Shown here piece by piece: positions 1 through 44,125 of a stretch of 44,125 nt of DNA; within the stretch, counting starts at the first letter, position 1; every line of letters starts with the position of its first letter. A program made the translations under genes and the position numbers. Source of the DNA: a virus; the IMG/VR virus record IMGVR_UViG_3300023082_000016, positions 1 to 44,125 of that record. One strand, 5' to 3'. The notes beneath the pieces were generated by a model. That model searched no databases, had not been told where the DNA came from, and saw only the letters and a list, made by a program, of their open reading frames with translations.

Positions 1-285
1 GACGTAAAGTGAGGTTATGAGCTGCTGATTTGTGAGTGTGGCCATGTGTTTCGTCCGTGGGGGGGGTCAAAGGACACCATATTGCCACTATCGCCCCAGC
101 GTATGGAAGATGGAAGGCACACACCACCTGTGCACGCAATTCCAGCGCCAACAGCTCCATCAAGAACGGTTCAACCGTAGGCCGTTCGCGCTCACCAGCC
201 AGCACCAGCGCCAACTGGTCGTAGGTGTAAGCACAGACCAGCGAGCGCCGGGCGTGGAAGACCTCACGCAAAAGTCACGCACATG
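1..285. other. Left flank, no gene recognised
   Basis: This is flanking DNA outside the left att. The minus strand has a reading frame open across most of the stretch with plausible amino-acid composition, but it has no convincing start and I do not recognise the product. A short element TCACGCAAAAGTCAC (264-278) resembles the arm-type repeats inside the prophage. It may be host DNA or the end of a neighbouring related element. Confidence 0.5.
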
Positions 286-313
286 AAAAAGCCCGATACT
301 GTGAATATCGGGC
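286..313 (-). terminator. Rho-independent terminator after the tRNA-Pro 3' end
   Basis: On the minus strand, an 8-bp stem GCCCGATA/TATCGGGC with a 7-nt loop is followed by TTTTT. It stands just past the CCA of the tRNA fragment and would end its transcript. The right att has an analogous but different hairpin at the same place, so the phage replaces the terminator when it integrates. Confidence 0.7.
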
Positions 314-432
314 TAAGTCATTGAATTAAATGGTCGGGACGGAGTGATTCGAACACTCGACCCCTTGCACCCCATGCAAGCAAATGGGCCTACAGCCCAG
401 TAAACACAAGGTTCTTCGATTGGCGCTCGCTG
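311..432. repeat. Left attachment-site direct repeat (attL)
   Basis: This 122-bp stretch is identical to 44004-44125. It includes the 3' 50 nt of a tRNA-Pro(GGG) on the minus strand (331-380), then a small inverted repeat (TGGGC/GCCCA, about 386-400). The bases before it (283-310, ATGAAAAAGCC and a GCCCGATA/TATCGGGC hairpin) have the same layout as the bases before the right copy but a different hairpin. The minimal crossover lies somewhere in the shared sequence, probably in the tRNA part. Confidence 0.85.
331..380 (-). tRNA. Partial tRNA-Pro(GGG), 3' half, in attL core
   Basis: Read on the minus strand, the sequence has an anticodon stem CTTGC/GCAAG around the loop ATGGGGT (anticodon GGG), a variable loop, a T-arm GAGTG-TTCGAAT-CACTC, an acceptor 3' strand CGTCCCG, discriminator A and encoded CCA. 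No D-arm or acceptor 5' strand lies upstream: at 381 the sequence turns into unrelated DNA. It is therefore only the 3' end of the tRNA, the usual target of tyrosine integrases. The hairpin GCCCGATA/TATCGGGC followed by T5 on the minus strand (286-313) would be its terminator. Confidence 0.75.
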
Positions 433-469
433 CAACGATGCCCAACCGTGTTTTACAGTGATTACCGAT

Positions 470-487
470 GTCACTCGGAAAGTCACT
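470..487. promoter_or_regulatory. Putative integrase arm-type site, P' side
   Basis: GTCACTCGGAAAGTCACT holds two GTCACT units 12 bp apart. It lies about 90 bp inside the left core. A copy with one mismatch lies at 43956-43973, just inside the other core. Paired short repeats at both prophage ends, outside the tRNA core, are what arm-binding sites of tyrosine integrases look like. The function is inferred. Confidence 0.55.
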
Positions 488-532
488 CAGCCTTTTTGGC
501 TCCTTCCCCGGCGTCCTGCCGACCGAACACAA

Positions 533-772
533 TCACCCCTTCCGCTCTGCCAGCCACTCCTGAGTTTCAAGCTCGGCCTTCACGTGCTCCAGGGCAGCGT
601 CGGCAAGCTCCAGCATCTCGCGCAATTCCTCTTCATCTATTACGCCCAATCTCGCCAGCGCATTGGCGTGACCCAGCAACTCACCATGCCAGTGATCAGT
701 CGCGCATTCCCGCCGCGCCTCATGGTCGAGGTGGTCGTTCCATATCTTCAGCTCACGCTCTTTGACATCCAT
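533..772 (-). CDS. Small acidic protein downstream of UmuD'-like gene
   Basis: The product is 79 aa and I do not recognise it. It is highly charged, with a helical C-terminal half (IDEEELREMLELADAALEH) and no membrane segment or signal peptide. I chose the ATG at 772, 4 bp after the stop of the UmuD'-like gene, with AGTAGGTGT before it; the longer frame to 835 would overlap that gene. The tight spacing implies co-transcription from the LexA-controlled promoter, so it is probably SOS-induced too. It could be a partner or modulator of the UmuD'-like protein, but nothing in the sequence proves this. Confidence 0.7.
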   Translation of the reverse strand: MDVKERELKIWNDHLDHEARRECATDHWHGELLGHANALARLGVIDEEELREMLELADAALEHVKAELETQEWLAERKG

Positions 773-776
773 ACAC

Positions 777-1121
777 CTACTCCCCGTCATGATCCCGAAT
801 GCTATGAGTGACCACGCCCCACACTTCGAATTCATCCGACTCCAGAATGTACCGGTCCGGATAGGCCTTGTTGCCTGATCGAAGGATGGGCTGGCCGCAT
901 GACGATCGGGCCAGGTACTTCACCGTCGGCTCCTGGTTGATGACGCCGATGACGATAGACCCCGGCACCGCCTCCCGACCCTTATCGACGATCAGCAGGT
1001 CACCGCTGAATATCCCGGCACCTATCATGCTGTCGCCCTCGCATTTCACAAGGTATGTTCCAGGTGCACGGAGTTTGAGCAGCTGGTCAAGGGATATTTC
1101 AAGATGATCGGGTGCGTCCAT
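777..1121 (-). CDS. UmuD'-like S24 family protein (SOS-controlled)
   Basis: The product is 114 aa of the LexA/UmuD S24 peptidase fold. The Ser motif GDSMIGAGI (Ser31) and the Lys motif EPTVKYL (Lys68) are 37 residues apart, the same spacing as Ser60-Lys97 of E. coli UmuD. The protein starts where UmuD' starts: the N-terminal arm with the cleavage site is missing and the length matches processed UmuD' (115 aa). A longer frame to 1265 exists, but its extra residues look non-coding and would cover the LexA box at 1135-1150, so the ATG at 1121 is preferred. No UmuC is in the window. It may form mixed dimers with host UmuD/UmuC and alter mutagenic repair after DNA damage; this is inference. Confidence 0.85.
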   Translation of the reverse strand: MDAPDHLEISLDQLLKLRAPGTYLVKCEGDSMIGAGIFSGDLLIVDKGREAVPGSIVIGVINQEPTVKYLARSSCGQPILRSGNKAYPDRYILESDEFEVWGVVTHSIRDHDGE

Positions 1122-1134
1122 GACGAAGACTCTA

Positions 1135-1150
1135 CTGTATGGGCGTACAG
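1135..1150 (-). promoter_or_regulatory. LexA (SOS) box
   Basis: CTGTATGGGCGTACAG is a perfect CTGT-N8-ACAG, in the wider context TACTGT...ACAGTT. It ends 13 bp before the chosen start of the UmuD'-like gene, so bound LexA would block transcription or initiation. Confidence 0.85.
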
Positions 1151-1284
1151 TTAAATCGAGCACAGGAATCGGGTCAATACTGGATGAGCGGGTTTGCGAC
1201 GGGTGACCAGAACGGTCGGAGGGGGTGCGGCGAGGCGCGGTGCCGGTTGCGTTATAATGAGGCATTGTTTAGCGAGGTGACGCG

Positions 1285-1662
1285 GTGGAATTTTCAGAGC
1301 TTGCAGGCAAGACGCTCACATCCGTAGCAGGCGCCGAGAAAGGCAGCGCGGAGGTCGTCTTCACCGCGACGGACGGGGATTCATACCGGCTATACGATTC
1401 AGAAGCTGACAACGATAACGCTTTTGAGATATGGCTTGAGGATGTTGAGGGTGATATCGCGGACTTGATCGACTCCCCCATTACCATTGCCGAGGTCTCC
1501 AGCGGCTCCAGCCCGTCTGGCGACGATGAGTTTGCCATCTGGGCTTTCTACCGGCTTGCCACGGCCAAAGGGATGGTTACGTTTCGTTGGTGCGGGCATT
1601 CGAATGGGCACTATGGTGAGTTGGCCGAATTTGAGGTCGTTGCCGCCCCAGGGAATTGGTAG
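1285..1662 (+). CDS. DUF7448-like hypothetical protein
   Basis: The product is 125 aa and cytoplasmic, with no signal or membrane segment. It opens with FSELAGKTLTSV, continues with DGDSYRLYDSEAD, then an acidic EDVEGDIADLIDSPITIAEE-like stretch. This resembles the small phage proteins grouped as DUF7448 (function unknown); the assignment is from memory of that pattern. The start is GTG at 1285 with GCGAGGTGA before it. A TATAAT hexamer lies at 1253-1258, though without a good -35. It runs opposite to the late operon and next to the SOS gene, so it is probably an independently expressed accessory (moron) gene. Confidence 0.7.
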   Translation: MEFSELAGKTLTSVAGAEKGSAEVVFTATDGDSYRLYDSEADNDNAFEIWLEDVEGDIADLIDSPITIAEVSSGSSPSGDDEFAIWAFYRLATAKGMVTFRWCGHSNGHYGELAEFEVVAAPGNW

Positions 1663-1670
1663 ACCCGAGC

Positions 1671-2261
1671 CTATTTGTCAGGGCGCGTCACTGTGCCAGG
1701 CGCAACAGCGAAGTCAGTGATGGCGGCGTTCTGCTTCTGCGACTCTTTGGTCATGCCGAACCAAAAGCCCATCACCTGTTTCAGCTCACCAAACCATAGG
1801 CCGATCACGGTACCCACGGTAAGACTTGCCGTCGGGTCGGTCAGGATGTCCTTGTTCCAACCCATGAAGATCGCGGCAATGATGAGCAAGGTTCCGATCA
1901 GAACTGTGAGGGTAACGGCCGGCCGGATGAAATCTCTTGGCTGCGATGCTGCCAGCTTACGTGCGCTGTCACGGTCCGCGGCTTCTGCTGCGTACTGGCT
2001 GGCCTCTGCCTGGAGCCGGTTGTTCTCGGCGGTCACCGCGAGTTGCTGCAGCTGCACCTTGGCGTTGGTCTGCAATTCCTGGATGCGCACCAGGGCGTCC
2101 GGGTTGTTTGCCAGTGCAGCATTCACCGCGTCCGGATCATTTGTCACGCCGAGCGCACTGGATACCAGAGCCCCTACTGCCGCCCCGGCCGGGCCGCCGA
2201 GCAATGTGCCGACAGTTGGTGCTGCTGCGCCGATGATTCGGCCGATGTCTGACCAGTTCAT
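1671..2261 (-). CDS. 3TM-type holin
   Basis: The product is 196 aa. An N-terminal Gly/Ala-rich segment (about 6-38) is followed by a charged, Gln-rich coiled region (about 55-105). Two hydrophobic segments come next (about 112-132, PAVTLTVLIGTLLIIAAIF; about 146-168, LTVGTVIGLWFGELKQVMGFWF). This order matches the 3TM holin family (PF11351, also in gene transfer agents). It overlaps the end of the GH108 endolysin gene by 4 bp (ATGA), so the two are translationally coupled. It would make membrane lesions that release the endolysin. A lambda-type holin candidate also exists at 24125-24448, so which one sets lysis timing is open. Confidence 0.8.
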   Translation of the reverse strand: MNWSDIGRIIGAAAPTVGTLLGGPAGAAVGALVSSALGVTNDPDAVNAALANNPDALVRIQELQTNAKVQLQQLAVTAENNRLQAEASQYAAEAADRDSARKLAASQPRDFIRPAVTLTVLIGTLLIIAAIFMGWNKDILTDPTASLTVGTVIGLWFGELKQVMGFWFGMTKESQKQNAAITDFAVAPGTVTRPDK

Positions 2262-2776
2262 GCGTCTACCGCCCCATATTGAAGGTTGCCTGCGACTCGA
2301 TTGGTCCAGCCCTTGCCGTACGTGGCGAAGGTGGTCAGTTTGGTGATGAACAGCAGGCGCTCGGCATTCAGGCGCATGATGACGTCAGTCACGGTCATGG
2401 CCTTGACGGCTGCGATAGACAGCGGGCCGATCTGTCCGTCATCTGCCACGCCAGCGGCGCGCTGTAGCATGCGGATGGCATTACCGTTGCCATTGTTCAC
2501 GGCGATGTCGAACAGTTGATACGCGACGGCAGAGTCGTACTGGTCGGCCTTGGCTCGATCCCAGAAGTCGCGCTTGTAGATCACTCTGGCCTGCTCAACG
2601 GTCAGGTTCTTGATGTCCAGCGTCGGATAGCTCATCGCCGATATGCCGAACTTGGTGCCTTTCAGCTCGCCTTGACCGATGACGCCGGTAGTCCAGTTGC
2701 CACGGTCTTTGGGGTCAGCGCCGAATCCGCCTTCGTGCCCCACTACCCGCTCAAACGCTAAATCGAATCCGGTCAT
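2258..2776 (-). CDS. GH108 endolysin (N-acetylmuramidase)
   Basis: The product is 172 aa of the GH108 family: an N-terminal catalytic domain with the VVGHEGGF motif (catalytic Glu in EGG) and a C-terminal peptidoglycan-binding region (about 95-172, MLQRAAGVADDGQIGPLSI). It would cut the glycan backbone of peptidoglycan at lysis. It has no signal peptide, so it depends on a holin. I chose the ATG at 2776 because TGGAG stands 7-8 nt before it; a start at 2794 would lie inside the hairpin/T7 module. The downstream 3TM holin overlaps by 4 bp. Rz/Rz1 and another holin are 21 kb away at the start of the late operon. Confidence 0.92.
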   Translation of the reverse strand: MTGFDLAFERVVGHEGGFGADPKDRGNWTTGVIGQGELKGTKFGISAMSYPTLDIKNLTVEQARVIYKRDFWDRAKADQYDSAVAYQLFDIAVNNGNGNAIRMLQRAAGVADDGQIGPLSIAAVKAMTVTDVIMRLNAERLLFITKLTTFATYGKGWTNRVAGNLQYGAVDA

Positions 2777-2792
2777 GCTTTTCTCCAGGCAC

Positions 2793-2812
2793 AAAAAAAC
2801 CGCTCAAGGCGG
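2793..2812 (-). terminator. Intergenic hairpin with T7 before endolysin
   Basis: On the minus strand a short stem CCGC/GCGG is followed by seven T and GTGCCTGGAGAAA, leading into the endolysin ribosome binding site. The same arrangement precedes the tape measure, tail tube and scaffold genes. It could be a leaky terminator, an mRNA-end stabiliser or a processing site. Confidence 0.6.
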
Positions 2813-2835
2813 CTGGGTGCTCAGTGTTTCGGTTA

Positions 2836-3285
2836 TCAGATGGGGTTGAAGGCGAGCATGTACTTGCACTGGATGGCCAGCGCACCCGGCGAATAGATAG
2901 AAGGGTTCGGCAGCCCAAGTGCACTGGCGCACCACTCGGAACAGAACTGCGACTTCTCGTCAGTCCGACCCCGGTTGAATAGCTGGCTGCCGATCATCGA
3001 GAACCAGCCGTAGGTATTGGCGTCGGTCATCTCGAAGTACGCGCGGATGCGGTCTGGGTTGGCCTGCGGGATGTCGATCACGTCCCACTTGGCCGGGTCC
3101 AGGTCAATGTCATGCTCGCCATTGCCGACCGCCTTGCTGCGCACCCCTTTATCCATGATCGAACTGGAATAGCACAGGCCATCGACCACCAGCTCACAAT
3201 GGCTATAGATCGATCCCGACCACAGGCAGATGAAGCGGCTGCCAATCCGCGTGTCGTTCTTGCGCAGAGCGAGTTGGACGGTCAT
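2836..3285 (-). CDS. Permuted papain-like (YiiX/NlpC-P60 type) cysteine peptidase
   Basis: The product is 149 aa. A conserved His comes early (YSHCELVVDG, about 30-40) and a catalytic-type Cys late (FCSEWCASALG, about 118-128). This His-before-Cys order is that of permuted NlpC/P60-like amidases related to YiiX (Peptidase C92). It lies between the fibre genes and the endolysin. In a tail context it may cleave a peptide or amide bond in the cell wall during DNA entry, or modify fibres. The ATG at 3285 is chosen; the longer frame to 3489 is shadow sequence. It starts 3 bp after the previous stop, so it belongs to the late operon. Confidence 0.75.
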   Translation of the reverse strand: MTVQLALRKNDTRIGSRFICLWSGSIYSHCELVVDGLCYSSSIMDKGVRSKAVGNGEHDIDLDPAKWDVIDIPQANPDRIRAYFEMTDANTYGWFSMIGSQLFNRGRTDEKSQFCSEWCASALGLPNPSIYSPGALAIQCKYMLAFNPI

Positions 3286-3287
3286 GG

Positions 3288-3920
3288 CTATGCCCCCGGC
3301 AGTGTGTAATTGATGGTGATGGCGTTCAGTTGCTCGGCGGTCGTGGCTGCGGCAATCAGATCGCCCAGATACTGCCGACGGCCAGTCAGAAACGCAGACG
3401 CCTGAGCAAATGCCGTGACCTTCGCCAAAGTGCGGGCCAGATATTCGTCGCGGTTGATGCCTCGGACCTGCGCCGCCATGGTGATCCATGGAGTTTCAAC
3501 GGTTTTATCCGCCGCCCATGCCACGACTTCAGCGCGCTGGCGCTCCCATGTCTGGATCTCTGCCGCTGGGTAGTCGGCAGTCATGAGTCCGATTGCTTCC
3601 TCATAGACGCGGTTGTTTTCGTCAACCTTGAGCGGGCGAATAGCCTCAGCGGCTTGGCTGATCTCCGCCTTGGTCATGGCAACCTGTTTGCGGGCGACCT
3701 GCACGACCTTGCGCTCAGTGTCGATGATGAAGACTTCTGCGCCCCATTTCTTATTGGTGCCCAGTTCGCCTTCGGTGTTTTCCTCGGGCCACCATGCGGC
3801 ACCCTGCACGCCCAGCACCGGATCGGTCCATGACAGGTCAACCAGCGACTCAGGCAGCAGGCCAACCAGAAATGCCGGAATGGGCTCGCGCGTGGCGATG
3901 CCGTTTTCAACCTTTACCAT
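3288..3920 (-). CDS. Tail fibre assembly/DUF4376-like protein
   Basis: The product is 210 aa. The C-terminal half has the pattern WERQRAEVVAWAADK then RGINRDEYLARTLAKV, typical of the DUF4376 helical domain often found at the end of tail-fibre-associated proteins. The N-terminal half has aromatic-rich segments (AAWWPEEN, KKWGAEVF). It overlaps the end of the fibre tip gene by 7 bp. Probable role: a fibre-linked structural protein or a chaperone for the glycine-rich fibre tip. Confidence 0.75.
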   Translation of the reverse strand: MVKVENGIATREPIPAFLVGLLPESLVDLSWTDPVLGVQGAAWWPEENTEGELGTNKKWGAEVFIIDTERKVVQVARKQVAMTKAEISQAAEAIRPLKVDENNRVYEEAIGLMTADYPAAEIQTWERQRAEVVAWAADKTVETPWITMAAQVRGINRDEYLARTLAKVTAFAQASAFLTGRRQYLGDLIAAATTAEQLNAITINYTLPGA

Positions 3921-4735
3921 AATTCAATCCTCACGCCGCCTTGGCCGCCGAAACCACGCACTGTTGGAGAGCAGCCACCGCCGCCGCCCCATTTTCCGCC
4001 ATACCCGGTGCCAATTGGAGCAGGCGAGCCAAACGGGTAAACAGCATCGCCAGCGCTGAAGAATGAAGGAACTGTTGCGCCAAACCCGGGCGATCCACCA
4101 GCTAAAACACCCCCGCCGCCACCTGCAAGGAAGGATCCAGTAGAGCCACCGCCACCACTTCCCGCGCTGCCAGAAGAGGGGCTTCCGGGCAATCGGCCAT
4201 CTCCACCATTGCCACCATTTCCGTCGTAACCTGCGGCTCCGCCCCCTCCTCCCGCGCCAGCAGCAAAGATTCCGCCCGATCCACCAGACCAGTTGTCTGC
4301 GCCACCACTACCTATACCGCCAAGCGCTCTTTCGCCAGCGAGGGATGTTTGCCCGCCAGTTGCCACCAATTTATACGCGCCAAAATCGGCAGTAGATGTT
4401 CCGCCATTAGTCGCCCCCACCGACGGTCCGCCAGCGAGATAAGCAATTGTTGCTCCAGGTGTAACAGGCAGGATAGGAGACCTCGATAGGCCGCCCCCGC
4501 CTCCGCCAGCCCCCTGGTTCGTTGCCGAATAACCGCTCCCGCCGCCGCCGACAACAGTCACCCTGAAGAATGAAAACTCAGGGGGTATAGGGTAAACACC
4601 GCTGATGACAGGAAATGCCCCATTTGGGCTCGCTAGAAAATCGACAACCACAGGATCTTTAGGTGGGCCGCCAGCCGACTTCCTTGGTCTTGCGAGGGGG
4701 TTACCGAGCGGATTACCCAGCTCACGCGCGCCCAT
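3914..4735 (-). CDS. Glycine-rich tail fibre tip / receptor-binding protein
   Basis: The product is 273 aa. Residues about 55-273 are dominated by Gly runs (GGGGSG, GAGGGGGG, GGGGG) and end in GGQGGVRIELW, the usual close of phage glycine-rich receptor-binding tips, in which polyglycine helices pack in a sandwich and loops between them read the host surface. I chose the ATG at 4735, which overlaps the previous stop as TAATG; the frame could start at 4750. It would be the host-range determinant at the end of the fibre. The cell-surface receptor cannot be read from sequence. Confidence 0.8.
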   Translation of the reverse strand: MGARELGNPLGNPLARPRKSAGGPPKDPVVVDFLASPNGAFPVISGVYPIPPEFSFFRVTVVGGGGSGYSATNQGAGGGGGGLSRSPILPVTPGATIAYLAGGPSVGATNGGTSTADFGAYKLVATGGQTSLAGERALGGIGSGGADNWSGGSGGIFAAGAGGGGGAAGYDGNGGNGGDGRLPGSPSSGSAGSGGGGSTGSFLAGGGGGVLAGGSPGFGATVPSFFSAGDAVYPFGSPAPIGTGYGGKWGGGGGCSPTVRGFGGQGGVRIELW

Positions 4736-5154
4736 TAGTAATCCATCCATTCAGCGTAGAAGGCGATGCCAGCCGCCAGCGCGACCTGTGTACCGGCGTA
4801 AATCTTGTCGCCAGATTCCAGTCGCATCGGGCTTTCAGGGCTGATGTTTGGGAAGTTGGTTTCAGGTGTAGCCGTGGTGACGGCCGATGTATAGGCAGCC
4901 ATCAGCTCTGAGTCGATTGGCATATAGATAGTTGGGGCTGCGGATTTCACCAGAAACAGTGAAAGCGCTGATGCGGTCACAGTTGCACGTGGGGTTGCGG
5001 TGATCTTAGTGACCACTGCCCCGTCAGATCCGGCCGTCACGAGCAAAATAGCCCCCGTAACCGTGCTGGTCCCGAGCCCGCCCAGTGCAGCAGTTGCAAC
5101 ATCGGCTTTCGTTTTTGGAGTCTGCGCGAACGGAGCTGTATAAATCTTGGCCAT
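4735..5154 (-). CDS. Hypothetical virion protein between fibre genes
   Basis: The product is 139 aa, rich in Ala, Thr and Val, with beta-strand-like alternation and no signal peptide. The ending (GDKIYAGTQVALAAGIAFYAEWMDY) resembles small trimeric decoration or fibre-associated proteins of Pseudomonas phages. I do not recognise a named family. It sits between the coiled-coil fibre (stop 9 bp upstream) and the glycine-rich tip (TAATG overlap), so a structural role in the fibre is likely. Confidence 0.75.
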   Translation of the reverse strand: MAKIYTAPFAQTPKTKADVATAALGGLGTSTVTGAILLVTAGSDGAVVTKITATPRATVTASALSLFLVKSAAPTIYMPIDSELMAAYTSAVTTATPETNFPNISPESPMRLESGDKIYAGTQVALAAGIAFYAEWMDY

Positions 5155-5163
5155 GGTGATTCC

Positions 5164-5688
5164 TTAAAATAAGAGCGCGGTTGCGTGCATAGCTGCAAGC
5201 TGGGGGTTAGAGACCGGTTTGTTGATGTCTGCGGTGTTGTCGACGTTGCCAAGGGCCAGGTCGGCCTTAAGCAGGGTGACGTTGCCGCTTGTAGGGGTTT
5301 TTCCGTTGACGCTGGTAACAACGCCAGAACCAATGCCGGCAGCGGCATCTTCTGCACGCTGAGCGCTTGCAGAGGCCTCCGACGCTTTGGTTGCTGCCGT
5401 GCTCGCACTTGTGACCGCCTCGGCGGCTTTCGTCGTTGCCGTAGCGGCCGCTGGAACTGCTGCATTGGCCGCCGTGACTGCACTACTGGATGCGGTCGAA
5501 GCTGTGGAAGCACTCGATGCTGCGGCATTTTTCGATGTCAGGGCGGCAGCCGCACTCGCCTCAACCGAGCCAATGACGCCATTCATCTCTACCGAGAAGG
5601 TCGGCAGTTCTTCGCCGAAAAATCTGTCGGTATCAGCCTTAAATGTTGCTGCCGTCCTGTCGAGGAACGGTAGTGGTGTGATTGCCAT
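5164..5688 (-). CDS. Tail fibre shaft protein (Ala-rich coiled coil)
   Basis: The product is 174 aa. The N-terminus (FLDRTAATFKADTDRFFGEELP) is typical of short Pseudomonas phage fibre proteins. Residues about 42-118 are an Ala/Ser/Thr-rich heptad region (trimeric coiled coil). Then comes a T-S-G-N-V-T-L-L-K-ADL-LGNVDNTADINKPVS motif, common in side-tail fibres before a receptor or chaperone domain. Its ATG overlaps the previous stop region by one base. It probably forms the shaft that carries the two following gene products. Confidence 0.85.
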   Translation of the reverse strand: MAITPLPFLDRTAATFKADTDRFFGEELPTFSVEMNGVIGSVEASAAAALTSKNAAASSASTASTASSSAVTAANAAVPAAATATTKAAEAVTSASTAATKASEASASAQRAEDAAAGIGSGVVTSVNGKTPTSGNVTLLKADLALGNVDNTADINKPVSNPQLAAMHATALLF

Positions 5689-6587
5689 TAAATAAGGCCC
5701 TCGATATCAAGCGAGCAGAGCTGATAGGTTCGGTACGGGATTTCCATACTGAAACTGGTGAAGAATCCGTAAATAAGAAGCGGCTCGAAGCCCGCTACCT
5801 CTGTGCCGATGTAGACGCAAGGTGTGGCGCGCAACGCTGCCAGGGTGCGGTAGATGCGGTTGAAGCTGCCCGGCGTGATCATCATCGTGAAGCTGCCGTT
5901 CTTGCTGTAGGCGCGTTGGGTGATGACCAGATTCCCGAAGGCGTCGCGCTCCTTGCGGCTGTAGTCGTCAATCCCAACCTTGGCGCCGTTCTGCGTGCAG
6001 CCCAGATCAGCGACCAGTCCGGGTTTGATGACCCCGACTGACGCCTCACCGCTGGTTGTGGTGAGCGTTATCGAAAGCTCGGCGCTGGCATACTGGCTCG
6101 GCAGGTCGGTGACTACGATGTCCGTCCTGATATCCAGATCAGAGAAGAACCAGTCATAGATCGACTCAATGTCGCCCACTTCCAGATCGATCCTGTTCTG
6201 GTAGACGATCACGCCACCGGTGGCATCCTTCATCACCAGATCCACGTATCGCCCGGTCAGCTCAAACAGCGCGAGGCTGTCAGTGAAGCCGGTGCGCAGC
6301 GTGTAATTCAGTGGTGATGGGCCGGTAGCAAGGGTGCCCACCACGTTATCGAATGGAGCCCATTTTTCTGTTGGGCCAACGTCCAGCCAGTTTGTCGGGT
6401 CAAGCTCCGGGGCGACTGTTCCCGCCCCGAGCACCAGCCTTTCAAATATCTTGTGAACGTTGGTGCGCATCACCCTGAAGCCGACGGCGTAGGTCGTGCC
6501 ACTGACCCACGCTGGCTCATCATTTTCAGGGATCGACGAACTCACCATCATCGAATCCGTGATGAGGTGCGGTTTGATTACCTTCAT
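5688..6587 (-). CDS. Tail tip / baseplate protein after the tape measure
   Basis: The product is 299 aa. The N-terminus contains W-x-S-G-T-x-Y-x-x-G-x-x-V (about 27-40) and NWLDVGPTEKWAPFDN, a small carbohydrate-binding-like module seen in phage tail proteins. The rest is beta-rich. It follows the tape measure with a one-base overlap, the place of the distal tail / tail tip proteins. No lambda J-like giant protein is present, so this protein probably connects the tail tip and fibre. The exact role is inferred from position. Confidence 0.75.
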   Translation of the reverse strand: MKVIKPHLITDSMMVSSSIPENDEPAWVSGTTYAVGFRVMRTNVHKIFERLVLGAGTVAPELDPTNWLDVGPTEKWAPFDNVVGTLATGPSPLNYTLRTGFTDSLALFELTGRYVDLVMKDATGGVIVYQNRIDLEVGDIESIYDWFFSDLDIRTDIVVTDLPSQYASAELSITLTTTSGEASVGVIKPGLVADLGCTQNGAKVGIDDYSRKERDAFGNLVITQRAYSKNGSFTMMITPGSFNRIYRTLAALRATPCVYIGTEVAGFEPLLIYGFFTSFSMEIPYRTYQLCSLDIEGLI

Positions 6588-9500
6588 TAGGCCGCCTTAG
6601 TGAGCATGGCGTTGCCGCCGTCGGTTACTCGGTTGAACGTCTTGAGCAGGTTGCTTGCGTTGAGTGCGCCGGCCTGGGTGTTCGCCTCGATGTTGTCGAG
6701 CCTTTCGCCAAGTGCGCGAAGTTCTGCGACCACCGCACCGTTCGAATCTGCGTATGCAGATGCAGATCGACCAACGCCCGGAATGGCAGAGCCGCCCCGC
6801 ACCCCGCTTGACTGGGTGCCTACGAGTCGAATCTCGCCGCCACTCGCGAAGCCTGGGGCTTTACCTGCGTTCATCTGATCCAGCAGGCCGGTGCCGAACA
6901 TGCGCACGGAATCAGCAGTCATCACGTATTCGCCGTTTGAGAGGCGAGCCATGATGCTGTCGCTGGTTCCTGTGCCCTGGCCCGAGATGAGCCCGCCGGT
7001 TGCGTAGGCCTTTACCGATCCATTGGCAATGGCGGCGTTCTTGATTGCCTGCTCAAGCTGGGAAATTGTCAGCGCCCCGGATGAGACCTGACCCGCCCAG
7101 TACGCTGCACCAGCAGCATCGGCCGCCTGACCCAGCACATCCTTGTATGCATCCTTGATCGCATTCTCAGTCGCAGCGTTCTTGATGGCTCCTGCCAACT
7201 GGTCGTAACTGATCGCGCCGTTGTTGAGCTGACCCTGCCAGTAATCCTTGCCGGCCGAATCTGCGTTTTGGCCCAGTGTGTTCTGGTACGCGGTATCGAT
7301 CAGAGTGCCGCTGTTGGTCGGGTTGGCCCCAGTTACGGTCCCGAGCGCTGCTACTACTGCCGCATTCATTGCGTTTACGGCAGCGGTGACGCCCATGATC
7401 GAGGTGTCAACGCCGTTGATTGCGTCAACCTGTGCCTGAGCGAACTCGAGCTGGCTGTCGAACCGATCCATCTGCAGCTTGTAGCTGTCCTCGGCCAGTT
7501 TCAGTTGATCTTCCAAGGCCTTGACGGTCTTTTCGGCGGATGTCAGTTGCTTGCCGTTGATGGCTTCCAGCTCTGCGATAACACCAGCAGTCCGGCCTTG
7601 ATCCCGCGCGAAGTCCTCCATGGACGAATACAGGTCAGTGTTGTTGCTGCTGACCGTATCCAGTGCGTCATCCAGACCCTTGAAGCCCGACAGAGAACCG
7701 CCCGCCCGTGCCGTTGCCAGCGCGGATTGCAGGGTGGCCACCGCCTGAGCCCGCAGCATCTTCACCGCTTCGTCAGAATCGCCGCGCAGGGATTTCAACG
7801 CCGAACTCAGGTCATTGCTGACCGAGGTCAGGTCATTGACGTTGGTGTTCGCCGCTGTGAGCGAGGTGTTGAGCTTCTGTGTGGTGTCGTTGTAGGCCGC
7901 AGTGACAATCTTCTGCTGAGCCGTAACAGCACGCTGCAAAGCTGATTGAGCCGATGTGACTCCATTCAGGAGCGATTCACTGATGGCTTGTGCTGTTGCT
8001 GCCGACTGCTGTTCCATGATGTCGAATGCAGCGTCAGCATTGGTCGCCAGTCCAAGCAGGGAGGCAAACAGCGCCTTACCCTTCTCCGTGGTCTGGTCGA
8101 TAGAGCCAACCATCGCGACAAATCCTTCGCGATTCGCAGGGAGAGCCAGGCCAAGTTCTTTGAACTGCGCGCCTACAGATGCCAGGGTGTCAGTTGCTTT
8201 CTGGCCGTCCGAGGTGAACAGGTCGTAGTAGTTGGCTTGATTCTTCGCGACCGTCGAGTAGTAGCTATCTGCTGCGGTAGCCAGACCCATCATGGTTGCG
8301 AACATCGCCTGCCCGGCAGAGGTCGTGACGTCAATGTCTTCGACCATCGCCCGGTAAGCTTCGCGAGTGTCCGGCAGTGCCAGCCCGAAGCCCGCAAACG
8401 AACCCTTCAAGCTGCTGGTAAGGTCAGCGAACTGCTCATCGGCAGTGAAGAACACCGAGTAGTAACTGTTGACCAGCTCATTGAGCGCGTCGACTTTTTC
8501 CTTTGCCGTGGCTGACTCGGAATCAAGATCAGCAAGAGACGCCACCATATTCAGGATGGAGTCAGAGGCGATCATCCCTGTTTCATTGAGCTTCAGGCCT
8601 GTAACGTTGATCTGACCCAGGGCTGAGTTAACGCCATTGAAGCGCGTGAACACACCCTCAATTGCAGCGATCACCGTGTCGGCTGAGACTTCCCAGTCGG
8701 TGGAATAGGCCTCGAACTGGTTCTTGAAATACTGCGGCAGCGACTCAGAGCTGACGATTGCCTGGGCGAGGAACGTCCCCATGAAGTCGTCGTAGTAAGC
8801 GGTCAGGTTTTCTTCCACATCCAACCCGTACTGCTTCAGGGCTGTGATCTGCACGCCGTTGTCCAGCGTGGCAGCCATCCCGTTCGACCAGTCGCCAGAG
8901 GTTTCGCGGCGGCGCATGGTGACAGCGGCCGAAACATCCGAGCCATCCCCCAGGGCGTCGTAAAGCATGCCCATGGTGCTGGTGAACTGCTGCACGTAAG
9001 ACATCAGCTTGCCGTCAGTGCCTGCGCCAAGCCGGGTCTTGTTTTCCTTCCAGCCGTCGTACCAGCCTTCATCCTTGAACTTGCCGTCCGAATACGAGCC
9101 TTCCGCTGAGGACACCAACTGCTCGTAGTTTGGGCCGCCGAACCATGACGCCGAAGCGATCGATCCAATGACGGCGCCAATTGCAGCGCCGATGGCCGTA
9201 CCAATGACTGGCACGACAGAGCCGATGGCCGCGCCTGCTGCTGCAAAGCCTGCCGTAGTCAAGCCACCCTCTACGCCGTAGTCCTGAAACGCGGTGAACA
9301 CGGTGTACGCGGTGCCGATCACGCTGAGAGCGGTGCTGAGCGTGCCAAGGGTAGACGACAGCGCGTTAGCAGAAGCTGCCGAGGCTGCCTCATATGAAAT
9401 CGCCGCGCCGCCGATCTCTGCGGAGAACTGCGAGCCGATTGCGGCAGCACTTTCGGTAATGCCAGCCGAAAAGGTGGCAGCCGTGGCTTCAGCCGCAACC

Positions 9501-12217
9501 GAGGCTGTTGCAGATCCCGCCGTGAATGCGCTGCTGATAGCATCGCCCACATAGCTGGCACCACCGTCGAACGCACCAGACAGGCTGTCTACGAGGCTTT
9601 CACCGCCGGAATTCCAGCCATTGATCAGGGATTCGCCGAACTTGCTGGAGGCAACATCGATAACAGTCTTTGCAGAACTGATCATCGACGTGATGCCGCC
9701 ACCGCCACCCTCACCGCCCGTGATGCTTGACCATGCCCCTGCGACGCCACCACCGCCGGACGAACCGCTCAGGCCAAGCGCGCCAAGGATAGGCATCACC
9801 ACATAGGCTTTCGCCAGCATCCGCGCCAGGTCGGCGATGATCGAGTTAGCCAGATCCTTGAACGAGAACTTGCCAGTGGTGAACACGCTGACGAACTGAT
9901 CCTCCAGCTCGCCTAGGCCGTTCGACACAAGGTCATAGGTCTGCCCGGAAATATTGGCCGCTTCGTCCGCGTAGTCCTGAAATGCGGCATTCGCGCCATT
10001 CATCCACTCGGTCTGGGCTCGATCAAGGGATACGTAGTAGTTCTGCTGCATTGCTAGACGCTCTTCGAGAGCATCACGTACTTTCGCTGTCTCCTGGTCG
10101 TAGACATCCTTATCGGCGGTGGTTGGGTTGACGATCTTGTTGTAGTCGTAGGTCAGCTTTGTCAGTTGCTTTTGGTAGTCCTGACGGATTTTCAAGTCGT
10201 CTTGCAGGCGCTTTTCACCCTCCTTGCCAAGTCCGATCCCTGCGAGCTGATTGGAAAGCCCTTCTCGCGACAGGTCGAGCTGGCTATTCAGGTTTTCCTG
10301 GAATGCCAGAAGCTTCGCGCTATTGGCCAGAGCTATGGTGGTGAGCTCATTCTCCTTTTCCTTTAGCGCGTTCTGCTTTTGTTGTGCGATGTTCAAGTCG
10401 GCCATCGCCAGAATTTGCTTCTGGGCGGTGGTGAGAGTTGATTTTTCCTTTAGCTGGGCGATCTGCTGCTCAAGTTCGAGCAGCTTCTTTGCTTCAGTCC
10501 CAAGCGCTTTGGCACCAGCACCCTGCTGACTGATAAGAACGCCCTGCTGCTGCAAAACCGAATATTGCTGGCGTGCGTTGTCGAGCATTTTTTGCCCGGC
10601 GTCTTCAACGTAAGCCTTGGCCGCCTTCACCTTCTTGTCGGCGTACTTCTCGTTGATGTCGGCAATGTCCTGCGTGATTTTCTTCTCATCAAGCAGGGCG
10701 CTGTTCGGGTTGGCTTTCCGAATATCTTCGATGTCTTTGCGGTATTTGGTGATTTCCTTTTCGCGCTTCGCCGCATTGCTTTGCGTCTGCTCGCGGATCT
10801 TGCCGATTTCGACCTCGGCGGCAATCCCGTCCTGCTGAATCTGCTGATACAGGGCCTTGGATGCTGCCCGGCGCTTCTTGTCCTGCTCATCAAAGATCAG
10901 ACTGGTGATGTCGGCCTGGACTTGCTCCTGACCTCTGCCGCCGCCCCCGCGAGAGCCACCACCAAGACGGCTGGCATTTGCAAGCTGCTCCTGCAGGCCA
11001 GCCATCTTTTCATCAAAGGTGGCTTCGCGGCCGATATCGAGGATCGCATCCCATGCGCCTTTGGCTGCGTTTTTCACGCTCGCCCAACCGCTTTCGATAG
11101 AGCCGAGGTTGCTTTTAATTGTGTCGGCGCGCGAAACCAACCCTTTGGCATATGCCTCTTCGGCAAGTGTTGCGGCAGCCTGGGTTTCGCCTTGGCGCTC
11201 AAGCGCGGTTATTTGTTCAAAAGTGCTGGCGGTCAGATAGCCAAGCGACTCATTGAGGGCTAGCGATGCCTTTACAGGGTCTTTCGCCAGTTTCTCGAAG
11301 TTGGCTACTGTGTCGTTGGCTGCCTGCCCTGTAGCGGATTCCATTTTTACGGCCGCAGTTGCAAGCAGCTCGAAAGATGCTACCGGAATGCGGGTCGATG
11401 CTGCGAGCTGAGCAAGCGTGTCAGATGCCGCACCAACGGTCCCTGAGGTCTTCGCGACCTGCACGGCAATGGCTGCAAGCTGGCCGGACGTGGTACCGGC
11501 CGCATTGCCGGTCAATGTGAGGGCTGTCTGAAAGGCTGTCGCCTCATCCGAACCCTGCTTGTAGGCTATTGCCAGTGCGCCAGCAGCAGCCGCTGCCGCT
11601 GTAAGAGGGTTTACGAGGCCCAGAATGTAACCACTCAAGGCTTTGGCAGCCGGACCTGCGCCGCCAAACATATCTTTGAGCTGTCCGCCTTGCTGAAGAA
11701 ATACGGTAAGCGGAGCTTGGCCGCCCTGCAGCGACACAGCGATGTCAGTGAACTGGGCCGGAACACCGCGCAATGCAGCGGCCGTGGCCTTTGCGGTCAT
11801 GCCTGTTTTGCTCAGATCGGCATTTATGCCGGTAAGTGCTGTGCGCGAGGCATTTATTGCAGTTACCTGGTCGCGAATGATCCCTGAGAACTGCTTGTAA
11901 CCGGCCTCGTTCAGGTCTCCATTCTTGAATGCCGCATAAAGCTGGGCCTGGCTTTTTGCAAGCTCGTCCTGCTTTTTACGAAGAGGATCAAGGCGCCCGA
12001 GCAACGCGTCGAGTTCGGCTATCTGCTCTTTGGTGGAGGTGGTGGTCTTTTTGGTGCTCTTGCCTAAATCATCCATCCCTTTACTTGCTTTCTTTAGGGA
12101 TGGGTCGATCAGGTTCCCACTTGCTTCGAGTTGGGAAAGCGAGTCCCGCAAGGCGTTAGCTTTCTGCTCGGCATCACGGCTATCAATCTCGACTTCCAGC
12201 CTGGATGTAAGGGCCAT
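6587..12217 (-). CDS. Tail tape measure protein
   Basis: The product is 1876 aa, the longest of the phage. Residues about 1-150 are charged and coiled. About 155-190 carries AQFTDIAVSLQGGQAPLTVFLQQG, the start of the lambda-H-type tape measure domain. Coiled coils follow (about 450-720), then a Gly/Ala-rich hydrophobic stretch near 1000 (GFAAAGAAIGSVVPVIGTAIG). Two similar ~75-aa units (about 1249-1392) share GLALP-x-(T/N)RE, T(S/E)(A/K)G and GLAT. Two DUF4214-like repeats (about 1636-1733) share DYWQGQ/AYWAGQ, and then comes the usual LSNGEYVMTADSV motif. The ATG at 12217 is chosen for its GGAG box. By the lambda rule (about 0.15 nm per residue) the tail would be roughly 280 nm. It sets tail length and helps DNA entry. 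Confidence 0.97.
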   Translation of the reverse strand: MALTSRLEVEIDSRDAEQKANALRDSLSQLEASGNLIDPSLKKASKGMDDLGKSTKKTTTSTKEQIAELDALLGRLDPLRKKQDELAKSQAQLYAAFKNGDLNEAGYKQFSGIIRDQVTAINASRTALTGINADLSKTGMTAKATAAALRGVPAQFTDIAVSLQGGQAPLTVFLQQGGQLKDMFGGAGPAAKALSGYILGLVNPLTAAAAAAGALAIAYKQGSDEATAFQTALTLTGNAAGTTSGQLAAIAVQVAKTSGTVGAASDTLAQLAASTRIPVASFELLATAAVKMESATGQAANDTVANFEKLAKDPVKASLALNESLGYLTASTFEQITALERQGETQAAATLAEEAYAKGLVSRADTIKSNLGSIESGWASVKNAAKGAWDAILDIGREATFDEKMAGLQEQLANASRLGGGSRGGGGRGQEQVQADITSLIFDEQDKKRRAASKALYQQIQQDGIAAEVEIGKIREQTQSNAAKREKEITKYRKDIEDIRKANPNSALLDEKKITQDIADINEKYADKKVKAAKAYVEDAGQKMLDNARQQYSVLQQQGVLISQQGAGAKALGTEAKKLLELEQQIAQLKEKSTLTTAQKQILAMADLNIAQQKQNALKEKENELTTIALANSAKLLAFQENLNSQLDLSREGLSNQLAGIGLGKEGEKRLQDDLKIRQDYQKQLTKLTYDYNKIVNPTTADKDVYDQETAKVRDALEERLAMQQNYYVSLDRAQTEWMNGANAAFQDYADEAANISGQTYDLVSNGLGELEDQFVSVFTTGKFSFKDLANSIIADLARMLAKAYVVMPILGALGLSGSSGGGGVAGAWSSITGGEGGGGGITSMISSAKTVIDVASSKFGESLINGWNSGGESLVDSLSGAFDGGASYVGDAISSAFTAGSATASVAAEATAATFSAGITESAAAIGSQFSAEIGGAAISYEAASAASANALSSTLGTLSTALSVIGTAYTVFTAFQDYGVEGGLTTAGFAAAGAAIGSVVPVIGTAIGAAIGAVIGSIASASWFGGPNYEQLVSSAEGSYSDGKFKDEGWYDGWKENKTRLGAGTDGKLMSYVQQFTSTMGMLYDALGDGSDVSAAVTMRRRETSGDWSNGMAATLDNGVQITALKQYGLDVEENLTAYYDDFMGTFLAQAIVSSESLPQYFKNQFEAYSTDWEVSADTVIAAIEGVFTRFNGVNSALGQINVTGLKLNETGMIASDSILNMVASLADLDSESATAKEKVDALNELVNSYYSVFFTADEQFADLTSSLKGSFAGFGLALPDTREAYRAMVEDIDVTTSAGQAMFATMMGLATAADSYYSTVAKNQANYYDLFTSDGQKATDTLASVGAQFKELGLALPANREGFVAMVGSIDQTTEKGKALFASLLGLATNADAAFDIMEQQSAATAQAISESLLNGVTSAQSALQRAVTAQQKIVTAAYNDTTQKLNTSLTAANTNVNDLTSVSNDLSSALKSLRGDSDEAVKMLRAQAVATLQSALATARAGGSLSGFKGLDDALDTVSSNNTDLYSSMEDFARDQGRTAGVIAELEAINGKQLTSAEKTVKALEDQLKLAEDSYKLQMDRFDSQLEFAQAQVDAINGVDTSIMGVTAAVNAMNAAVVAALGTVTGANPTNSGTLIDTAYQNTLGQNADSAGKDYWQGQLNNGAISYDQLAGAIKNAATENAIKDAYKDVLGQAADAAGAAYWAGQVSSGALTISQLEQAIKNAAIANGSVKAYATGGLISGQGTGTSDSIMARLSNGEYVMTADSVRMFGTGLLDQMNAGKAPGFASGGEIRLVGTQSSGVRGGSAIPGVGRSASAYADSNGAVVAELRALGERLDNIEANTQAGALNASNLLKTFNRVTDGGNAMLTKAA

Positions 12218-12236
12218 GACATTTCTCCGGGCACAA

Positions 12237-12262
12237 AAAAACCGCCTCATGGGCGGCTTTTA
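12237..12262. terminator. Hairpin with T7 before the tape measure gene
   Basis: The stem CCGCC/GGCGG is flanked by A7 on one side and T4 on the other, so it could act in both directions. On the minus strand it ends in TTTTTTTGTGCCCGGAGAAA, nearly identical to the module before the endolysin. It would separate the lipoprotein gene from the tape measure, at least partly. Confidence 0.65.
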
Positions 12263-12269
12263 GTTATGA

Positions 12270-12292
12270 AAAACCCGCCAATAGGCGGGCTT
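12270..12292 (-). terminator. Second hairpin after the lipoprotein gene
   Basis: The stem CCCGCC/GGCGGG (minus strand GCCCGCC TATT GGCGGGTTTTT) with a T-run on the minus strand stands directly after the lipoprotein stop. Two terminators in a row after one gene suggest the lipoprotein can be transcribed as a unit of its own. Confidence 0.65.
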
Positions 12293-12308
12293 GATTATTC
12301 AGGTGGAG

Positions 12309-12707
12309 CTACAGGAGCGTTCGCTCTACACCCTGAGGTGATATCGAAACGACCCTGACTAAGGCGTTGCCATTGAAAAGCAGCCGATATGTAGTCCATC
12401 CGGCGTACCCCCCATAACTATTCTTGGAGTTCACTTGAGCCTGAAGGATGTAACCGGCATAAAAGATTGAGCCTTCAAATCTGTTGCTGTACATCCAGCC
12501 CTTGTAAACAGGATTGAACTGGTAGCGCGCGGACTCAGGATCTTTCAGGCGTGTTTCAAAGAATGCCTTGGCCGACTCTTCAGCCTTGGCCTGGTCCGGC
12601 TGTTCACCGTAACGTCCATAGGTAATTTCGTCCTGTGTCGGACCGTAGGCGCAACCAGCAATCAGCACTGCGAAGACCACTAGCAAGAAATGTCGAAGGC
12701 GGAGCAT
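12309..12707 (-). CDS. Moron lipoprotein in the tail gene cluster
   Basis: The product is 132 aa. An N-terminal signal (MLRLRHFLLVVFAVLIAGC) with a LIAGC lipobox predicts lipidation at Cys19. The mature part is about 114 aa, hydrophilic and Tyr-rich (GGYAGWTTYRLLFNG), with no membrane segment. It interrupts the tail genes between the chaperone pair and the tape measure, and has its own terminators downstream and an AT-rich gap upstream (12708-12777, with TATAGAAT). This is typical of a moron expressed in the lysogen. Phage lipoproteins such as Llp of T5 and Cor of N15/phi80 block receptors; a similar superinfection-exclusion role here is a guess. Confidence 0.8.
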   Translation of the reverse strand: MLRLRHFLLVVFAVLIAGCAYGPTQDEITYGRYGEQPDQAKAEESAKAFFETRLKDPESARYQFNPVYKGWMYSNRFEGSIFYAGYILQAQVNSKNSYGGYAGWTTYRLLFNGNALVRVVSISPQGVERTLL

Positions 12708-12777
12708 CGGGAAATTCCATTTATTAAAGGTTTCGCGATTCTATACTGATATCACGGGATCCCCCATATACCGACCG

Positions 12778-13071
12778 TCACCCCTCCTCCTTTTCACTCA
12801 GAACAATGTAATCAAGTGCGAACATCACCTCATCGACTTCATGTCGAGGCATCGGTGATGGGTGGGCCTCAAGCCAGTCACTGATCTCCCTGGCAGACAA
12901 GGGCATGGGATGTGCCCCTGTCATTGTTGCCAGCATCCTCCGCCCCCTGCACACGTTGCGGAACACGTTCAGCAGGTAGGCGGTGATCGCATCAGTCTCA
13001 GGCTCGTCCGGCACCGCCATTTTTAGGCGCTGATAGATTAGGCGGCGCTTTTCTGTTTCGCCTGCCCACTC
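12778..13071 (-). CDS. Tail assembly chaperone, frameshift extension (T-like)
   Basis: The frame is open from the -1 shift point (about 13071) to 12778: 97 aa beginning EWAGETEKRRLIYQRLKMAVPDEPETD. A separate start at 13020 (ATG, 80 aa) is possible, but it has no good ribosome site and the coding character continues upstream through HWEKEWAGETEKRRL, which fits a lambda G/GT-type frameshift. The GT-like fusion would have 145 + 97 = 242 aa and would bind tape measure and tail tube during tail assembly. It lies just upstream of the lipoprotein and tape measure. Confidence 0.75.
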   Translation of the reverse strand, partial: EWAGETEKRRLIYQRLKMAVPDEPETDAITAYLLNVFRNVCRGRRMLATMTGAHPMPLSAREISDWLEAHPSPMPRHEVDEVMFALDYIVLSEKEEG

Positions 13072-13505
13072 TTTTTCCCAGTGGAAGCGGGCGATGGCTT
13101 TTCCACTGTTTCCTCCAGTTCACCCCTGGCTTCAGCTGCGATCTTGGCAGACTCGCGAAGCACGAACAGGAAGAATGCAGGCTCAGCCAGCATGATTTCT
13201 GCTGCGGCGTCAGGCGTGAAGTTGAGCTTGTTGCCATCTTCGTCCTGGACGCCCTCCCAGTCTTTGACGACAAAGTGGCTCAGCAGCATGGCCTGGGTTT
13301 CGGACTCGGTTTTCTCGCCGGTCAGAACGCCAACGACGCCTTCTTCGAAACGGGCATCATTATTGCGCAGGCGACGGCGCGCCCGCTCCAGTGCGAGCTG
13401 GTATTCCGGCTGGTCGCTGCCGACCAACTGGATTTTGGTATCTTCATCGAACGGCACCCATACAGCCTCGGTGCTCACTTCTTTTTTCTTCATCTTAAGA
13501 GCCAT
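13038..13505 (-). CDS. Tail assembly chaperone (G-like)
   Basis: The product is 155 aa and hydrophilic, starting MALKMKKKEVSTEAVWVPFDEDTKIQLV. The middle is helical and acidic; the C-terminus is Lys/Ala-rich (STGKKSGQAKQKSAA). Position between tail tube and tape measure is that of the lambda G chaperone. Near the end a GGGAAAAAG tract (13079-13071) allows a -1 shift into the downstream frame. Most ribosomes would make this short form and a minority the extended GT-like form. It assists tape measure assembly and is not expected in the virion. Confidence 0.8.
   Translation of the reverse strand: MALKMKKKEVSTEAVWVPFDEDTKIQLVGSDQPEYQLALERARRRLRNNDARFEEGVVGVLTGEKTESETQAMLLSHFVVKDWEGVQDEDGNKLNFTPDAAAEIMLAEPAFFLFVLRESAKIAAEARGELEETVEKPSPASTGKKSGQAKQKSAA
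13071..13079 (-). other. Putative programmed -1 frameshift site
   Basis: The zero-frame codons read GGG AAA AAG. A slip of one base backwards gives GAA AAA GAG and enters the frame coding HWEKEW...RLKMAVPDEP. The heptamer G-AAA-AAG is not a perfect X-XXY-YYZ. The A-site lysine tRNA re-pairs fully (AAG to AAA), while the P-site one would accept a mismatch at the first base. Confidence 0.6.
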
Positions 13506-13583
13506 CGGTAAATCCTCTACGCCACGCCAAAAAGGACCGCCCCGGCTGGCGTAATCGCCGGGGCAGTCAAAGGGTTGGATCGG

Positions 13584-14744
13584 TTACGCGGTAACGGTGA
13601 TGGTCGATGTCGACGTTTTGGTTCCGTCGGCGGTGCTGGTTGCGGTGATAACGGAGGTGCCAGCCGATACCGCGGTGACCAGGCCTGAGCTGCTGACCGT
13701 GGCAACAGAAGGCGTTGCGCTGGACCAGGTGACGGTCTGGGTGGAGCCGGACGGCAGAACGGTCGGTGTCAGTTGGCGGGTTGCGCCGATGACAACGCTT
13801 GCAGTCGTTGGAGCCACAGCCACCGATGCCACTGCATCAGCAGGCGAGCGGGTGATAGTTGGTGCCAGCTTCGAAACGGTGTAGTTCAGCGTCACCTCGA
13901 TCAGGTCACGCTTGCCGCCGTTCGGCAGGTCGCCATCGATCTCTAGCGCCGGGAAGTCGAACGTGTATTCGTTGCCCAGGCTGTCGGTGATCGGGAACGA
14001 GACCGCAATCGGTGCCCGGGTGAACTGGTTTTTCCAGAGCTGCCAAGCGCGATTGGACCAGGCCAGGGTGATGCTTCCGGTGATGGCTGCTTCGGTGGCG
14101 ATGTGAGCGCCAGGGCCGAGCTTGCCGTTACCCAGGCAGCGCTGAGTCTGAAGGCTGTTGTCGAGGTTGATCGACATGGCCGAGACGCACGCAACGCCTT
14201 CCAGCGAGGCACCATCGACCAGCAGAGTTCCGACGTTGATGTTCGACATGAACGGCGTAGCGGTCGGAGGATTGATCGCGGTGACGGTGTTGCTGTCGCC
14301 GTCCGCGTAGTCCAGGCCCATCATGGTGAACGTGGCGGTGATCTTGCCGTCAGACGGGATGTCCAGGGCGAAGGTCGACACATGCATGCCCTTGAACAGG
14401 GTGAACACGTTCACGTCGCTGTAGTTCTTGGCGACGGTGAAGGTGTGCCGGGTGTCGCCGACGGTCAGCACGTTGCCGGTCCAGGTGCCGTAGAAGGCAG
14501 CCTCGAACAGCTTGTCGAACGTGCCATACGACAGCTCGGCAGTCAGGTCGCCCTGAATGTCAGTGCTGGTGGCCACGGAACCCCGGCTTACGCGCGAGTC
14601 AGTGATCTCGTCGCTTGCCTGGGTGTTGACGGTGGGTGACAGGGTGTTGCCGGTCAGTCGAAGCGTGTCGAATGTACCGGTGGGGGTTACGCCGGGTGTT
14701 ACCTCGGCAATCAGATAACTCGTGACTTTGGCGCCGGAGCTCAT
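13584..14744 (-). CDS. Major tail tube protein with Ig-like (BIG2) C-terminal domain
   Basis: The product is 386 aa. Residues about 1-295 form the tail tube domain (SYLIAEVTPGVTPTGTFDTLRLTGNTLSP, then DEITDSR), with the beta-rich pattern of siphophage tube proteins. A linker and a bacterial Ig-like group 2 domain follow (about 305-386, SVAVAPTTASVVIGATRQLTPTVLP; ATPSVATVSSSGLVTAVSAG). Such surface Ig domains bind carbohydrates weakly and help adsorption. The ATG at 14744 is chosen with AAGGTGG upstream, 39 bp inside the longer frame. It forms the stacked rings of the tail. Confidence 0.92.
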   Translation of the reverse strand: MSSGAKVTSYLIAEVTPGVTPTGTFDTLRLTGNTLSPTVNTQASDEITDSRVSRGSVATSTDIQGDLTAELSYGTFDKLFEAAFYGTWTGNVLTVGDTRHTFTVAKNYSDVNVFTLFKGMHVSTFALDIPSDGKITATFTMMGLDYADGDSNTVTAINPPTATPFMSNINVGTLLVDGASLEGVACVSAMSINLDNSLQTQRCLGNGKLGPGAHIATEAAITGSITLAWSNRAWQLWKNQFTRAPIAVSFPITDSLGNEYTFDFPALEIDGDLPNGGKRDLIEVTLNYTVSKLAPTITRSPADAVASVAVAPTTASVVIGATRQLTPTVLPSGSTQTVTWSSATPSVATVSSSGLVTAVSAGTSVITATSTADGTKTSTSTITVTA

Positions 14745-14767
14745 TTTTTCCACCTTTCTGTGGGCAT

Positions 14768-14788
14768 AAAAAAACCCGCTCAAGGCGG
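14768..14788 (-). terminator. Hairpin with T7 before the tail tube gene
   Basis: The minus-strand stem CCCGC/GCGGG with loop CTTGA is followed by TTTTTTTATGCC and then the tail tube ribosome site. It has the same design as the modules before scaffold, tape measure and endolysin. Confidence 0.65.
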
Positions 14789-14808
14789 GTGGGATTGGTG
14801 TTGCTGGG

Positions 14809-15204
14809 TCAACCGGCGCGGAACCGGATGTTCACGTTGATCTGATAGAAGCCTTCGAACTCGCCTGCAATGATCTGGCTCCCCTCCATGCACTCAAGGT
14901 CGCCAGAGGACCAGTAGGCGAAGTGGGCTATCAGTGCATCGGCCAGGTCGTTGATGGCCTTGGTGCCAGTCCTCGCCCGGGCGAAGCACTGAATGGTGAT
15001 CAGTCCCGGCCTGCGGGTGTGCGGCTTGTCTGCCATGCCTGCCATAAAGGCTGTTGCATGCTGGATGACCAGTCGGCACCAGAGGCCCGTAGCCGGGGTG
15101 GAAAACACTGCTGGTTGATTTGGGTAGTCGATTCGGTCTTGCGTAATGCCGGTGAAGGCCGCCATGCGCGCCGTGATGAGCTGTCTGATCTGCTCGTAGG
15201 TCAT
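14809..15204 (-). CDS. Tail terminator protein (DUF4128 family)
   Basis: The product is 131 aa. It starts MTYEQIRQLITARMAAFTGITQDRIDYPNQPA and carries WCRLVIQHATAF and GLITIQCFARARTGTKAINDLADALIAHF, the pattern of DUF4128 / lambda U-like tail terminators. Such proteins cap the finished tail as a hexamer and join it to the head. It overlaps the previous gene by 4 bp (ATGA) and precedes the tail tube gene. Confidence 0.85.
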   Translation of the reverse strand: MTYEQIRQLITARMAAFTGITQDRIDYPNQPAVFSTPATGLWCRLVIQHATAFMAGMADKPHTRRPGLITIQCFARARTGTKAINDLADALIAHFAYWSSGDLECMEGSQIIAGEFEGFYQINVNIRFRAG

Positions 15205-15626
15205 TCTCGGTAGGCCTCGGACACGCCAACGAAGGCAAGCTCATAAACACCGCCCGGTGCCTGGGTCGAATGCCCAAGCTCGATGCGCTCGGCATAGGGC
15301 AGGTTCGTCTGGATGTACACGACCGTGTAAGGCTCAAGGCCTGACAGTGCGGCCATGCCACGGTTGATTGTGTCTGCGCCGCCCGGGTCGATGGTGCTGG
15401 TGATTGTGTAAACCGGTGAGCCGATGCTGACGATGTGGCTGCCCCGGAAGCTGCCGCCGACGTAGCCGGGTGGCGGCGGATTCTTCCAGAGCGCTGGGTT
15501 ACCGACCGGAGAGCGCAGCACGACTTCATTCAGCAGCGCCATGGCGATGATCCGGACGCGCTTGCCCACCTCATCGTCGATAAGGTCAGCAAATGCCGTC
15601 GGGGGAATGCTCCATCCGCTGCCCAT
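15201..15626 (-). CDS. HK97 gp10-like tail completion / neck protein
   Basis: The product is 141 aa. It has an early helix with the VGKRVRIIAMALLNEVVLRSPVGNP pattern, then GGSFRGSHIVSIG and YTVVYIQTNLPYAERIELGHSTQAPGGVYELA. The latter is the typical close of HK97 gp10 / minor tail Z-like proteins, where NxxPYAxxxExG is conserved. It would act at the head-tail joint. The start overlaps the previous stop by one base and the end overlaps the tail terminator start. Confidence 0.85.
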   Translation of the reverse strand: MGSGWSIPPTAFADLIDDEVGKRVRIIAMALLNEVVLRSPVGNPALWKNPPPPGYVGGSFRGSHIVSIGSPVYTITSTIDPGGADTINRGMAALSGLEPYTVVYIQTNLPYAERIELGHSTQAPGGVYELAFVGVSEAYRE

Positions 15627-15982
15627 TACGTCTTCCTCAGTTGAATTTCATAATGAGCACCGGCCGGGTCTACCTGCACATTAACCACGTCGTAATCGTT
15701 GATCTTGTGGCCGATGTCCGGGATGCCGGTCGTTTCGTTGGTCAGCGCGATCAGCAATTGGTCAGTAGCGCGGATGTTCACGCCGTCCACCCTGTCGAGC
15801 TTGAATCCATCGAACACGCCGCGCCCACTGTAGGCGATGACAACTGGATCACTACCGGTTTCGGTAACCGGGTCCCACGTGCCGGGGATGGTGATGCCGC
15901 CCGTGAACGGCAGCACCGCATCAGCCAGGTCAGTGTCGAACGCTTCAGCCAGATCAGCCTGGATCTCTTCGCGAATACCCAT
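15626..15982 (-). CDS. Head-tail connector / stopper protein
   Basis: The product is 118 aa. It starts MGIREEIQADLAEAFDTDLADAV and carries beta strands (VVIAYSGRGVFDGFKL, LLIALTNETTG), ending in HYEIQLRKT. Its size, beta-rich content and position between the adaptor and the gp10-like protein fit a head-closure (stopper) protein that sits under the portal and keeps DNA inside. The assignment rests mainly on gene order. Confidence 0.75.
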   Translation of the reverse strand: MGIREEIQADLAEAFDTDLADAVLPFTGGITIPGTWDPVTETGSDPVVIAYSGRGVFDGFKLDRVDGVNIRATDQLLIALTNETTGIPDIGHKINDYDVVNVQVDPAGAHYEIQLRKT

Positions 15983-15985
15983 GGC

Positions 15986-16375
15986 TCACCTGTAGACGTT
16001 GAAGCTGAATGCGCTTGCCATCCAGGGGTTGAGCAGGGCCAGAGCCAGTTGCACGCCATCAGGCAGCGCAGTGGTCTTGCTGGAGTCGAACGAGGCAAAG
16101 GTCTTGCTGGTGGTCACCGATCCGGCTTTCACCGTCTTGGCTTCCAGCGCGCCTTCTGTCGTCTGCTGGTACAGCTTCCCGAGCGCGGCGGTCTGGGCCA
16201 GTTCGGCCCCGGCCAGTTTCACGTCTTCGGGAATGGCATCCATGTCGATGCCGACCAATTTGAGGGAGGTCAGATAGGCGTTGGCCTGCATGACCGCGCG
16301 CACCTTCTTGTCCTCGGTCGTCCATGTCGCGCCGAGGATGGTGTCTACGTCTGCCACGGTGATGTAGGTTGCCAT
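15986..16375 (-). CDS. Head-tail adaptor (DnaT-like / gp6-type) protein
   Basis: The product is 129 aa. It begins MATYITVADVDTILGATWTTEDKKVRAVMQANAYL, the helical pattern of head-tail adaptors often labelled 'DnaT-like ssDNA-binding' in Pseudomonas phages. It ends in LALLNPWMASAFSFNVYR, also typical. The ATG at 16375 is preferred over the long frame to 16534, which would cover the small upstream gene. It lies between the capsid block and the stopper, so the adaptor role fits better than replication. Confidence 0.8.
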   Translation of the reverse strand: MATYITVADVDTILGATWTTEDKKVRAVMQANAYLTSLKLVGIDMDAIPEDVKLAGAELAQTAALGKLYQQTTEGALEAKTVKAGSVTTSKTFASFDSSKTTALPDGVQLALALLNPWMASAFSFNVYR

Positions 16376-16415
16376 CTGGCCTCCGCTTGAATGAGTGGGG
16401 CCGAAGCCCCGGGTG

Positions 16416-16616
16416 TTACTTGGAAGCTTTGACTTCGGACTTCGCGCCGCCGCCGTTCTTGCGTGCAGCGGATTCATCCGATTCAGTGCGAACCGAGTCA
16501 ACGCCGCCGGTTTCGCCCACGGTTTGCGGGCCAACGGTTACAGCAGCTTCAGTGCCACCGAAGCCCCAGCGCGCTTTCACGTTCGGGTCGATATGCTTGT
16601 CTTGTTCAACAGCCAT
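16416..16616 (-). CDS. Small hypothetical head protein
   Basis: The product is 66 aa, acidic to neutral, Gly/Ser-rich and probably mostly disordered (VGETGGVDSVRTESDESAARKNGGGAK), beginning MAVEQDKHIDPNVKARWGFGG. It lies between the major capsid and the head-tail adaptor, where many siphophages carry a short Gly-rich protein. I know no function. It has a good ribosome site (GAAGGAGAACC) before the ATG at 16616. Confidence 0.75.
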   Translation of the reverse strand: MAVEQDKHIDPNVKARWGFGGTEAAVTVGPQTVGETGGVDSVRTESDESAARKNGGGAKSEVKASK

Positions 16617-16664
16617 GATGGTTCTCCTTCAAGTTAGCCAGCCCCCGAAGGGGCCAGCACTCGG

Positions 16665-17675
16665 TCACGCCGAGACAGTGGAAGTGATGAACGCCAGCGG
16701 AACCTGTTTGCGGTCGAACTTACGGGTCCAGTTGGCTGCCAGCGCCAGGTCGGACCAGTTCGCCGAGATTGGGCGGGTGGTGGTCGGGGTGCCGGTGATG
16801 GTCACGCCGTCGAACGAGAAGCCAAGCGGGTGCACAACGAAGTTGCGACGGGTCCACAGGGTCTCAGCGCCGCCACCGTTACCACGCTCTTCTTCGACTT
16901 GGTAACCCAAGTCGTTTTCAGGCTGCTGTTCGGCATAACCGATAGCGCCTGGGCCGAAGATCACGGACAGGTACTTGTTCGGCGTGCCAGCGATCACAGG
17001 CATGGAGTCATCAACGACGACGCGCATACCCTGGAAGCGACCGAATTCCGGGATCTGGTCAGCCAGCGGGGTGAAGTCGATCAGGTTGAGGATCTGCAGC
17101 TCGGTCTGCACAGCGGAGTGCATCGCGATGACGCTCAGGCCGCCCAGCTGACCGGAATAATCACCCATGGTCGCCTTTGCTCGGATGATCGACGCGGCGC
17201 TGATGATGCCGCCAGCATCAACAACCATGTCACCGTCGTTGGCCGCCACGTTGTCGTTGTAGATACCCACAACAGTGGCAATGGCGCGGCGCTGGGCCAC
17301 TTTCTGCCAGTAGCTCAGCAGTCGACCAGCAACGAACTCAAGCGGGTCCTGCTTGGTGATGTTTTTCACCAGGCTCATCGCGTTCCAGCCTTCGTTCAGG
17401 TACGCGGCGCGCGCCTGCATGAATGCACTGGTGACCGACAGCGGCACAGCGATATCGGTGTACACGTCGTTCGAGTAGTTCGACTCGATGGACGCATCCA
17501 GATCGACCCACCACGGAATGGTAAAGGTGTTGGACGGGCTGGCGAGCAACTGAGTCATGTCGCTGTTGGTCGTCAGGATGCCCGACTGGAAGAACGCGGT
17601 ACGCTCAACACTGTTAACGCTGATGTAGTCGCGCAGTTCGTCACGGAAGACGACATCGGAAAGAATGGTAGGCAT
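16665..17675 (-). CDS. Major capsid protein (lambda E / HK97-fold type)
   Basis: The product is 336 aa. It opens MPTILSDVVFRDELRDYISVNSVERTAFFQSGI, with later NTFTIPWWVDLDASIESNYSNDVYTD and FQGMRVVVDDSMPVIAG, a pattern of the capsid family common in Proteobacterial siphophages with DUF4055 portals. It forms the icosahedral shell. It follows the scaffold gene by 14 bp and precedes the connector genes, as expected. No fused protease domain is present. Confidence 0.92.
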   Translation of the reverse strand: MPTILSDVVFRDELRDYISVNSVERTAFFQSGILTTNSDMTQLLASPSNTFTIPWWVDLDASIESNYSNDVYTDIAVPLSVTSAFMQARAAYLNEGWNAMSLVKNITKQDPLEFVAGRLLSYWQKVAQRRAIATVVGIYNDNVAANDGDMVVDAGGIISAASIIRAKATMGDYSGQLGGLSVIAMHSAVQTELQILNLIDFTPLADQIPEFGRFQGMRVVVDDSMPVIAGTPNKYLSVIFGPGAIGYAEQQPENDLGYQVEEERGNGGGAETLWTRRNFVVHPLGFSFDGVTITGTPTTTRPISANWSDLALAANWTRKFDRKQVPLAFITSTVSA

Positions 17676-17689
17676 TGCAGAAGATCCTT

Positions 17690-18385
17690 TTAATCGGCCT
17701 TAGCAGCGGCTTTCATGCGCGCGTGCTCGGCGGGGTTGGTTCGGCGGAGTTCAACTTTCTCCATGCCGGTCATTTGTTCCCACGTTTTGGTGGCCCCGCC
17801 ACCCTTACCCCCGGTAGCCCCGCCACCGTTCGCTTGCGTGCCGCGCACCAATGCTGCGTAGCGCGGCGCTTGCTGGAATTCTTTAGCCAGGTCATCGAGT
17901 GTTGCGATGGTCAGGTTGCCGGAGGCGTCTGTGACCTTGACCTGGCCTTCTACGATCTTCAGGCGACGCTCAATGAACTCGGCCAGGATCTCGGCGTTTT
18001 CACCGTCGGCGATGCTGCCGGATACCTTGGCCGCCGCTGACGTGAGGTCGCGGCGCTCGATTCGGGTGAGGATCTCGGCGTTCTTGCTGCGCTCCTGCTC
18101 CAGTGCCTGCTGAGTGCTGGCATAGAGCTGTTCGAACTCGCCATTGGCCCGCTGCGACTCTTCCTGCAGGCGGCGCTGCTCTGCCTCAGCCGCATCGCGC
18201 TTGCGCTTCTCCTCCTTTTTCTCGGTGAGTAGCGTCTGCACTTGGTTGCGCAGGCCGTCGAGGTCAGCACCGCCAGTAGGCAGCCCCTCAACAGTCAGCA
18301 CGTAGTCTTCACCCTGGGCTTTGTAGAAAGCCTGCATGGATGGTTCGAGCGCTTCGTATGCTGCCTTGTCGATCAGGTATTTCAT
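17690..18385 (-). CDS. Capsid scaffold protein
   Basis: The product is 231 aa. It starts MKYLIDKAAYEALEPSMQAFYKAQGEDYVLTVEG. A strongly charged coiled coil follows (about 44-110, LLTEKKEEKRKRDAAEAEQ), then a helical region and a Gly-rich linker (NGGGATGGKGGGATK) before a basic C-terminal helix (WEQMTGMEKVELRRTNPAEHARMKAAAK) that would bind capsid subunits. This domain order is typical of internal scaffolds. No protease is seen. It stands directly before the capsid gene. Confidence 0.85.
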   Translation of the reverse strand: MKYLIDKAAYEALEPSMQAFYKAQGEDYVLTVEGLPTGGADLDGLRNQVQTLLTEKKEEKRKRDAAEAEQRRLQEESQRANGEFEQLYASTQQALEQERSKNAEILTRIERRDLTSAAAKVSGSIADGENAEILAEFIERRLKIVEGQVKVTDASGNLTIATLDDLAKEFQQAPRYAALVRGTQANGGGATGGKGGGATKTWEQMTGMEKVELRRTNPAEHARMKAAAKAD

Positions 18386-18427
18386 GTCATCCCCCGGATG
18401 ATTTGCCGTTGGCTCAGCCGCAGGCAT

Positions 18428-18449
18428 AAAAAAACCGGCACTCGGCCGG
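18428..18449 (-). terminator. Hairpin with T7 before the scaffold gene
   Basis: The minus-strand stem CCGGC/GCCGG with loop CGAGT is followed by TTTTTTTATGCC. Here about 35 nt separate the T-run from the scaffold start at 18385. It has the same design as the three other late-operon modules. Confidence 0.6.
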
Positions 18450-18467
18450 CTGTTTGATGATTCGTTG

Positions 18468-19511
18468 TCAGATGCCTGCTCGCTCGAAGGCGCGCGGCTC
18501 CATGTCTTTCAGTTGTTGCAGGGTCAGGGTCTTGCCATTGTCATCCACGAACTTGTCGAGGGTCAGATCGCCCTTGGTGAACAAGGCATATCGGTTTGGC
18601 CCGAGCACATCACGCTGGAAGGATGCGGGCTGCCGTGACAGCCAATCCTGATAGCTCGTCTTGCTGGATACCTGCTGAACTCCATCAGGTCCGATTGAGG
18701 GCCTTGTGGATCCTGGTATCTCCCGTGCGTACTCGTCTTTCAGGACCGGCAATGCAGCAGAACGGCAATTCCAGTGCCCGGGTGGTCGCGGATCGTCCCA
18801 GCCATACAGATGCTGGTCGCGGGCCTGACACATGGCGCTGGTCTTGCTGTCGAGTGTGGATATCCATCGCCAGCCCTTGAGGATGTCGTCGTTCGCCTTG
18901 AGCGTTTCCATGCGAGCCGTACTGGCGACATGGTTGGTCATGGTGCGAACGAGTGACGATGCCTGATCCTGGTGAAGCTGATGAATGCTGGTTAGGCGTC
19001 GGCCGATCTGCTGGCTGGTTTCACCCAGAGATGAGCCGATCTGAATCTCGCCGATGATCTCGGCCGCCTTCTTAGTGCCGAACTGATCGAGCGCACCGGC
19101 AATGCTGATTCGCTGCACGCCGGCCCGAGCCTCAAGGATGAGCGGGTCAGCTAATGCAGCAGCAGCGACCATTTGAGCTGACGGCACATTCAGCTGAACC
19201 ACAGCCTTGATGAACTTTCCGAGCATCGTGGCGTTGAATTCAGCCTCATAGGACGCGAACTTGCCCAGATCCAACTGAGCCGCGCCCTTCATGTCGTCGT
19301 AGATGCCCCGCAAATCACCCTGAAGCGATTCTATCTGCGAGGTGTAACGCTGGGAGCCGTAAGCGCTCAGCCCTGCCGATACTCGCTCCTTGGCAGTGCT
19401 GATGGCCTTGGCGATGAACTTTGCAATCCGCTTCAGGTTGCCGCCCGCGTATCGCTGGACATAAACCTGATGGCGGGTCGTTGCGTCGGTCAGATAACCT
19501 TCACTGCTCAT
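18468..19511 (-). CDS. Phage minor head protein (SPP1 gp7 / Mu F-like)
   Basis: The product is 347 aa. The N-terminal 200 residues are helical. The C-terminal region (about 205-260) carries the family signature RMETLKANDDILKGWRWIS, LDSKTSAMCQARD and RPPGHWNCRSA, with conserved Cys and His that may bind a metal. Minor head proteins of this type are injected or line the portal vertex. It overlaps the portal gene end by 11 bp. Confidence 0.9.
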   Translation of the reverse strand: MSSEGYLTDATTRHQVYVQRYAGGNLKRIAKFIAKAISTAKERVSAGLSAYGSQRYTSQIESLQGDLRGIYDDMKGAAQLDLGKFASYEAEFNATMLGKFIKAVVQLNVPSAQMVAAAALADPLILEARAGVQRISIAGALDQFGTKKAAEIIGEIQIGSSLGETSQQIGRRLTSIHQLHQDQASSLVRTMTNHVASTARMETLKANDDILKGWRWISTLDSKTSAMCQARDQHLYGWDDPRPPGHWNCRSAALPVLKDEYAREIPGSTRPSIGPDGVQQVSSKTSYQDWLSRQPASFQRDVLGPNRYALFTKGDLTLDKFVDDNGKTLTLQQLKDMEPRAFERAGI

Positions 19512-20949
19512 CGCCGCCCTCGCCTACCCCGGGCTCGCTGCCCAGAACAGGCGCATCAGCTTCGCGGTCCTCGTCAATCTCTTCGTCAGTGCGATCAGAC
19601 TCGAGCACACCGGCCTGGCGCAGATTGGTCCGCAGGTCCTTCTTGGCGATGATGCCCTGTTGCCAGAGCTGCATTTGCGCAAGGATTGATTGCGAGTCCA
19701 TGACCTGATCGAAGAACTCCTGATTGAGCCAAAACACCGTCTTGGCCTCGTCCACAGCATCCATCATGAAGCGCTGGGCGTCGAACAGAGCCAGCTTGAC
19801 CGCCTCTGACACGTTGCCCGCGATGGTGCCCAGGACTGAGTTGTCCGAGCTGTACCGAATACGGACCGCTTCCGCCGTCTCGGCGCCATTGCCCTGCTGG
19901 ACAATGCGAGCGCCGATCATGAGCATCTGATCTTCTTTGTCCTTCATCAGCTCGCGTGCAAGCTGGGTTTCATTGGCCTGCAGCATGACTGCCGTGCCGC
20001 TTGTGCCTAGGTTGTGCCCACGGCGCGAACCGATGTGCATGCCGTTCGGGTTGAGCTTCACGAACTCGCTCGGGTCGATGCTGGTGGTGATGAACAGCGT
20101 CGGCTGCGAGCTGATAAAGCCCGACTCTTCCACCGTGGCACTGTTGCCATAGTGGAGGATGTTCACCTCGGCCAAGTCCTCGAGCGGGGCCTTATCTACG
20201 CTCGCATCGTTGTTCTGTGAGCCGAAGAAGTGGAACGGGATGTGATCGAAGTCCTTGCCAGCCTTGTCTGTGGGGTTGCTCTCTACGCCGTCCGGGGCGT
20301 CCTTGGTGTACACGCGCTGCACGTACTTGCCGTCGAGCAGCATCAGCGCGCGGTATTGGTCCTTTGCTGTGAACTCAAAGCCGTCCAAGGTCACTTCGTT
20401 CAGCTTTTCGTGCAGAACGACCAATGTCAGGCGCTTAACGCCATCGATCACATCTTCACGCCAGTTGATGATGCTCTCGGCTGGGTAGAAGTGGACGTAG
20501 GCGCGGGCCTTTGCCGACTGGGCGACGGTCAGTGATGTCTGGCCCGCTGGCAGCTCAACCTTGGGGAAGTCCACAAGGAATCCGCCACGGCCAGTATCCA
20601 GGCACTCGCCTGTAGCCTCTTTGCACAGCTGCTCAAGGCTGGCTCCGTCACCGCTGACATTCTCCAGCAGGTAATTGATACCGGCTGGCAGCTCAACCTC
20701 AGCAGTCTTGCGGAACACTGCGCCCATGAGCCCGGTGCGCGTGCGGCCGGTCACGTTCAGGAACATGGCGCGGCGCTTCAGTTGCTCGTACCGCGCGAAG
20801 TTCTCATCGGACAGGTTGAGCGGGTCCGGCATTGGCAGATATTCGTTGTACTTGCGTACCTCTCGCGGGCCAGCTACGCAACGCTTGACCAACTGCCAAC
20901 CGGGCAAGGCATCGCTGTACTCCTGCCTGATGGCGCTGTAGTTGGGCAT
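19501..20949 (-). CDS. Portal protein (DUF4055 family)
   Basis: The product is 482 aa. The N-terminus MPNYSAIRQEYSDALPGWQLVKRCVAGPREVRKYNEYLP, then GFLVDFPKV and YVHFYPAESIINWRED, match the DUF4055 family, which serves as portal in this phage group. Portals form the dodecameric DNA channel at one capsid vertex and dock the terminase. The C-terminus is acidic (DEEIDEDREAD). It lies directly after the large terminase and overlaps the minor head gene. Confidence 0.92.
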   Translation of the reverse strand: MPNYSAIRQEYSDALPGWQLVKRCVAGPREVRKYNEYLPMPDPLNLSDENFARYEQLKRRAMFLNVTGRTRTGLMGAVFRKTAEVELPAGINYLLENVSGDGASLEQLCKEATGECLDTGRGGFLVDFPKVELPAGQTSLTVAQSAKARAYVHFYPAESIINWREDVIDGVKRLTLVVLHEKLNEVTLDGFEFTAKDQYRALMLLDGKYVQRVYTKDAPDGVESNPTDKAGKDFDHIPFHFFGSQNNDASVDKAPLEDLAEVNILHYGNSATVEESGFISSQPTLFITTSIDPSEFVKLNPNGMHIGSRRGHNLGTSGTAVMLQANETQLARELMKDKEDQMLMIGARIVQQGNGAETAEAVRIRYSSDNSVLGTIAGNVSEAVKLALFDAQRFMMDAVDEAKTVFWLNQEFFDQVMDSQSILAQMQLWQQGIIAKKDLRTNLRQAGVLESDRTDEEIDEDREADAPVLGSEPGVGEGGDEQ

Positions 20950-20956
20950 ATTGGCC

Positions 20957-22444
20957 TCAGAAGGTGAAGGTAACGGGGATGTGAGTCATGGTTGCGCGCT
21001 TTGTCTTGGCCACAGCGAAGTAGCGGAATGCGTCAGCAGCGTGAGATGACCAGTCATGAAGCGGCCGGTCTTTCCAGCACCCCTTCTTGTCGTCCCACTC
21101 CTTGCGGTAGTTCTCCAGGCAGGAAATGCCCTCTTCGCACTTGGCTTCATCGAAGGCGCAGTGCGCAAGAATCTCCCGGGCCTGATCGATGCCGTCATCG
21201 ACGCCGATCTTCGGAACAACCTTGAAGGTCATGCTGTAGCGCTGCCCGTCGATCTCGTAACCCTCTCGGGCCATCTCCCGGCGCGTCTTGGCATCACTGC
21301 TGAACTCCCGGTTATCGATGTCGTGAGGCCCCCAGTGGTCCGCGTATTGGTAACCGCGATCCTTGAGCACCTTCATGTAGTGGCGCAGGCCTTCACCGCT
21401 GTTCTGGTAGAAGTCGATGACGTGGTATTCCTCACCCACGATGCGGACGAACCAGATCGCAGTGGAGTCGCCCACGCCGATATCCCAGAACGTGTGTACG
21501 GGTAGGTGGCTGTTGTCCGGCAGTGCGCCGATACGTTGAGCCGAATAGAGCTTGGTGAACTGGCGCGCGTAGTACGCACCCTCGATAGACTGCTGGAACG
21601 CCTCGGCCGGTATCGACGGGTATTCCCGCTTCATGTCGTCGCCGAGTGTCTTTTCCTTGGCCGCATACCAAGCGCGCTGGCCAGGGTTCGTGGCGATCCC
21701 GTGCTTGGCGGCCAACTCGTCAAAGTAGGCTGTCAGCCGGTCAGGGATGATCGCCGTAGACGGGTCGAGCCAATACAGCGCATTTCGCCACCAACTGAAG
21801 AAGAAGAACTTCCAGTCGAGCAGGCCAAGCGGCACGCCAGAAAGCTCCTGCTTCTCGGCACCTTGGCTGTAGTCGAAGAAGTAACCCGCCCTGCCCTCGG
21901 CCGTCGATTCGATGGTGACGAAGCAGTCAGCAGCCACAGCCTCGAATGCACCCGTGACAATCTCTCGGGCCTTGTGCGGAAACTTGGCACATATTTTCCC
22001 GAACTCGGACACATGCAGATAGCGCAGCGTGCCGCCCCGGAATGAGGTGGAAACGTAAAGCGATCCGCCTTTGCTGAATACCAGCTCACCCGCCGCGTCG
22101 TTGCTGGCAGGGTTGGCCTTCTTGATCTCGTCAGGCAGGCAGTCATAGGCAAACTTGATCTTTTCCCGGAACAGGCGCTTGGCGTCGTTCAGAGTGTGAG
22201 CAATCAGTGCGCACTTGGCAGACTCAAAGAGTGCGGCGTCGAGCTGGATGATGCAAACCAGCGTCGTGAACCCAAGCTGCCGAGCCTTGAGGATGATGTT
22301 GCGAGTGTGCATGCCTTGGAAGTAGTCGATCTGCTCCTGCGTCATGCGGAAGCGGACTTTCTTCCCGGCCTTGTCGGTGATGAAGTAGAGATTGTTCAGG
22401 CGCCAGAACCGATCCCGGAGCAGCTTCATGTGCTCGGGCTTCAT
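20957..22444 (-). CDS. Terminase large subunit
   Basis: The product is 495 aa. The ATPase has a Walker-A-like loop KARQLGFTT (about residues 54-62) and a Walker B region LRYLHVSEFGK (about 140-150). A coupling motif-like ESTAEGRAG follows near 180. The nuclease domain has acidic residues in TFWDIGVGDSTAIWF (about 318), HWGPHDID (about 370) and SHAADAFRY (about 470). It packages DNA into the prohead and cuts it. It follows the small subunit by one base. Confidence 0.95.
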   Translation of the reverse strand: MKPEHMKLLRDRFWRLNNLYFITDKAGKKVRFRMTQEQIDYFQGMHTRNIILKARQLGFTTLVCIIQLDAALFESAKCALIAHTLNDAKRLFREKIKFAYDCLPDEIKKANPASNDAAGELVFSKGGSLYVSTSFRGGTLRYLHVSEFGKICAKFPHKAREIVTGAFEAVAADCFVTIESTAEGRAGYFFDYSQGAEKQELSGVPLGLLDWKFFFFSWWRNALYWLDPSTAIIPDRLTAYFDELAAKHGIATNPGQRAWYAAKEKTLGDDMKREYPSIPAEAFQQSIEGAYYARQFTKLYSAQRIGALPDNSHLPVHTFWDIGVGDSTAIWFVRIVGEEYHVIDFYQNSGEGLRHYMKVLKDRGYQYADHWGPHDIDNREFSSDAKTRREMAREGYEIDGQRYSMTFKVVPKIGVDDGIDQAREILAHCAFDEAKCEEGISCLENYRKEWDDKKGCWKDRPLHDWSSHAADAFRYFAVAKTKRATMTHIPVTFTF

Positions 22445-22445
22445 A

Positions 22446-22967
22446 TCAGGCTTCCTTCGATAGATCGTCCATCAGTGCGGCCAGGTCGCTGACTGTCTTG
22501 TCACCTTCCTCAGTATCGAGGTTGTAGGCCTGGCGCTCGCCCTTGATGACCTTGAGCTGAGCGTCAACACCGGCATTGAGGGATCGGGAGAAGTCGCCGA
22601 TGTTGTCTTCGGTAACCTCGATGCCCTGCAATGCTAAGCAAAGCTTCTCAGTGATCGCTCGCCATCTGGCAAGCCCGGACATGTGAGCAAGGACAACGTC
22701 AGCGCCCTGAGTGGATGCGATGTCAATGATCTGAGCGTCAGTGACCACGCTTGACTGGTCACCGCTAACGGTCACCGCTCTGGTCACCTTGTCCTTTACG
22801 GCAGTCCTAACCTTACTTGTCAGGTCTCTCTGCCATCCTTCCTTGCCCGCACGCTTCATGATCGTGTTATGCGCAACACCATGCTCTGCAGCTATGGTGC
22901 GCAAGGAAAGCGCCCCGGCCCGGTAGGCGCGTTCGATGGCCTCCCAGTCGGGTTGCTTGGTTGTCAT
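22446..22967 (-). CDS. Terminase small subunit
   Basis: The product is 173 aa. The N-terminal helix-turn-helix (WEAIERAYRAGALSLRTIAAEHGV, then NTIMKRAGKEGW) is the DNA-recognition motif of this family. The middle is helical for oligomerisation, and the acidic C-terminus (DLAALMDDLSKEA) probably contacts the large subunit. It selects phage DNA for packaging. It is adjacent to and tightly spaced with the large subunit. Confidence 0.92.
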   Translation of the reverse strand: MTTKQPDWEAIERAYRAGALSLRTIAAEHGVAHNTIMKRAGKEGWQRDLTSKVRTAVKDKVTRAVTVSGDQSSVVTDAQIIDIASTQGADVVLAHMSGLARWRAITEKLCLALQGIEVTEDNIGDFSRSLNAGVDAQLKVIKGERQAYNLDTEEGDKTVSDLAALMDDLSKEA

Positions 22968-22976
22968 GGGGAATCC

Positions 22977-23405
22977 TTATGGTTTTTCCTGGGCGATGCT
23001 CAGCGTCCGAACCTGGCCGCCCGTACCAGTATCCCGCTTCTTGGCCATCTCGACGGCCTCGGCAGCAGTTGCGCCCATGTCCATAGCAGTGATGGCGTTG
23101 TCTGATCCGCTACCGATTGCGTATTGGTGGTCTATCGGATACTTGAATAGACGCCCTTCACTCCAGAGGATCTCTGTGACTAGGCCCTCGAACACGGCAA
23201 TGACCTGAGCATCACACTCTCCCTCGATCTTCGTGCCAAAGAAGGCATCAATCAGATTCAGAATGTCCGAGGTTGAGCCGCACCCGAAGAACACATGACC
23301 ATCTCGCTCGCGCTTCTTGTCTGCGCTATCAGTGACGATCCTTCCATCACAAGTTCGGCGAGAGTCATAGGCTATCACGCCGTCTTTGTAGGCAATGGTC
23401 GTCAT
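22977..23405 (-). CDS. Ntn-hydrolase / HslV-like (proteasome-type) protein
   Basis: The product is 142 aa. It begins MTTIAYKDGVIAYDSRRT, so removal of Met would leave Thr at the N-terminus, as in HslV and proteasome beta subunits. The SADKKRERDGHVFFGCGST part matches the catalytic Lys region and the following Gly-rich strand. Later come YAIGSGSDNAITAMDMGATAAEAVEMAKKRDTGTGG. It is shorter than host HslV (about 175 aa). Its place beside the terminase suggests a role in head maturation, or in control of host proteolysis. No HslU-like ATPase is in the window. Confidence 0.85.
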   Translation of the reverse strand: MTTIAYKDGVIAYDSRRTCDGRIVTDSADKKRERDGHVFFGCGSTSDILNLIDAFFGTKIEGECDAQVIAVFEGLVTEILWSEGRLFKYPIDHQYAIGSGSDNAITAMDMGATAAEAVEMAKKRDTGTGGQVRTLSIAQEKP

Positions 23406-23417
23406 ATGTTGTCTCGA

Positions 23418-23552
23418 TCAGGTGATGGTGCAGGAAGGCCAGATGCTGCGAGCAAACGCCAGTGCCGATACATAGTCCATCGCCTGACTGAGCAGGATCA
23501 TGGGGAAGGGTTTGTAGCCGGGGGTGGTCACGTACCAGTTTCGTTTGGTCAT
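23418..23552 (-). CDS. Small 44-aa phage protein
   Basis: The product is 44 aa: it begins MTKRNWYVTTPGYKPFP and ends ALAFARSIWPSCTIT. I do not know its function, but small proteins with a YVTTPGY start and an AR-x-IWP end are familiar from phage genomes. The ribosome site AGGTGAG is 2-8 nt before the ATG at 23552. Directly upstream of it, and touching it, is the perfect hairpin of 23563-23598, so translation may depend on that structure. It lies between Rz1 and the Ntn-hydrolase gene. Confidence 0.7.
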   Translation of the reverse strand: MTKRNWYVTTPGYKPFPMILLSQAMDYVSALAFARSIWPSCTIT

Positions 23553-23562
23553 AACTCACCTC

Positions 23563-23598
23563 GCGCCACGAAACGGCGCATCTGAAATCGTGGCGCGG
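23563..23598 (-). repeat. Dispersed palindrome, copy 1 (intergenic)
   Basis: On the minus strand the arms are CGCGCCACGA and TCGTGGCGCG, 10 bp perfect, around a 16-nt loop starting TTTCAG. It shares arms and the loop start with copies at 29549-29582 and 39764-39800. It would form a stable RNA hairpin right before the ribosome site of the 44-aa gene. Confidence 0.8.
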
Positions 23599-23599
23599 A

Positions 23600-23866
23600 T
23601 TATTTGCTCTTGCTGCGAACGATCTGCGCGTCGACTTGATCGGCGCAAGTGTCGAGCAGCTTGATGGCTTGATTCTTCAGCTCCCAAAGCTGGCCGTTGT
23701 CGGTGAGGTCTTCATCCTCTACCCGCTCACACGGAATCAGCTCGGGGGCTTCAATTCTTAGGGCGCTTGTCTTTGTCACTACCAGGGGCTTTGCCGCGCA
23801 GGCCGTCAGGAAGAGGCTGAGCAGCCCAATCACGAACAGGCTTGCTGTTGCGCTTGAGAGTTTCAA
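23600..23866 (-). CDS. Rz1: Outer-membrane spanin Rz1
   Basis: The product is 88 aa. I chose a TTG start at 23866, because AGGAAGGAA stands just before it and the reading then begins as a clean lipoprotein signal (MKLSSATASLFVIGLLSLFLTAC, lipobox LTAC, lipidated Cys23). A start at 23956 would put 30 basic residues before the signal. It begins inside the Rz gene in another frame and runs past its end. The mature part would sit in the outer membrane and bind Rz to fuse the two membranes at lysis. Confidence 0.8.
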   Translation of the reverse strand: MKLSSATASLFVIGLLSLFLTACAAKPLVVTKTSALRIEAPELIPCERVEDEDLTDNGQLWELKNQAIKLLDTCADQVDAQIVRSKSK

Positions 23867-24128
23867 ATTCCTTCCTCGCCTGTTTGGCTTTGTCTTCGCT
23901 GGCCTTGATGCGTTTGGCCAGGTCTGCGGTGTAGGTTGCGTTACGCTTGGCCTCATCCCGCAAGGTGGTGATGGTCAGCTGGCTTTCCTGATTCGCCTTG
24001 ATGGCGTCGTTCTTGCCTTTGGTCTCCACCTGCACCTCGGTGCGTAGGGCGAGCACTTGATAGCGCTGCATGCCAACCAACAGCAGGCAGACCATGACGA
24101 TGATGATTGCTAGTGCTAGCGCCTTCAT
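23751..24128 (-). CDS. Rz: Inner-membrane spanin Rz
   Basis: The product is 125 aa. One N-terminal membrane anchor (MKALALAIIIVMVCLLLVGM) is followed by a periplasmic coiled coil (about 30-100, TITTLRDEAKRNATYTADLAKR) and a Pro-containing end. This is the i-spanin plan. The ATG at 24128 overlaps the lambda-type holin stop by 4 bp. Rz1 is embedded in its 3' half in another frame, as in lambda. Confidence 0.85.
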   Translation of the reverse strand: MKALALAIIIVMVCLLLVGMQRYQVLALRTEVQVETKGKNDAIKANQESQLTITTLRDEAKRNATYTADLAKRIKASEDKAKQARKEFETLKRNSKPVRDWAAQPLPDGLRGKAPGSDKDKRPKN

Positions 24129-24448
24129 GCGGCATCCACCTTGCGGCCAAGGAAGCGAGTCACCATCTCCCGGATTGCCGTCACGCCTAGGAACCCAATA
24201 GTCCCTCCAGCAGCCACCGACAGGTTCGATGGCCACTCCATCCACTCAATTACGCTACTTGCGGACAGGGCCAGGCCACCACAGATGAGCGCTTCGATAA
24301 CGATGCGGCTCTTGCTGGTCTCTTTGGCGTCGTACAGAACGCGCAGGCATGAGATGAGAATCGCCATGATCGCGCCCTGCCACAGTGGATTAGAAAGGGC
24401 CACCCAGAGCGCGGCCCATGTATCTGGCTTTTCAGGCATGGTCGGCAT
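24125..24448 (-). CDS. Lambda-family holin
   Basis: The product is 107 aa with three hydrophobic segments (about 24-40, GAIMAILISCLRVL; about 50-68, IEALICGGLALSASSVIEWM; about 75-95, LSVAAGGTIGFLGVTAIREM) and a short basic/acidic end. The order WAALWVALSNPLWQGAIMA at the start is typical of the lambda S type family of Pseudomonas phages. It is the first late gene after the pR'-tR' region, so it would be strongly expressed. It overlaps the Rz start. An endolysin is not adjacent but is coded 21 kb away beside another holin. Confidence 0.85.
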   Translation of the reverse strand: MPTMPEKPDTWAALWVALSNPLWQGAIMAILISCLRVLYDAKETSKSRIVIEALICGGLALSASSVIEWMEWPSNLSVAAGGTIGFLGVTAIREMVTRFLGRKVDAA

Positions 24449-24517
24449 CCGGTGTCCTCCCTTTCGGGGGATGAATTAAAAGGACCGTGGGGTACGGCCA
24501 AAGGAGCATCAGGAATT

Positions 24518-24541
24518 AAAAAGCCCGCCACGTTAGCGGGC
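24518..24541 (-). terminator. Terminator before the late genes
   Basis: The minus-strand stem GCCCGC/GCGGGC is followed by T5. It is the second terminator between the late promoter and the holin gene, so late transcripts must read through two terminators. Confidence 0.75.
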
Positions 24542-24664
24542 AAAGCGATGTCGAGTCGCTAATGAGGCCCTCGCTGAACTTGCATGCAGAGGTTCCGAGG
24601 GATTTGAATCAGCTCCGGCAGCACTCCCAGCTCGGAGCAATGGGTGTGGCGGAGCCGAAAACGC

Positions 24665-24687
24665 AAAAACCCGGCGCAGTGGCCGGG
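24665..24687 (-). terminator. tR'-like terminator
   Basis: The minus-strand stem CCCGGC/GCCGGG is followed by T5 and stands about 40-60 nt from the expected start point of the late promoter. Unmodified polymerase would make a short RNA only. Confidence 0.75.
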
Positions 24688-24730
24688 TTCGGTATTCGTG
24701 TGCGTCGGTGGAGAGTTGCGCACTATGGGA

Positions 24731-24759
24731 AATCTAATGGCAAATCCCCACCATGTCAA
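24731..24759 (-). promoter_or_regulatory. Late promoter (pR'-like)
   Basis: TTGACA, a 17-nt spacer and TAGATT on the minus strand give a near-consensus sigma70 promoter. It starts directly after the stop of the Q-like gene at 24763 and points into the late genes. Confidence 0.75.
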
Positions 24760-24762
24760 CAT

Positions 24763-25440
24763 TTATGCCGCTTCTTCTCCATTTTCCGCGTGAATTACCT
24801 GCCAGACCGGCTGTTGGGCCTGAATATCCACTTCCAGAATCACGGCCTTGAGTTGATCCCATAGGGCGAGCCAGTCACGATTCCAGTGCTTCGGCTCAAT
24901 CGTCACGCCGAAGAACGCCTGCATTTCAGCAGCGACCCGAGCCGGACCCCACTCGGCGGCACCGGTCACCTCCCCCTTGTAGGATTGCAGCGCCATGGTG
25001 ACCAGGTACTGAGCCTTCACGCGCTTGGCCGACGTCAGGTCAGGCAGCGCTGCCTTCGCCTGGATGATCAGCACCGCGTTCATCACGTGCTGCATGGTCA
25101 TGCATGGGTGGTACAGGAAGTGACCAAGCTGCTGCACCTGGAACGGCAGCGTGTCTATGGCGCGCAGCACCTTGCCGATCATGGTGAGGTGAGCGGCGCG
25201 GGCAGTTGACCGGCCAATGGGTGCGCCCCGCGTCTCGCTGATGCTGATCCTCTGGCGAACTACCTTGATACGCTCTTCCTTATCATCGCCCAGCGCAGCA
25301 AATACGGCCTCATGACGGCGCATCCGCTGACCAGTCTTGATGGGTGCCGATTCAGCCTTGTCGATTGCGACCGCACTGATTGAGGCGTTCGATTCGTGTT
25401 GCGCATCTGTCCAGGCCTGACGTGCTCCGATAAGTCTCAT
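24763..25440 (-). CDS. Candidate late antiterminator (Q analogue)
   Basis: The product is 225 aa, mixed helical, with no membrane segment, signal or Cys pairs. I recognise no named family. Notable stretches are RQRISISETRGAPIGRSTARAAHLTM (about 60-87), HFLYHPCMTMQHVMNAVLIIQAK and EPKHWNRDWLALWDQLKAVILEV. It is the last gene of the early minus-strand operon, after ninB and ninG. Its stop is followed by a strong promoter and two terminators, which is the place of Q in lambdoid phages. The Q role is inference from position. Lambda Q has a zinc-binding motif, absent here. The ATG overlaps the ninG stop by 4 bp. Confidence 0.6.
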   Translation of the reverse strand: MRLIGARQAWTDAQHESNASISAVAIDKAESAPIKTGQRMRRHEAVFAALGDDKEERIKVVRQRISISETRGAPIGRSTARAAHLTMIGKVLRAIDTLPFQVQQLGHFLYHPCMTMQHVMNAVLIIQAKAALPDLTSAKRVKAQYLVTMALQSYKGEVTGAAEWGPARVAAEMQAFFGVTIEPKHWNRDWLALWDQLKAVILEVDIQAQQPVWQVIHAENGEEAA

Positions 25441-26018
25441 GCTGCACTCCTTTTGAGTTCTCTGGTCATGGCCCGGTAATCGGCCGTCATGGTCTTCAAA
25501 TCTTCGATGGTGTAGCGCTTCGGCTCATGTGGGCCTTCCAGCCAATCAACCTTGTCCACGCCAATACGCCGGACCAGCTCTACCCGGTAGTTGACGAGAT
25601 TCCCGGATAGCCTGGTGTTGCAGGGCGAGCATTGTTTCCATACGTTGAGCGGCTCGAAGCGCAAGGCAGGGTTGCTCCCGACCGTCCGGTAATGCCCTGC
25701 GTCATATTTGCCCTGGTGGTGCCGGCCGCAGCTCACGCATGGCAGCGCAGAATCCCGCTCGCGCACCCAGGCGTTGAAAGCGGCTTGAGCCTCACGCATG
25801 TACTGGCCTTTCGGCTTAATGCGCTCCTTGGCTGCTCTCAGCTCCTTGCGGCCAACCTCTGCGAGAGACTTGCGCGCCTTCTCCCGATTGGTTGCCGCAT
25901 CCAGAAGACCGCATGCCGGACCGCACACCGCCTGACCCAGCCGCGCAGGGACGAATGAGGCCCCACACGAAGTCACACGGCATTTCTTGGCCTTCCGTAC
26001 CTTCACACTGGCAAGCAT
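25437..26018 (-). CDS. ninG: NinG-like recombination protein (Rap nuclease family)
   Basis: The product is 193 aa from the ATG at 26018, which has GAGGGGGA 8 nt away; ATGs at 26024 and 26039 are alternatives. It has two Cys clusters: CRVTSCGASF with CGPACG near the N-terminus, and LPCVSCGRHH with QCSPCNTRLSG. A DAGHYRTVGSNPALRFEPLNV segment carries the His/Asn of the nuclease site. This is the NinG/Rap pattern, a structure-specific nuclease that helps Red-type recombination. The neighbours ninB and the Q-like gene fit. Confidence 0.9.
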   Translation of the reverse strand: MLASVKVRKAKKCRVTSCGASFVPARLGQAVCGPACGLLDAATNREKARKSLAEVGRKELRAAKERIKPKGQYMREAQAAFNAWVRERDSALPCVSCGRHHQGKYDAGHYRTVGSNPALRFEPLNVWKQCSPCNTRLSGNLVNYRVELVRRIGVDKVDWLEGPHEPKRYTIEDLKTMTADYRAMTRELKRSAA

Positions 26019-26203
26019 GGGCATTCCCCCTCTACGCATCCCACACAGCGGTTCAGGGGCTCTGGCTGGGCACGATCAACCTTGATCAGTCGATTGGCTT
26101 CGGCTTCGGACGAAACCATGAACGCCGGAGCGCTCTCACCTGGGCGGTAGACGTGCAGGGAGTTGGCGGTGCCGGGATTGAGCTTGATGACGTAGTCGTT
26201 CAT
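26003..26203 (-). CDS. Small hypothetical nin-region protein
   Basis: The product is 66 aa: beta-rich start MNDYVIKLNPGTANSLHVYRPGE, then a C-terminal RCVGCVEGECPCLPV with four Cys that may bind metal. I do not recognise a family. The ATG overlaps the stop of the 58-aa gene (ATGA) and its end overlaps the ninG start region, so it is part of a tightly coupled operon. Confidence 0.75.
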   Translation of the reverse strand: MNDYVIKLNPGTANSLHVYRPGESAPAFMVSSEAEANRLIKVDRAQPEPLNRCVGCVEGECPCLPV

Positions 26204-26376
26204 GACTGAAGCCCCTTATCCCGCGAATTGCCGAGCAGCGACTTCTGCCCCTCGTCCAGCTTCCAGTCGAACTTCTCCTTGCAGCCTGTGGCGCACTGGC
26301 GAAGGTTGAGGCTTGGCATGCTGACCATGGGTTCGCCGCAATCTGGACAGGGTTTTCCTTTCGGTGAATCAGTCAT
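26200..26376 (-). CDS. 58-aa zinc-ribbon-like protein
   Basis: The product is 58 aa: it starts MTDSPKGKPCPDCGEPMV and continues SLNLRQCATGCKEKFDWKLDEGQ. Two pairs of Cys (CPDC, CATGC) suggest one bound zinc. It overlaps both neighbours by 4 bp. The tight packing and conserved-looking Cys positions make it a probable real gene. Small proteins of this type are common in the nin region; their role is unknown. Confidence 0.75.
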   Translation of the reverse strand: MTDSPKGKPCPDCGEPMVSMPSLNLRQCATGCKEKFDWKLDEGQKSLLGNSRDKGLQS

Positions 26377-26489
26377 ACCCAGCCTCCCTGAAACTCAATG
26401 CACAGCTCTGGACGCTCATAGGCTTTTGCCATGAAGGTGGTGAGGTGGTTTACGGTCCGAATGAGGGCCTCTGCGAACTTACTGGTCAT
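26373..26489 (-). CDS. 38-aa hypothetical protein
   Basis: The product is 38 aa, starting MTSKFAEALIRTVNHLTTF and ending CIEFQGGWV. It is short and has no recognisable domain. Support comes from its packing: the ATG at 26489 lies in the last codons of ninB, and its TGA overlaps the next ATG (GTATGA). Function unknown. Confidence 0.55.
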   Translation of the reverse strand: MTSKFAEALIRTVNHLTTFMAKAYERPELCIEFQGGWV

Positions 26490-26883
26490 AGCGGCCGCCC
26501 CACTTGTCGGTCTCGGACCAGCGCACGCCCTTCTCCGCGCCGAACGCCTGAATCACTTCGAATAGGTCGCTGAACCACTTAGCCGACTGTTTGCGGGTTG
26601 AGGTCGCCATGACCACGAATCCGCCATCCAGGCCAGGTTCGGCGCGCTGCTTCTCGACCGAGGCGCTGAACAAGCATTTCCAGTCCTCGTCGCTGAGCTT
26701 CTTGCCGTACCACTCGACCTGCTGGGATACGTCGCGGAGCATTGCCCACATTTTCCTGTTGAGAATGTCCGGGCGCTTTTCGTCTTTGATCACCACGACC
26801 TTCGGCTTGTCGAGCGACGTGCCGTGCAGGAAGCCCATGATTCGGGTGATGTCTTGGGTTGTGCGGAGCGCAAATTCGGTCAT
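26479..26883 (-). CDS. ninB: NinB-like recombination protein (Orf family)
   Basis: The product is 134 aa. DEKRPDILNRKMWAMLRDVSQQVEWYGKKLSDEDWKCLFSASV, then GGFVVMATSTRKQSAKWFSDLFEVIQAFGAEKGVRW, is the typical NinB pattern. Lambda NinB (Orf) binds ssDNA and SSB and helps load the annealing protein. Its ATG overlaps the stop of the preceding gene. It would work with the Rad52-like protein and SSB made from the other early operon. Confidence 0.92.
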   Translation of the reverse strand: MTEFALRTTQDITRIMGFLHGTSLDKPKVVVIKDEKRPDILNRKMWAMLRDVSQQVEWYGKKLSDEDWKCLFSASVEKQRAEPGLDGGFVVMATSTRKQSAKWFSDLFEVIQAFGAEKGVRWSETDKWGGRYDQ

Positions 26884-27119
26884 GGCTTCACCGCCTTCAG
26901 CTCAATGCGAGAAAGCCGCGCACGAAGCTCATTGATTTCGTCCTGATACTGATCAGCCAAGGAGGCCACATCGCTGAAGCTGACCCAGTTGCCGTGCTTT
27001 TCTGGCACGCGAATAACGCAACCCTTCTCGTCCTCGCCGCCGCGCCAGAAGTTGAAGCGAGGCAATCCGTGCGCCTTGTCCCAGAGGTCGTAGCCTTCAC
27101 GCGTTTTGATATTTCTCAT
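26880..27119 (-). CDS. Hypothetical early protein
   Basis: The product is 79 aa from the ATG at 27119: MRNIKTREGYDLWDKAHGLPRFNFW, then a C-terminal coiled helix (LADQYQDEINELRARLSRIELKAV). I do not recognise the family. It overlaps ninB by 4 bp. An in-frame ATG at 27131 is possible. Confidence 0.7.
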   Translation of the reverse strand: MRNIKTREGYDLWDKAHGLPRFNFWRGGEDEKGCVIRVPEKHGNWVSFSDVASLADQYQDEINELRARLSRIELKAVKP

Positions 27120-27127
27120 CGCCCCAC

Positions 27128-27199
27128 TCACCGCTCAATATGATTGCCACGACGTTGGCTGCCGTCCCGCATGACTACTCGACGGTCTGAAATGGTCAT
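27128..27199 (-). CDS. Possible 23-aa peptide coupled to dnaB
   Basis: A 24-codon frame starts with an ATG that overlaps the helicase stop (ATGA), with AGGAGCAAG 5-11 nt before it. The peptide is basic (MTISDRRVVMRDGSQRRGNH). The ribosome site and coupling argue for translation, but it may only serve to re-initiate ribosomes. Function unknown. Confidence 0.4.
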   Translation of the reverse strand: MTISDRRVVMRDGSQRRGNHIER

Positions 27200-28584
27200 C
27201 GACTTGCTCCTTTCATCATGTCGCGGGCGGATGGTTTGCGTTCTTTGGCGACTGGCGCCTCGCGCTCTTGGTAATCGCTGGGCGCTGCTCCAACGAAGCG
27301 GGCGAACTGACCCTGGAATTGCAGAACACAGAAGTTCGGAGCGGCGTGGCGGACCTTGACTACGTCCACCTCGGTGATGCCGTTCTGGCCCCGCTCGCTG
27401 TCCATGTCGCGGTGAGCCATGATGATTACGTCGGCGTCCTGCTCGATCTCACCGGAGTCACGCAGGTCGCTCATCTTTGGCTTGGGGTCGGTGCGGTTTT
27501 CGATACCCCGATTGAGCTGGGCCAGCACAACAACCGGAATGCCCAGCTCTTTGGCTAGCGCCTTGAAACCGCGCGTGTAGGAGCCAAGTTCAAGGTTTCG
27601 GTTCTGGAGCTTGCTGTTCGGGTCGGTCGCGATCAGGCTGAGGTAATCCACAACGATGAGGCTTAGTGGCTTAGCGCGGTGTTGGAAGCGGGCAATGCTG
27701 CAGATGCGCGCAAAGGTCAGCGCCCCTTTGTCACAGATACGGATGTCTGCCTCGGAGAGAACCTTCACAGCGCAGGTGACTTTGGCGGAGGCCTCTTGAT
27801 TGGTGACCGCCTCCCCGGATTCGATCCAGTCCTGACTGACGCCAGACTCAGCAGCAAGCGAGCGCTTTGCCAGTTCCTTGAGAGGCATTTCCAGCGAGAA
27901 CACCAGAGATGCGCCGCCCTTCTTGGCCACTCGGTCCGCGAGGCCTGTACCAAGTACGGTTTTTCCGGTGCCCGGACGGCCGGCGACAATCACCAAGTTA
28001 CCCGGGCGAATGCAGCGAACGATTTTGTCCAGGTCGCTCAGTCCGAAGTCCAGCCCCATGACTTGAACACCGTCCAGTCGGTCCTGCATGTCGACGAATA
28101 CAGGGCCGAGAGCTTCTTTCATCGTCACGACATCTGGCGTGTCCGCATGGGCATTCAACTCCATGACCATCGCCTGGCCTTGCGCGAACTGCTCAGGGAT
28201 ATTTCCTACCGTCATTGATAGGTCGATCAGGGCCTGACCTGCCGCGTACAACTGGCGGGCTTTGGCGCGCTCCGAGACGATCTTGGCGTAGTGCTTCCCG
28301 CTAGCTGCGCTGGGGACCTTGCTCATAACCTCAGCGGCGTATGCCATGGTGCTGTCACCGCTTGGCAGATCCGCGCGGATTTCAGCAAGGGTGATCGGGT
28401 CGGGGCGCACCTTTTTGGCGTGACTGGCAAGTATCAAGGCATAGAGAGTGCTGTTGTCTTGGTCGCTGAAATCAGCGAAATCAAGGAATGCACCAATGTC
28501 TTCACACTGCTCAGGCTTATGCATCAGAGCGCCAAGGACGCCGTGCTCGGCTTCCATTGCGATTAGGGGGCGTTCAGCGATCAT
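27196..28584 (-). CDS. dnaB: Replicative DNA helicase (DnaB family)
   Basis: The product is 462 aa. The N-terminal helical domain begins MIAERPLIAMEAEHGVLGALMHKPEQ. The RecA-like domain has Walker A GRPGTGKTVLG (about 203-213), the segment LIVVDYLSLIAT as Walker B and the arginine-rich DLRDSGEIEQDADVI motif near 385. It is a full-size hexameric helicase, so the phage does not depend on the host enzyme for this step. The start overlaps the O-like gene stop (TAATG). It takes the place of P in lambda. Confidence 0.95.
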   Translation of the reverse strand: MIAERPLIAMEAEHGVLGALMHKPEQCEDIGAFLDFADFSDQDNSTLYALILASHAKKVRPDPITLAEIRADLPSGDSTMAYAAEVMSKVPSAASGKHYAKIVSERAKARQLYAAGQALIDLSMTVGNIPEQFAQGQAMVMELNAHADTPDVVTMKEALGPVFVDMQDRLDGVQVMGLDFGLSDLDKIVRCIRPGNLVIVAGRPGTGKTVLGTGLADRVAKKGGASLVFSLEMPLKELAKRSLAAESGVSQDWIESGEAVTNQEASAKVTCAVKVLSEADIRICDKGALTFARICSIARFQHRAKPLSLIVVDYLSLIATDPNSKLQNRNLELGSYTRGFKALAKELGIPVVVLAQLNRGIENRTDPKPKMSDLRDSGEIEQDADVIIMAHRDMDSERGQNGITEVDVVKVRHAAPNFCVLQFQGQFARFVGAAPSDYQEREAPVAKERKPSARDMMKGASR

Positions 28585-29405
28585 TACGCACCCTCCAGCA
28601 CACGAAGAACGTTCTCTTCGCGGGTCAGGAACTCAAGGTGCGCTCTCCAGCCCCGGTCATTTTCGCCAAGCCAGTGTTTGTCTTGGAGGCAATCGTTGAA
28701 GTAACCCTCCCAGAATTCACCTTTGCGGAAAGGCTTCTCGCCATCGATGACCAGATTCCAGCACTTGCGGATGTTCCCTTTGCGCTTGTCGTTCAACTTC
28801 AGGCAGCGAGGCAACTTGTCGCCGCAGACCTGGTTGTACAGGCCCATGATTTTGTCGAAAGGGATTCGTTCGGCCTTTGGTTGATCAGGGTTGGTGGTGC
28901 CCTGCTCTTCCGCTTCAGATTCCAAAGCCGAGTCGGTCGAAGCGACAGCGGCGACAACTGCGTTAGCAGTAGTATTTGTATTTCTTTCTTTTATGTGTGT
29001 AGTTTTCAACACAGTGGCATGTACTTTTTCTACACAGTGTGTAGATTTCAACACGCTCTGATTTGAGTCTATTTTCCACTCGGAAACAGGCAGAAATTCG
29101 ATAGGGTCACGGCTTCCACCATCACGGAAAATTACCCGCTGACGGATCAGTGAATTGATTGCCCTGGATACGTTGGCACGCTCCGCCTCAGCCTTCGCTG
29201 AATCGCCGTACATCATCTTGGCGACGTACAGAGCAGCTACCTTGACCGAATCCTTGTTGTAGCCGCTGGTGAGCCTGTGGATAGCCATAGCGACGCGCAG
29301 TTCACGGCCAGACAGGTCAGCCCCTATCAACGCTTCGTAAAGGTCATTGTCCATCCGGGTAAATCCCCCGGTAGTGCGTGAATTGATCTGAATGACATTG
29401 CTCAT
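28584..29405 (-). CDS. Replication initiator (lambda O-like)
   Basis: The product is 273 aa from the ATG at 29405. The N-terminal winged-helix domain contains GFTRMDNDLYEALIGADLSGRELRVAMAIHRLTSGYNKD, typical of phage O proteins. The middle (about 125-165) is coded by AT-rich DNA with iterons. The C-terminal part (KIMGLYNQVCGDKLPRCLKLNDKRKGNIRKCW) is the DnaB/DnaC-interacting half. It would bind the origin within its own gene and recruit the helicase coded next. It overlaps the preceding gene by 4 bp. Confidence 0.9.
   Translation of the reverse strand: MSNVIQINSRTTGGFTRMDNDLYEALIGADLSGRELRVAMAIHRLTSGYNKDSVKVAALYVAKMMYGDSAKAEAERANVSRAINSLIRQRVIFRDGGSRDPIEFLPVSEWKIDSNQSVLKSTHCVEKVHATVLKTTHIKERNTNTTANAVVAAVASTDSALESEAEEQGTTNPDQPKAERIPFDKIMGLYNQVCGDKLPRCLKLNDKRKGNIRKCWNLVIDGEKPFRKGEFWEGYFNDCLQDKHWLGENDRGWRAHLEFLTREENVLRVLEGA
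28970..29080. other. Putative replication origin inside the O-like gene
   Basis: Two 18-bp direct repeats, GTGTGTAGTTTTCAACAC (28995-29012) and GTGTGTAGATTTCAACAC (29037-29054), differ by one base and start 42 bp apart, about four helical turns. Between them lies a partly inverted copy (TTTTTCTACACA). An AT-rich stretch adjoins (about 28970-28994). This is the layout of lambda ori, where O dimers bind iterons beside a DNA-unwinding element. Confidence 0.7.
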
Positions 29406-29617
29406 GCGCGAGCGCCTCCAGCCAACGAGGCCTTGAGGTGGTCGATGCATTCACGGCGGAATTCGTTCTTGGCTTCGCGGGTGTACTGGAAGCGGATCAT
29501 TCGGGCGGCGTGCATGGCTGCCGACTGGTGAAAGCTTTTATCGTGCGCCACGTTTTCATCACGTCTGAAACGTGGCGCGGATTCCCTGCTATTGCTCGTT
29601 TGCGTTAAATCGTTCAT
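29402..29617 (-). CDS. Hypothetical basic protein carrying the palindrome
   Basis: The product is 71 aa: MNDLTQTSNSRESAPRFRR, then DENVAHDKSFHQSAAMHAARMIRF and a basic helical end. I do not recognise a named family. Residues about 12-26 are coded by dispersed palindrome copy 2, so DNA structure constrains the protein there. The stop overlaps the O-like start (ATGA). The start at 29617 is supported only by frame and position. Confidence 0.7.
   Translation of the reverse strand: MNDLTQTSNSRESAPRFRRDENVAHDKSFHQSAAMHAARMIRFQYTREAKNEFRRECIDHLKASLAGGARA
29549..29582 (-). repeat. Dispersed palindrome, copy 2 (inside a gene)
   Basis: On the minus strand the arms are GCGCCACGTTT and AAACGTGGCGC, 11 bp perfect, with a 12-nt loop that starts CAG. 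The sequence after the left arm (TTTCAG) is shared with the other two copies. It is translated as part of the 71-aa gene. Confidence 0.8.
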
Positions 29618-29646
29618 GATTCATCCCGCATATAGTTGTTAAGAGA

Positions 29647-29672
29647 GCCGGGTCACTACCCCGGCTTTTTTT
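29647..29672 (+). terminator. Plus-strand terminator against the early operon
   Basis: The stem GCCGGG/CCCGGC with a 6-7 nt loop is followed by seven T on the plus strand only. No plus-strand gene ends here, so it may terminate an antisense RNA like lambda OOP, which also starts near O and runs against the pR transcript. Confidence 0.65.
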
Positions 29673-29707
29673 CGTCTCGGTTTTGGCAGAGGCCCTCTGG
29701 ATTACCC

Positions 29708-29914
29708 TTAAGAGTCCCTGCCTGAGGCCCTCATTGGGGTCACCAAATGAAGTACCTTCGCCTTCTTGCGGCCCACTTCTGAAAGCGCGCCACCCGCTAT
29801 CGCGGTTTCCATCATTTCGTTGATTGCTTGGTTGAAACTCCAACCGTTCTTTCGCATCAACTTCTCGACTGCCTGCCGGGTTTGAAGCGGCAGCTTTTCA
29901 AGCTCAATGCTCAT
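29708..29914 (-). CDS. Small early regulator-like protein
   Basis: The product is 68 aa from the ATG at 29914, with GGAGG 5 nt before it. MSIELEKLPLQTRQAVEKLMRKNGWSFNQAINEMMETAI is a helical pattern of small DNA-binding (ribbon-helix-helix-like) proteins: a short strand, then two helices with SFNQAINEM. It lies where cII would be in lambda, between cro and O. A CII-type role is possible but unproved. Confidence 0.65.
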   Translation of the reverse strand: MSIELEKLPLQTRQAVEKLMRKNGWSFNQAINEMMETAIAGGALSEVGRKKAKVLHLVTPMRASGRDS

Positions 29915-29933
29915 TCGGGCCTCCAAAAGGCCT

Positions 29934-30134
29934 CTAGCCCGCGATATCTTCTTGTTTGTCCTGCATCAGCTCTTCAATCACACCGTTGGCTACGGCCCAC
30001 TCGATAATTTCGTACAGGTAGGTGGCGTGCTGCATTCGCGTCTTGGTTGCTGCCTTGCGGAGAATCCGATCAAGAACAGGTTCGAATCGAACCTTCACCG
30101 GAATGGCGCGCTTTTGATTGGGGTCCATGTACAT
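29934..30134 (-). CDS. Small ribbon-helix-helix-like protein
   Basis: The product is 66 aa: MYMDPNQKRAIPVKVRFEPVLDRILRKAATKTRMQHATYLYEIIEWAV. A strand (AIPVKVRFEP) followed by two helices resembles Arc/MetJ-type regulators. It is the second gene after cro. A start at 30128 (MDPNQ) is also possible. It may regulate early genes; the target is unknown. Confidence 0.7.
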   Translation of the reverse strand: MYMDPNQKRAIPVKVRFEPVLDRILRKAATKTRMQHATYLYEIIEWAVANGVIEELMQDKQEDIAG

Positions 30135-30167
30135 GCTGGGTTTTTCCTTGTGGCTAATGAAATTGGT

Positions 30168-30389
30168 TTAGGCGGCTGATTTTTTCGTGGACTGCTTGCC
30201 GGACTTGACGAGCTCCCCGTGCATTTGGTCGATGGCGATCCCGGCGATGTAGCTCGGGTTACCGATCTGCCCATTGCGGATACGGAAGATGGTCGATATG
30301 TCGCACTTGGCGCGCTCAGCAATGGCCTTGTAGGTCCAGCCAGAGCCCAGCAATGCATTCAATTTGTTCGGAAGTTCGGTAGCGCTCAT
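30168..30389 (-). CDS. cro: Cro-like regulator
   Basis: The product is 73 aa from the ATG at 30389, which has AAAGGAGG 5-6 nt upstream. It carries a helix-turn-helix (SGWTYKAIAERAKCDISTIFRIRNGQIGNP) and a Lys-rich tail. It is the first gene of the minus-strand early operon, divergent from cI across an operator region (30405-30497). By position it is the Cro that competes with CI for ATGCAC...GTGCAT operators. The longer frame to 30443 would run through the operators. Confidence 0.85.
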   Translation of the reverse strand: MSATELPNKLNALLGSGWTYKAIAERAKCDISTIFRIRNGQIGNPSYIAGIAIDQMHGELVKSGKQSTKKSAA

Positions 30390-30404
30390 GGCTGCCTCCT
30401 TTGT

Positions 30405-30497
30405 AGATATGCACATATTCATGCACTGGTGCATATCTGTCAACGCCCCATTCTATTGATGTATGCACCGGCTAAGGCGACGATTGCACTCATGCAT
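30405..30497. promoter_or_regulatory. Right operator region and early promoter (PR)
   Basis: A perfect 14-bp operator ATGCACTGGTGCAT lies at 30421-30434, with related sites ATGCACATATTCAT (30409-30422), ATGCACCGG (30463 on) and TTGCACTCATGCAT (30484-30497). The last covers the cI start codon. On the minus strand TTGACA (30443-30438), a 17-nt spacer equal to the perfect operator and GAATAT form the cro promoter. CI binding would shut it off. Sites near the cI start imply autoregulation. Confidence 0.8.
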
Positions 30498-31334
30498 AAA
30501 ACTATTGATAAAATTCTGGCGGATTTGATGGCTAGGGCTGGCCTGAATCAGGTTCAGCTGTCCGCGCGCGCCAATGTTGGCCAGTCCACCATTTCCCGGA
30601 TTCTTAAGCCGAACGGGCCTAAGGGGATCAAGGAGCCGACAGACAAACAGGTCCGCCCTCTGGCGGAATACTTCGGCGTTACCACCGATCAGCTGCGCGG
30701 CTTCTCCCCTCTGATTCTTGAAGGTGCGCCGGAGAGCCCGGGGAAGATTGAAATACCGACTTCAACAGCGGACAAGCTCCGGGAAATGCTGGCAGGCAAG
30801 ACGCTGGGGAGTGACAAGCTCGCCAAACTGCTCGCTGTGGCTGAAGGCGATGAAGTAGAGCTGGCCGGAGGCGTCCTTGTGCATGACGCATACCGCCCAG
30901 GTAAGGTAGGCGACGAGGTCTGGATCGCTCACTACGACATTCGCGGCGCTCTAGGCGGTGGCGAGGTCGCCCATGACTACCCTGAAATGCTTCAGGACGT
31001 GCGCGTCAGCCCTTCGCAGCTTAGGGCCATGGGTGTTGAGTTCGTTGAGCATTACCACCTGAAGATGATTACAGGCTGGGGCCAGTCAATGACCCCCACC
31101 ATTAAGCATGGCGATCCTTTGCTGGTAGACATCAGCATCAAGGAGTTCGTCGGCGACGGAATCTACTTCTTCTCCTATCAAGGCTTCCAGTACATCAAGC
31201 GCTTACAGATGAAGGGGAAGGACAAATTCAAGATGATCTCGGACAACCGTAAGCACAAAGCCGAAGACATCTTTATCGATGAGACCTACATCCAGGCCCG
31301 GGTGCTCCTCGTCTGGAATGCCAACTTGGTGTAA
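30492..31334 (+). CDS. cI: CI-type phage repressor (XRE HTH + S24 peptidase)
   Basis: The product is 280 aa from the ATG at 30492. The N-terminal helix-turn-helix is LADLMARAGLNQVQLSARANVGQSTISRIL. The C-terminal S24 domain carries GQSMTPTIKHGDPLLVD (catalytic Ser) and GFQYIKRL (Lys). Between them, RGALGGGEVAHDYPE is the probable autocleavage region. It keeps the prophage silent by binding the two operator clusters and is inactivated by RecA after DNA damage. Three plus-strand genes follow closely and are probably expressed with it in the lysogen. Confidence 0.95.
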   Translation: MHKTIDKILADLMARAGLNQVQLSARANVGQSTISRILKPNGPKGIKEPTDKQVRPLAEYFGVTTDQLRGFSPLILEGAPESPGKIEIPTSTADKLREMLAGKTLGSDKLAKLLAVAEGDEVELAGGVLVHDAYRPGKVGDEVWIAHYDIRGALGGGEVAHDYPEMLQDVRVSPSQLRAMGVEFVEHYHLKMITGWGQSMTPTIKHGDPLLVDISIKEFVGDGIYFFSYQGFQYIKRLQMKGKDKFKMISDNRKHKAEDIFIDETYIQARVLLVWNANLV

Positions 31335-31338
31335 AGCC

Positions 31339-31566
31339 ATGGCCCTGAAGAAACCAAATCAGCAACTCCGGCGCGGACTATTGGATGCCGCCTCTGCCCT
31401 GGACGATCTGGCTCACGATATGTTTCGTGAGGCGCAGGTACGCGGTGACGTTGCTTTATTGGACGCGGCGGCGAAAATCGTGGTGCTCCATAAGCACATT
31501 GACGAGCTCAGGGCTTATGCGGATGAGGTGAAGGTTGGCCGGATTGTGCGGGAAAGGGCTGAATAG
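31339..31566 (+). CDS. Small helical protein after cI
   Basis: The product is 75 aa: two or three helices (LLDAASALDDLAHDMFREAQ; LDAAAKIVVLHKHIDELRAYADEVK), charged, with no signal or membrane segment. It starts 4 bp after the cI stop, so it is very likely co-transcribed in the lysogen. I do not recognise a family. Confidence 0.7.
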   Translation: MALKKPNQQLRRGLLDAASALDDLAHDMFREAQVRGDVALLDAAAKIVVLHKHIDELRAYADEVKVGRIVRERAE

Positions 31567-31607
31567 CTGCGTGACAGGAATTCAAATTCAACTGAAGGAT
31601 GCAGATT

Positions 31608-31937
31608 GTGAGTGATGAAATTGGAACCGCCACCGCCACAGCCGAAGCGACCGGGGATGCGGAGATTTCCAGGGGCAAGGCCCTAAAAGTGCCTCTGGCT
31701 GCTTTCGAGGCGTACCTTGATCGGATGCGGCCCGGCAGAAAGTGTGTGTTTTGTTCTAATGGGACATATCAAGTTGCGCCGTCGCCAGCGGGCGGAACGG
31801 CCGGCGTTGTAGCTACCCCTGTGCCAAATGTCGCAAAGATTGGGGTTTGGTTCTTTGTGGCTACATGCGACTTGTGCGGGGACACGAAACTTTTTCACGC
31901 CGGTCGCACCTATGCAGCCATGACGAGCGATGAATAA
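31608..31937 (+). CDS. Zinc-ribbon protein, lysogenic operon
   Basis: The product is 109 aa from a GTG at 31608, with GAAGGA 8-9 nt upstream; the ATG at 31599 is too close to that site. It carries KCVFCSNG and CDLCGD, two CxxC pairs about 45 residues apart that can bind one zinc. Between them is a hydrophobic segment (VAKIGVWFFVATC). It overlaps the next gene by one base (TAATG), so the two are coupled. Function unknown; possibly an exclusion or defence factor, given its place behind cI. Confidence 0.7.
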   Translation: MSDEIGTATATAEATGDAEISRGKALKVPLAAFEAYLDRMRPGRKCVFCSNGTYQVAPSPAGGTAGVVATPVPNVAKIGVWFFVATCDLCGDTKLFHAGRTYAAMTSDE

Positions 31938-32419
31938 TGGCGGCAGCACTGCGCTCTTCAGATTTTTTTGACTTATTTGAGGTAGAAGATAAGTCTTCAA
32001 GGCTGACAGATAGCCAACGCGGTTTCTTTTGGGAGGTTGAAAATGTGGATGCTTCTAATTCAACCGCGACCTCTACTGCTGATGAGCTGGTGTATACTCC
32101 AGCTTCAACCACGGATTCGATCAGCATTATGAGCGCTTTCAGAAAAGACCTTTTTGTCTCTATAACATTGCCAATTCTGATTGCGGCCGTGGGTGCCTCT
32201 GCGCTTGGGTGGGGTGCTTATACCCACCTCGACACTAAGCTTGATGCCGCAAAGACAGAGGCTTCTAGTGGTGTCGACCATCTCGGCGATATGCTAAGGA
32301 CAGAGCTGCGCGCGGATCGTGACGCTCGCGCCAAAGAATTCGAAGTCATTCGAGTCGAGATGAGAGAAGACAGGAAGGAAACCAGAGATGCCTTCAAAGA
32401 GCTGATAAAGAAGTCGTAA
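31937..32419 (+). CDS. Membrane protein with C-terminal coiled coil, lysogenic operon
   Basis: The product is 160 aa. Residues 1-65 are acidic and Ser/Thr-rich (cytoplasmic). One membrane segment follows (about 72-93, VSITLPILIAAVGASALGWGAY), then a charged coiled coil (about 96-158, DTKLDAAKTEAS; MREDRKETRDAFKELIKKS). I do not recognise a family. Its start overlaps the zinc-ribbon gene. The pair resembles the place of rexA/rexB behind cI in lambda (cytoplasmic sensor plus membrane effector), but only in layout. A terminator follows. Confidence 0.75.
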   Translation: MAAALRSSDFFDLFEVEDKSSRLTDSQRGFFWEVENVDASNSTATSTADELVYTPASTTDSISIMSAFRKDLFVSITLPILIAAVGASALGWGAYTHLDTKLDAAKTEASSGVDHLGDMLRTELRADRDARAKEFEVIRVEMREDRKETRDAFKELIKKS

Positions 32420-32465
32420 GCTGTTTTGCGGATGGTCGATTTCTGAAATATCTTCTGCTTCCTGA

Positions 32466-32491
32466 AAGCCCGGCCAAGCGCCGGGCTTTTT
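32466..32491. terminator. Terminator after the cI operon
   Basis: The stem AGCCCGG/CCGGGCT is followed by T5 on the plus strand, directly after the membrane protein gene. It separates the lysogenic operon from the convergent DUF1654 gene. Confidence 0.75.
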
Positions 32492-32499
32492 ATTGCCTG

Positions 32500-32814
32500 T
32501 CAGAAAGGTGCGGGTTCCTCTTCTAGCTCATCTGAAACCTCAACAGGGCGGTCCTCGTCCGCTATCGCCTCCCACCTCACCGTCACTGCCCCGTCGTCGT
32601 CAAAGGTGACGTCCAGCTCGTCAGTCTCCGAAAGCAAGCCCATCACTTCGTCCCACTCCCTATCCCCATCGGTATCCAGTCGGTGAATCGTCACCCGGCG
32701 CCGCTCCTGCGCTATTGGGTGGTTAATCATCCCTGAAACCCGCAGCCCTAAGCGTTCTACCCCGGACATCTGAACTCGTATTGCTGGTTTCGCCTTTGCC
32801 TGCGCCATGCTCAT
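32500..32814 (-). CDS. DUF1654 family protein
   Basis: The product is 104 aa from the ATG at 32814 (ATG at 32808 possible); GGAGGAGGGT precedes it. SGVERLGLRVSGMINHPIAQERRRVTIHRLDTDGDREWDEVM, then acidic LSETDELDVTFDDDGAVTVRWEA, matches DUF1654, a family largely confined to Pseudomonas and its phages. No function is known. It is divergent from the PL-like promoter; its own promoter would lie beside the second operator cluster (TTGTAG-18-TATATT on the minus strand), so CI may control it. Confidence 0.85.
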   Translation of the reverse strand: MSMAQAKAKPAIRVQMSGVERLGLRVSGMINHPIAQERRRVTIHRLDTDGDREWDEVMGLLSETDELDVTFDDDGAVTVRWEAIADEDRPVEVSDELEEEPAPF

Positions 32815-32904
32815 ACCCTCCTCCTTTGCTGTATATCCATCCAGTTGTTGCGGAGGATAGCCGAGGCTGTAGGAAAAGGTAAGCCGCTCCGAAGGAAAGA
32901 GACC

Positions 32905-32970
32905 GATATGCACAATCGTGAAAATATATGCACTGATGCATTGACACTACAATTGCACTGGTGCATATTT
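32905..32970 (+). promoter_or_regulatory. Left operator cluster and early promoter (PL)
   Basis: Two operators, ATGCACTGATGCAT (32928-32941) and TTGCACTGGTGCAT (32953-32966), plus a half-site at 32908, match those near cro. TTGACA (32941-32946), 17 nt and CATATT (32964-32969) form a plus-strand promoter; one operator abuts the -35 and the other covers the spacer and -10. CI would silence the integrase-side early operon from here. Confidence 0.8.
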
Positions 32971-32974
32971 CACC

Positions 32975-33270
32975 CATCGCAGCGAAACAGCGATAGGGCC
33001 TCAAAGGTCCTCGGGCAACCGGAACGCTCTTTAGCCACACAGCAAGACCCTTGCCGGATAACCACCGGCCCAGCAGTACAGGCAGCGATGAGTCGGCCTT
33101 AACGATTCAGAGGGGTGGCAACTGCCCCGGGCGTGCAGCGTAAAGCGCCGAGAACAGTTATCCAGCGGGAGAACAAGCCGAAAGGCCCGCGGCTGGAGAG
33201 AAAGACACACCCAAGAATTTCTGATGCCGCTTCGATGAGGCGGCATTGGAAATCAACGGGAGTTACAACG
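32975..33270 (+). ncRNA. Structured leader of the PL early transcript
   Basis: About 300 nt lie between the PL promoter and the first gene, with no gene I can support. Several GC-rich hairpins are visible, among them ATGCCGC/GCGGCAT (33224-33246) just before the first ribosome site and GGGG...CCCC near 33112-33128. It may be an antitermination leader (as put sites of HK022 or nut sites of lambda) or give rise to a small RNA. No boxA was recognised. Confidence 0.5.
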
Positions 33271-33588
33271 ATGGAAACGACTTCATTCAAGGCCGACAAG
33301 GTGTCCGTGGAAACTGACTATCGCGGAATGACGGTAACGGTCGAGGGCGACCCAAAGCTCATTGTTGAAGACATGGCGCTGGATGATCGGCTGCACGACT
33401 TGGATGTGCGCGATGTAATTGACTTCATCGGGGCTGATGAGGTCTTGAAGGCGATGACCGAAGAGGACCTGAGTGACTGGCTTAAAAGCGATCAGACGGA
33501 CCCCAGCGACATGCTCAACGCTATCGGCGAGGACGCCGTTCTGGAGTGGCTGAATAGCTGCGATTCGGACAGTAACTCGCCGGTTTAA
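33271..33588 (+). CDS. Acidic early protein
   Basis: The product is 105 aa from the ATG at 33271 with GGGAG upstream. After a beta start (KADKVSVETDYRGMTVTVEG) come short, very acidic helices (LDVRDVIDFIGADEVLKAM; EEDLSDWLKSDQ; AIGEDAVLEWLNSCDS) that look like degenerate repeats. Strong negative charge could mimic DNA, as in anti-restriction or anti-recombination proteins, but this is a guess. It is the first gene of the PL operon, a common place for host-takeover proteins. Confidence 0.7.
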   Translation: METTSFKADKVSVETDYRGMTVTVEGDPKLIVEDMALDDRLHDLDVRDVIDFIGADEVLKAMTEEDLSDWLKSDQTDPSDMLNAIGEDAVLEWLNSCDSDSNSPV

Positions 33589-33650
33589 AACCACACCCCC
33601 TCACCCCTATACCGGGCTCTGAGGTAAATGACTGGGATGGGAGATAGAAG

Positions 33651-33983
33651 ATGAGCTACATGCCGAAACGAATTGAGCAGCTGACTGACCTTGAGCAATT
33701 CGAACTGATGGTTGCTGCGTATCCGGAGAAGTTCGAATCCCGCGAAGAGGCTGGCGACGACCTCTGGGATGAGGTGATGGAGCTCTTCGAAGAGACAATC
33801 TGCGATCAGGAATTGGTCTTGGACCTCCTGTCTCGAATGATCTACCTGTCCATGCCGATGGGGTCGCCGCTGACCGGCAGAGCCTTCCATGTGCTGGGCA
33901 AGCCTGAGCTTGTTGCTGACGGAACTGTCCGGATGATGTCGGCAGTGAGTCGCGAGTTCGTTGTGAAGGCAGTAGCCGCCTAA
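33651..33983 (+). CDS. Hypothetical early protein
   Basis: The product is 110 aa, acidic and helical (LTDLEQFELMVAAYPEKFESREEAGDDLWDEVMELFEETI), with no Cys cluster or membrane segment. The ending (LTGRAFHVLGKPELVADGTVRMMSAVSREFVVKA) looks folded. I know no function. GGGAGATAGAAG precedes the ATG. Confidence 0.75.
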   Translation: MSYMPKRIEQLTDLEQFELMVAAYPEKFESREEAGDDLWDEVMELFEETICDQELVLDLLSRMIYLSMPMGSPLTGRAFHVLGKPELVADGTVRMMSAVSREFVVKAVAA

Positions 33984-34013
33984 ACCACCCCATCAACGCA
34001 ACGGAGCAAGACA

Positions 34014-34226
34014 ATGAGTGAGCGCATCCCTTGCTCGCAATATGAGCCGAGCACCAATAAGTGCCAGAGCGGGTTTCCGCTTATACATGCGGTCTGCTGG
34101 GGCGGCCTGAATGGGTGCCCAACGTGCGGGAAGTCAGATAGTTCTCCGATGTGCATGCAGGAAGATCCGCCATCCCACCTGATGCGCGCCGACGGCCATC
34201 CGATGGGGTGGCCTGATGCGCAATAA
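34014..34226 (+). CDS. Cys-rich small early protein
   Basis: The product is 70 aa with six Cys, including CPTCG and Cys/His around them, suggesting bound zinc. GGAGCAAGACA precedes the ATG; the same ribosome-site sequence precedes the gene at 34368. Its end overlaps the next gene by 11 bp. Function unknown. Confidence 0.6.
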   Translation: MSERIPCSQYEPSTNKCQSGFPLIHAVCWGGLNGCPTCGKSDSSPMCMQEDPPSHLMRADGHPMGWPDAQ

Positions 34227-34395
34227 GTACGCTGGAACCTCCTACCGCTGCGGGCTGCATGTTGCGCCCGGTGCTGGTCACTTCGAGCGTTATCAAGGCG
34301 GCTGGCGAACCCAGCACGCCCAATGCGCAATTGATGCTCGAAACGCCAATCAGGAAGGAGCAAGACAATGGCACTGCCAAATAACTATTTCGTGA
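34216..34395 (+). CDS. Small 59-aa phage protein
   Basis: The product is 59 aa: MRNKYAGTSYRCGLHVAPGAGHFERYQGGWRTQHAQCAI. The pattern (two Cys, GxGHFER, W-x-x-QHA-x-C) is one I know from many small Pseudomonas phage proteins, where a CxxC is usual; here the first pair is Y-R-C, so one Cys may be lost. It overlaps both neighbours (11 and 28 bp). Confidence 0.7.
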   Translation: MRNKYAGTSYRCGLHVAPGAGHFERYQGGWRTQHAQCAIDARNANQEGARQWHCQITIS

Positions 34396-34598
34396 ACCAT
34401 AAAACTCGGATGCGGCAAATTCTTGGCGGCCGAGGTAGTGAGCATCTTGCGAATATCAATAAGGCGCTGCGAGATGGATACGTCGAAGTCACTGCTGATG
34501 AACAAGATGCTTTTGGCGAGGAAACACAAAAGCTAATTTCTGCCGGATGGAACAAGTCGCCACGAACCCTGAAGAACTTCATTCATCTTCTTGATTAG
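34368..34598 (+). CDS. Hypothetical early protein
   Basis: The product is 76 aa: MALPNNYFVNHKTRMRQILGGRGSEHLANINKALRDGYVEV, then helical to the end (LKNFIHLLD). No known domain. AAGGAGCAAGACA precedes the ATG, identical to the site of 34014. Soluble and slightly basic. Confidence 0.7.
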   Translation: MALPNNYFVNHKTRMRQILGGRGSEHLANINKALRDGYVEVTADEQDAFGEETQKLISAGWNKSPRTLKNFIHLLD

Positions 34599-35062
34599 CG
34601 CAAAGCCACCGCATAACCGCCCTATGGGCAAGAGTACCGATCACCTGTTTAGGCAGGCTGCATCGGTCTGCGTCTTGATTCCGGGTAGGGCTTGCCTCCG
34701 GTGCCACCAGATGGTGAAGACGCAGAACCAATGCAGATGAACGCCCAGGCTGATGGGTTAAGAACCAGCTGGTTTCGGCGACTGCCAGTAAATCTGGAGT
34801 TCAGCACCAGACATCTGCACCCCCATTCCATAGGTGGCCACTGCCTGCCCAGTGAGCGAGCGACAGGAGATACGCAAATGAGCTCTTACTAACCCCCTCC
34901 CCCGGCAGCCACCTAAATGTGAGTGAGCCCTGTATCTGCGGACCCGGTTAACGCCGGGTTTTTATTGCCCCGAATTTAATCGCATGAACCCACTCCGGCG
35001 CCTATGTGGCCTACGGCCGTTCTTGAGGGTTCAGCCGATTGCATTTGAACGATGAGGATTGA
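34599..35062 (+). other. Gene-free stretch in the early operon with a terminator
   Basis: No gene is supported here; a 66-codon frame at 34692-34892 has no ribosome site and odd composition. At 34942-34967 the stem CCCGG/CCGGG is followed by T5 on the plus strand, so it would stop early transcripts unless they are antiterminated. The GC-rich stretch 34640-34900 may fold but I see no known RNA family. Confidence 0.55.
34942..34967 (+). terminator. Terminator inside the early operon
   Basis: The stem ACCCGG/CCGGGT with a short loop (TTAACG) is followed by T5. It lies upstream of most of the recombination genes, a position like lambda tL2. Confidence 0.7.
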
Positions 35063-35065
35063 GTG

Positions 35066-35302
35066 ATGAGTAAAGACACTGGTGGTGCCGCTTTCCCAAT
35101 GCTGGGAAACATTGGCTACAACACCGAATGGCAGACCGATCAAGGCATGAACCTGCGCGATTACTTCGCGGCCAAGGCGCTGCAAGGAATGATCACGACC
35201 TCAGGCCATCCAGCATTACTCGGGCTGGGCGGATGCGAGATCGATACCGCCCAAGCTGCATACAAGATGGCTGACGCGATGATCTCAGCCCGAAACGCAT
35301 AA
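35066..35302 (+). CDS. Conserved small phage protein (LRDYFAAKALQG type)
   Basis: The product is 78 aa from the ATG at 35066. The segment GMNLRDYFAAKALQGMITTSG, with YKMADAMISARNA at the end, is shared by many short proteins in phage early regions. Function unknown. A GTG one codon upstream is the alternative start. Confidence 0.8.
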   Translation: MSKDTGGAAFPMLGNIGYNTEWQTDQGMNLRDYFAAKALQGMITTSGHPALLGLGGCEIDTAQAAYKMADAMISARNA

Positions 35303-35324
35303 CCCACCGCCAACGGAGGCGACC

Positions 35325-35714
35325 ATGAACGCAGCAATCAAACTGGCACAGTTCGAATATGACAATCGCCTCCCGGCCGAGATAGACGGCACGGCAGAGC
35401 GGGAATGGGTAGCAAACGGCGTTGAGCAGTTGCTAATCGGCGCTGACGTTGAGCGCGGCGTGACCTATGAACGGTTCGCCGTGGCGGTCGATGAGTTCGC
35501 CATGGAGCAGCTTGGCGATACCGGCGTGAGCCCTTCGGTTCTTGGGCGGCTGATTCTGCTGGCTCGTCGGAAGGCTACATCGGAAGCCGCCAGTGCTGCC
35601 GGTGAGGCCCTGAACTGCACCGATCCCGATGAGGCTATACGCCAGATCGCCGTCGCGCTACTGGCGCCATATGCGAAGGCTGGTTCGGTTGCGCTGGCCG
35701 AGGATGCGTTGTGA
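35325..35714 (+). CDS. Hypothetical early protein
   Basis: The product is 129 aa: helical, acidic N-terminus (EIDGTAEREWVANGVEQLLIGADVERGVTYERFAVAVDEFAMEQ), then an Ala-rich C-terminal half. No recognised family. GGAGG precedes the ATG, and the next gene overlaps by 4 bp (GTGA). Confidence 0.75.
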   Translation: MNAAIKLAQFEYDNRLPAEIDGTAEREWVANGVEQLLIGADVERGVTYERFAVAVDEFAMEQLGDTGVSPSVLGRLILLARRKATSEAASAAGEALNCTDPDEAIRQIAVALLAPYAKAGSVALAEDAL

Positions 35715-35905
35715 GCCCTCACATATTGATCGACGTTGCACTTGAAGGCTTGGCCGACTTGGACTGCCCACCACTGAATGAGGTGCTGGTGCAGAAGCAG
35801 ATCAACGACCACCTCCTCGCCAATGCAATCACCATCGAAGAATTCCACCACTACTGCAGAAGGCTGACAGACACGCTTGAGCGTCGGCCAGGGAGAGCGG
35901 CATGA
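35711..35905 (+). CDS. Small hypothetical early protein
   Basis: The product is 64 aa from a GTG that overlaps the previous stop: MSPHILIDVALEGLADLDCPPLNEVLVQKQIN, with a helical end (EFHHYCRRLTDTLERRPGR). Translation is coupled on both sides (ATGA at 35902). Function unknown. Confidence 0.65.
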   Translation: MSPHILIDVALEGLADLDCPPLNEVLVQKQINDHLLANAITIEEFHHYCRRLTDTLERRPGRAA

Positions 35906-36453
35906 GCAATATTCCAGAAGGCACTCAGTTCATCGAAGCGGGATGCGGCGAAAAAGGCTTCCGCAAGTACGAAAAAGGGTGCTGGTGGTTTTTCGAAGGG
36001 TTTTGGCGCCATGTTGACTGGAAGATGGGGGATCTTAGGCCTGTAACCGAGCACCCCTTATATGTCGCTCCGGCAACTCCTTGGAGCGGCGAAGGCCTGC
36101 CGCCAGTCGGAATGGTGTGTGAGTTTGCTGGATACCATGCGGATGAAGCCGCGCCCACCGGCTTATCCGTTGGCGACAAAGTGACGGTAATTGCTCACTA
36201 CTTGAGCGGATGCGTTCAGGTTGCAGCGTTCACCTACAACTGCGCGGCCAACTTCGGAGCTTTGTATGTTGAACAGGGAGCGCACGGTTGCTTCCGCCCA
36301 ATCCGCACCCCCGAGCAGATCGCGGCCGATGAGCGCAGCAAAGAGATAGGCGATATGCGTGAAATCGTAACTCATGAAAGCCTAAAGGGGCTTGGCCTGA
36401 CTTTGCATCTTCAGGCTCTGTACGACGCAGGCTATCGCAAGGTGACGCCATGA
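35902..36453 (+). CDS. Hypothetical early protein with repeated aromatic motifs
   Basis: The product is 183 aa. The start is rich in Trp and Phe (GCWWFFEGFWRHVDWKMGD), with a GLPPVGMVCEFAG segment and then VGDKVTVIAHYLSGCVQVAAF as a beta domain, ending in LQALYDAGYRKV. Phage proteins with LPPVGxxCE are common in early regions and their function is unknown. It overlaps both neighbours by 4 bp. Confidence 0.75.
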   Translation: MSNIPEGTQFIEAGCGEKGFRKYEKGCWWFFEGFWRHVDWKMGDLRPVTEHPLYVAPATPWSGEGLPPVGMVCEFAGYHADEAAPTGLSVGDKVTVIAHYLSGCVQVAAFTYNCAANFGALYVEQGAHGCFRPIRTPEQIAADERSKEIGDMREIVTHESLKGLGLTLHLQALYDAGYRKVTP

Positions 36454-36671
36454 CAACCCCACTCTACGGATCACTGATCGACGATCAGATAACCGAACTG
36501 CCAGACCACATGGCCTTGCCTGATGACCGGGTGCTGATGGTGTTCAAGGGCCTGACGACCGAGGACGCCCAGCATCAGGCGCGTATCGCCGGGATTGAGA
36601 ATGCGATGTGCTGGACCAAGCGCGCCATTCTGTGCGGCATGTGCACCCTGACTTATCAGGTATGGGCATGA
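36450..36671 (+). CDS. Small hypothetical early protein
   Basis: The product is 73 aa: LPDHMALPDDRVLMVFKGLTTEDAQHQARIAGIENAMCW, then a C-terminal Cys-rich hydrophobic end (RAILCGMCTLTYQVWA). No known family. It overlaps the next small membrane protein gene (ATGA). Confidence 0.65.
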   Translation: MTTPLYGSLIDDQITELPDHMALPDDRVLMVFKGLTTEDAQHQARIAGIENAMCWTKRAILCGMCTLTYQVWA

Positions 36672-36784
36672 CCAGATACCAGCACGCCAAGCGCATCTAC
36701 ATTCTGCGCGGATCACTCATCGTTCTGACCTTCGCCACTGCCTGGATGCTCGCCAGCGCTTACGCCGGGCACGTCACGAACTAA
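36668..36784 (+). CDS. 38-aa membrane peptide
   Basis: The product is 38 aa: a basic start (MTRYQHAKRIYILRG), then one hydrophobic segment (SLIVLTFATAWMLASAYA) and a short tail. The charges predict the N-terminus inside. Its ATG overlaps the previous stop. Small phage membrane peptides of this kind are often of unknown function. Confidence 0.6.
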   Translation: MTRYQHAKRIYILRGSLIVLTFATAWMLASAYAGHVTN

Positions 36785-36841
36785 CCCATTACCTAATTCA
36801 ATCGCAGCGCCCCGGTAACGGTATGGCGCACGGAGACTGTC

Positions 36842-37582
36842 ATGTCTGAGAAAAACCTCAGCATTTGGAGTCAGGTCGAAAAGACCGACACCCGATACAC
36901 GAAAGACGCCAAGGTCGGCGGCCAGCAAATCACCAGCCTGAACGGCACCGCCATGATCATGAAGGCCACTGAAGTGTTCGGCCCTGCTGGCATTGGGTTT
37001 GGCTGGTCAGTGCTTGAAGAGCGCTTTGACAAGGGCGCAGAGATTTTCAGTGGCGAAGGCGATAAGCGCATCAGCCTGGGCCACGAACTGAATCACACGG
37101 TGAAGATCTTGTTTTGGATCAAGCAGGACGGCCAGCGCGGAGAGTTCGAGCAGTACGGGTGCACGCCCTACCTCTACAAGAGCAAGTACGGCACCACCAC
37201 CGACGGCGAGGCCCCCAAGAAGTCCCTGACCGACGCAATCAAGAAGTCCCTGTCAATGCTCGGCTTCAGTGCTGACGTGTTCCTCGGCCTCTTTGAGGAC
37301 CGCGAATACGTAGAGCAGCGACGCGACGAAGTGAAGATCGAGCAGGCGGAGGACCAAGAGGCCGAGAAGCAGCGCCAGCAAGACGAGCGTCTGGAATTCA
37401 TCAGATCGACAATCGAAACGATGGGCAAGGCACTTTCGATTGGCGAGCTGAAGAAGATCCACGACTCGGCAGTCCGCAAGCTCACCCTGCGCAACGACAA
37501 GAAAGGCGCGGATCGTATCGCGATTGAACTGGAAAAGCAGCGCACCCGTATCGCCGGTGAGCCACAGGAGAAAGCGTCATGA
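36842..37582 (+). CDS. Rad52-like single-strand annealing protein
   Basis: The product is 246 aa. IWSQVEKTDTRYTKDAKVGGQQITSLNGTAMIMKATEVFGPAGIGFGWSVLEER, then EFEQYGCTPYL and DGEAPKKSLTDAIKKSLSMLGFSADVFLG, is the pattern of phage recombinases with a Rad52/Sak-type fold. The C-terminal 90 residues are a charged helical region that could bind SSB. It would anneal complementary strands in recombination or circularisation. Gp157 overlaps its stop and SSB follows, which supports the role. No exonuclease was recognised. Confidence 0.8.
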   Translation: MSEKNLSIWSQVEKTDTRYTKDAKVGGQQITSLNGTAMIMKATEVFGPAGIGFGWSVLEERFDKGAEIFSGEGDKRISLGHELNHTVKILFWIKQDGQRGEFEQYGCTPYLYKSKYGTTTDGEAPKKSLTDAIKKSLSMLGFSADVFLGLFEDREYVEQRRDEVKIEQAEDQEAEKQRQQDERLEFIRSTIETMGKALSIGELKKIHDSAVRKLTLRNDKKGADRIAIELEKQRTRIAGEPQEKAS

Positions 37583-38145
37583 CCCAACTCTACAAATTGA
37601 CCGGGCAAATGGCTGAGCTTGAGGCCATGTGCGACACCGACGATGAGGGGCTAAAGGTCGCTCTCCAGGACACGATGAACGCCATCCAAGGCGAGTTCGA
37701 GGTTAAGGCTGAAAGCATCGTTATGCTCGCCCGAAACATCGAGGGCGATATCAGCGCCATAGACAAAGAGGTTGAGCGCCTGAAGGAGCTGAAGCGCATC
37801 AAAGGAAATAGCGTGACAGAGCTCAAGGACTATCTGCGACGCAACATGGATGCAGCCAAGCTCAAATCAATCAAGCGTCCGCTATTTACGATCACTCTGG
37901 CTATGGGGTCAGAAAAGGTGATCGTCGACAACAAAGACGCAGTCCCTGATGACCTTATGGCTGTGTCCACCTCAATTGAGCCTGACAAGAGGCTTATCGC
38001 TGAGCAGCTAAAGGAGCTTCGCGCCCATAACGCCGAGGTTCAAAAGCGAATTGATGCTGGCGACGAGTCGGCGGCTGAAGAACTTAAACCTATCCCGTCC
38101 TGGGCTCACCTTGAGCGCGGCGACTCATCCATCCGTATCAAGTAA
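37579..38145 (+). CDS. Siphovirus Gp157 family protein
   Basis: The product is 188 aa. A long coiled coil (about 18-90) with DTMNAIQGEFEVKAESIVMLARNIEGDISAIDKEVERLKELKR is followed by LKDYLRRNMDAAKLKSIKRPLFTITLA, the usual Gp157 pattern. Family members are linked to phage resistance in Streptococcus and usually lie beside annealing proteins and SSB, as here. It may help recombination. It overlaps the Rad52-like gene by 4 bp. Confidence 0.9.
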   Translation: MTQLYKLTGQMAELEAMCDTDDEGLKVALQDTMNAIQGEFEVKAESIVMLARNIEGDISAIDKEVERLKELKRIKGNSVTELKDYLRRNMDAAKLKSIKRPLFTITLAMGSEKVIVDNKDAVPDDLMAVSTSIEPDKRLIAEQLKELRAHNAEVQKRIDAGDESAAEELKPIPSWAHLERGDSSIRIK

Positions 38146-38154
38146 GGATCAAGA

Positions 38155-38580
38155 ATGCCTATTTCAGATTTTGGCCGCATTGGCCGTGACGCAGAGGTTC
38201 GTTTTACGGGCGCTGGTGATGCTGTGTGCAGCGTACCGGTAGCCGTGGATTACGGGCGCAAGGGTACCGACGGCAAGAAGCCAACCCAGTGGTACGAAGT
38301 GACGCTGTGGGGAAAGCAAGCCGAGGGGTTGGCGCCGTTCCTTCTCAAGGGTAAGCAGATCATGTTCACCGGCACCGAACTGCATATCGAGACTTTCACC
38401 AAGGGCGACGGCACCCAGGGCATCAAACTGGTCTGCCGCGCATCTGAGATCAAGTTTGCAAGTGATGGCAGTAGCCAGGCAACACACCCGCAAGCAAGCG
38501 CAGCACGCCAGCCAGCACCAAGACCGCAACCCGCCCCGCAAGCAGCGGCGGATGATGCTTTCGACGACGTTCCTTTCTAG
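38155..38580 (+). CDS. ssb: Single-stranded DNA-binding protein
   Basis: The product is 141 aa. The OB-fold domain (about 1-105) has VRFTGAGDAVCSVPVAVDY and WYEVTLWGKQAEGLAPFLLKGKQIMFTG. A disordered Gln/Pro/Ala-rich linker leads to the acidic tip DDAFDDVPF, the docking site for partner proteins. It is shorter than host SSB. It binds ssDNA in phage replication and recombination. Confidence 0.95.
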   Translation: MPISDFGRIGRDAEVRFTGAGDAVCSVPVAVDYGRKGTDGKKPTQWYEVTLWGKQAEGLAPFLLKGKQIMFTGTELHIETFTKGDGTQGIKLVCRASEIKFASDGSSQATHPQASAARQPAPRPQPAPQAAADDAFDDVPF

Positions 38581-38590
38581 GAGCCTGACC

Positions 38591-38779
38591 ATGACCACCA
38601 CCCTCATCGTCCAACAGAATCGCCAGACACACCTTCACCACCTGCGTGAAAGCCTGGATCGACTCTACGCAGCTTCACCTAACTGGATCGGCCCAGACCG
38701 TGAGCGCGGCGAAAGAACCATCCGCAACCTTGAGCGGCAAGTTGAAGGGCTCAAGTCTCAACTGTTCAGGGTGGCTTAA
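38591..38779 (+). CDS. Small hypothetical protein after ssb
   Basis: The product is 62 aa, helical and basic to neutral: MTTTLIVQQNRQTHLHHLRESLDRLYAASPNWIGPDRERGERTIRNLERQVEGLKSQL. The C-terminal half looks like a short coiled coil. No known family. It lies 10 bp after ssb and the next gene follows directly (TAAATG). Confidence 0.65.
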   Translation: MTTTLIVQQNRQTHLHHLRESLDRLYAASPNWIGPDRERGERTIRNLERQVEGLKSQLFRVA

Positions 38780-39463
38780 ATGATAAGCCTTGAACTGAGC
38801 ATGGTTCAGCACAACAGGGCTGCTTCCGCCCGCCTGGCTGATGCGACCGAGGCTTACATGCGCAGCGGTGGCGTGATCCACGAACTGAGCATCACCCGCG
38901 GCGTGTCCCTTCCCTTCAATAACGAAACAATCGCCTACGGGTACAAGGCCAGTTCGGCCGAGCACGAACGCAAGGCCCGGGAAGCGCTGGAGCTTGAGCG
39001 GAGTACTGCGGAAAGGTTGAGGGCCTATGTAGACCTCGGCTTGAAGCGGGCGTCGGCGGATATGGGAATCAGCGCCAAGCGCCTGGGCCACATCGCGGCG
39101 GAATACGGGATTGTGTTTGCCGTTCAGAAGAAGGTCTCGCAGCACGAACAAAGGCAGGCTGCTGAGGCGCTGCTTGTGCCGGATATAAAGCGGTGTTTCG
39201 CCGAGGGAGCCAGCCAAAACCAAGTCATTCGAGAATTCGGCTTCTCCCCGGTCCGTTTGCGTCGAATCGCAAGCGAACACTCCATTACGCTGCCTGGATT
39301 GGTTGACGAGGAAGAGGATCGCAAGCTGATCCCGCGCATCGAGGCTTTCAGAGACCTTGGCATTCCTCGCACGACCTGCTTCAAGCGCATGGGTATCAAT
39401 CAAAAGAAACTGTGGCGAATCATCGAAACGTACGGCATCGACTATCCGACGATCCCGAGATGA
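38780..39463 (+). CDS. Three-repeat helix-turn-helix protein
   Basis: The product is 227 aa. After an N-terminal linker region, three similar units of roughly 40-50 residues appear: LGLKRASADMGISAKRLGHIAAEYGI, GASQNQVIREFGFSPVRLRRIASEHSI and LGIPRTTCFKRMGINQKKLWRIIETYGI. Each has a helix-turn-helix-like shape. I recognise no named family. It is probably a DNA-binding regulator or a DNA-organising protein of the early operon. Confidence 0.75.
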   Translation: MISLELSMVQHNRAASARLADATEAYMRSGGVIHELSITRGVSLPFNNETIAYGYKASSAEHERKAREALELERSTAERLRAYVDLGLKRASADMGISAKRLGHIAAEYGIVFAVQKKVSQHEQRQAAEALLVPDIKRCFAEGASQNQVIREFGFSPVRLRRIASEHSITLPGLVDEEEDRKLIPRIEAFRDLGIPRTTCFKRMGINQKKLWRIIETYGIDYPTIPR

Positions 39464-39544
39464 GGCGGCTATCAGTAAAGGTCCGTCGCAACAGGCGGGC
39501 CGAACAATTTCATCTGCCGCGGAGCGGCTTGAAGGAGCCAGTTT

Positions 39545-39856
39545 ATGGCGATGAACACGGCCGAACGCTCAGCCAGGACAGCCAAGAAGCGCAAGGATGG
39601 CGACGAGGAAGAGTTGCGGATGTGGACCAAGCCAGCGACCCGAACGGTGCTGGAGGAGTTGATGGAGTGGCACGGCATCACTGAGCAGGCCGAGGCGATG
39701 ACGCTGATCCTGCATCACGTCCATCACCTGGGTCGGGAAGGTTCGGCGCGATTCCTTGCCCCGCCGCGCCACGTTTATCTGATACCTGAAAACGTGGCGC
39801 GTCGTTTGGAGATTGCCTACAGCCGCGAAGCGCTGCGGATTGGGCGGGATGAGTGA
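39545..39856 (+). CDS. Ribbon-helix-helix-like regulator carrying the palindrome
   Basis: The product is 103 aa: a basic start (MAMNTAERSARTAKKRKDGDEEELR), then TRTVLEELMEWHGITEQAEAMTLILHHVH and an end PENVARRLEIAYSREAL. The pattern belongs to a group of small regulators frequent in Pseudomonas prophages. Residues about 74-85 are coded by dispersed palindrome copy 3. GAAGGAGCCAGTTT precedes the ATG. It may bind operators, perhaps the palindrome itself, but this is inference. Confidence 0.75.
   Translation: MAMNTAERSARTAKKRKDGDEEELRMWTKPATRTVLEELMEWHGITEQAEAMTLILHHVHHLGREGSARFLAPPRHVYLIPENVARRLEIAYSREALRIGRDE
39764..39800 (+). repeat. Dispersed palindrome, copy 3 (inside a gene)
   Basis: The arms are GCGCCACGTTT and AAACGTGGCGC, 11 bp perfect and identical to copy 2, with a loop of 13 nt. 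Read on the minus strand it starts CGCGCCACGTTTTCAG, matching the other copies up to the loop. It is translated inside the regulator gene. Confidence 0.8.
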
Positions 39857-39857
39857 G

Positions 39858-40064
39858 TTAGCTGGTAGCCAGAAACTTCAAATGCTTGAGCAGGTAGCTC
39901 GTTGCGTCTGATTTCTGTTCAGCCCCGCTTGGACCTTTCTCGCTCATAAGTGAGCTGTGAGCGTCGTCGAAAAGTCCCTCGACTGATCGGCCATATCTCT
40001 CCGAGCTTGCCACAAGAGCCAGAACCAGATGCTCCAAAGCATCAATTTGCGCCTGATTACTCAT
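39858..40064 (-). CDS. Small protein on the strand opposite to the early operon
   Basis: The product is 68 aa: MSNQAQIDALEHLVLALVASSERYGRSVEGLFDDAHSSLM. It is helical and soluble. The ATG at 40064 is preceded by AAAGGAG 7 nt away, better than most genes in the window. It lies one base after the stop of the plus-strand regulator gene and points against it. No known family. Confidence 0.7.
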   Translation of the reverse strand: MSNQAQIDALEHLVLALVASSERYGRSVEGLFDDAHSSLMSEKGPSGAEQKSDATSYLLKHLKFLATS

Positions 40065-40162
40065 ATACAACTCCTTTGATCCGGCTCCATGCCGGTCACC
40101 CGTAATACCCCACTTATTCGAATCACGCCAGCCCCGGCCCCACTGCGGCTGAAGGAGTACCC

Positions 40163-40363
40163 ATGTGCAAAATACTTGAACGGGATGGCCGCGAATGGGC
40201 CGTTGAGACAATTCGCCAGCTTGCTGAACTGGTCGGCAAGGGTGATGGCAACCGTGAGCTGATCGGCTGCCTTGAGCGCGGATTGACCGGCCGGCCACCG
40301 AGCTTTGCGGATGGCGTGCAGTCTGTGATTGATGACATTCGCAGCGCTGGTAAATCAGCATGA
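40163..40363 (+). CDS. Small hypothetical early protein
   Basis: The product is 66 aa: MCKILERDGREWAVETIRQLAELVGKGDGNRELIGCLERGLTGRPP, helical. GAAGGAG is 5-6 nt before the ATG. It overlaps the next small gene by 4 bp (ATGA). No known family. Confidence 0.65.
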   Translation: MCKILERDGREWAVETIRQLAELVGKGDGNRELIGCLERGLTGRPPSFADGVQSVIDDIRSAGKSA

Positions 40364-40500
40364 TCAGCCTCCGCCGCCCCACCACACCACGCCTAACAAC
40401 CTCCCCAGCCTGCGACCAATGCGGTTATCTGCGGGCTACCGGAAATCACAACGCCTGCTCGAAAAAGCGCCAGGCCATTTATGCAAGGGAATCGAAATGA
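40360..40500 (+). CDS. 46-aa zinc-finger-like protein
   Basis: The product is 46 aa: an N-terminal basic part (MISLRRPTTPRL), then CDQCGYLRATGNHNACSKKRQAIYARE. The CxxC and a later Cys, with His, could bind zinc. It overlaps both neighbours by 4 bp, which supports translation. Small proteins with CDxCG...HxxCS are common in such operons. Confidence 0.65.
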   Translation: MISLRRPTTPRLTTSPACDQCGYLRATGNHNACSKKRQAIYARESK

Positions 40501-40844
40501 CTCATGAAGAATGCAGAGCGGATATCTTGGCGCGTGAAGCTGTTCGCGATGCCGCACATCCGAGCACCGAGTACGAGTTGCGCCAACAACTGGCCGACGT
40601 GTCGAATGAGCGGGATGAAGCAAATAATCGGCACACCGATGTTCTGCTGTGCTTCGGGATGATGCGTGACGAGCGAGACGCCATGCAGATCAAGCTCAAT
40701 GCCAGCGAGGCACGGAATGCTGAGCTTGAGGGCCTGCTAAAGATGTTCGTGGAAAACAGCGATGACCACGACGTTATTGAGCTTTCGCTTCATGCGCTCG
40801 CCCAGTCCGCGCCAGCCACAGACGAACACGGGGCGGGGTCATGA
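40497..40844 (+). CDS. Coiled-coil hypothetical protein
   Basis: The product is 115 aa from the ATG at 40497, coupled to the previous stop. Most of it is a coiled coil (EYELRQQLADVSNERDEANNRHTD; DERDAMQIKLNASEARNAELEGLLKMF). Such proteins are often found beside Ea22-like proteins in lambdoid early operons. No catalytic motif. Confidence 0.7.
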   Translation: MTHEECRADILAREAVRDAAHPSTEYELRQQLADVSNERDEANNRHTDVLLCFGMMRDERDAMQIKLNASEARNAELEGLLKMFVENSDDHDVIELSLHALAQSAPATDEHGAGS

Positions 40845-40990
40845 AGAGATTTGGCGTGTGTCCTAGATGTGGCGAGTTCGGCGCTCTCTGGCCGAACAAC
40901 GTCATGGTCAAGCGCTTCTGGCTGTTCGGGCCGCTTGTACCTCATGTCGTGTATCGGTGCGACGAATGCGAAATAAAGGTGAAGCCATGA
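40841..40990 (+). CDS. 49-aa zinc-ribbon protein
   Basis: The product is 49 aa: CPRCGEFGALWP near the start and CDECEIKV near the end, so two CxxC pairs that form a classical zinc ribbon with a short hydrophobic middle. It overlaps the neighbours by 4 bp on both sides. Function unknown, possibly nucleic-acid binding. Confidence 0.7.
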   Translation: MKRFGVCPRCGEFGALWPNNVMVKRFWLFGPLVPHVVYRCDECEIKVKP

Positions 40991-41589
40991 ATGACGACCA
41001 ACCCAAAACCCCCGGCTCGATGGTGCTGGTAAGCCGTGAAACAGCGATTTGTTCGCTGTACCTGGTTTCACGTTCACTGGAGACATTGGCGAACGGGCCA
41101 GCAATCGAGAGCCACAAGTCGGCCATTGCCGACTTGGGAGCCGCACTTAGCCGCCCTGCCGAGCAGACGCCAGCGGTTGGCGACCTGGACTGGTCCAAAA
41201 GTGCTTACGAGCACTGTGAGTCATGCAATGGCTGGCTGCCGCTGCTGAATGGTAGCTGCCGCCCGTGTACTGATTTGCGAGCGGCACTGGCCCGCATCGC
41301 AGAGCTGGAGGCGCAGCAGGGCGAGCCGGTGGCATGGATAACTGGCGTAGTCATATGGCCTTGCAAGGCAAGCGCTATTCGGCACAGTGAGGCGCACGGA
41401 TTGCCTTTGGAGCCTCTATACCGCCAAGCCCAGCCCGCCACGGCGAAGGTGGTGCTGCCCGTTAAAAAGGATCCGGGGCCGGAGACAATGTACGGACATG
41501 AGTGCCGGGTCGGTTTCAATGCCTGCCTGGATGAAATAGCCAAGCTCAACCCGACGCTGAAAACCGTAACCCCTTCGCGAAAACAGTAA
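40987..41589 (+). CDS. Ea22-like early protein
   Basis: The product is 200 aa from the ATG at 40987. The middle has CESCNGWLPLLNGSCRPCTDLRAALARIAELEAQQGEPVAW and the end GHECRVGFNACLDEIAKLNP. The ALARIAELEAQQGEPVAW linker and the C-terminal HxCRxGFNACLDEI are typical of Ea22/DUF551-type lambdoid proteins. Function unknown; not essential in related phages. It is translationally coupled to the zinc-ribbon gene. Confidence 0.75.
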   Translation: MNDDQPKTPGSMVLVSRETAICSLYLVSRSLETLANGPAIESHKSAIADLGAALSRPAEQTPAVGDLDWSKSAYEHCESCNGWLPLLNGSCRPCTDLRAALARIAELEAQQGEPVAWITGVVIWPCKASAIRHSEAHGLPLEPLYRQAQPATAKVVLPVKKDPGPETMYGHECRVGFNACLDEIAKLNPTLKTVTPSRKQ

Positions 41590-41650
41590 TTTCTGGCCGT
41601 TCTGGCCGCATCCATTAATTGAAGTCAGCCGTGAATGCGGCGAGGTGCTT

Positions 41651-42064
41651 ATGCGTCTGAAGAAAGCCGAGCGCGAACAGGTGAAGATGAAATATGGCGG
41701 GCATTGCGCATACTGCGGTGTTGTCCTGGGTGAGCGCTGGCATGCGGATCACTTGGAGCCCGTAACTCGCGAGCTGTTATCGAAGCAGAATCTAAACGGC
41801 ACATGGCGGCTGGAGTCTGGGAAGCCGCTCAAGCCAGAGAATGACCACATCGGCAACATGATGCCCGCCTGCGCTCCATGCAACATCAGCAAGGGTGGCC
41901 AGTCGCTTGATGGTTGGCGGGCGTGGATTGCTGGGCATATCAATAGCCTGAATCAGTACACCCCGATTTACCGGCTCGCCAAGGCGTACGGCCTAATTGT
42001 GGAGACTTCTGCGCCGGTGATCTTCTACTTCGAAAAGGTTTCGGCTGATTCAGACGCCGCCTAA
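41651..42064 (+). CDS. HNH endonuclease-like protein
   Basis: The product is 137 aa. CAYCG, HADHLEPV, NDHIGNMMPACAPCNISKGG give a full HNH site: two CxxC pairs for structural zinc and the catalytic His/Asn/His set. The ATG at 41651 has GCGAGG upstream; a GTG at 41645 is the alternative. HNH proteins near integrase may act in packaging, homing or DNA degradation; near a cos site they assist the terminase, but here the terminase is 19 kb away. The job here is open. Confidence 0.85.
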   Translation: MRLKKAEREQVKMKYGGHCAYCGVVLGERWHADHLEPVTRELLSKQNLNGTWRLESGKPLKPENDHIGNMMPACAPCNISKGGQSLDGWRAWIAGHINSLNQYTPIYRLAKAYGLIVETSAPVIFYFEKVSADSDAA

Positions 42065-42118
42065 CCCTCCCCTTCTTCTATATACAGCCTGCCGGTGATC
42101 GGCGGGCGAGGAATCACC

Positions 42119-42433
42119 GTGAGCGAATCAAACACCTACCAGCTTGCAACGCTGAAAGACGTGTTCGAGAAATTGCCGTCCGATCGGATTCGCGACTGCA
42201 TGAATGAGCTGGGGATATTGCTCAGTCAGGCTGCCGATACGCGAGACCTGTTCATGGCTGCTGCGAAAGACATAGGCCTGGACCCGGCCGGCGTAATCCC
42301 CAAGCTGCCGGAGTTCTTTACCTGGATAGATGACGGCAAGGGCGAGCTGAGCTTTCACGTGCACGCCAAGCACTCAGAAAGCGATGAAGGCGAAGAGGTC
42401 TTCACGATCAACACTCAGGTCCCCGCCGAATAA
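42119..42433 (+). CDS. Hypothetical early protein
   Basis: The product is 104 aa from a GTG at 42119 with GCGAGGA 6-7 nt upstream. It is acidic and helical (LKDVFEKLPSDRIRDCMNELGILLSQAADTRDLF), ending in beta strands (ELSFHVHAKHSESDEGEEVFTINTQV). No known family. Confidence 0.7.
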   Translation: MSESNTYQLATLKDVFEKLPSDRIRDCMNELGILLSQAADTRDLFMAAAKDIGLDPAGVIPKLPEFFTWIDDGKGELSFHVHAKHSESDEGEEVFTINTQVPAE

Positions 42434-42472
42434 CCCCTTCCGCCGCCCAGCGCGGCCCGGAGCAGTACGCCT

Positions 42473-42889
42473 ATGGCAAACAACACTGCAGCCCAGGTAT
42501 CGCAGATACTGCCCCGGTTCATCCGGGCCGGTGATGCCTACGGCTATCTCGGCATGTGCCGGGATGAGTTCAACAAGACGGTTCGGCCCTTCGTGCGGGA
42601 ATTCCCCATTGGCAAACAGGGTATCGGATTTGATCGAATCGAGCTTGATCAATGGGCTGACGCCTATGTCGAGCGCAAGGCGATTGAAAAGGCAGCCAAT
42701 CAGGACAACAATCGGCCTCGCAGCGAGCGCCATGTTGAAGCAAAAGGAGCGGACGCATGGCCCAAAAAGCAATCACCGGGCTCCAGAAAATGCCGAACGG
42801 CATCTGGAAAATCGACAAGAAATACAGAGGAGAACGAATTCAAGAAAGTACTGGCACTAGTGACCGGGCGGAAGCCGAGCAGTACCTGA
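42473..42889 (+). CDS. Possible excisionase / DNA-binding protein
   Basis: The product is 138 aa. The first 80 residues (ILPRFIRAGDAYGYLGMCRDEFNKTVRPFVREFPIGKQGIGFDRIELDQWADAYVER) look like the winged-helix AlpA/Xis-type pattern, in which an aromatic GYLGM and a W-x-D end are usual. The C-terminal 45 residues are disordered and basic, and this part overlaps the integrase gene by 133 bp. Directionality factors commonly precede the integrase. The role is inferred. Confidence 0.65.
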   Translation: MANNTAAQVSQILPRFIRAGDAYGYLGMCRDEFNKTVRPFVREFPIGKQGIGFDRIELDQWADAYVERKAIEKAANQDNNRPRSERHVEAKGADAWPKKQSPGSRKCRTASGKSTRNTEENEFKKVLALVTGRKPSST

Positions 42890-43941
42890 TTCACATGCTG
42901 GAGAAGCTGAGGCAGCGCAAGGTTTACGGCGTGCGCCAGGTGCGGACTTGGCGGGAAGCCTCAATCCGGTTCCTGCTGGAGGCGCGAAATCAGCCTTCTA
43001 TCAACCTCTCAGCCACCTATATTGATCAGCTCGACCCGTTTATCGGGCATCTGCCGATCACCCACGTCGATGACGACACCCTGGCCCCGTACATAAAGTC
43101 AAAGCTTGAGCCGTCAACCGGGCGGCCCGTGACAAACAGGACCGTCAACATCGCACTGCAGCGGGTCATCCGGGTTTTGAATCTCTGCGCACGAAAGTGG
43201 AGAGACGAGGAGCGCCGGCCGTGGCTCGATGTGGTGCCGATGATTTCTCTATTGGACGAGAAAACGAGCAGTCGCAAGCCCTACCCGCTTTCGTGGGAGG
43301 AGCAATCGATACTGTTCGCCGAGCTACCGCCGCACTTGCAGACCATGGCCATGTTCAAGGTCAACACAGGATGCAGGGAACAGGAGGTGTGCAAGCTTCA
43401 GTGGGATTGGGAGATTGCGGTGCCTGAACTGGGGACAAGCGTGTTTCTGATCCCGGCAGGGTTTGGCGGCCGAAGCGCAAAGGCGGGTGTTAAAAACCGG
43501 GATGAGCGCTTGGTGGTGATGAATGACGTTGCCAAGTCGGTACTGGAGCGCCAGCGAGGCATGCACCCACTGTACGTGTTCCCGTTTGGCAAGCCTGATG
43601 GCGAGGGTAATGACACGACTGTTCACCGAATGAATGACTCAGCCTGGAAGAAGGCGCGGATCAGGGCGGCGAAGAAGTGGCAGGAAAAGTACTTGAGGCC
43701 AGCCCATGACGGATTTTTGCGAATCCGCATTCACGACCTCAAGCACTCTTTCGGCAGAAGGCTGCGCGCCGCTGGCGTGACCGAGGAAGACCGGAAAGCT
43801 TTACTCGGGCACAAGAACGGCAGCATCACCAGTCACTACTCGGCGGCAGAGCTGGATCAATTGATTGCAGCGGCAAATAAGGTATCAGCAACCGACTCGC
43901 GCGCACCAGCGCTGACGATTCTGAAGAGGAGGCAGGTATGA
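42757..43941 (+). CDS. int: Tyrosine site-specific integrase
   Basis: The product is 394 aa from the ATG at 42757 with AAAAGGAG upstream. Residues about 1-60 are the arm-binding domain, 65-170 the core-binding domain (WREASIRFLLEARNQ), and the rest the catalytic domain. Its active-site motifs are TGCREQEVCKL (Arg), HDLKHSF (His, with Lys in place of the usual Arg of HxxR), GHKNGSITSHYS (His and nucleophile Tyr). It recombines the phage att with the tRNA-Pro 3' end. It lies next to the right att and overlaps the possible excisionase gene. Confidence 0.95.
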   Translation: MAQKAITGLQKMPNGIWKIDKKYRGERIQESTGTSDRAEAEQYLIHMLEKLRQRKVYGVRQVRTWREASIRFLLEARNQPSINLSATYIDQLDPFIGHLPITHVDDDTLAPYIKSKLEPSTGRPVTNRTVNIALQRVIRVLNLCARKWRDEERRPWLDVVPMISLLDEKTSSRKPYPLSWEEQSILFAELPPHLQTMAMFKVNTGCREQEVCKLQWDWEIAVPELGTSVFLIPAGFGGRSAKAGVKNRDERLVVMNDVAKSVLERQRGMHPLYVFPFGKPDGEGNDTTVHRMNDSAWKKARIRAAKKWQEKYLRPAHDGFLRIRIHDLKHSFGRRLRAAGVTEEDRKALLGHKNGSITSHYSAAELDQLIAAANKVSATDSRAPALTILKRRQV

Positions 43942-44009
43942 CGAAAAACCCCAAGGTCACTCGAAAAGTCACTGAGGCAGAAATGAAAAAGCCACCCGAA
44001 GGTGGCTAA
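43938..44009 (+). CDS. Possible 23-aa peptide after integrase
   Basis: A 24-codon frame (MTKNPKVTRKVTEAEMKKPPEGG) starts with an ATG overlapping the integrase stop (GTATGA) and ends within the att region. It is basic. It overlaps the arm-type site and the terminator hairpin, so it may be only a by-product of sequence kept for other reasons. Confidence 0.25.
   Translation: MTKNPKVTRKVTEAEMKKPPEGG
43956..43973. promoter_or_regulatory. Putative integrase arm-type site, P side
   Basis: GTCACTCGAAAAGTCACT differs in one base from the site at 470-487 on the other side. It ends about 50 bp before the right core. Two GTCACT units 12 bp apart suggest binding of the integrase N-terminal domain. Confidence 0.55.
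43986..44006 (-). terminator. Phage-provided terminator at the right att
   Basis: On the minus strand the stem GCCACC/GGTGGC with loop TTCG is followed by TTTTT. It takes the same place relative to the tRNA CCA end as the hairpin at 286-313. In the integrated state it would terminate transcripts coming from the tRNA side. Confidence 0.7.
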
Positions 44010-44125
44010 GTCATTGAATTAAATGGTCGGGACGGAGTGATTCGAACACTCGACCCCTTGCACCCCATGCAAGCAAATGGGCCTACAGCCCAGTAAACAC
44101 AAGGTTCTTCGATTGGCGCTCGCTG
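44004..44125. repeat. Right attachment-site direct repeat (attR)
   Basis: This stretch is identical to 311-432 over all 122 bp and reaches the end of the window, so it may continue. It contains the tRNA-Pro(GGG) 3' 50 nt (44024-44073, minus strand), then the same non-tRNA sequence as in the left copy instead of the tRNA 5' half that an ordinary attR would show. Confidence 0.85.
44024..44073 (-). tRNA. Partial tRNA-Pro(GGG), 3' half, in attR core
   Basis: Same 50 nt as 331-380: anticodon arm with GGG, T-arm, acceptor 3' strand and CCA. The 52 bases that would hold the D-arm and acceptor 5' strand (44074-44125) do not resemble a tRNA. No intact tRNA-Pro is in the window. Confidence 0.75.

Follow-up and report, generated by a model that had tools for sequence, protein, structure and literature searches.

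A solitary, arm-less UmuD' homologue behind a LexA box represents a family of Pseudomonas phages and plasmids without a partner polymerase gene

The window analysed here (the whole stretch of DNA, a 44,125-bp IMG/VR record) carries a gene for a UmuD'-like S24 protein without the N-terminal arm of UmuD; the gene lies on the minus strand, where the lysis region ends, next to an att-like repeat. By sequence comparison, it belongs to a separate, widespread family of Pseudomonas phages and plasmids in which this gene has no partner polymerase gene. The window gene probably encodes a HumD-type UmuD' that is constitutively active and activates host UmuC; sequence and the analogy with phage P1 favour this reading by a fair margin over its denial. 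The following features of the window are referred to below.

311-432, strand not assigned: att-like direct repeat of 122 bp that includes the 3' half of a tRNA-Pro gene and recurs exactly at 44004-44125
533-772, minus strand: orf79, second gene of the operon, encoding a small all-helical protein of 79 aa and starting 4 nt past the umuD' stop
777-1121, minus strand: arm-less UmuD'-like S24 gene, 114 aa, dyad Ser31/Lys68 (phrog_811, PF00717, PDB 1umu)
1135-1150, minus strand: LexA box CTGTACGCCCATACAG, 13 nt upstream of the ATG and at the same place in relatives
1149-1154, minus strand: predicted -10 element TTAACT, overlapping the first two bases of the LexA box and conserved across subclades
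1172-1177, minus strand: predicted -35 element TTGACC, with a 17-nt spacer, kept by most clade members irrespective of the gene behind it

Homology of the 114-aa protein (ATG at 1121-1119, stop at 779-777) to UmuD was unambiguous (phrog_811, 9e-32). It matched PF00717 at 1.6e-20 (also given as 2e-20), and its closest solved structure was UmuD' (PDB 1umu, 3.5e-15); the score with the NCBI UmuD model was 90 bits, below the 110-bit cut-off. As the earlier note had recognised, Ser31 (GDSM) and Lys68 (TVKYL) are placed at UmuD spacing; they are 37 residues apart and coincide with the catalytic dyad of UmuD' in the PDB alignments. The protein is an S24 protein of the UmuD type with a Ser/Lys dyad and UmuD' as its best match, sharing domain, dyad and spacing with E. 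coli UmuD' (PDB 1umu, 1i4v), which differs in being made by RecA-stimulated self-cleavage of UmuD and in being encoded with umuC. The view that the protein begins exactly at the N-terminus of UmuD' was only partly borne out. It is arm-less and of similar length, but alignment with armed copies places its start 3-4 residues past the UmuD scissile bond, with GFP absent and two more residues missing ahead of ISLD; the length comes near that of UmuD' because the C-terminus is longer (RDHDGE). Neither an arm nor the cleavage motif [AC]-G-FPSPA was found upstream of the window gene. A umuC partner was likewise missing, as had been stated before: the whole 44,125-bp record contained no IMS-domain protein or Y-family polymerase, and tblastn with UmuC gave no significant match in the window. 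Both marks of a full-length cleavable UmuD, i.e. an arm with a cleavage site and a umuC gene directly downstream, were absent from the window gene.

The missing arm and umuC would also be expected of a decaying remnant of a umuDC operon, an explanation to which we give almost no credence. Compared with relatives L003-L005, the gene showed dN of 0.025-0.035 and dS of 0.48-0.65 (dN/dS about 0.05-0.08), and it is under strong purifying selection. As far as sequence can, decay is refuted by a dN/dS far below 1, by the conservation of promoter and partners, and by a large clade whose copies resemble one another.

The LexA box described in the earlier note, 13 bp from the start, was confirmed at 1135-1150. 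It is the only perfect CTGT-N8-ACAG in the 44 kb, but since 0.54 perfect boxes are expected by chance in this length, its position and conservation carry the LexA claim, not its presence. The close relatives L003-L005 and L086 share a perfect box at this position, and L006-L014 have one whose distance to the ATG is 14 nt. Most subclades, including those in which another gene, orf98, stands first, keep the promoter sequence TTGACC - 17 nt - TTAACT; L086 and the L059 group deviate from it. A consensus promoter scan reported nothing for the predicted umuD' promoter; because it missed the -10 element, the prediction rests on conservation. The box and its overlap with the -10 element suggest that the operon is LexA-controlled and SOS-inducible. 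Transcription should start about 7 nt past the -10 element, inside the LexA box near position 1142, and a start codon further upstream would therefore be excluded from the message. Use of such a start, giving a full arm with a cleavage site, had been named as a case against a ready-made UmuD', and no sign of it was found in the sequence. The open frame upstream of the ATG in the window encodes nothing arm-like and contains no cleavage motif, its length is not conserved between close relatives, it lies upstream of the conserved promoter, and an in-frame stop located at the box ends it in L006-L014. The strong constraint on substitutions in the gene is a further line of evidence for an arm-less product. 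Since the message is predicted to start inside the box and relatives carry this stop, no RecA-cleavable arm is expected to be made. A DUF7448 gene (phrog_2650) at 1285-1662 on the plus strand is transcribed away from the umuD' operon and has a TATAAT near 1252; humD of P1 likewise has a divergent neighbour (lxr).

Relatives were gathered from IMG/VR, GTDB genomes, 399 Pseudomonas genomes, phages and plasmids. The sample is non-random, because similarity to the window protein was the criterion for inclusion. The family set comprised 123 relatives at least 50% identical, 63 armed and 60 arm-less, the window included. Comparison of the N-termini of homologues, proposed earlier as a check, gave a nearly clean split between armed copies with umuC and arm-less copies without it. 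Armed copies (AGFPSPA) were followed by umuC just downstream in 55 of the 57 cases with enough DNA following, the exceptions being L070 and L077. None of the 60 arm-less copies had umuC downstream (46 with at least 1 kb of downstream DNA, 14 with less), and across the whole contigs of 10 arm-less virus records no IMS-domain protein was found. The closest armed relatives are the umuDC and rulAB operons of Pseudomonas and phages, which are about 50-65% identical in the core and also under LexA control; they differ in that the arm with AGFPSPA is present, the box lies some 110 nt ahead of the core, and umuC (rulB) follows immediately. The enterobacterial and Acinetobacter phage copies examined were armed and accompanied by umuC. 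A LexA box stood at the operon head in 51 of the 60 arm-less copies, directly upstream of the gene in 26 and upstream of an intervening orf98 in 25. An arm-less subclade (L015, L110, L112, L116, L136, L137, L152) had no perfect LexA box at the operon head, and four of its members (L015, L110, L112, L137) had an orf79-like gene upstream.

In the tree, 46 arm-less rows formed one clade (support 99/94), and most arm-less copies fell within the clade of Pseudomonas phages and plasmids. Two further arm-less groups from Pseudomonas, the L043 and L056 types, may represent additional events. The Pseudoalteromonas phage ACA1 (L172, 1959-2324) encodes a solitary 121-aa S24 protein annotated as 'SOS sensing protease', which may stand for a third solitary lineage.

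The principle of a ready-made phage UmuD' is not new, because HumD of P1 is a known LexA-controlled UmuD' homologue. The idea dates from 1999, and the title of the original HumD paper, as cited by others, states that HumD facilitates SOS mutagenesis; in its database record HumD complements UmuD'. Like the window protein, HumD is an arm-less UmuD' homologue of a temperate phage, with a LexA box and no adjacent umuC, and gp26 of N15 is also arm-less with a LexA box; the window gene follows the same strategy, i.e. an arm-less, solitary gene with a LexA box at its promoter. HumD begins exactly at MGFPSPA (MGFPSPAADY), with a LexA site 20 nt away, and keeps GFPSPA while having lost GDSM (ADSH); the window family shows the reverse. 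N15 gp26 has lost the serine (ATH in place of GDSM), unlike the arm-less window family, where the dyad is complete throughout. No orf79 or orf98 partners are listed for P1. Membership in the HumD family (NCBIfam NF051876) was rejected, as the window protein scored 52 bits against a cut-off of 120 bits and P1 HumD 221 bits. HumD and N15 gp26 grouped with enterobacterial UmuD (support 93/96), and a tree forcing all arm-less proteins into a single clade with HumD was worse by 28.4 lnL units (p-AU 0.0409). These comparisons give moderate support for a lineage separate from HumD, a result that is not final because branches are long and about 100 columns were available.

All 60 arm-less copies, even those of about 55% identity, had both the serine and the lysine. 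The HumD-type reading fits this less well, because a purely structural UmuD' would not need the dyad. An arm-less protein might instead pair with host UmuD and use its dyad to cut the host arm in trans, so that little phage protein would convert the whole host UmuD pool to UmuD'. This possibility, to which we assign a distinctly smaller share of belief, is a real rival because arm-shortened UmuD can cut its partner's arm in trans; it cleaved UmuD S60A in this way (PMC5342242). It would account for a dyad kept with no arm to cut in cis, and the HumD lineage, which is not expected to need the dyad, has lost GDSM. GDSM and the lysine could, however, also be retained for folding, and heterodimers of UmuD with UmuD' normally lead to degradation by ClpXP. 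Preferential formation of such heterodimers and their feeding to ClpXP (PMC5342242) would also suit a damper or decoy that would engage host UmuD in heterodimers, or occupy UmuC or RecA, and in this way lower host translesion synthesis or recombination during induction. A solitary subunit without a polymerase agrees with this role, but we consider it unlikely, since plasmids retain the gene too and the functionally tested analogue HumD promotes SOS mutagenesis, to judge from the title of its paper and its database record.

The presence of a second small gene behind umuD' was upheld: orf79 begins 4 nt after the umuD' stop (533-772) and is conserved in several relatives. It follows arm-less umuD' in L003, L004, L012, conjugative plasmids of P. 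syringae/P. cerasi and many phages, lies upstream of it in the distant subclade L015, L110, L112 and L137, and is optional, being absent from L005-L011, L013 and L014. It is under purifying selection, and AlphaFold gave a confident helical model (pLDDT 93) with no significant PDB match. The window lacks the other partner, orf98 (phrog_5560), which precedes arm-less umuD' in one group and follows it in a second, with about 33% identity. An invariant C-terminal Y-x-QSWWCR was seen in members on either side of umuD' (L045, 7694-7987; L059, 1830-2117). For orf98, AlphaFold gave a confident beta model, again with no significant PDB match. No known domain was found in either protein, and Pfam, NCBIfam and PADLOC gave nothing usable. 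A considerably less probable reading takes orf98 - arm-less UmuD' - orf79 as a mobile SOS cassette common to Pseudomonas phages and conjugative plasmids, which would take over the control of Pol V together with its small partners and in which the protease would be kept to cleave host UmuD in trans.

The phage itself encodes a CI-like HTH-S24 repressor at 30219-31334 on the plus strand (S24 match at 31041-31304), for which the GTG start in the gene list probably lies too far upstream. The window protein could pair through its S24 domain with that of this repressor and serve as an SOS-induced antirepressor; this is very improbable, as the protein is of UmuD type and not of CI type, and the same cassette is kept beside parAB on conjugative plasmids. 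Roles other than that of a polymerase subunit exist among UmuD relatives, e.g. Acinetobacter UmuDAb (PMC11332147), a repressor that binds DNA through its N-terminal domain (PMC4807011); the window protein has no N-terminal DNA-binding domain of this type.

The host is probably a Pseudomonas, as indicated by the phage relatives (PS-1, Cruim01, phiPSA1), the tRNA-Pro att site and the genomes of relatives. The tRNA part of the repeat matches annotated tRNA-Pro genes, with the anticodon loop read as GGG, and window positions 311-529 are 84% identical to phage phiPSA1 beside the phiPSA1 integrase. The sequence common to the two copies runs past both ends of the tRNA part; one of them may therefore be attP of the circular form, and the second a junction with positions 1-310. 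A UmuC-type C-terminal domain was found in six of the seven Pseudomonas genomes carrying an arm-less copy, which is not above the base frequency of 253/399 (about P = 0.2); the carrier genome G160 gave no UmuC match.

As far as the DNA can tell, the reading as a ready-made UmuD' is supported. The arm normally helps full-length UmuD to hold the replicative polymerase. When UmuD is cleaved, UmuC becomes active and the Lon signal is lost with the arm, which also holds the ClpX recognition sequence (PMC5342242); damage must persist before UmuD' homodimers build up (PMC4552617). An element making UmuD' at once would skip these delays. In such a HumD-type mechanism, LexA would occupy the umuD' promoter until RecA filaments clear it, whereupon the phage or prophage would make UmuD' directly, with no need for RecA-dependent cleavage. 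The product would lack the Lon and ClpX signals carried by the arm, might dimerise with itself or with host UmuD/UmuD', and might bind UmuC of the host or a UmuC from another mobile element. Pol V would then act early and for longer, aiding replication of damaged phage or plasmid DNA at the cost of mutation.

If so, a pre-cut UmuD' would have been reached at least twice by mobile elements, in enterobacterial HumD and in the Pseudomonas family. The arm would go with umuC on phages and plasmids: elements with their own polymerase would keep the safety catch, and those borrowing the host polymerase would have none. Two uncharacterised SOS partner proteins, orf79 and orf98, are named here, and the family offers a large set with which to study the increase of host mutation by phages and plasmids in the SOS response, a route to faster bacterial adaptation.
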